A stretch of DNA of 34,785 nucleotides from an uncultured Bacilli bacterium (lineage in GTDB: Bacteria > Bacillota_I > Bacilli_A > RF39 > UBA660), in contig CANPXJ010000007.1 of NCBI GenBank assembly GCA_947585915.1, positions 1-34,785 on the forward strand, read 5' to 3'. Each line of letters begins with the position of its first letter. The stretch's first letter is position 1. Below the pieces are notes generated by a model. That model searched no databases, was not told where the DNA came from, and saw only the letters and a list, made by a program, of their open reading frames with translations. Positions 1-34,785 of this stretch are shown in pieces. Both the position numbers and the translations under genes were made by a program.

Positions 1-1
1 A

Positions 2-596
2 TTTAGAAATTTTAATAAAATTAAAACTTTTTTAAGAAATTTACAAAAAACACTTGTAAAAGCTTAGAAAGTCAAGATTTAATTATTCCGATAAATTATT
101 AGAAGTTAAAGGACAAGTGTTTGAACTAGAAAAAGTAAATAATCCCAAGGTTAGAGCGATGATAGGAAATGTCAAACATCTTTTTCCTTTTAGATATATA
201 ATAAAAACAGGTTCAGTTATGAATAAAAATGGTTTCAAATTTTTTATGCCTTTTTATGATGTTAACTTGATTAAAATGGTATTTAAAACTCCAATTAAAT
301 ATACAGAAAAGAAAAATATTAGTAATAAAATTTTAGCTAAAAATGTTAATCAAAATTTATTTGTCGATTATAAGAAAAAGGGTTTTGGCGTTCCACTTGT
401 AAATTGGGTAGAAAGATTTATGTTAGAAGATATAAAGAAAATATCTACCAAAGATTTTATTATAAAGCAAAATATATTTAATTTTGAAGAACTCAATAAT
501 TTAATTAAAGAATTTGAAATTAATTTAGATTATAATCGAGCCGTTGTCTTGTATAACTATTATATGTTTCAATTATGGTTTAAAGAAAATTTATAA
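2..596 (+). pseudogene. Asparagine synthetase (AsnB-like) C-terminal fragment, 5'-truncated by the window and apparently frameshifted near 58-61
   Basis: 117-596 reads ...KKGFGVPLVNWVERFM...YNYYMFQLWFKENL, paralogous to the C-terminus of the 4525-6159 AsnB (KKGFGIPLNKWIYTLF...SYYMFQLWYYTYFDN). The homologous frame extends upstream to nt 60 (KLRKSRFNYSDKLLEVKGQ) and 2-64 continues plausibly in another frame (FRNFNKIKTFLRNLQKTLVKA*). Confidence 0.65.
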
Positions 597-611
597 AAAG
601 AAGGGAATATA

Positions 612-1721
612 ATGAGTAAAAAAGTATTAATTGTTGCCAATACTGATAGACATATTAATTTATGTTATTTACCTTATATAAAATACCTAAAAGAGCTAGG
701 TGTTATTGTTCATGTGGCTACAAATACTAATATTTTACTTGATTATATTGATAAAAAAATAAAAATTCCGATATGTCGTAGTCCCTTTCATTTTAAAAAT
801 ATTAAAGCAATATTCCTGTTAAGAAAATACATTTTAAAAGAAAAGTATGATTTAATAAGTTGTAGTACACCTATGGGTGGTGTAGTAGCTAGACTTGCTA
901 GTAAAAGTCTACAAAAAAAGAATAAAACAAAAGTAATATATACAGCTCATGGTTTTCACTTTTTTAAAGGATGTCCTTTCATTAATTATTTGATTTATTA
1001 TCCAGTAGAAAAATATTTGACAAACTATACGAACTTATTAATTACTATTAATGAAGAAGATTATAATTTTGCTTTAAAACATTTTAAAGTTGAGGTAGAA
1101 TATATAGAGGGCATTGGGTTTAATCAAGAACGTCTTTTAAGTAATTTGGACACTTTACAAAAGAGTAAATTAAGAAAGAAATTAGGATTAAAAATAGATG
1201 ATTATGTGATAATCTATATTGCCGAAATTTCTAAAAGAAAACGTCAAAAATATTTACTCAATGTTTTAAAAGAATTGAATGATTCTAGTGTTAAACTTTT
1301 ACTAATTGGTGAAAATACTTTAAATCTAAATAATTATATTGCTAAATTAAAATTAGAAAAGCAAGTGAAAGTATTAGGTTTTCGAGAAGATATTTCCGAT
1401 TTATTAGATATTGCTGATTTAGTTATCTCCGTTTCTAAACAAGAAGGACTTCCTTTAAATATAATGGAGGCCATGTATAAACAAAAACCTATTATAGTTA
1501 CTAACTGTCGAGGAAATAGAGATTTAATTAAACACCAAGAAAATGGTTTAGTTGTTTCGTTAAATGATAAAAAAGAATTAATAGATAGTATTAAGTACTT
1601 AAAAAATGATAAAAAGATTGCTGCTGATTTAAGTAAAGAAAATAAGGAGTTATCTAAAAAATATACTACAGAGGAAATATTAAAAAAATATAAACCTATT
1701 TATAAAAGATACCTTAAGTAA
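612..1721 (+). CDS. Glycosyltransferase family 4 (capsule/EPS type)
   Basis: GT4/GT-B fold features: N-term KKVLIVANTDRHINL, TAHGFHFF, C-term VSVSKQEGLPLNIMEAM and GNRDLI; RBS aagaaggg upstream. Confidence 0.85.
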   Translation: MSKKVLIVANTDRHINLCYLPYIKYLKELGVIVHVATNTNILLDYIDKKIKIPICRSPFHFKNIKAIFLLRKYILKEKYDLISCSTPMGGVVARLASKSLQKKNKTKVIYTAHGFHFFKGCPFINYLIYYPVEKYLTNYTNLLITINEEDYNFALKHFKVEVEYIEGIGFNQERLLSNLDTLQKSKLRKKLGLKIDDYVIIYIAEISKRKRQKYLLNVLKELNDSSVKLLLIGENTLNLNNYIAKLKLEKQVKVLGFREDISDLLDIADLVISVSKQEGLPLNIMEAMYKQKPIIVTNCRGNRDLIKHQENGLVVSLNDKKELIDSIKYLKNDKKIAADLSKENKELSKKYTTEEILKKYKPIYKRYLK

Positions 1722-1730
1722 GAGGGTGAG

Positions 1731-3437
1731 ATTATCAAAAAGTTATTTAAAAAATTAAAAACATGCCGCCTTTTTTTTCCAAAATGTAAAAAAGAATTAT
1801 CAATTTTAATACTTTTTGGTATTTTTGTGGCAATAATTACTAGTTTACTTCCTACTTTTGGTGGGATACTTTTAAATAATATATTAGCTAAAAATTTAAA
1901 AATGGCGTTATTTTTAATTATTGTTATTGGGGTTTTGGAAGTTGGTTTATTTATATTTAATTTAATTGTTACAAAAACTTCTCTTTTACTACAAAAAAAG
2001 ATTATTTTAGAAATTAGAAAAAAAGCTTGTCGAATTGTTTTGAATTTAAAAATAGAAGAGATAAAGACTCAAGGACAAGGCAAGTTTTTGAATGTAATTA
2101 AAGGAGATTCCAATAGGGTAGTTACTTATTTAAATAATATTAAAGATAGTTTAATTTTAGTTTTTAGTAATATTGGAGCTTTATTTGTTATCTTTTTTAT
2201 TAATAAAATAATTGGTATTTATTATTTTGTTTGTACTTTATTAATGCTATTAATTCATTATTATGGTATTAAAAAAAGTATTTATTACCAAAATTTAAAT
2301 TTAGTCCAACTTGATGAAAATTCTTCATTAATGCATCAGGTCATCAGAGGGGTAAAAGATATTAAAGTATTAAAATTAAAGAATAATTTTATTAAAAAAA
2401 CGGATAATTCTTTTGAAGAAATAGCCTCTTTAGAATATAAAAGTAAAAAATATTTAAATTACACTAATAAAATAACAACTTTTCTAGCCACAGTTTGTAC
2501 CGGTGGAATGCTTTTATTATCCTTAATTTTAATTCATTATAAATTACTTTTAGCTTCATCATTTGTTATCATCTTTATGTATCGTAATAAAGTATTTACT
2601 TTTTCCGATAAATTTGCATCTCTTTTAAATAATTTTAGTCAATTTAATTTATCTTTTGAAAGAATAAACTCAATTTTAGATTATAAACAAGAAGATTTTG
2701 GTAAAAAGCAAATGAATAACTTTGAAGGTAATATCACTTTTGATAATGTTAATTTTGCTTATGATAAACCAACACTTAAAGATATTAGTTTTAAAATAAA
2801 ACCAAAAACTTTTAATTGTCTAGTTGGTAAAACTGGAAGTGGAAAATCAACTATTTTTGCTCTTTTAAGTAAAATGTATGATGTAAATGAGGGAAATATT
2901 TATCTAGATAAATATAATATTAATGATTTAACGGAAGAAAATATTCGTAATAATGTTACTTTAGTTACCCAACAACCGTTTTTATTTACGATGAGCATTA
3001 AAGAAAATTTAGAAATTATTAATGATGATTTTGAAAAAATAAAAAAGTATTGTAAATTAGTCGGAATTGATGAAAAAATTAGTTCTTTAGAATTAAGATA
3101 TGATACAATCTTAAATGAAGATGGCGACAATTTAAGTGGAGGAGAAAGACAAAAATTAGCTATTGCTCGAGCTTTACTTTCGAGTTGTAAAGTAATTTTA
3201 CTAGATGAAATTACTAATAATTTAGATAAACCGGCAAGAGAAGATATTAAAAAGTTAATTGAAAAGTTAAAGAAAAAATATACAATTATTATGATTACCC
3301 ATGATTTAGATATGGTTAAATCAGCTGACCAAATTATCGTATTAGAAAAGGGTAAGATTAAGGGTATAGGTAAACACAAAGAGTTATTAAAAGAATGTAG
3401 TGTATATCAAAATTTAAATAAAGGAAAAAAAGTATGA
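1731..3437 (+). CDS. ABC transporter, fused permease/ATP-binding protein (exporter type); 5' end uncertain
   Basis: Walker A GKTGSGKST, signature LSGGERQ, Walker B VILLDEI, H-loop MITHD; hydrophobic N-terminal half. ORF track begins at GTG 1827, but the homologous-looking frame opens at about 1731 without ATG/GTG/TTG. Confidence 0.9.
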   Translation: MIKKLFKKLKTCRLFFPKCKKELSILILFGIFVAIITSLLPTFGGILLNNILAKNLKMALFLIIVIGVLEVGLFIFNLIVTKTSLLLQKKIILEIRKKACRIVLNLKIEEIKTQGQGKFLNVIKGDSNRVVTYLNNIKDSLILVFSNIGALFVIFFINKIIGIYYFVCTLLMLLIHYYGIKKSIYYQNLNLVQLDENSSLMHQVIRGVKDIKVLKLKNNFIKKTDNSFEEIASLEYKSKKYLNYTNKITTFLATVCTGGMLLLSLILIHYKLLLASSFVIIFMYRNKVFTFSDKFASLLNNFSQFNLSFERINSILDYKQEDFGKKQMNNFEGNITFDNVNFAYDKPTLKDISFKIKPKTFNCLVGKTGSGKSTIFALLSKMYDVNEGNIYLDKYNINDLTEENIRNNVTLVTQQPFLFTMSIKENLEIINDDFEKIKKYCKLVGIDEKISSLELRYDTILNEDGDNLSGGERQKLAIARALLSSCKVILLDEITNNLDKPAREDIKKLIEKLKKKYTIIMITHDLDMVKSADQIIVLEKGKIKGIGKHKELLKECSVYQNLNKGKKV

Positions 3438-4522
3438 AAAAGAAAATAGTATTTTATACCATGGCGTTAGTAAAAGGAGGAACAGAAAGAACGATTGTTA
3501 ATTTAGCTAATGAATTTGCTTGTAAATATGATGTAGTAATTATAACTAATATTTTAAAGGAAAGCGCTTATAAATTAAATCGAAAAATTAAACATATTTC
3601 TTTAGACGAAAAAGATAAACATCAAGAAAAATTACCAAAAAAAATTGTAACTAAATTAAGTTTAAAAAGGACTAAAAAATTAAAAGAAATATTAAAAAAA
3701 GAAAAACCAGATTTAGTTTTGTGTTTTTTGCCAGAACCAACTATTAGAATGTTAAGTATCAAAAAAAATTTTAATAATTTAAAAGTAATTGTGGCTATTC
3801 GTAATCATCCTAATAATGAATTTCCTTGTTTAAAAACAGTTAGAGATTATTATTATAAAAGAGCCAATGGTATAATTATTCAGGATAAAGCTTATCAAAA
3901 GTATTTAAAAAATACTAAAAATATTTATACTATTCCTAATTTTTTATCAGATGAATTTATAAATTGTGAGCAGAAAAATAAAAAGAGTAATAAAATAGTT
4001 TCTGTCGGTAGATTAGAAAATCAAAAAAATTATAAATTACTAATCAAAGCTTTTGCCAATTTAAGTCCCCAATTAAATAATTATAAATTGTATATTTATG
4101 GAGAAGGAAAAAAGCGTAAAAGTTTAGAAAAACTAATTGGGAAGTTAAAACTAAATGATGAAGTTTTTTTAAAAGGAAATGTAAGTGATGTTGCTAAAAA
4201 AATAAGTGATGCTAAAGTGTTTGTTTTATCATCTAATTATGAGGGAATGCCTAATGCATTATTAGAAGCAATGAGTTTATCTTTACCAGTTATAACAACT
4301 AATAACACTGAGGTAATAACTAATATAATTACTAATTATCATAATGGCATTATTATCTCTCGGAAAAATGAGCAAAAACTAACTAAAGCCTTAAATGAAG
4401 TTTTAATTGATAAAGATTTACAAGAAAAGTTATCTAAAGAAGCTAGTAAAGTAAAAAATATATACCAAAAAGAAAAGATAATTAAATTATGGTATGAAAT
4501 AATTGATAAGAATATGAGGTAA
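3434..4522 (+). CDS. Glycosyltransferase family 4
   Basis: LVKGGTERTIVNLANEF, SVGRLENQKNYKLLIKAF, VLSSNYEGMPNALLEAMSLSLPVI. Overlaps the preceding stop (ATGA). Confidence 0.9.
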   Translation: MKKKIVFYTMALVKGGTERTIVNLANEFACKYDVVIITNILKESAYKLNRKIKHISLDEKDKHQEKLPKKIVTKLSLKRTKKLKEILKKEKPDLVLCFLPEPTIRMLSIKKNFNNLKVIVAIRNHPNNEFPCLKTVRDYYYKRANGIIIQDKAYQKYLKNTKNIYTIPNFLSDEFINCEQKNKKSNKIVSVGRLENQKNYKLLIKAFANLSPQLNNYKLYIYGEGKKRKSLEKLIGKLKLNDEVFLKGNVSDVAKKISDAKVFVLSSNYEGMPNALLEAMSLSLPVITTNNTEVITNIITNYHNGIIISRKNEQKLTKALNEVLIDKDLQEKLSKEASKVKNIYQKEKIIKLWYEIIDKNMR

Positions 4523-4524
4523 AT

Positions 4525-6159
4525 ATGGAAGTAACAATTAGAAAAAAGCAAAATAATTTATATATAAATAATAAAAAAGTAGATATTCAGAAATCTTATT
4601 GTTTTATCATTGGTAATATTTATAATTTGGATGATTTATATAAATTTGAAAAAAAACAAAAAAGTGAAGAAAAAATATTAAAATTATATGAATTATATCA
4701 GGAAAAAATATTTAAAAAATTTAATGGAGAATATGCTTTAATATTAATAATAAAAGGAAAAATTATTTTAGTCCGTGATAGATTAGGTAGCAAAAACTTA
4801 TATTATTATCAAAATAAAGAAGAATTTATTTGTACTAATAATTTAGCTAATATTATAAAAAGATATCAAAAACAATTAGTAATTGATAAACAACAATTAG
4901 CTAACTTTTTAACATACAATTATGTTATACCTCCTTATACATTAATTAAAAATGTTTATAAAATAGAGGCAGGATGTTATATTTTTTATAATGACAAGTT
5001 AAAAAAGAAAAAATATTATGATATGGAAAAAGAATATATTTTTAATTATGATAAAATAAAAATGGAAGATAAGGCTTTGCAAAAAATAGAATTAGAACTT
5101 TTAAATTCCTTAAAATTAAGAATAAATAATCATAACAAAATTGCTGTATTTTTTTCCGCAGGAATAGATTCAACTTTAATAACAAAATTGCTTACTAAAT
5201 TAGATTTAAAAAATATTAATACTTATACTATCGGTTTTTATGATGAAGATAGAAATGAAGCTGTAAATGCAAAAAAAATTGCTAAATATTTAAAAGTAAA
5301 TTATCATGAATATTATTTAAGTGAAAAAGATGTTATGAATTTAATTCCGAAAATACCGACAATCTATGCAGATTTAATATCAGATCCTTCTATTATTCCC
5401 ATGATTTTTTTAAATAATAAAATTAAAGATGAAGATATTGATGTGTATTTAACTGGTGATGGCGCAGACCAATTATACTGCGGGTCAAACATATATGATA
5501 CTTTTTATTTGAAAAATAAAATAAAAATCATTTTAAAATATTTAGCTAATGTGTTTAAAGGGAAGAAATATTCTTATCAAGAAATTAAAGACTTGTATAG
5601 ATTAGGTTTGGGAAGAGAGAAAATAGTTTATGAATTAGTAAATAACAAAATACAAAGCTATAATTTTGTAGATACTAAAAAGATAGATAGTCAAATTAAT
5701 TTTATGTTAAACGATATTAAAACATTTATGTCTAATAGATTGTTTACTAAATTAAGTAGTCCTGCTAATTACTATAATTTGCATATAGCTCATCCTTTTG
5801 TTGATAATGATTTTATCAAAACTACTTTTAGATTAAGTCACAATTTTAAGTATAGGAATGGTAAGAAAAAATATATTTTAAAAAAATTATTATTTCAAAA
5901 TATTCCTGAAAATATGATAAATAATACTAAAAAAGGTTTTGGAATTCCTTTAAATAAATGGATATATACGCTTTTTAAAGATGATATAAAAAAATATTCG
6001 AAAGATTACGATTTAAATAAACAAAATTTATTTAACATTAATAATATTAAAAAACTAATAACTAAATTAGATAATAAAAGACTCAATAATAAAGAGATAC
6101 AAGTTTTATTTTCCTATTATATGTTTCAATTATGGTACTATACGTATTTTGATAATTAA
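4525..6159 (+). CDS. Asparagine synthase-related protein lacking the N-terminal Cys nucleophile
   Basis: Degenerate class-II amidotransferase-like N-domain (NGEYALILI...VRDRLGSKNLYYY), PPi-loop-like FFSAGIDSTL, C-terminal KKGFGIPLNKWI; begins MEVTIRKK, so no Cys2. Confidence 0.85.
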   Translation: MEVTIRKKQNNLYINNKKVDIQKSYCFIIGNIYNLDDLYKFEKKQKSEEKILKLYELYQEKIFKKFNGEYALILIIKGKIILVRDRLGSKNLYYYQNKEEFICTNNLANIIKRYQKQLVIDKQQLANFLTYNYVIPPYTLIKNVYKIEAGCYIFYNDKLKKKKYYDMEKEYIFNYDKIKMEDKALQKIELELLNSLKLRINNHNKIAVFFSAGIDSTLITKLLTKLDLKNINTYTIGFYDEDRNEAVNAKKIAKYLKVNYHEYYLSEKDVMNLIPKIPTIYADLISDPSIIPMIFLNNKIKDEDIDVYLTGDGADQLYCGSNIYDTFYLKNKIKIILKYLANVFKGKKYSYQEIKDLYRLGLGREKIVYELVNNKIQSYNFVDTKKIDSQINFMLNDIKTFMSNRLFTKLSSPANYYNLHIAHPFVDNDFIKTTFRLSHNFKYRNGKKKYILKKLLFQNIPENMINNTKKGFGIPLNKWIYTLFKDDIKKYSKDYDLNKQNLFNINNIKKLITKLDNKRLNNKEIQVLFSYYMFQLWYYTYFDN

Positions 6160-6213
6160 TAATCTAGTAAAAATAATTAGATAAAATTTAAAGATAATAA
6201 GGAAGTGATTTAA

Positions 6214-7446
6214 ATGCTAAAAACTATAAAGCAATTAAGAAATAAGGATAAACAAATTAAATATCTGGCTCAAATAAGATTAAAAAGATTTTTTAAATTA
6301 CCAACAAGAAAGAAAAATATATTAATTTTATTGAGACATTTGACTAATGGAGGAGTTGAAAGAATTTTTGTTAATTTAGCTAATGAATTATCTTTAAAAT
6401 ATAATGTAATTATCATTACTGGAAATAAAAGAAATTCTGATTATAATTGCAATGTTAAAATAATAGAGATTCCTAATCTAGATATTGATAAGTTGAGTAT
6501 TAAAAAAGTTAGATATTTAAAAAAAATACATAATATAACTCATTCTATTAGTGGTTCTATTGCTTTCAATTATTTAAATGTGGCCTCTAGATATAATGAT
6601 GAAGTCATAATATGTGTGCAAAATATGTTATCTTTTAAAGCTCAAATAGAAAATTATAATGATAAAAAAGCTATGTTAAATATTAAAAGAAGAAAAAAAA
6701 GAATCATTTTAGCTAATGAATTTGCTGATAGAATAGTTTGTGCTTCTAAAGAAATCGCGAATGAACAAATTATTAAATTTAAAGCTGCTAAAAAGAAAAT
6801 CCAAGTTATTAATAATTTTATTGATTTACAACAAATTAATAAAGAAGAAAAATTAAAAAAGAATGATAGTAAGATTATCATAACAGCAGGTAGATTAGAG
6901 GCTGTAAAAAATCAAAGTTCTTTAATAAAAGCTTTTAAAGAAATAATAAAAAATTATCCTCAAGCAAAATTATGGATTTTAGGAAGAGGTTCAGAAGAAG
7001 AAAATTTAAAAAAATTAATCAAAAACTTGCATTTAGAAAACAATGTTTTTCTATTAGGTTTTCAAAAAAAAGTTTATGAATATCTAAAACAAGCAGATAT
7101 TTTTATATTAACTTCAAAATATGAAGGAATGCCAGTCATTTTAATAGAAGCCATGGCATGTTCTTTGCCAGTTATTTCAACTGATTGTAGTGCAGGGCCA
7201 AGGGAAATTATTGCTCCTGATACTGATTATAGAAAGAAAACGAATAAAATAGATAAATGTGAGTATGGTATTTTAATTCCTCCTATTAGTGATAGTGATA
7301 AAGATGAAACAAATATAGCTGCATCTTTACTTGAAATTTTAGATAATCAAAAATTAGAAAAGTATTATCAAAATCAATCATTTAAAAGAGCCAAAGAATT
7401 TGATAAAAATATTATTGTCAAACAATGGGAAAAAATTTTTAAATAA
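6214..7446 (+). CDS. Glycosyltransferase family 4
   Basis: NGGVERIFVNLANELS, AGRLEAVKNQSSLIKAF, LTSKYEGMPVILIEAMACSLPVIS. Confidence 0.9.
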   Translation: MLKTIKQLRNKDKQIKYLAQIRLKRFFKLPTRKKNILILLRHLTNGGVERIFVNLANELSLKYNVIIITGNKRNSDYNCNVKIIEIPNLDIDKLSIKKVRYLKKIHNITHSISGSIAFNYLNVASRYNDEVIICVQNMLSFKAQIENYNDKKAMLNIKRRKKRIILANEFADRIVCASKEIANEQIIKFKAAKKKIQVINNFIDLQQINKEEKLKKNDSKIIITAGRLEAVKNQSSLIKAFKEIIKNYPQAKLWILGRGSEEENLKKLIKNLHLENNVFLLGFQKKVYEYLKQADIFILTSKYEGMPVILIEAMACSLPVISTDCSAGPREIIAPDTDYRKKTNKIDKCEYGILIPPISDSDKDETNIAASLLEILDNQKLEKYYQNQSFKRAKEFDKNIIVKQWEKIFK

Positions 7447-7475
7447 ATAATATTAAAATTAGGAGAAGATGAATA

Positions 7476-8210
7476 ATGAAAACAGTATTAATTACCGGGG
7501 CAGGAAGAGGAATTGGAGCTACTTTAGCTTTAATGTTTGCTCAAAATAATTATAATGTTATTATTAATTATAATAAAAGTAAAAAGGAAGCTTTAGCTTT
7601 AGAACAAAAAATTAAAGAGGCTTATAAAGTTAAAACGATGTGTATTCAAGCTGATATCAGTCAAGAAAATGATGTTATAAAAATGCTTGAGCAAATAAAA
7701 AAGGAAGCTTTAAAAATTGATGTTTTAATTAATAATGCTGCTATAACTAAAGATAAAGAATTAATGAATAAGGATATTCAAGAATTCAGAGATGTAATTA
7801 ATGTTAATTTGGTAGGAACTTTTATAGTGAGTAAATTAGTGGCTCAAATGATGTTAGAACAAAAAAGTGGGTGTATCATCAATATTTCTTCCACAAATGG
7901 CATAGATACATATAATACTTATTCTGCTGATTATGATGCATCAAAAGCGGGAGTTATATCTCTTACTCATAATTTTGCCAAAGCCTTAGCTCCTTACATA
8001 AGAGTAAATGCCATTGCTCCTGGGTGGACCAAGACTCAAAGTGTTTTGGAAATGAATCCTCAAATTATTAAAGAAGAAAAAGAAAAAATCCTATTAAAGC
8101 GTTTTGCTAATCCTGAAGAAATTGGTGAAGTTGCTCTGTTTTTAGCAAGTGATAAAGCAAGTTATATAAATAATAGTATAATTAGAGTAGATGGAGGAGT
8201 AAAATGCTAA
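7476..8210 (+). CDS. SDR family oxidoreductase (FabG-like)
   Basis: TGAGRGIG cofactor motif, INNAAIT, Ser in NISST, catalytic YDASK, C-term INNSIIRVDGGVKC. Confidence 0.93.
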   Translation: MKTVLITGAGRGIGATLALMFAQNNYNVIINYNKSKKEALALEQKIKEAYKVKTMCIQADISQENDVIKMLEQIKKEALKIDVLINNAAITKDKELMNKDIQEFRDVINVNLVGTFIVSKLVAQMMLEQKSGCIINISSTNGIDTYNTYSADYDASKAGVISLTHNFAKALAPYIRVNAIAPGWTKTQSVLEMNPQIIKEEKEKILLKRFANPEEIGEVALFLASDKASYINNSIIRVDGGVKC

Positions 8211-9445
8211 ACATTAATCCCAAAATAGAAAAAATAGCTTTAGAATCGGAAGAAGAACTTAAAGACATATTTAAAGAAATAGATAAAATGGCTTATTTTA
8301 ATAGTAAAAAAGTTTTAACTGCTTTTCATAAAAATAATATAAGTGAAGCACACTTTAACGAAACAACTGGTTATGGATATGGAGATTTAGGTCGAGAGGC
8401 CATCGAAAAAGTTTATGCTGATATCTTTGGAGCAGAAGATGCTCTAGTTAGAAATCAATTTATTTCAGCATCTCATGCTTTAACTGTAGCTTTCTTTGCT
8501 CTTTTACGTCCAGGTGATACAATGCTTTCTATCAGTGGAACTCCTTATGATACATTACACGAGGTTATTGGCATTAGAAAAAATGCTAGTTCTTTAAAAT
8601 CATTTAAAATAAAATACTCAGAAATAGATTTAATTAATGATGATTTTGATTATGAAAACATAAAAGATTTTTTAAAAAATAATAAAGTAAAAGTAATTGA
8701 AATTCAAAGGTCGAAAGGTTATTCATTACGTAAAAGCTTATCAATCTATAAATTAGAAAAAGTAATTGCTCTAATTAAAAAGATTGATAAAAATATTATA
8801 ATATTAGTAGATAATTGTTATTGTGAATTTGTAGAAGAAAAAAATCCTTTAGATGTAGGGGCTGATTTAGTTGTTGGTTCTTTAATCAAAAATTTAGGTG
8901 GAGGAATTACTCCTAATGGTGCTTATATTGTGGGAAAAAAGGAACTAGTAGAATTATGCGCTGCTCGTTTAACTTTGCCAGGTGAGGGAAAAGATGTTGG
9001 TCCAACTTTAGGTATAAACAAATTGATTTTACAAGGACTTTACATGGCTCCAAGTGCAGTTGCAAGTAGTTTAAAGGTGGCAACCTTAACAGCCAAAATA
9101 TTATCAGAGTTAGGATACAAGGTTGAACCTAAATATAATGATAAAAGAGTAGATATAGTTCAAAATATTATTTTTGGTAATGAGGATGAATTAATTAAAT
9201 ATACCCAAGCAATCCAAAGTGCTTCTGCTATTGATGCTTCAGCTACAGTTTTGCCAAGTGATATGCCTGGTTATGATGATCAAATAATTATGGCTAGTGG
9301 TTCATTTGTTCAAGGTTCATCAATTGAACTTTCTTGCGATGGTCCGATTAGACCTCCTTTTGTTGCTTATCAACAGGGGAGTCTTACTTATGAGTATGGT
9401 AAAATGGCCATTTTATACGCCATTTCATCCATTTACAAAGATTGA
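8204..9445 (+). CDS. Methionine gamma-lyase / aluminium-resistance family PLP-dependent protein
   Basis: HFNETTGYGYGDLGREAIEKVYADIFGAEDALVRNQFISASHAL and GSLIKNLGGGITPNGAYIVG (PLP Lys); typical family length. Overlaps the SDR stop by 7 nt. Confidence 0.88.
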   Translation: MLNINPKIEKIALESEEELKDIFKEIDKMAYFNSKKVLTAFHKNNISEAHFNETTGYGYGDLGREAIEKVYADIFGAEDALVRNQFISASHALTVAFFALLRPGDTMLSISGTPYDTLHEVIGIRKNASSLKSFKIKYSEIDLINDDFDYENIKDFLKNNKVKVIEIQRSKGYSLRKSLSIYKLEKVIALIKKIDKNIIILVDNCYCEFVEEKNPLDVGADLVVGSLIKNLGGGITPNGAYIVGKKELVELCAARLTLPGEGKDVGPTLGINKLILQGLYMAPSAVASSLKVATLTAKILSELGYKVEPKYNDKRVDIVQNIIFGNEDELIKYTQAIQSASAIDASATVLPSDMPGYDDQIIMASGSFVQGSSIELSCDGPIRPPFVAYQQGSLTYEYGKMAILYAISSIYKD

Positions 9446-9470
9446 CACACTAGCTTTTCAATTATATTTA
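9442..9470 (+). promoter_or_regulatory. Candidate sigma-A type promoter for the surface protein gene
   Basis: TTGACA (9442-9447) - 17 nt - TATTTA (9465-9470), about 50 nt before ATG 9521. Confidence 0.35.
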
Positions 9471-9520
9471 CAAAGACATTGTCAAAGTGATATAGTAAAC
9501 TTAAGAATAGGTGAGAAAAT

Positions 9521-10582
9521 ATGAAAAGAATATTTAAAAGTTTATTTATATTCATTTTGATAGTAGGGTGCTTTATATTTAATATTTCTAATTCAAAAGC
9601 ACTAACAGAGCATGTGTTTGGTTCTTCAATAGAAGCCTTGGAAATTCCAAATAATTATAATGTTAAATATTTAAGTTCTGATTCTAGTCCTAAAGATTAT
9701 TTACATTATTTTACCGATGATCGTACTGATTGGCAACCACGCATTAAATACACAGGTAATAAAAATAGTATTATAAATTATGTATTCTGCTTAACATTTC
9801 ATAAAAAGGCTCCAAATGGTGTAGACTATACTAAAAATTTAGAAGGAGATACAATTAAAGATGAGTATTATGCTTATGCGAGCATTATTGAAAATGGTTT
9901 TGGTTCACGTAATTATACATTAGATACCTATGATGATTTACTATGGGATTATTACATTACTTCATTAGCTATTTGGCAATACCAATATAAACATGATTTA
10001 ATGGATCAAGAATCCAAAGCTAAATTTAAAGATATTGAAAGTTTCGAAGGAGACGATACAGCTAAAACAGCTATATTAAATTTGGTTAAAGCTGCAGAGA
10101 GCAATGATAAAACTAAGTTTATTGTTCCTTATAAAGCAAGTGATGACCAATATCAAGAAATTACACCTAATATTGTTTATCAAATAAATGAGGTTAATAT
10201 TACATATTCTTGTAGTATAATTGGCAGTGATTATTATGATATAAATGGTAATAAAGTAAGTAAAGAAGAATACGAAAAAAGTTGTAAATCATCTGTTACA
10301 GCTGAAGACCCATACACTCCACCAACCCCTAAAAAATATTCATGTGAAATAGTTAATGGAATTTATTATGATGCTAAAGGGAATGGTGTTACTAAAGAAA
10401 TTTATGAAAACTCTTGTGGAATAAAAAAAGAACCAGAACCTTATACACCACAACCAGAACCAAAAGAAGAAAACCCTGAAACTGCTGTTGATTCATGCTT
10501 GTATGCAGGTCTTGGTTTAGCAGGTTTAATTCCAACTTATCTTTATTTAAGAAAAAAGAAAAAATTTATAAAGATTAAATAA
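9521..10582 (+). CDS. Thioester-domain-like cell-surface protein with Cys-paired repeats and an NPETA sorting-like C-terminus
   Basis: Signal peptide MKRIFKSLFIFILIVGCFIFNISNSKA; INYVFCLTFHKKAPNG and YYITSLAIW resemble TED motifs; two YSCxI...YYDxxGNxVxKExYExSC repeats; tail NPETAVDSCLYAGLGLAGLIPTYLYLRKKKKFIKIK. Confidence 0.75.
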   Translation: MKRIFKSLFIFILIVGCFIFNISNSKALTEHVFGSSIEALEIPNNYNVKYLSSDSSPKDYLHYFTDDRTDWQPRIKYTGNKNSIINYVFCLTFHKKAPNGVDYTKNLEGDTIKDEYYAYASIIENGFGSRNYTLDTYDDLLWDYYITSLAIWQYQYKHDLMDQESKAKFKDIESFEGDDTAKTAILNLVKAAESNDKTKFIVPYKASDDQYQEITPNIVYQINEVNITYSCSIIGSDYYDINGNKVSKEEYEKSCKSSVTAEDPYTPPTPKKYSCEIVNGIYYDAKGNGVTKEIYENSCGIKKEPEPYTPQPEPKEENPETAVDSCLYAGLGLAGLIPTYLYLRKKKKFIKIK

Positions 10583-10606
10583 GACAAAATTCGTCTTATT
10601 TTTTTG
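10577..10606 (+). terminator. Intrinsic terminator
   Basis: AAATAAGAC-aaaattc-GTCTTATTT followed by a T run, directly after the surface-protein stop. Confidence 0.8.
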
Positions 10607-10652
10607 TGTAGAAATAAAGGGTTTTTAAATATATTTATATAGGTGAAGCAAA

Positions 10653-11585
10653 TTGAATAATATTATAGTTGGAATACCAAGAGCCTTACTTTATTATCGT
10701 TATCAAGATTTATGGCTTAATTTTTTTAAAAATCTTAATATAAAAACTATTGTAAGTCCTAAAACTAATAAAAAGATAATTGAAAAAGGAAGCTCATATG
10801 TTGTAGATGAAGCCTGTTTATCTTTAAAAATTTTTATGGGTCATATTGATTATTTAAAAGATAAATGCGATTATATTTTTATTCCGCGTATAGCTTGTTT
10901 AAAAGAAAATGAAAAAGTATGCACTAATTTTTTAAGTATGTATGATTTAGTTAAAAATACTTTTCCTCAATTAAAAATCTTAAATTTCAATGTTGATTAT
11001 GAACAAAATTTACAAGAAGAAGATGGCTTTATAAAAATGGGTTTGGATTTAAATTTAAATAAAATAAAAGTAATTAGAGCTTATGAGAAAGCTAAAAAGG
11101 AACAAAAATTACTTTCTTCTCAAAAAGAAGCTAAACTAAAAAAACATTTGAATGAAAAAAATATAAAAATAATGGTTGCTTCTCATCCTTATAATTTACA
11201 CGATGAATTTATTGGCATACCAATCATAAATTATTTAAAAAAAGAAAATATTACACCTATTTTATCTGATGATGCTTTCAATAGAAAAATAGATACAAAA
11301 GGCCTGTCTAATACTTTATACTGGACTTTCAATAATGAACTTATGAGTTTTATCAAAAAATATAAAGATAATGTTGATGGTATAATATTGCTTTCGACTT
11401 TTCCATGTGGACCTGATTCTTTAGCAAACGAGTTAATTTTAAGAAGAATTAAAAATATTCCCATTTGTTTTATAACTGTTGATAATAACTCAGCCGATAC
11501 GGGATTAATTACGCGTTTAGAAAGTTTTATCGATATTATTAAAATCAAAAAAAGGAGGAAAAATAGTGAACAAACCTATAATTAG
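10653..11585 (+). CDS. Acyl-CoA dehydratase activase-related protein (DUF2229-like), TTG start
   Basis: IVGIPRALLYYRYQDLWLNFFKNL, SYVVDEACLSLKIFMGHI, STFPCGPDSL, C-terminal DTGLITRLESF. Confidence 0.8.
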   Translation: MNNIIVGIPRALLYYRYQDLWLNFFKNLNIKTIVSPKTNKKIIEKGSSYVVDEACLSLKIFMGHIDYLKDKCDYIFIPRIACLKENEKVCTNFLSMYDLVKNTFPQLKILNFNVDYEQNLQEEDGFIKMGLDLNLNKIKVIRAYEKAKKEQKLLSSQKEAKLKKHLNEKNIKIMVASHPYNLHDEFIGIPIINYLKKENITPILSDDAFNRKIDTKGLSNTLYWTFNNELMSFIKKYKDNVDGIILLSTFPCGPDSLANELILRRIKNIPICFITVDNNSADTGLITRLESFIDIIKIKKRRKNSEQTYN

Positions 11586-12636
11586 TTTTCCTCATTTAGG
11601 AAATTATAGCATCCCGATTTCGTTTTTTTTAAGACATGTGAGTAATTTAAAAGTGCAAACAGCTCCAAAGATTACTAAAAAAACAATTGAATTAGGAAGT
11701 AAATATAGTCCTGATTTTGTTTGCTTACCCTTTAAATATAATTTGGGTAACTTTATAGAAGCTTTAGAAGAGGGTGCGACCATTATTGCTCAAGCTGGGG
11801 GAGGCTGTCGCTATGGTTCTTATGGAGAAGTACAAGAAGAGATATTAAAAGATTTAGGCTACAACTTTACCTTTTTATCTCTTATGGAAAATGGTCGAAT
11901 AAATATTTTAACTATCTATAAATCATTAAAAAAAATTAATTCTAAACTTTCCTTTTTAAAATATATCTACTATCTTTGTTTAACCATGTTAATGATAAAT
12001 TCCATGGACAAATTGGAAAACTACATTCGTCTTAATATTGGTTTTGAGGAGAAAAAAGATAGTTTTAGTAATTTAGAAAAAAAGATGTTAAAAGACTTTT
12101 CGCATGCTAAAGGCTTTATCAATTTAACTATTAAGTATTATAAATATAAAAAACTATTTAAAAAAATTCCTATTAAAAAGAGTGAGGATTGCTTAAAAAT
12201 TGGCATTATTGGTGAACTTTATACTTCCATGGAACAATTTTCTTCTTACTTTATTGAAAAGTCCTTAGCAAAATATAATATTGAGGTGAAAAGATTTACT
12301 GATCTAACTTATTTACTAATCAAAAAACGCTTTAAAAAGAAAAAGATGCTTAGAAAAATGCAAAAATATGTTACTTATGATTTAGGAGCAGATGGTTTAG
12401 ATAATGTTTATCGCGCGGATTATTTAATTAAAAACAAATACGATGGCATAATTCATATTAAACCTTTTGGTTGTACACCAGAAGTGGGAGCAATTCCCAT
12501 AATTGATAAAGTTTGTAAAGACAATAAAATGCCGATAATTTATTTTTCTTTTGATGTTCAAACCTCGGATGAAGGAATAAAAACGCGTTTAGAAGCACTT
12601 GTTGATATGTTAAAAAGGAGAAGAGAAATAAAATGA
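11566..12636 (+). CDS. 2-hydroxyacyl-CoA dehydratase-like protein (companion subunit)
   Basis: SPDFVCLPFKYNLGNFIEAL, AQAGGGCRYGSYGEVQEEIL, KPFGCTPEVGAIPI, SDEGIKTRLEALVDML; overlaps the previous gene by 20 nt. Confidence 0.8.
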   Translation: MNKPIISFPHLGNYSIPISFFLRHVSNLKVQTAPKITKKTIELGSKYSPDFVCLPFKYNLGNFIEALEEGATIIAQAGGGCRYGSYGEVQEEILKDLGYNFTFLSLMENGRINILTIYKSLKKINSKLSFLKYIYYLCLTMLMINSMDKLENYIRLNIGFEEKKDSFSNLEKKMLKDFSHAKGFINLTIKYYKYKKLFKKIPIKKSEDCLKIGIIGELYTSMEQFSSYFIEKSLAKYNIEVKRFTDLTYLLIKKRFKKKKMLRKMQKYVTYDLGADGLDNVYRADYLIKNKYDGIIHIKPFGCTPEVGAIPIIDKVCKDNKMPIIYFSFDVQTSDEGIKTRLEALVDMLKRRREIK

Positions 12637-13583
12637 AAAAATGTTTTTTAGGAATAGATATTGGTTCGATATCAACTAAAGGAGCTATTATCGATGCGGA
12701 TGATAATATAATTTGTAGTGCTTATTTATGGACTGAAGGTAATCCTTTAGAAGCTGTTAAAAAATTATTAAATACTTTAAAAAAAGATTTTGATGAGACG
12801 CTTTATAAAGTAGTAGCAGTGGGAACAACTGGGAGTGCAAGAAGACTTATTGGTACAATTTTAAATGCTACAATTATTAAAAATGAAATAACTGCTCATG
12901 CTATTGGTACAACAAGTTTTTATCCTGATGTTAAAACTATTTTAGAAATTGGGGGACAAGATTCCAAAATTATTTTGATTGAAGATGGAATAGTAGTTGA
13001 TTATGCAATGAATACTTTATGTGCGGCGGGAACTGGGTCATTTTTATCAAGTCAAGCGAAAAGATTAAATGTTAAGGTTGAAGATTTTGGTAGTATTGCT
13101 CTCCAATCTAAAAATCCGACTAAAATTGCGGCTAGGTGTACAGTCTTTGCTGAGTCTGATTTAGTCCATAAAGCCCAAATGGGGTATAAGAAAGAAGATA
13201 TCATTGCTGGTCTTTGTCAAAGTGTAGCTTTAAATTATTTAAATAATGTGGGAAAGGGGAAAAAAATCCAAGCTCCGATTATCTTTCAAGGTGGAGTAAG
13301 TAAAAATATTGGGGTTAAAAAAGCTTTTGAAAATTTACTTAAAAGTGAAGTTATAGTTCCTGAAAATGGGCATTTAATGGGAGCAATTGGCGTAGCTATT
13401 TTAGCAAGGTGTGAAAATAAAGAAAGAGATTTTGATTTTAATATTACTAATGTGCAATTTGAAACAAAAGGAGTAGAATGTCACAAATGTCCTAATAATT
13501 GTGAAATAATTTGTATTAGAAAAGATAAACAATTAATCGACGCTTGGGGAAATAGATGTGAAGCAGGTAGCATTAAAGTGTAA
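12633..13583 (+). CDS. Acyl-CoA dehydratase activase (BadF/BadG/BcrA/BcrD ATPase family)
   Basis: GIDIGSISTKGAI, EIGGQDSKII, AAGTGSFLSSQAKRL, FQGGVSKN; ATGA overlap with the preceding gene. Confidence 0.92.
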   Translation: MKKCFLGIDIGSISTKGAIIDADDNIICSAYLWTEGNPLEAVKKLLNTLKKDFDETLYKVVAVGTTGSARRLIGTILNATIIKNEITAHAIGTTSFYPDVKTILEIGGQDSKIILIEDGIVVDYAMNTLCAAGTGSFLSSQAKRLNVKVEDFGSIALQSKNPTKIAARCTVFAESDLVHKAQMGYKKEDIIAGLCQSVALNYLNNVGKGKKIQAPIIFQGGVSKNIGVKKAFENLLKSEVIVPENGHLMGAIGVAILARCENKERDFDFNITNVQFETKGVECHKCPNNCEIICIRKDKQLIDAWGNRCEAGSIKV

Positions 13584-13659
13584 AAAAAAGATAAATTAGT
13601 ATTTAAATACACTCTCTTATTTTTTAGCATCATAATATATTATAGAAAGAGGGTATGTA

Positions 13660-14562
13660 ATGGAAAAAGCATATTTTCCAATGAAATACTATAATTTAAC
13701 CCAAGGGTATATTAATAGTTCTACTCATCAGGGAACTTATGCCCTTGATACTGCGGGGAAAGATACAGGCAAAGATGAAATCTATGCACCTTTTAGTTGT
13801 AAAGTAACTAAACTTTACATCAAGAAGGGACATGCATATACAGTTTGGTTGACAAGTTTAGATAAAGTAAAAACTGCTAATAATCGCGAAGAAATATTAA
13901 CAATGATGATTGTACATCCTGAAGATATTGCCAACTTAAAACTAGGTCAAACTTTTAAACAAGGGCAACTAGTATGTCATGAGGGTAAAACAGGTAATGC
14001 ATCAGGCAACCATGCTCATTTGGAACTAGGAATTGGGACTTGTGGTTGGCATAAAAATAGTAGCGGTGTTTACATGATTGATAATGCCGTTAAATTAGAA
14101 GATTATTTATTTTTAAAAAGTGATACAATCGTTAAAAATAATAAATATAAAGGCATTGTTTATGATATAAAAAAAGAAACAGAAGAAAATCCAACACGTG
14201 AATATTCTATAAAATATACCACAACAGATTTAAACGAAAGGACTGGACCTGGTACTAATAATAAGTCAGTTAATGTTTTACTTAAAAATACAGCTGTTAA
14301 ATTTTATGAACAAAATGGTTCTTGGGCTAGAATAGAAGAAGGAATGTGGGTTAGTAATAACTTTTTAACAACTAAAAAACCAACATCTCATTATAAAAGT
14401 ATGGAGGTTTATAATTGTCAAAGTTTAAATGTTCGTCAAAGTATTAATGGTCAAATTTTAAAAAGTATTCCCGTTAATACAGTCGTTTCCGTAATTGAAG
14501 AAAAAAATGGGTGGACAAAAATTGGACAGAATGAATGGGTTTATAGTAAATATTTAAAATAA
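13660..14562 (+). CDS. M23-type peptidase with two SH3-like domains, no signal peptide (endolysin-like)
   Basis: HQGTYALD and GNHAHLELG (M23 HxxxD/HxH pattern), DLNERTGPGTNNKSVNVL...WARIEEGMWV and SLNVRQSINGQILKSIP...WTKIGQNEWVYSKYL; charged N-terminus MEKAYFPMKYY. Confidence 0.8.
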   Translation: MEKAYFPMKYYNLTQGYINSSTHQGTYALDTAGKDTGKDEIYAPFSCKVTKLYIKKGHAYTVWLTSLDKVKTANNREEILTMMIVHPEDIANLKLGQTFKQGQLVCHEGKTGNASGNHAHLELGIGTCGWHKNSSGVYMIDNAVKLEDYLFLKSDTIVKNNKYKGIVYDIKKETEENPTREYSIKYTTTDLNERTGPGTNNKSVNVLLKNTAVKFYEQNGSWARIEEGMWVSNNFLTTKKPTSHYKSMEVYNCQSLNVRQSINGQILKSIPVNTVVSVIEEKNGWTKIGQNEWVYSKYLK

Positions 14563-14586
14563 TTTTGTATAAAAAAGAAAAGAAAG

Positions 14587-14595
14587 TGCTATAAT
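14587..14595 (+). promoter_or_regulatory. Extended -10 promoter element upstream of hsp20
   Basis: TGCTATAAT (TGnTATAAT) about 27 nt before ATG 14622. Confidence 0.5.
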
Positions 14596-14621
14596 TAGTT
14601 TAGAAAGGATAGTGGTAAAGA

Positions 14622-15032
14622 ATGTTTAATTTAAGAAGAAATGATTTTGATTTACTTGATAATTTTGATGATTTCTGGACTTTTCCAAAGGAAAAAAATC
14701 TGATGAAAACTGATATCAAAGACAATGGCAATCATTATTTAATTGAAGTTGATTTACCAGGCTATGAAAAATCAGAGATTAAAATTTCCGTAGATGACGG
14801 TTATCTTACAATTAATGCTTCTAAAGAAGAAAAAACAGAAGAAAAAGAAAATGGTCATTTTATTCGAAAAGAAAGATACTTTGGTAAAACATCAAGAAGT
14901 TTCTATGTTGGTGCTGATATAGAAGATGAAGACATAAAAGCTACTTTTAAAAACGGAACATTAAAATTAGAAGTACCAAAGAAAGATAAAAAAGAAATTT
15001 CTAATAAAAAATATATTGAAATTCAAGATTAA
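14622..15032 (+). CDS. Hsp20/alpha-crystallin family small heat shock protein
   Basis: DIKDNGNHYLIEVDLPGYEKSEIKISVDDGYLTINA, YFGKTSRSFYVG, ATFKNGTLKLEVPKK. Confidence 0.95.
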   Translation: MFNLRRNDFDLLDNFDDFWTFPKEKNLMKTDIKDNGNHYLIEVDLPGYEKSEIKISVDDGYLTINASKEEKTEEKENGHFIRKERYFGKTSRSFYVGADIEDEDIKATFKNGTLKLEVPKKDKKEISNKKYIEIQD

Positions 15033-15065
15033 AAAAGCGGCCTGCAAAAGCCGTTTTTGTTTTCT
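15033..15065 (+). terminator. Intrinsic terminator after hsp20
   Basis: AAAAGCGGC-ctgcaaaa-GCCGTTTTTGTTTTC. Confidence 0.75.
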
Positions 15066-15157
15066 TAAATTTGTCAATTAATCTTGTCAATTTGGTATTG
15101 TTTCTATTTAGTTTTATTAATAACCATGCTAATATTAAAAATAAGTGAGGTAAAAAA

Positions 15158-16069
15158 ATGAGTAGAGTTATTGTTAATGATCATAATCAAAAAAGTGATT
15201 ATAAATGGATAAATAAAAAGTATACATTAGAAGATATAGAAAAATTACGCATTAAAATAAGGAATATTTTTGTTTTTTTAATCGTTTTGGCAGCTATATT
15301 AATAATATGTTTTTTATTATGTAAACATTTTATTTTAGCTTGGGGAACTTTTGTATTCTCTTTAGTAGGAATAACTATTTTTTATAAACTTAGAGTATTA
15401 GAATTTAATTATGCTTATAAGGGTACTATAGTTTCCAATTTTTTGAATAATAATTTTGATAATCTAATGTATGATCCAAATAAGGGAATAGATTATGACA
15501 TAATTAAAAATTTGAATATTATTCGTACAGGCACAAAATTTAGAGCAAGCGATTATCTAAAAGCCACTTATAAAAATATAACATTTGAATTTTGTGAGAT
15601 CAATATTGAAGATGATAGTAATGGTGAATCTACTGCTACTTTATTTCAAGGCCAATGGTTTATATTTGAATTGAATAAATGTATTAAATCAAACGTTCAT
15701 ATCTTTGATAAAGAAATATTCTGTGCCAAAGCAAAAAAAGAGACCGATGATATTAATCAAGTATTTCAAAAAGTAGAAGTTGAAGATATTGATTTTAATC
15801 AAATATTTGATGTTTATGCTCAAATAGAACAAGAAGCTTTTTATTTGCTTACTCCTACATTTATTGAAAAAATAAAAGAAATAAATAAAAAGACGGAGGG
15901 TAGATTATTATTTGGAATAAGTGGTAATAAAATTCATGTTGGCATACTTAATCATAATAATTTATTTGAACCAAATATCTTCAAAAAAACTGATATTAAC
16001 AAGGAAAAGGAAATAATTTTTAATCAAATTCAATTTATTACTAATTTTATTGATTCAATGGATTTCTAA
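15158..16069 (+). CDS. DUF3137-like membrane protein
   Basis: Two N-terminal TM helices (IFVFLIVLAAILIICFLLC, FILAWGTFVFSLVGITIFY), then soluble domain with FRASDYLKATYKNITFEFCEI...TLFQGQWFIFEL. Confidence 0.65.
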   Translation: MSRVIVNDHNQKSDYKWINKKYTLEDIEKLRIKIRNIFVFLIVLAAILIICFLLCKHFILAWGTFVFSLVGITIFYKLRVLEFNYAYKGTIVSNFLNNNFDNLMYDPNKGIDYDIIKNLNIIRTGTKFRASDYLKATYKNITFEFCEINIEDDSNGESTATLFQGQWFIFELNKCIKSNVHIFDKEIFCAKAKKETDDINQVFQKVEVEDIDFNQIFDVYAQIEQEAFYLLTPTFIEKIKEINKKTEGRLLFGISGNKIHVGILNHNNLFEPNIFKKTDINKEKEIIFNQIQFITNFIDSMDF

Positions 16070-16124
16070 AATAATTAAATGGGAAACAGCTTAGATAAAG
16101 AAAAAATAGAGTCAAAAATTTTAT

Positions 16125-16916
16125 TTAATTAATTTTTCTAACCTTTTTATAGCCTTCTTCTAATATATCATTAAATTCTTGAGGAATTTTAGCTTTAGCT
16201 TGGTAAATTAAGTTTTCATCTAAACCATATAAAGCTTCTGCCATTGAACCAACAATACAGGCATTAGTATCGGTGTCACCTCCATAAGAAATAACTTTTA
16301 AAATTGCTTCTTCATAACTATTAGAAGTAAAAAGAGCGTAGAGTGTATTTTGAATTGTAGCATTACAAGTATAATTAAATTTGGAAAAATCTTGATATTG
16401 AAATTTTAAATTTAATTTATTTATAATTTCTTCTTTCTTAAATCCTGCTCGAGCGTAATAAATGATTAGGGCAATTGTAGTTGCACAATTGATAGCTTCT
16501 TTGGAATTATGGGAAAAAATAGTAGCTAATCGAGCATTATTTTTAATATCTTCTTCGTTATCGAATAAATAACCGACACTAGAAATTCGCATCATGGCTC
16601 CATTACCACTACTAACTCCTTGTTCATTACTAAGGGCCCATTTAGTAAAATTAGGAGAAAAACATGTTTTAAAATAAGGTTTAAAATTAGGTAAATAATT
16701 TTGATATTTTAAAGCATATTTTTTTAAATAATATTCGTAATTTTGATTATTTAAAATTGCCTCTAAAATAGCAATAGTTAAAATTGTATCATCGCTAAAA
16801 AAGCCATCTTTAAAATTAATTGAATCTAAAGATAATTTAGATACTTTTTTTAATTGGTCAAATTCATAAATTGATCCAGCAATATCACCAATAATTGCTC
16901 CCCACATAAATATCAC
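16125..16916 (-). CDS. ADP-ribosylglycohydrolase (DraG/ARH) family protein
   Basis: GAIIGDIAGSIYEF, FSDDTILTIAI, GGDTDTNACIVGSMAEALYG metal-binding motifs. Confidence 0.92.
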   Translation of the reverse strand: MIFMWGAIIGDIAGSIYEFDQLKKVSKLSLDSINFKDGFFSDDTILTIAILEAILNNQNYEYYLKKYALKYQNYLPNFKPYFKTCFSPNFTKWALSNEQGVSSGNGAMMRISSVGYLFDNEEDIKNNARLATIFSHNSKEAINCATTIALIIYYARAGFKKEEIINKLNLKFQYQDFSKFNYTCNATIQNTLYALFTSNSYEEAILKVISYGGDTDTNACIVGSMAEALYGLDENLIYQAKAKIPQEFNDILEEGYKKVRKIN

Positions 16917-17031
16917 CTTGAAATTATTATAACAAAGTTTTAAAAATTTTGACGAACGCTTTTTCTTTACTTTCTCTTACGCTCTTTTTTATAATAAATA
17001 ACTAGAAATTTTTAATTAACTATCTATAATG

Positions 17032-17060
17032 TTGATTAAAAATTTGATATACTATATATA
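17032..17060 (+). promoter_or_regulatory. Candidate promoter for the acyl-activation locus
   Basis: TTGATT (17032-17037) - 17 nt - TATATA (17055-17060), 26 nt before ATG 17086. Confidence 0.4.
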
Positions 17061-17085
17061 TAAATAAAAACAGGGAGGAATTTTT

Positions 17086-18942
17086 ATGAATAGAAAACCA
17101 TCAGAAGAAAAAGTTTGGTTAAAATATTATAAAGATGGAGCATATGAAAAAGCTAATGATATTCCCAAAAATAAAACTGTTTGGGATGTTTTGGAAGAAA
17201 AATTATTTGAATATTATGATATTCCAGCTTTAGAATATTTTAAAAGAGAAATATCTCGAGCTGACTTTCGAGATAGCGTTTATATTTGGGCTAGAACTTT
17301 TAGAGCAATGGGAGTAGAAACAGATGAAATTGTACCAATATATGGACCTTTTTTTCCCGATATCTGTGCTATGACTCTTGCCCTTAATATGATAGGAGCT
17401 TGTCCATATTTTTTAAAACTAGCTATAAGCGAGGAAGCATTAAGAGAAGAAACAGCAGAAAGTAAAATTGCCATTGTCTTTGATGGTATGTGGAATAATG
17501 TTAAAAAAGTTTTTCAAGATGATAAATTTAAAAAAGTTATTGTAGCCACTGCTTCTGATTCTATGTTACAACCTAAAAAAGAAATAGTATCATTTATGAA
17601 TTATATTAATGCTAAAAAAGATCACTCTGTTATACCAAAAAGCAAAAAGTATATATGGGTAGATGATGCTAAAAAAGTAGCTAATTATTATACAGGTGAT
17701 GTTAAAGTTCCTTTTGTTCCGAATCGAAGTGCCTTTATCACTTCATCAAGTGGAACAACGGGAAATTTAGTAAAAGGAACAATTGCTACAAATGAATCTA
17801 CTTTAACTCAAATGTATATGGGAGCAAATTCGGAAATTCAATATTTTCCCAAAGATAGATGTTTAAATAATTTACCGCCAACAGCATCAACTTCTTTAAA
17901 TGTTTTATTCTTTTTACCATTATTATATGGGATGACAGTAGTAGTTGATCCAAGAGTTACACCAAAAGATTATTATAATCAAATAGTTAAATTAAAACCA
18001 AATATTGCTTTAACAACTGGAAGTATGTGGGAGACCTTATTTAATAAAGTTGAAAAAGAAATGTCAGAAGGTAAAAAATTTGATTTTAGTTATGCTAAAG
18101 GTTGGACTATAGGTGGAGAAGGAACAGATGTAAAAAAGGTTGAAAAGTGGAATGAACTTATGAAAAAGGCTAATGCTAAAAATACTATGTTTAGTGGTTA
18201 TGGCTCATCAGAACTTTTTTCAGGAATATCTATTCAAAAATTAAATGTTATACCTAAAAAAAGTTTGCAAATTATGCATGTCGGAATTCCTTATCCTGGT
18301 CTTACACTTGGAGTTTTTGATGAAAATAATAAAGAATTATCTTATAATCAAAGAGGAGAACTATGGGTAAAAAGTAAATCTGCTATGAAAGAATATTATA
18401 AAAAAGAAGAGTTGACAAAAAAAACTTTAATTGATGGTTGGGTTCATACTGGAGATATTGCTCAAATTGATAATGATGGATTTTTATATATTTGGGGTCG
18501 TAAAAAGGATAAAATAAATAGTGATGGCCAAGGAGATTTATATTTATTTGATATTGCTAATAAGCTTAAGGAAAATCCTGAAATAAAAGATGCACTTGTT
18601 TTACCTATAAATGACTCAAATATAGTGGTTGCTCACATAGTTTGGGATAATATTAATTATGAAGATAGGAGTAACATTTTAAATACAATAAATGAAAAGA
18701 TGAATAATTGGCTTTGCAAAAGTAATATTCATTTAGCTGGTTACGCTTTCCATGAAGAAATGCTACCATATTCAAAAACTACTTTAAAAAAAGATAAAAA
18801 CAAATTATTGCAACAGTTTAATGATATTATTCAAGTTTTTAATAATGAAATTTATAATGTACAATTTACATTTAATCAAAATAAAACTTTTAGTATTAGG
18901 TATGCGAAAAATGAAAAAAATAAAAAGAGAACTTTAAAATAG
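17086..18942 (+). CDS. AMP-binding (adenylate-forming) acyl ligase
   Basis: SSSGTTGNLVKGT (A3), GYGSSE (A5), GWVHTGDIA (A7), WGRKKDKINSDG (A8). Confidence 0.93.
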   Translation: MNRKPSEEKVWLKYYKDGAYEKANDIPKNKTVWDVLEEKLFEYYDIPALEYFKREISRADFRDSVYIWARTFRAMGVETDEIVPIYGPFFPDICAMTLALNMIGACPYFLKLAISEEALREETAESKIAIVFDGMWNNVKKVFQDDKFKKVIVATASDSMLQPKKEIVSFMNYINAKKDHSVIPKSKKYIWVDDAKKVANYYTGDVKVPFVPNRSAFITSSSGTTGNLVKGTIATNESTLTQMYMGANSEIQYFPKDRCLNNLPPTASTSLNVLFFLPLLYGMTVVVDPRVTPKDYYNQIVKLKPNIALTTGSMWETLFNKVEKEMSEGKKFDFSYAKGWTIGGEGTDVKKVEKWNELMKKANAKNTMFSGYGSSELFSGISIQKLNVIPKKSLQIMHVGIPYPGLTLGVFDENNKELSYNQRGELWVKSKSAMKEYYKKEELTKKTLIDGWVHTGDIAQIDNDGFLYIWGRKKDKINSDGQGDLYLFDIANKLKENPEIKDALVLPINDSNIVVAHIVWDNINYEDRSNILNTINEKMNNWLCKSNIHLAGYAFHEEMLPYSKTTLKKDKNKLLQQFNDIIQVFNNEIYNVQFTFNQNKTFSIRYAKNEKNKKRTLK

Positions 18943-18961
18943 GTAAGAGAAGTGATTCGAA

Positions 18962-20869
18962 GTGTATAATATTATATTTTTAATAACCGGATTTGTATTT
19001 ATAAGTTTATTATTTATAATATTTATTACTAAAAAAGTTATTCCTACAAGAGAAAATCAATATTTTAAATATTTAACTATAATAAACATATTAGGTTATG
19101 TAACAGAAATATTATTGCAATTTTTTATTAGATCAAAGGATATTAATTATTTTGGAACCAAAATATTTTCAAAATTATATTTACTTGATATATTTATTTG
19201 GTTTTGTCATTTTTCTATATATACTAATGTTATTTGCTTAAAAAAAATAACAGATAAAAATTATAAAATAATTAGAAATATTAATATTATTTTATCTATT
19301 ATCGGATCAATTATTATAATTATATTACCAACTAATATTTATTATAAAGGTCAAAAAATGTATAGTTATGGGGCATCTGTCGATGTTATAAAAATTTTTT
19401 TGGCAATCTATATATTTAGTTGGATAATAATGCTTGTATCTAATATAAAGAGAATCAAAGAAAAAAAATATATTCCTATATTTTTGGTAATTTTTCTCCT
19501 AGGTTTACATGCCGTAATTCAAACAATAGAGCCAAGTATTTTAATAACCACAATGATTGGTACATTTATTTGCTATACAATGTATTTTACCATTGAAAAT
19601 CCCGATTTAAAATTAATAAGAGAACTAAATATAGCCAAAGAAACAGCTGAAAGAGCTAACCATGCTAAAAGCGATTTCTTATCTAGTATGTCTCATGAAA
19701 TAAGGACTCCTTTAAATGCTATTATTGGTTTTTCAGAAGATATTGCTAGTCATGAAGAATTAAGCCCACAAATAAAAGAGGATGTAAAAGATATTCAAAA
19801 TGCCTCGCATATGTTACTTGAAATAGTGGGTAATATTTTAGATATTAATAAAATTGAAAGCGAAAAAATGGAAATTATTGAAAAAGTTTATAACTTTAAA
19901 GAAGAGATAACAAACTTAATAAAAGTTACTAGCACAAGAATTGGTGAAAAACCTATTGATTTTAAATATAGTTTTGCTTCTGATATTCCCTATGAATTAA
20001 TTGGTGATATTGTTCATATTAAAGAAATTGTTAATAATTTATTGACTAATTCTATTAAATATACGGAAAGAGGAGAAATTAATTTAACTTTTAAATGTAT
20101 AAATAAAAATGATGTTTGTAAATTGATAATATCTTGTCAAGATACAGGCAAAGGAATAAAAAAAGAAAATATTAATAGATTATTTGATAAGTTTGATAGA
20201 TTAGAAACAAATTTAAATACAAATATTGAAGGTACAGGTTTAGGTCTTGCTATAACTAAACATTTAGTTAATATGATGGGTGGAACTATTAATGTTCAAA
20301 GTCAATATGGTAAAGGTTCCTTATTTATTGTAGAAATTCCTCAAAAAATTAATCAGCAAATTAAACCATTAACTGATACCCAAATTATAAAAACAATAAG
20401 TAAAGATGATAAAAAAATTAATTATACTCACAAAAAAATATTAATAGTAGATGATAACAAACTTAATTTAAAAGTAGCCCATCGTGCTTTAGAACCATTA
20501 CGTGTTATCATTGATGAATGTGAAAGTGGTAAGGAGTGCCTTAATAAAATAAATAATGGAAATGAATATGATTTAATTTTAATGGATATCATGATGCCGA
20601 ATATGAGTGGAGAAACTACTCTTACAAAACTAAAAGAAAATCCTAACTTTAATACGCCAGTTATTGCTGTAACAGCTGATGCTATAGCGGGAGCATTAGA
20701 AAAATATACTAGTTTAGGATTTGTTGATTATATTTCTAAACCTTTTACTAAGGAACAAATAAAAGAAAAAATTGATTCGGTTTTTAAAAATCAAAAAGAC
20801 TATGTAGTTGTTGGGGGCGGATCAATTGATGAAACATTAAAGAAATATTTAGAAGATAATCCATTTTAA
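18962..20869 (+). CDS. Membrane hybrid histidine kinase with C-terminal receiver domain
   Basis: Multi-TM N-terminal region, H-box [23 protein letters not shown] boxes [46 protein letters not shown]...[14 protein letters not shown]...[11 protein letters not shown] start, 19 nt after the ligase. Confidence 0.93.
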
Positions 20870-20879
20870 ATAAAAAAAA

Positions 20880-21197
20880 TTAGTTTATATATAAAGCTGT
20901 TGCTATTGTATAATTTTTCTCATGAGAAATTGATATAGCAACATTTTTTAGATTACAAATAGGTTTCCCATTTTTATCATTTAAAATTTCAAGATCTAAA
21001 AAATTAAGTTTTTTTGTATTAGGAAGAGCTTTTATTATAGCTTCCTTGGCAGCAAAACGTCCACATAAATAACTTAGTCCTTTAACTTTATATTCTTCAA
21101 TTTCTTTTTTAGTTAAAATAAGTTCAATAAATCTCTTATCTTTATTTTTAAGTCTTTTATTTTCAACAATGTCACAACCGATATTCATAAGCATCAC
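20880..21197 (-). CDS. acpS: Holo-[acyl-carrier-protein] synthase
   Basis: MNIGCDIVENKRL, LTKKEIEEY, LCGRFAAKEAIIKAL, ISISHEKNYTIATAL. Confidence 0.93.
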   Translation of the reverse strand: MMLMNIGCDIVENKRLKNKDKRFIELILTKKEIEEYKVKGLSYLCGRFAAKEAIIKALPNTKKLNFLDLEILNDKNGKPICNLKNVAISISHEKNYTIATALYIN

Positions 21198-21222
21198 CTC
21201 CTAAAATTATAGCACAGAAAAA

Positions 21223-21251
21223 TTGCATATAGTTTTTAATTATTATATAAT
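21223..21251 (+). promoter_or_regulatory. Sigma-A type promoter for the FkbH-like gene
   Basis: TTGCAT (21223-21228) - 17 nt - TATAAT (21246-21251). Confidence 0.6.
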
Positions 21252-21274
21252 TAAAGTACGAGGAGTTGACAACT

Positions 21275-23050
21275 TTGAAAGAATTGCAGTACCCATTTGA
21301 TGTAGAGTATATTATTAAACATAAAAAGAAAATAAAAAAAGAATTATTAACTAAAGAAGGTTTAATTTCTAAGAAAGTTGCTATTTTAGGAGGTTCTACT
21401 ACTAGTGAAATTAAAAATATGTTAGAAATATTTTTGCTTAATTATGGGATAGCTCCAACATTTTATGAATCAGAATACAATAAATATTATGAAGATGCCA
21501 TGTTTGGTAATGAAGAGTTAGATGAATTTAAACCAGATATAATATATATTCACACAACTAATCGCAATATAACTGATTATCCTTCTATTTTAGATGATGA
21601 AAAAACCATTCAACAAATGTTAGATAGTGAATATCAAAAATACACTAATATGTGGGATAAATTATTTTCTAAATTTAAAGCCATAATTATTCAAAATAAT
21701 TTTGAGTATCCTTTTTATCGCTTGCTAGGTAATAAAGATGCCTCTGATATTCATGGCAGAATTAATTTTTTAAATCGTTTAAATTTAAAATTTTATGAAT
21801 ATGCTAGGAGTCATGATAATTTTTTTATCAATGATATAAATTATTTATCTTCTTGTTATGGACTAGATAAATGGTCTAATCAATTTTATTGGCACATGTA
21901 TAAATATGCTTTAGAAGTTCCGGCTATACCATACTTATCCTTTAATATTGCTAATATTATTAAATCAATATATGGTAAAAATAAAAAAGCTTTTGTTCTA
22001 GATTTAGATAATACTTTATGGGGCGGAGTAGTTGGAGATGATGGAGTTGATAATTTAGCTATTGGACCTGAGGTTCCTAGTGGTCAAGTTTATAGCGAGA
22101 TTCAAGCTTATATCAAAGAACATAAAAAGTTAGGAGTTATTTTAAATATCAATTCTAAAAATGATTATGAAAATGCCATTGCTGGTTTAAACCATCCCGA
22201 TAGTCTTTTAAAACCGGAGGATTTTATTATAATTAAAGCCAATTGGAATCCTAAAAATGCTAATATGATTGATATAGCAAAAGAACTTAATTTAGGAGTA
22301 GATAGTTTTGTGTTCGTCGATGATAATCCCGCCGAGCGTCATATAGTGGAAAGTACCTTTGATAATATGGGTATTCCTCAAATCGATGTTCAAGAAAATT
22401 ACATACGGATGATTGATCATAATGGTTATTTTGAAATGACTTATTTTTCTAAAGAGGATTTAAATAAAAATGAATTATATCAAGATAATGCTAAGAGGAA
22501 TCAAATGATGGCTACCTTTGAAAATTATGAAGATTATTTAAAGTCATTAAAAATGAAAGCGGAGATTAGTTCTTTTAAACCAATATATTTAGAAAGAATC
22601 TCTCAGTTAAGTAACAAAAGTAATCAATTTAATTTAACAACTAAACGTTATAGTTTAGCTGATATAGAAAAGGTCGCAAATAGTGAGAACTATATTAAAT
22701 TATATGGTAAATTAGAAGATATCTTTGGTGATAATGGCTTAATTTCGGTTGTTATTGGTCATATAAAAGCTCAGGAATTACATATTGATTTATGGATAAT
22801 GAGTTGTCGCGTTTTAAAACGTAATATGGAAATGGCAATGATGGATGAGCTAGTAGCTAAAGCTAAAGAAGAAAATATCAAGAAAATATATGGCTATTAT
22901 TATCCAACATTAAAAAATAAAATGGTTCAAAATTTCTATGCTGAACAGGGCTTTAAATTAGAAAGTGAAGATGATAATGGCAATAAATATTATAGTTTAA
23001 ATGTCGATAACTATAAAAATCAAAATAAAGTAATTGAGGTGGAACGATAA
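21275..23050 (+). CDS. HAD-IIIC family, FkbH-like protein (start probably TTG 21275; ORF track 21266)
   Basis: HAD motif FVLDLDNTLWGGVVGDDG, VFVDDNPAERHIV, C-terminal GNAT-like region; AGGAG at 21261-21265 spaces correctly to TTG 21275. Confidence 0.9.
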   Translation: MKELQYPFDVEYIIKHKKKIKKELLTKEGLISKKVAILGGSTTSEIKNMLEIFLLNYGIAPTFYESEYNKYYEDAMFGNEELDEFKPDIIYIHTTNRNITDYPSILDDEKTIQQMLDSEYQKYTNMWDKLFSKFKAIIIQNNFEYPFYRLLGNKDASDIHGRINFLNRLNLKFYEYARSHDNFFINDINYLSSCYGLDKWSNQFYWHMYKYALEVPAIPYLSFNIANIIKSIYGKNKKAFVLDLDNTLWGGVVGDDGVDNLAIGPEVPSGQVYSEIQAYIKEHKKLGVILNINSKNDYENAIAGLNHPDSLLKPEDFIIIKANWNPKNANMIDIAKELNLGVDSFVFVDDNPAERHIVESTFDNMGIPQIDVQENYIRMIDHNGYFEMTYFSKEDLNKNELYQDNAKRNQMMATFENYEDYLKSLKMKAEISSFKPIYLERISQLSNKSNQFNLTTKRYSLADIEKVANSENYIKLYGKLEDIFGDNGLISVVIGHIKAQELHIDLWIMSCRVLKRNMEMAMMDELVAKAKEENIKKIYGYYYPTLKNKMVQNFYAEQGFKLESEDDNGNKYYSLNVDNYKNQNKVIEVER

Positions 23051-23292
23051 TGAAAAAAGAAGAAATATATGAAAGATTAAATGAAGTATTTAGAGATGTA
23101 TTTGATGATGAAAGTATCGAAGTAAATGAAAGGACAACTAGTGCCGATATAGAAGATTGGGATTCTTTAGAACATATAAATTTAATCGTGGCTGTGGAAA
23201 ATGAATTTGGTATTAAATTTAATATGAAAGAAGTAACAACTATGAAAAATGTTGGGGAAATGGTCGAAATAATTAGAAGTAGAATAAGTTAG
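23050..23292 (+). CDS. Acyl carrier protein
   Basis: 80 aa acidic protein with phosphopantetheine site WDSLEHINLIVAVENEFGIKF; overlaps the FkbH-like stop. Confidence 0.93.
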   Translation: MKKEEIYERLNEVFRDVFDDESIEVNERTTSADIEDWDSLEHINLIVAVENEFGIKFNMKEVTTMKNVGEMVEIIRSRIS

Positions 23293-23300
23293 GTGATAAT

Positions 23301-23696
23301 ATGCAGTTTCATCATATTGGGATAGCAACAAACGATATAGAAAGTTTAATAAAAAAATTAACAAAACAGTTAGATATCAAAAAGGTAAGTGAAATTATTT
23401 ACGATAAAAATCAAGAAGCTAATCTATGTATGATAACAACGAGTGATGGTATAAAAATAGAATTAATTTCCGGAAAAGTTGTCCAAAATTTAGTAAAGAA
23501 AAAACAATTTTTATATCATACTTGTTATGTTGTAAAAAACATTGAACAAAAAATAAAAGAGCTAGTGGCTGATGGGGCATTACTAGTGCGAGAACCACGC
23601 GAAGCTATACTTTTTAATAATCAGAAAGTAGCATTCTTAATGTGGGACTTAGGTTTAATGGAAATTTTAGAAATGGGGGGGGGTTCTAAACTATGA
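23301..23696 (+). CDS. VOC (glyoxalase/methylmalonyl-CoA epimerase-like) protein
   Basis: FHHIGIATNDIESLI, KIELISG, YHTCYVVKNIEQKI, LMEILEM: His/Glu metal-ligand pattern of the VOC fold. Confidence 0.88.
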   Translation: MQFHHIGIATNDIESLIKKLTKQLDIKKVSEIIYDKNQEANLCMITTSDGIKIELISGKVVQNLVKKKQFLYHTCYVVKNIEQKIKELVADGALLVREPREAILFNNQKVAFLMWDLGLMEILEMGGGSKL

Positions 23697-25213
23697 TTTT
23701 AACATCATTAACATTTTTACTATTTTGCGTTATAACATTACTAATTTACTTTTTAGTGCCAAAAAAATGTCAATGGTTTGTTTTACTATTATCTAGTATA
23801 TTCTTTTTGTTTTATAAAAACTTTAATATAGGAACATTTTTTTATGTTTTACTAACTTTTTTATCAGCTTATTTCAGCGCACTTTTTATCGAACGATATA
23901 TCAATAAAAAACATACTAAATGGTTTTTAGTTGGTGGTATAGTTCTAATATTAGGTCAATTAATTCTATTAAAATACGTAAATTTAATTTTAATAACTAT
24001 TAGTCCTATTTGGCACTTATTTGGTAAAAGTATAAATCTAAATATTTTCTCTCCAACTGCTCCTATTGGTGTTTCCTATTATTCTTTAATCATGATTAGT
24101 TATATCGTAGATGTATATCGAGGTATGTGTAAAGCTCAAAAAAATCCTTTAAAGTGTGCACTTTTTATGTCGTATTTTCCTATTCTTACAAGTGGACCTT
24201 TTATTAGATATCCAGATATGAAAAATAAATTATATGAAAAACATAAATTTAACTACGATAATTTATGTCGAGGTTTAATAAGAATTATTTGGGGTTTATT
24301 TAAAATATTAGTTATTTCCCAAAGATTAGCGATTTTTGTTAATTCTATCTATGCTAATTATTTAAGTTTTAATGGTATTTATATATTCTTAGCCGCCATA
24401 TTCTTTACCTTGCAATTATATACTAATTTTTCCGGATCTATCGATATCATCATGGGTGTATCAAAAATAATGGGAATTGAATTACCTGAAAACTTTCATA
24501 GTCCATTTTTCTCCAAAACAATAACAGAATTATGGCGTAATTGGCATATCACTTTAGGAGCATGGTTAAAAGATTATGTCTTCTATCCTTTAATGAAATC
24601 AAATATAATTCAAAAAATAGGAACAAAAACTAAGAAAAAGTTTGGTAAAAAAGTAAGTAAAAAAATAACCTTATATATTTCAATGCTAATTATGTGGACA
24701 TTGATTGGAGCATGGCACAATGGCGCGTATACATTTATAATTGGTTCGGGTATTTTACAATTTATATATATGGTATTAGAAGATTTACTTGCACCTATTG
24801 CAAGTAAAGTAAATAAAAAGCTAGGCATAAATCAAGAGACTTTTGGTTATAAATTATATCAATGTTTAAGAACCTTTTTACTATTTTCCTTTGCTATGAT
24901 ATTTTTTAGAGCTACATCTGTTGCTAATGCTATAGACATAATTAAACACATGTTTTCATTTAAAGGAACAGTTTTAACTAAATTATTTTCTTTAGGACTT
25001 ACTAAAGCCAATTTTATTGTTTTAATAATAAGTTTAATAATTTTGTTTGTTGTAGAATATTTACAACTAAAAGGTAGTGTTACTGATATCATATTGGAAC
25101 AAAATATTGTTCTTAGATGGACTCTTTTGTATTTATTAATATTTGCTATTTTAATATTTGGCATGTATGGTCCTGGTTATGATCAAACAATATTTATATA
25201 TCGCCAGTTTTAG
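23693..25213 (+). CDS. MBOAT family O-acyltransferase (DltB/AlgI-like)
   Basis: Polytopic; TELWRNWHITLGAWLKDYVFYPL and GAWHNGAYTFIIGSG signature motifs; NFSGSIDIIMGVSKIMGIELPENFHSPFFS. Confidence 0.95.
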   Translation: MILTSLTFLLFCVITLLIYFLVPKKCQWFVLLLSSIFFLFYKNFNIGTFFYVLLTFLSAYFSALFIERYINKKHTKWFLVGGIVLILGQLILLKYVNLILITISPIWHLFGKSINLNIFSPTAPIGVSYYSLIMISYIVDVYRGMCKAQKNPLKCALFMSYFPILTSGPFIRYPDMKNKLYEKHKFNYDNLCRGLIRIIWGLFKILVISQRLAIFVNSIYANYLSFNGIYIFLAAIFFTLQLYTNFSGSIDIIMGVSKIMGIELPENFHSPFFSKTITELWRNWHITLGAWLKDYVFYPLMKSNIIQKIGTKTKKKFGKKVSKKITLYISMLIMWTLIGAWHNGAYTFIIGSGILQFIYMVLEDLLAPIASKVNKKLGINQETFGYKLYQCLRTFLLFSFAMIFFRATSVANAIDIIKHMFSFKGTVLTKLFSLGLTKANFIVLIISLIILFVVEYLQLKGSVTDIILEQNIVLRWTLLYLLIFAILIFGMYGPGYDQTIFIYRQF

Positions 25214-25224
25214 AAAGGTAAGAA

Positions 25225-26253
25225 ATGATAATGAAAAAACTAAGAAATGCCATAATTTTTATTATAATATTTTTAATTATATTTTTTCTAATTAATAAAA
25301 TTTTACGAATTGTGCCAAATGCTATTAGTGATTTTTATAAAGAACCAAAAAATAGTTTAGATGTAGTTTACGTTGGATCTAGTAATGCCTATGCTCATTT
25401 TAATACAGTTTTAGCTTATAAAGAATACGGTTTTACAACTGGTTTAATGGCGAGTGATACGCAACCAATTCAATCATTAAAATATTTGCTTAAAGAAGTA
25501 AAAAAATATCAAACGCCAAAAGTCTATGTAATTGATTTAGGGCATATTCATCACTATAAAAATGATGATGTGGGAGCAATACGTAAAATTATTGATGAAA
25601 TGCCATTATCTTTTAATAGACTAGCTCTTACTAAAAAGTTATTAGAGGAATCTAAAATCAAAAAGAAAGATTATATTAATTATTACTTTAGTTTCTTAAT
25701 GTATCATAATACTTGGGAATATATAGGTAATCTAAAACGTGATAATTTGTATAAAGGTTACTTATTAGATAGATTAACTATTAGAATCGAACCGCAAAAA
25801 AAGAATGATTGGAATTATGAGGTATCTTCATTAAATAAAGTTCAAAAAGAAGCTTTAAATGAAACTATAGAATATATAAAGGACAATGATTTAGAAGTAA
25901 TATTTACAGTACCAGTTAAAGTATATGATAAAAAAACAATGGGTTATATAAATGAAGCCACTAAAATAATAGAAAACAATAATTTAAAGATAATTAATTT
26001 TAATACTTGTGAAGATTTTGAAATTGATTATTCACACGATTTATATAATAGTAATCATATCAACGTTTGGGGAGCCACTAAATTTACTAGATACTTTGCC
26101 AAGTATTTAGATCATACTTATAATTTAGATGATCATCGAAATGATAAAAAATATAGTTCATGGCAAAAAGAATATGAAAGATTTGCTAAATCCTTAAAAA
26201 AATTGACTGGAGAAGATATTAAAAATAAGGATTTTGGAAAAGTTAGCCAATAA
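25225..26253 (+). CDS. SGNH/DltD-like extracytoplasmic protein with N-terminal membrane anchor
   Basis: N-terminal TM helix; block I-like VVYVGSSNAYAHFNT; C-terminal HDLYNSNHINVWGATKFTRYFAKYL (D/H region); immediately downstream of MBOAT. Confidence 0.75.
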   Translation: MIMKKLRNAIIFIIIFLIIFFLINKILRIVPNAISDFYKEPKNSLDVVYVGSSNAYAHFNTVLAYKEYGFTTGLMASDTQPIQSLKYLLKEVKKYQTPKVYVIDLGHIHHYKNDDVGAIRKIIDEMPLSFNRLALTKKLLEESKIKKKDYINYYFSFLMYHNTWEYIGNLKRDNLYKGYLLDRLTIRIEPQKKNDWNYEVSSLNKVQKEALNETIEYIKDNDLEVIFTVPVKVYDKKTMGYINEATKIIENNNLKIINFNTCEDFEIDYSHDLYNSNHINVWGATKFTRYFAKYLDHTYNLDDHRNDKKYSSWQKEYERFAKSLKKLTGEDIKNKDFGKVSQ

Positions 26254-26299
26254 ATTAGATTATAAATTTTCTTATGAAACGATTAATTCAGTAAATAAG

Positions 26300-26343
26300 A
26301 AAATATACTTGCTAAAAAATACATTTTTAAGTATATTTTTTTC
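26300..26343. terminator. Terminator between convergent genes
   Basis: AAAATATACTT ... AAGTATATTTT 11-bp perfect arms followed by T run. Confidence 0.7.
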
Positions 26344-26347
26344 TATT

Positions 26348-27523
26348 TTATCTTCTTGTAATTTTAATTTGTTTTTTTCGCATTACTAAATTTAAGGCAT
26401 GAATGCGAGCTTGAATATCTAAAAGCTGTTGAGTATTATAAAAATCATTATCGTAATTTTGGGGTAAATTATATTTTTCAGCATATGAATAAAGCATTGG
26501 ATATTCATGTTCTTCTAGAAATTTCCAATTGTTTTCTTCTATATCAAAGATAAAATCTAGACCGCAAATTGCCCCGATTTCTCTTTTACAATATTTGGCA
26601 ATATTAGTGACAGCTTTCTCTATTTCCGAAGGTAATTTATCTTCTTGCGGATTAATATTGTGAGCAAGTAGGATTCTTTTTTCTCCTTCGGCATAATTTG
26701 TTTTACCAAGCAAAATGCTATGTCCACCAGCCATTGTATTAGATATAATGCTAGAATTACCTAAGTAATAGGGGCTATTGGGATTAGCCAAATAGTCACT
26801 TAAAATATCATTAGTTTCAGTATGATTCGAATTATTTGGTAGACTATATTTTAAACTAGCACACAAAATATCACCGGAGGATGAAGTTAGTATTCTTAAA
26901 GAAGTATTAAATTCCGTAGGAGTTTGGATATATTTTTGAAAAACAATATCTTCTTGAAAAGTTTTTTTTAAATCGGGGAATGTTAAAGGAGCGTTACCAT
27001 ATTTTTGAATATATTGTTCTTTAAAATAATCATTTATTTCATTATAAAACTTTTTTAATAAAGCTAGTTGATTAGTATTTTTAATGATAAACTTTCCTTT
27101 TCCGCCATGACTTTCCTTATTTTTCACAACAAACGGAAATGGGGGCAAATCTTGAGGAAATTTTTCATCTATAAAAGTAATAGTATTCGGTTCTTTTATA
27201 TTTTGTTCTAATAAAAATGTTTTAATTTTATTATTTTTCTTATTTTGATATTCTTCTTTAGACTTATTTTGGTGTTGATCTAAACAAGGACTAAAATAGA
27301 AAGTATCTTCATTAGCTTCTTCTGGATTAGTTATTATGTTATATTCTAATTCTTTGAGTTTTATAAATAGATTACGATATGTTTCATAAATAGGGTTAGG
27401 ATTGCTTATTTGCGGTAAAGAAATAGTTTTAGTTTTTTGATTTATGTAATCTGATTTTATATATAATGCTTCCGGATCGATATATATTTCTTGTCCATAA
27501 CCTTCTAGCAATTTTATTAACAT
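26348..27523 (-). CDS. ATP-grasp domain protein, unknown substrate
   Basis: FPFVVKNKESHGGKGKFIIKN, DIVFQKYIQTPTEFNTSLRIL, GAICGLDFIFDIEENNWKFLEEHEYP: ATP-grasp lysine/glycine loop and metal-binding E/N-like region. Confidence 0.7.
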   Translation of the reverse strand: MLIKLLEGYGQEIYIDPEALYIKSDYINQKTKTISLPQISNPNPIYETYRNLFIKLKELEYNIITNPEEANEDTFYFSPCLDQHQNKSKEEYQNKKNNKIKTFLLEQNIKEPNTITFIDEKFPQDLPPFPFVVKNKESHGGKGKFIIKNTNQLALLKKFYNEINDYFKEQYIQKYGNAPLTFPDLKKTFQEDIVFQKYIQTPTEFNTSLRILTSSSGDILCASLKYSLPNNSNHTETNDILSDYLANPNSPYYLGNSSIISNTMAGGHSILLGKTNYAEGEKRILLAHNINPQEDKLPSEIEKAVTNIAKYCKREIGAICGLDFIFDIEENNWKFLEEHEYPMLYSYAEKYNLPQNYDNDFYNTQQLLDIQARIHALNLVMRKKQIKITRR

Positions 27524-27619
27524 CTTTAGGACTCTTTCTATTTATAATTATAAACTAGATTAGGGAAGTTTTCTAGTTATAGAAAAATAGATATAAAAAA
27601 AGAATTCTTTTGATTGGAT

Positions 27620-28015
27620 CTATTGTCTTTTACAAATTTTGTCTTGGTTGTTTTGTTTTTGGGAATTTTCATATATTTCTTTTATTAATTGTAATTCTTC
27701 TAAATCAAAATTTCCTGAACCAAAACAACTTTTTAATCTTAGATCATTTAAGTCTGGCCCTTCAGCTTTTCCAGCATAGAAATTACTTGAGAAAAAGATA
27801 TATTGTTTTATAATGTCTTCTTCCTCAATTGTTAATTCTTTTCCACTATAATAATTTGCTAGAACAGAACGTATATTATATTCACAAATTTTTTCTGCAT
27901 ATTTATTATAATCAAACCATTCAACAAATTTATTTTTAATTTTTTGAATTTTTCCCATACCATAAATATCACAATATAATATTTGCATTTTTTCTGTATT
28001 ATTTTTTTCCCCCAT
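27620..28015 (-). CDS. Hypothetical protein
   Basis: 131 aa ORF with a good RBS (AAAGGAATGAGGT) before ATG; no family recognised. Confidence 0.55.
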   Translation of the reverse strand: MGEKNNTEKMQILYCDIYGMGKIQKIKNKFVEWFDYNKYAEKICEYNIRSVLANYYSGKELTIEEEDIIKQYIFFSSNFYAGKAEGPDLNDLRLKSCFGSGNFDLEELQLIKEIYENSQKQNNQDKICKRQ

Positions 28016-28115
28016 TTAACCTCATTCCTTTCAAAGAATGTTGTTATTATATTACTAGACTATTATAAAAGTCAATATAAAAAATTATTCTACTAGAAAA
28101 TTAATTTTTCTAATG

Positions 28116-28129
28116 TTACAAAACTGTAA
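28116..28129. promoter_or_regulatory. Putative BceR-type response regulator binding site
   Basis: TTACA-AAAC-TGTAA, positioned just upstream of an extended -10 promoter. Confidence 0.6.
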
Positions 28130-28149
28130 GGTTAGATAAATTTCATTAG

Positions 28150-28158
28150 TGGTATAAT
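28150..28158 (+). promoter_or_regulatory. Extended -10 element of the two-component operon
   Basis: TGGTATAAT, 26 nt before ATG 28184; no good -35, binding site lies where an activator would help. Confidence 0.55.
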
Positions 28159-28183
28159 AATAAAGAAAAATGTGGTGAAATAT

Positions 28184-28858
28184 ATGAGTAAAATTATGAT
28201 TATTGAAGATGAAGAATTAATATGTAATGAACTATCTAAACTTTTAAAAAATAATAATTATGAAGCAATTGTTTTAAAAGATTTTAAAAATGCTTTAAAG
28301 GAAATATTAACTGTATCACCAGATTTAATTTTACTTGATATAAATATTCCTTTTCTAAATGGGGAGGCTTTATTACAAAATTTAAGGAAAGAATCTAATA
28401 TTCCTGTTATTATGGTTACTAGCAACAACTCAGAAATAGATGAAGCATTATCTATTTCTTATGGGGCAGATGATTATATTACTAAACCTTATAATCCTAA
28501 TATTTTGCTTTTAAGAATAGGGGCAGTACTAAAAAGAACAAAGACAAATTACAATCTAAAGGAAAACGAACTTGTTTATAAAGAATTAAAATTTGATATT
28601 CAAAAAGGAATTATTAAAAAAGGGAATAGAGAAATAGAATTAACGAAAAACGAAATGATTATTTTTTCTTATCTATTAAATCATCAAAATAAAATTGTAA
28701 CTCGGGATGAACTTATGACAATTTTATGGGATAATTCTGAGTATGTTAATGAAAATGCTTTAACGGTAAATATAAGTAGACTGCGTGGCAAATTAAAAGA
28801 AATAGGATATGAAGATGTGATAGATACAAGAAAAGGATTAGGGTACATTTTATCATGA
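28184..28858 (+). CDS. OmpR-family response regulator (BceR-like); ORF track start is GTG 28172, ATG 28184 preferred
   Basis: MIIEDEELICNELSKLL, DLILLDINIPFLNGE, ADDYITKPYNP, winged-helix C-terminus VNISRLRGKLKEIG...TRKGLGYIL. Confidence 0.93.
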   Translation: MSKIMIIEDEELICNELSKLLKNNNYEAIVLKDFKNALKEILTVSPDLILLDINIPFLNGEALLQNLRKESNIPVIMVTSNNSEIDEALSISYGADDYITKPYNPNILLLRIGAVLKRTKTNYNLKENELVYKELKFDIQKGIIKKGNREIELTKNEMIIFSYLLNHQNKIVTRDELMTILWDNSEYVNENALTVNISRLRGKLKEIGYEDVIDTRKGLGYILS

Positions 28859-29874
28859 AATTTAGTAAATATTTTAAAGATAATTTATATAAGTTAGTAG
28901 TATTTGTTGTATGTTATGTTTTTAATTTACTTATCTTTTTAGCATTTAAAGTAGGTAAGCCTGTCATTATATCTTCATCATTTTTATATATAGTTAGTTT
29001 TTTGCTTATTTTATTAATACCTTATTTTAGAAAAAGAAAGTTTTATCTAAATCTACTTGCCAATATTGAATCTCTTGATAAAAGCTATTTAGTATTAGAA
29101 ACTTTATCTAAACCCGAATTTTATGAAGGAGAGTTGTTGTATCAAGCCTTATATGAAATAAATAAATCAATGAATGAAAATGTAAGATTAATAGAAGAAC
29201 ATTTGCAAGACTTTAAAGAATATATTGAAATGTGGATACACGAGGTTAAAATTCCCCTTTCTACTTTAGTTTTAATCAGCAATAATCATCAAGAACAGTT
29301 TGATAAAAAAACGAAATTACAATTAAAAAGATTAGAAGATTATGTTGATCAGGTTCTTTATTATGCGAGAAGCGAAAATGCTGAAAAAGATTATTTAATA
29401 AAAGAAATAGATTTAGTCAAAGTTATTAAAAATGCTGGTCTTAAAAATATGGATGAAATCCTAGAAAATAAAATAGATTACATTGTAGAAAATGTTCATT
29501 ATAAAGTATTAACGGACTCTAAATGGTTAGAATTTATTTTAGGCCAAATTATTAATAATAGTATTAAATATAAAAAAGATATGGATGATTCTTTTATTAA
29601 AATATCTGTTTTAGAAAAACAAGATAAAACAATTTTAATTATTGAAGATAATGGAATAGGAATAAAAAAGTCGGATTTAAAACAAGTCTTTGCTAAATCA
29701 TTTACGGGAGAAAATGGTAGAAAAGGCAGTAGTTCAACAGGCATGGGCTTGTTTATTGCTAAAAATATGTGTAAAAAATTGGGGCATAAAATAGATATAG
29801 AATCTGTTTATAACAAATATACAAAGGTTTATATAACATTTTCTAAAAATAAATATTATGATGTTTTAAAGTAG
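28855..29874 (+). CDS. Intramembrane-sensing histidine kinase (BceS-like)
   Basis: Two closely spaced N-terminal TM helices, MWIHEVKIPLSTL H-box, NNSIKY, DNGIGI, STGMGLFIAK; ATGA overlap with the response regulator. Confidence 0.92.
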   Translation: MKFSKYFKDNLYKLVVFVVCYVFNLLIFLAFKVGKPVIISSSFLYIVSFLLILLIPYFRKRKFYLNLLANIESLDKSYLVLETLSKPEFYEGELLYQALYEINKSMNENVRLIEEHLQDFKEYIEMWIHEVKIPLSTLVLISNNHQEQFDKKTKLQLKRLEDYVDQVLYYARSENAEKDYLIKEIDLVKVIKNAGLKNMDEILENKIDYIVENVHYKVLTDSKWLEFILGQIINNSIKYKKDMDDSFIKISVLEKQDKTILIIEDNGIGIKKSDLKQVFAKSFTGENGRKGSSSTGMGLFIAKNMCKKLGHKIDIESVYNKYTKVYITFSKNKYYDVLK

Positions 29875-29876
29875 AG

Positions 29877-29890
29877 TTACAAAATTGTAA
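29877..29890. promoter_or_regulatory. Second putative BceR-type binding site, upstream of the ABC genes
   Basis: TTACA-AAAT-TGTAA, followed by an extra TGTAA at 29896-29900. Confidence 0.55.
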
Positions 29891-29958
29891 TGTTTTGTAA
29901 TATTAAAGAGGCGACAAGAGGGATTTTTTGAATTATGATGTTTACGAAAGGAGAAATT

Positions 29959-30723
29959 ATGGAAAATATTTTAAAAGTGGACAAAATTGAAAAATACTAT
30001 GGTAGTCGTTCATCTTTAACAAAAGCAATTGATAATTTATCTTTTGAAGTCGAAAAAGGTGAGTTTGTGGCGATTATGGGGGCATCTGGTTCAGGAAAAA
30101 CAACGCTTTTAAATTGTATTGGCACGATTGATAAAGTAACAAGTGGGCATATCTTTGTTGGAGATCTTGATATTACTAAATTAAAAGGAAATGCACTTAA
30201 TAAATTTCGTAGAGAAGAGATAGGTTTTATCTTTCAAGATTTTAATTTACTCGATACTTTAACTGCTTATGAAAATATTGCTCTGGCTTTATCTATTCAA
30301 AATCTAAAAGTTAAGGAAATAGAGGAAAAAATTAAGAAAGTTAGTAAAGAATTAGATATAAAAGATGTTTTAAATAAATATCCCTATCAAATGAGTGGAG
30401 GCCAAAAACAAAGAGTGGCAGCGGCTCGAGCTATAATTACCAATCCTAAACTAATTTTAGCTGATGAACCGACCGGAGCCTTGGATTCTAAATCATCGAA
30501 AATGTTACTAGAAAAATTAGAATTTTTAGAAAAACTAGGAGCTACTATTTTGATGGTAACTCATGATGCTTTCACAGCAAGTTATGCCAGAAGAGTAATT
30601 TTTATTAAAGATGGTAAAATTTTTAAAGAGCTTCATAGAGGAAACGATACTCGAAAAAGTTTTTTTGATAAGATTATAGATGTTGTAACTTTACTTGGCG
30701 GAGACTTAAATGATGCTTTGTAA
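29959..30723 (+). CDS. ABC transporter ATP-binding protein (BceA-like); ATG 29959 preferred over 29935
   Basis: GASGSGKTTLLNCIGTID, MSGGQKQRVAAARAI, LILADEPTGALDSK; AAAGGAG RBS before 29959. Confidence 0.95.
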   Translation: MENILKVDKIEKYYGSRSSLTKAIDNLSFEVEKGEFVAIMGASGSGKTTLLNCIGTIDKVTSGHIFVGDLDITKLKGNALNKFRREEIGFIFQDFNLLDTLTAYENIALALSIQNLKVKEIEEKIKKVSKELDIKDVLNKYPYQMSGGQKQRVAAARAIITNPKLILADEPTGALDSKSSKMLLEKLEFLEKLGATILMVTHDAFTASYARRVIFIKDGKIFKELHRGNDTRKSFFDKIIDVVTLLGGDLNDAL

Positions 30724-32785
30724 GTTATCGCTTAAAAATATCAAGAAGAGTATTAAAGACTATGCCATCTACTTTTTTACTCTTATTCTTGGTATTTCAA
30801 TATTCTATGTTTTTAATGCTTTAAATAGCCAAACTGTGATGATGAATGTTTCATCATCAACTGCCGAACTAATTGATTTAATGATGACCATTCTTTCTAG
30901 TGTTAGTGTATTTGTCTCATTTATATTAGGTTTTTTGATTATTTATGCCTCACGCTTTTTAATAAAAAGAAGAAATAAAGAGTTTGGAATTTACTTAACT
31001 TTAGGTATGAGTAAAAGAAAAATATCGTTAATTTTATTTTTTGAAACTTTATTTATTGGAATCATTTCCCTTGTAGTGGGATTAGCTTTAGGTGTGTTAT
31101 TATCCCAGGCTATGAGTTTAGTTGTTGCTAACATGTTTGAAGCAAATCTAACAAAGTTTGCCTTTGTTTTCTCATCATCAGCTTGTCTTAAAACTATTAT
31201 TTATTTTAGTATTATGTATCTACTAGTTATGATTTTTAATACGATAAGTGTCAGTAAATGTAAATTAATTGATTTATTAAATGGGTCAAAGAAAACTGAA
31301 AAAATTAAACTAAAAAATCCTTATTTATGTATCATTATTTTTATTATATCTTGTTTCGTTTTAGGGAAAGCCTATTATATGGTAACTTATGATTTTCTAG
31401 CCTTACAAGATGTAGAAGATATAATAAAACCTATTATAATGGGAGTAGTAAGTACATTCTTTATCTTTTGGTCCTTATCAGGTTTAATTTTAAGAATAGC
31501 TATGAGTATTAAAAAGTTTTATTTTAAGGGATTAAATAGTTTCACCTTAAGAGAGTTTAGTAGTAAAATTAATACTACGGTCTTTTCGACAACGATTATT
31601 TGTTTAATGTTATTTGTAACTATATGTTTATTATCGGCTTGTCTCACAATGAAAAATTCTATGAATGCAAATATTAGGAAACTGGCTCCTGTCGATGCAG
31701 ATTTTTCAATTCTTATGAATATGAATAAAAATTATGATGATTTTAAAGGTTTAGGATTTAATGATTCGCAAATTCAAAATTCTCACTATTTTGTAAAAGA
31801 AATGTTTGGATTATATCATTTTGATATTCTTTCTTATTTTAAAGATTATGTAGATGTAAATATTTATTCAACTCCTGATTTAACATTTAATCACACTTTA
31901 GGTTCTAAATTAGAAATGATAAGAACAAAATTTCCTTTTTTAGATTATGATGATTCGGAAGCTATTATGAAAATTAGTGATTATAATAAAGTAGCAAGGC
32001 TTTATGGCAATAAAGAGTATTCTTTAAGTGATGATGAATATATAATTATAGCTGATTTTAAATCAATGGTTAAGGTTAGAAATATTGCTTTAGAAAATGG
32101 GGAGGCAATTAATTTATTTGGACGCACTTTAAAACCTAAGTATAATTCTTGTCAGGATGGATTTATAGAAATGTCTAGTCAACATATTAATACCGGAATT
32201 ATTTTAGTTCCTGATAATATTGTTGGTGGAGAGTATTTATATGAAAATCATTTAATAGGTAATTATAAAACAACAGATGAGAACAAAATTAGAGAAATAG
32301 AAAATAATATTAATAAACTTTCTAAAAATGAATTAGCTAATACTTATTTACTTCCATCTGGCAATACTAAATTAGATATTAAAGAAGCAACAATAGGATT
32401 ATCAGCAATGGTTACATTTATTGGCCTTTATCTAGGAATTATTTTCTTAATTAGTAGTGCAGCAATCTTAGGTTTAAAAGAATTATCTGATAGCAGTGAT
32501 AACCAAGAAAGATTTAAAATATTAAGAAAGATTGGCACAGATGAGAAAATGATTAATAAAGCATTATTTAGACAAATTGCTATATTCTTTATGTTACCTT
32601 TAATTCTTGCCTTAGTTCATTCTATCTTTGGGATATCGTTTGCTGTTAAAATGCTAGAAGTATTTGGTAATGAACAATTATTACCTTCAATTATTGCCAC
32701 AGCTATATTTATTGTTATTATCTATGGTGGATATTTCTTAATTACTTATTCTTGTAGTAAAAATATTATAAAGGAAAGATATTAG
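30710..32785 (+). CDS. ABC transporter permease, FtsX-like (BceB-like)
   Basis: KLSLKNIKKSIKDYAIYFFTLILGI N-terminus, IKRRNKEFGIYLTLGMSKRKIS, large extracellular loop, C-terminal TM cluster. Confidence 0.93.
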   Translation: MMLCKLSLKNIKKSIKDYAIYFFTLILGISIFYVFNALNSQTVMMNVSSSTAELIDLMMTILSSVSVFVSFILGFLIIYASRFLIKRRNKEFGIYLTLGMSKRKISLILFFETLFIGIISLVVGLALGVLLSQAMSLVVANMFEANLTKFAFVFSSSACLKTIIYFSIMYLLVMIFNTISVSKCKLIDLLNGSKKTEKIKLKNPYLCIIIFIISCFVLGKAYYMVTYDFLALQDVEDIIKPIIMGVVSTFFIFWSLSGLILRIAMSIKKFYFKGLNSFTLREFSSKINTTVFSTTIICLMLFVTICLLSACLTMKNSMNANIRKLAPVDADFSILMNMNKNYDDFKGLGFNDSQIQNSHYFVKEMFGLYHFDILSYFKDYVDVNIYSTPDLTFNHTLGSKLEMIRTKFPFLDYDDSEAIMKISDYNKVARLYGNKEYSLSDDEYIIIADFKSMVKVRNIALENGEAINLFGRTLKPKYNSCQDGFIEMSSQHINTGIILVPDNIVGGEYLYENHLIGNYKTTDENKIREIENNINKLSKNELANTYLLPSGNTKLDIKEATIGLSAMVTFIGLYLGIIFLISSAAILGLKELSDSSDNQERFKILRKIGTDEKMINKALFRQIAIFFMLPLILALVHSIFGISFAVKMLEVFGNEQLLPSIIATAIFIVIIYGGYFLITYSCSKNIIKERY

Positions 32786-32826
32786 TATATTAGGGTATTT
32801 TTAAAATTAAAAAATAAAAAAGACAA

Positions 32827-33480
32827 TTATGCCTTTTTTAAGTAAATTAATCCAATTCCACCAGCTAGGATAAGACCTAAAAGTAAAAATAAATTAATGT
32901 CAGAAGTTTCAGGGTTTAGATTATCTAAGATTTCTTCAGCAATTGCTGGTGACCAAACAGGATCATTTCCTTCTGTTGGAAGCAAGGTAATGCCTTTTGG
33001 ATCTATTTCAATTATTACGTATTGATCAATACTATTATTTTCATCCCAGTCAAAGCTATATTTATAAGTTAACATAGTACCATTAAGAAGAACTTTTTTA
33101 AGATTATCAGGAGTAATTCCTACATAATCTTTATAAGAGTTCTTTTTTATTTGCGTAGTTTTATTATCGGGAGTAGTTACTTTAAAACTAGAATCGTTAT
33201 TATCTGTCGGTTCTGTTATTTCAAAACCAACCCATGCAGCGGGACCAGGTCTTTCTCCATCAGTAGCACTTTTATCTTCTTCTAACATTTTAAAAGTAGC
33301 AGCTGAATATCTTATAGTTGTTGTATTGCCTTTTGTCTCTATACTACCAGTTCCGTTAGTAAGTGAATCGCCTGTTGTTTTTGTTATATCTGTTACTTTG
33401 CCATAACTATCAGCTAAAACTACGGGGGATAAAATTAGCATCATGACAAAAGCTAACGAGATAAACATTATTTTTTTCAT
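32827..33480 (-). CDS. Secreted cell-surface protein with NPETSD sorting-like C-terminus
   Basis: Signal peptide MKKIMFISLAFVMMLILSPVVLA; C-terminus LNPETSDINLFLLLGLILAGGIGLIYLKKA. Confidence 0.75.
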   Translation of the reverse strand: MKKIMFISLAFVMMLILSPVVLADSYGKVTDITKTTGDSLTNGTGSIETKGNTTTIRYSAATFKMLEEDKSATDGERPGPAAWVGFEITEPTDNNDSSFKVTTPDNKTTQIKKNSYKDYVGITPDNLKKVLLNGTMLTYKYSFDWDENNSIDQYVIIEIDPKGITLLPTEGNDPVWSPAIAEEILDNLNPETSDINLFLLLGLILAGGIGLIYLKKA

Positions 33481-33971
33481 AAATTAAATTCCTTTCTTCC
33501 TTTCAATTTTTGAAAGTTTTAAAATTAAGATAAGTTTTGGTGAAAATATATGACTTTTGAAGAGTTCTTTAAGACACAAACTTTAGAAAAGAACAATATA
33601 AGAAAACATTAAATAATTTTAAACTCATTGTGTCTTAGTATTATTCTCTTCTTAGTATATACTATATTTAAATAGAGTGAAGATAATTCTCAAATTCGAC
33701 AAATTATTAAAAAAATGCAAAATGTAGATAATATCAAGATAGATTTTTCAAGTAATGCAAATAATATAAGATAAATCTTGAAAATTTAAATTATGTGTTT
33801 TTAGCATTAAAGAAATAATTTTGTATTAATTTTTTTAATTCAGTTCCCAAATTTAACGATAATAAAAATTTAATTTTAACTTATTTATATACATCATGTA
33901 AATTAAAATAATTTACAAAATATATTGCCAAACAATTGTTCTTGCTGTATAATTTTGTCAAGGATGTTAAA

Positions 33972-34301
33972 ATGCAAGAGAGTAATATTATTTTATATGA
34001 AACTGAAGACGGAAATGTAAATATAGATGTGGTCTTAAAAGATGAAACGATATGGCTTACGCAAAAAAGTATAGCCGAATTATTTGATGTAAACATTCCC
34101 GCAATTTCTAAACATTTGTATAATATATATGAAGAAAAAGAATTAAGAAAAAATTCAACTATTTCCAAAATGGAAATAGTTCAAAAAGAAGAAAAACGTG
34201 AGGTTAAAAGGAATATAGAATTTTATAATTTAGATGCTATTTTTAAAATTGTTCAAAATAAACTACACTATGCAATAAGTGAGCTAATTGCTTGCATTTA
34301 A
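33972..34301 (+). pseudogene. RhuM family protein, internally deleted remnant
   Basis: MQESNIILYETEDGNVNIDVVLKDETIWLTQKSIAELFDVNIPAISKHLYNIYEEKEL...IEFYNLDAI matches the RhuM N-terminus as I know it, then jumps to FKIVQNKLHYAI, a C-terminal-type motif. AAGGA RBS before ATG 33972. Confidence 0.65.
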
Positions 34302-34386
34302 CACAAAAAAGTAAAATAGTATGATATAAACCAATATCAAGTTAAAAACAAAAAATTTATAAATATATTTTGCAAAAGGAGGGAAA

Positions 34387-34785
34387 ATGCTGCTAGAGTT
34401 AAAAGTAGATAATCAAATTATTAATTATACTAAAATAAATGATGAGGATTACATTTCTATTACAGATATGCTTAAGTCAAAAGATGGAGATTTTTTTGTA
34501 TCTGATTGGCTTAGGAATAGAAATACTATTGAATTTTTAGGAATTTGGGAGGAAATTCATAATCCTAATTTTAATTATGGCGAATTCGCCATAATTAAAA
34601 GTCAAGCAGGATTAAATAGTTATAAGATTAGTGTTAAAGAATGGGTCAGTAAAACTAATGCTATAGGTATAATATCAAAAGCAGGAAGATATGGCGGAAC
34701 ATATGCGCATAAAGATATTGCTTTTGAATTTGGCATGTGGATTAGTCCAAAATTTAAATTATTGTTAATCAAAGAGTTTGAAAGA
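34387..34785 (+). CDS. KilA-N domain protein, truncated by the window end (not in supplied ORF track)
   Basis: My translation: MLLELKVDNQIINYTKINDEDYISITDMLKSKDGDFFVSDWLRNRNTIEFLGIWEEIHNPNFNYGEFAIIKSQAGLNSYKISVKEWVSKTNAIGIISKAGRYGGTYAHKDIAFEFGMWISPKFKLLLIKEFER, with KilA-N hallmarks (WLRNRNTIEFLGIWE, SKAGRYGGTYAHKDIAFEF); RBS aaaaggaggg. Confidence 0.92.
   Translation, partial: MLLELKVDNQIINYTKINDEDYISITDMLKSKDGDFFVSDWLRNRNTIEFLGIWEEIHNPNFNYGEFAIIKSQAGLNSYKISVKEWVSKTNAIGIISKAGRYGGTYAHKDIAFEFGMWISPKFKLLLIKEFER
34569..34600. repeat. Perfect 32-bp palindrome inside the KilA-N CDS
   Basis: ttttaattatggcgaa|ttcgccataattaaaa, 16-bp arms, zero spacer, no mismatches. Confidence 0.97.

Follow-up and report, generated by a model that had tools for sequence, protein, structure and literature searches.

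The nine-guanine run at the junction of a VOC gene and an MBOAT gene in an uncultured Bacilli bacterium looks like a member of a genome-wide genetic switch set, of a type known chiefly from pathogens, since most of the 36 long G/C runs of the genome are located in promoters of genes for exported proteins. It is probable that the run is a slippage-prone poly-G tract of the contingency type, belonging to a set of approximately 36, and that it doubles as the ribosome-binding site of the MBOAT gene. The genome-wide promoter set is a larger finding than the focal tract. The stretch of DNA analysed (34,785 nucleotides; hereafter the window) is the entire contig C7 of the genome (G000).

The focal tract is located in an operon encoding, in this order, an FkbH-like protein, an acyl carrier protein (ACP), the VOC protein, the MBOAT family O-acyltransferase and a 342-aa protein (Table 1). 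The divergently oriented 4'-phosphopantetheinyl transferase likely primes the ACP of the operon. MBOAT is likewise followed by an ORF in contig C26 of the same genome and in three loci (L106–L108) of rabbit metagenome genomes labelled as Clostridia. The operons of these three loci were related, with two other proteins in the place of VOC before MBOAT. One has 140–174 aa and resembles, by eye, a MaoC-type dehydratase; the other has 244 aa and resembles a short-chain dehydrogenase. The pair may be a clue to the acyl group made. Elsewhere, contig C7 contained glycosyltransferase and other genes. DUF2229, HGD-D and BcrAD_BadFG genes of the 2-hydroxyacyl-CoA dehydratase activase type (10653–13583) were adjoined by a gene for a surface protein with a TED thioester domain (9521–10582).

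Table 1. Features of the focal junction and its operon in the window.
Feature	Position	Strand	Remarks
4'-phosphopantetheinyl transferase (ACPS)	20880..21197	-	PF01648; divergent neighbour
FkbH-like protein	21266..23050	+	FkbH_N, PF21211, E 4.3e-12; VOC-MBOAT operon
Acyl carrier protein	23050..23292	+	PP-binding, PF00550, E 6.7e-05; VOC-MBOAT operon
VOC protein, 131 aa	23301..23696	+	Glyoxalase_4, PF13669, E 5.5e-17; C-terminus set by tract length
G9 homopolymer	23675..23683	+	VOC last codons ATG GGG GGG GGT; MBOAT Shine-Dalgarno position
ATGA, MBOAT start over VOC stop	23693..23696	+	4-nt overlap
MBOAT family O-acyltransferase, 506 aa	23693..25213	+	PF03062, E 4.4e-11; overlaps VOC translationally
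342-aa protein, same operon	25225..26253	+	Downstream of MBOAT; without Pfam family

The genome (1.39 Mb, 93 contigs) contained 36 distinct G/C runs of at least eight, all with a length of 8–10. Markov models of order 1–4 predicted 0.5–2 runs of this length genome-wide (Poisson P < 1e-31), so the set is not compositional noise. In a run-length census covering 405 kb of the genome, taken as 33 stretches, G6 occurred three times, G7 was absent, and G8, G9 and G10 occurred four, 30 and two times, respectively, which places the focal run in the main length class. The perfect repeats of the set were thus much longer than composition predicts, a property of contingency loci. The genome encoded MutS and MutL. 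Loss of mismatch repair was therefore rejected as the cause of slippage; hypermutability by this route cannot be assumed, and a lower slippage rate is to be expected. Slippage would occur against working mismatch repair, unlike the situation in Campylobacter and Helicobacter.

Among the 35 other tracts, 33 were located between TTGACA-like and TATAAT-like boxes with at least 10 of 12 matches (range 10–12; chance 0.016 each), for example in TTGACAATTGGTTTTA-G9-TATAATTGGAGTAGAAAAG. These promoter tracts were found on contigs C1, C4, C5, C10, C13, C16, C17 and others (within loci L037–L069). The G strand was the coding strand in every one of them, and the start codon mostly followed 25–42 nt downstream of the tract. 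A change of one base would alter the spacer and, with it, the strength of the promoter. Spacers were mostly 18–19 nt long in this genome and four congeners, and 15–16 nt in two other genomes. The usual spacer between the −35 and −10 boxes is 17 nt, so many of the assembled promoters may be in a weak state. Within one genome, the flanks were near-constant and the tract length differed by 1–2 among similar promoters. Each species was represented by one genome, and a metagenome assembly gives one consensus length per tract. A scan of IMG/VR for same-species length variants, with the promoter and with the focal flanks around an open gap, found none. We infer that the tracts differ in length within living populations.

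The genes downstream of the promoter tracts mostly encoded exported proteins, including a large family whose members have membrane anchors at the N-terminus. Several camelysin/TasA-like proteins (Peptidase_M73), a prepilin (N_methyl), a WXG100 protein, a pectate-lyase-like adhesin and a Cna_B protein were also among the products. Some of the proteins ended in NPNT(A/S)D followed by a hydrophobic stretch and a basic tail; this ending resembles, and may be, a sortase signal. A GNAT acetyltransferase (contig C21) was among the exceptions. Across genomes, an N-terminal hydrophobic stretch was present in the products of 48 of 53 genes after promoter tracts, compared with nine of 30 window genes (P 1.8e-8). 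Both these counts and the Pfam matches indicate an enrichment of surface or exported proteins among the tract-led genes.

Only two tracts were not in promoters: the focal one and a G9 in contig C26 (L061:9914-9922, corresponding to G000:C26:10625-10633, minus strand), located in frame within a 405-aa gene. The product of this gene has a PP-loop of the SGGVDST type, and the gene is part of a polysaccharide-type cluster in which a tract-free paralogous FkbH-ACP-VOC-MBOAT operon is found as well. In contig C42 (L068; G000:C42:13713-13721, minus strand), both boxes were present at an odd distance, with 11 bases between TTGACT and TATAAT. The upstream side of this tract was of the C5/C16 type and the downstream side of the C46 type; recombination and misassembly at the G run are candidate readings of this hybrid. 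In congener G001, contigs C1, C8, C19, C26, C28, C32 and C49 had a CGGGGGGGG tract at positions 1–9, as if the assembly had broken at variable-length tracts or in shared leaders. Several genomes of the family encoded MutS_I-like ORFs of 108–166 aa in addition to full-length MutS, and in one locus (L122; G022:C23, about 538-770) a poly-G8 was located within such a small stand-alone ORF.

The promoter arrangement was not restricted to the genome under study. The sharp pattern TTGA...G7...TATAAT was present in five of the eight congeners, as well as in two further genera, with 7–20 occurrences each; these counts may tally a single tract repeatedly. The reversed pattern did not occur. With a loose pattern, 123 of the 386 family genomes had matches, representing 67 of 150 genera (reversed control: six matches). 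In a class-wide sample of 395 genomes, family members included, 70 matched (control: five matches). The reversed-pattern control was zero in the genome of the window. The place of the tract within the spacer differed by genus, being next to the −10 box, next to the −35 box or between the two, which suggests repeated origin.

The preliminary description of the window had reported the nine Gs as standing nine nucleotides before an MBOAT start codon that overlaps the VOC stop codon. The sequence agreed: ATGGGGGGGGGTTCTAAACTATGA was present, with nine bases between the last G and the ATG at 23693 and with the VOC TGA at 23694–23696. No other G/C run of at least seven was found across the window. 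In shuffled windows, 0.20 seven-mer matches were expected each, and the three overlapping matches observed were equalled in one of 100 shuffles. GGG made up 10.8% of the glycine codons of the window, and the focal tract was the only pure-G glycine run there; codon preference therefore does not explain it. According to local structure prediction, the mRNA of the junction did not fold more stably than shuffled sequences (z 0.13), so a folded switch is not claimed.

The reading frames were recomputed for different tract lengths. With G9, the VOC stop and the MBOAT start overlapped by the 4-nt ATGA. With G10, the VOC frame ended at a TAA beginning 6 nt upstream of the A of the MBOAT start codon, and with G8 it stayed open until a stop 101 nt beyond this A, matching the earlier statements of a stop just past the tract and of a read-through of about 100 nt into MBOAT. 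The tract lies close to where the VOC coding sequence ends at its 3' side and gives alternative C-termini in silico; any length change other than a multiple of three altered the VOC C-terminus. The MBOAT reading frame was independent of tract length, and the 3' edge of the tract is 9 nt from the MBOAT ATG whatever the length.

We propose the following mechanism. Replication slippage at the focal tract would give rise to G8 and G10 cells. In G9 cells, the ribosome would end VOC on the TGA overlapping the MBOAT ATG. In G10 cells, VOC would terminate 6 nt before that point and have a shorter C-terminus, and coupled initiation at MBOAT would probably still be allowed. In G8 cells, the ribosome would run into MBOAT and produce a VOC protein whose altered tail has 37 residues, and termination would be moved off the MBOAT start. 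The VOC C-terminus would thus be changed and MBOAT translation, less surely, would change to some degree. Since the MBOAT frame and the Shine-Dalgarno distance are fixed, a partial change in MBOAT would be expected rather than ON/OFF switching, and the short distance of the G10 stop from the ATG likewise does not imply a clean switch. An altered VOC C-terminus would be a surer consequence than MBOAT switching. Through such changes in the VOC C-terminus and in MBOAT, the acylation of a surface polymer may be varied.

The tract was predicted to pair with the anti-Shine-Dalgarno sequence at −14.2 kcal/mol, the strongest value among the 30 coding sequences of the window. This purine-rich match with a spacing of 9 nt, together with the SD-like sequence kept in homologous junctions, bears out the earlier remark that the tract is at Shine-Dalgarno distance. 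The comparison covered 11 VOC-MBOAT loci, one of which is the second copy carried by the genome of the window. A tract was present in three of them: G9 in the window, G11 in a congener (G004) and G8 in another genus (G035), each in the frame that preserves the ATGA overlap of VOC stop and MBOAT start. The 4-nt overlap was also found in G004, G003, G015, G035 and the own-genome paralogue. Several of the tract-free loci had GAGGAGG, GGGAGG, GGGGGAGG or GAGGGGG at the same place; AGGAGG also occurred in homologues. The second copy in the genome of the window was without a tract. In the window and in G004, the tract takes the place of the Shine-Dalgarno sequence of MBOAT. In G035, the G8 was located approximately 55 nt further upstream, with a separate SD-like AGGAG near the ATG, and a gain or loss of one base would place the VOC stop 45–52 nt short of the MBOAT ATG.

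These comparisons bear on the best of the alternatives, that a strong Shine-Dalgarno sequence such as GGGGGAGG or GAGGGGG simply drifted to pure G, with slippage being rare and without a selected role. The related motifs at this position in relatives and in the own-genome paralogue, the best predicted pairing in the window and the indifference of the MBOAT frame to tract length are all as such drift would have it. We nevertheless consider it unlikely. A pure run of nine or 11 far exceeds what is needed to pair with CCUCC, the run lengths leap from six to 8–10 with none at seven, as in maintained repeats, and the tract of G035 is too far upstream to be a Shine-Dalgarno sequence, a separate one being retained there.

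The nine identical bases are in transcribed and translated DNA, and the +1 and −1 products would be short and tolerable, which would suit slippage of RNA polymerase or ribosomes. Such slippage would be programmed, not a heritable switch, and would yield different VOC C-termini in constant proportions. It is impossible for the companion tracts, which are untranscribed promoter spacers and yet keep the same length class, and we regard it as improbable for the focal tract as well.

It is more improbable still that the focal tract forms the spacer of an internal MBOAT promoter, in the manner of the genome's other tracts. A TATGAT is found 8 nt downstream of the tract, but the best pair of boxes (TTTAGA-20-TATGAT) reached 9 of 12 matches, a score that 13% of random positions attain, compared with 10–12 for 33 of the 35 other tracts; placement of the focal tract between good −35 and −10 boxes was therefore rejected. 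The −35 part was poor, and at differing positions, in the window, G004 and G035, and the focal tract has no upstream TTGA box and hence falls outside the loose promoter pattern. A chance run or an assembly artefact, such as poly-G from two-colour sequencing, has a negligible probability: the assembly is fragmented (93 contigs) and many other tracts are near contig ends, but the focal tract is 11 kb from the closest contig end, with intact flanking coding sequence in the right frame, it recurs in an independent genome at a protein identity of 78%, and 0.5–2 runs would be expected by chance, compared with the 36 observed.

It is likely that the focal tract is maintained and slippage-prone. A biologically meaningful shift in MBOAT output is a tentative proposal, and we would sooner doubt than assume it. 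The presence of a tract in just three of the 11 VOC-MBOAT loci, and its lack in the own-genome copy, count against the account as a whole, and the coupled frame shared by the observed G8, G9 and G11 also fits simple purifying selection. The tract had been put forward originally as a possible slipped-strand switch or ribosome-binding tract that could make MBOAT expression phase-variable. This idea holds in so far as the tract has the Shine-Dalgarno position, belongs to an extreme set of G8–10 runs and has another length in a congener; clean ON/OFF switching of MBOAT does not follow from it.

Parts of this arrangement have parallels in known systems. In Helicobacter canadensis, poly-G tracts at the 3' end of genes have been proposed to switch C-termini while expression is unaffected (PMC2823697). 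The focal tract is likewise a poly-G near the end of a gene, and its length would alter the C-terminus of the protein; it differs in that it also occupies the Shine-Dalgarno position of a downstream gene that overlaps the first, and the tracts here are shorter (9–11). In Mycobacterium tuberculosis, a one-base change in a poly-G of espR alters downstream translation via folding of the 5'UTR, 144 bp upstream (PMC11898584). The focal poly-G may likewise affect the translation of the downstream gene, but it is itself at the Shine-Dalgarno position.

Most of the set is closer to porA of Neisseria meningitidis and tp0126 of Treponema pallidum, in which poly-G forms promoter spacers, with an optimum spacing of 17 nt for tp0126 (PMC7864442). 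The poly-G between −35 and −10, the surface or exported products and the lengths of approximately 8–11 are shared; this model is inapplicable to the focal tract. Here, however, approximately 33 promoters in one genome of an uncultured Bacilli lineage are concerned, and the spacers are mostly 18–19 nt across several species and 15–16 nt in two. The vlp genes of Mycoplasma hyorhinis, with poly-A in their promoters (PMC10502178), are similar as a multigene surface family with a homopolymer in each promoter. In contrast, the tracts here are poly-G, precede many unrelated exported families and cell-wall-type surface proteins, and belong to another lineage. The phasome of Campylobacter jejuni is described as comprising intergenic and intragenic poly-G tracts (PMC8355987, PMC6321876). 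Both genomes are AT-rich and carry G/C tracts throughout that are hypermutable or, here, putatively so; the difference is that nearly all tracts here are promoter spacers and mismatch repair genes are present. The literature on such tracts found by full-text searches concerned pathogen systems and mycoplasmas only. A full-text literature search found no report of phase variation in RF39-type Bacilli, a weak negative as most subscription papers were outside its scope. The mechanism would resemble those of known systems, and what appears new is that an uncultured commensal lineage combines many promoters with such tracts.

We consider it likely that a multi-locus poly-G phasome exists in a large uncultured lineage of gut Bacilli, which comprises 67 or more genera of one family together with some other families of the class. 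At most tens of exported-protein genes per genome would have slippage-prone G8–11 promoter spacers, and a small number of coding members, the VOC-MBOAT junction among them, would tune the modification of surface polymers. The design of the focal tract would be unusual in that a single repeat combines the roles of coding sequence, stop-start overlap and ribosome-binding site. If true, the set would be a commensal counterpart to the phasomes of Neisseria, Treponema and Campylobacter, hidden so far because the organisms are known from metagenomes alone. If the lengths vary, the repertoire of exported proteins in these commensals would change at random, with a bearing on resistance to phages, recognition by the immune system and the tracking of strains.
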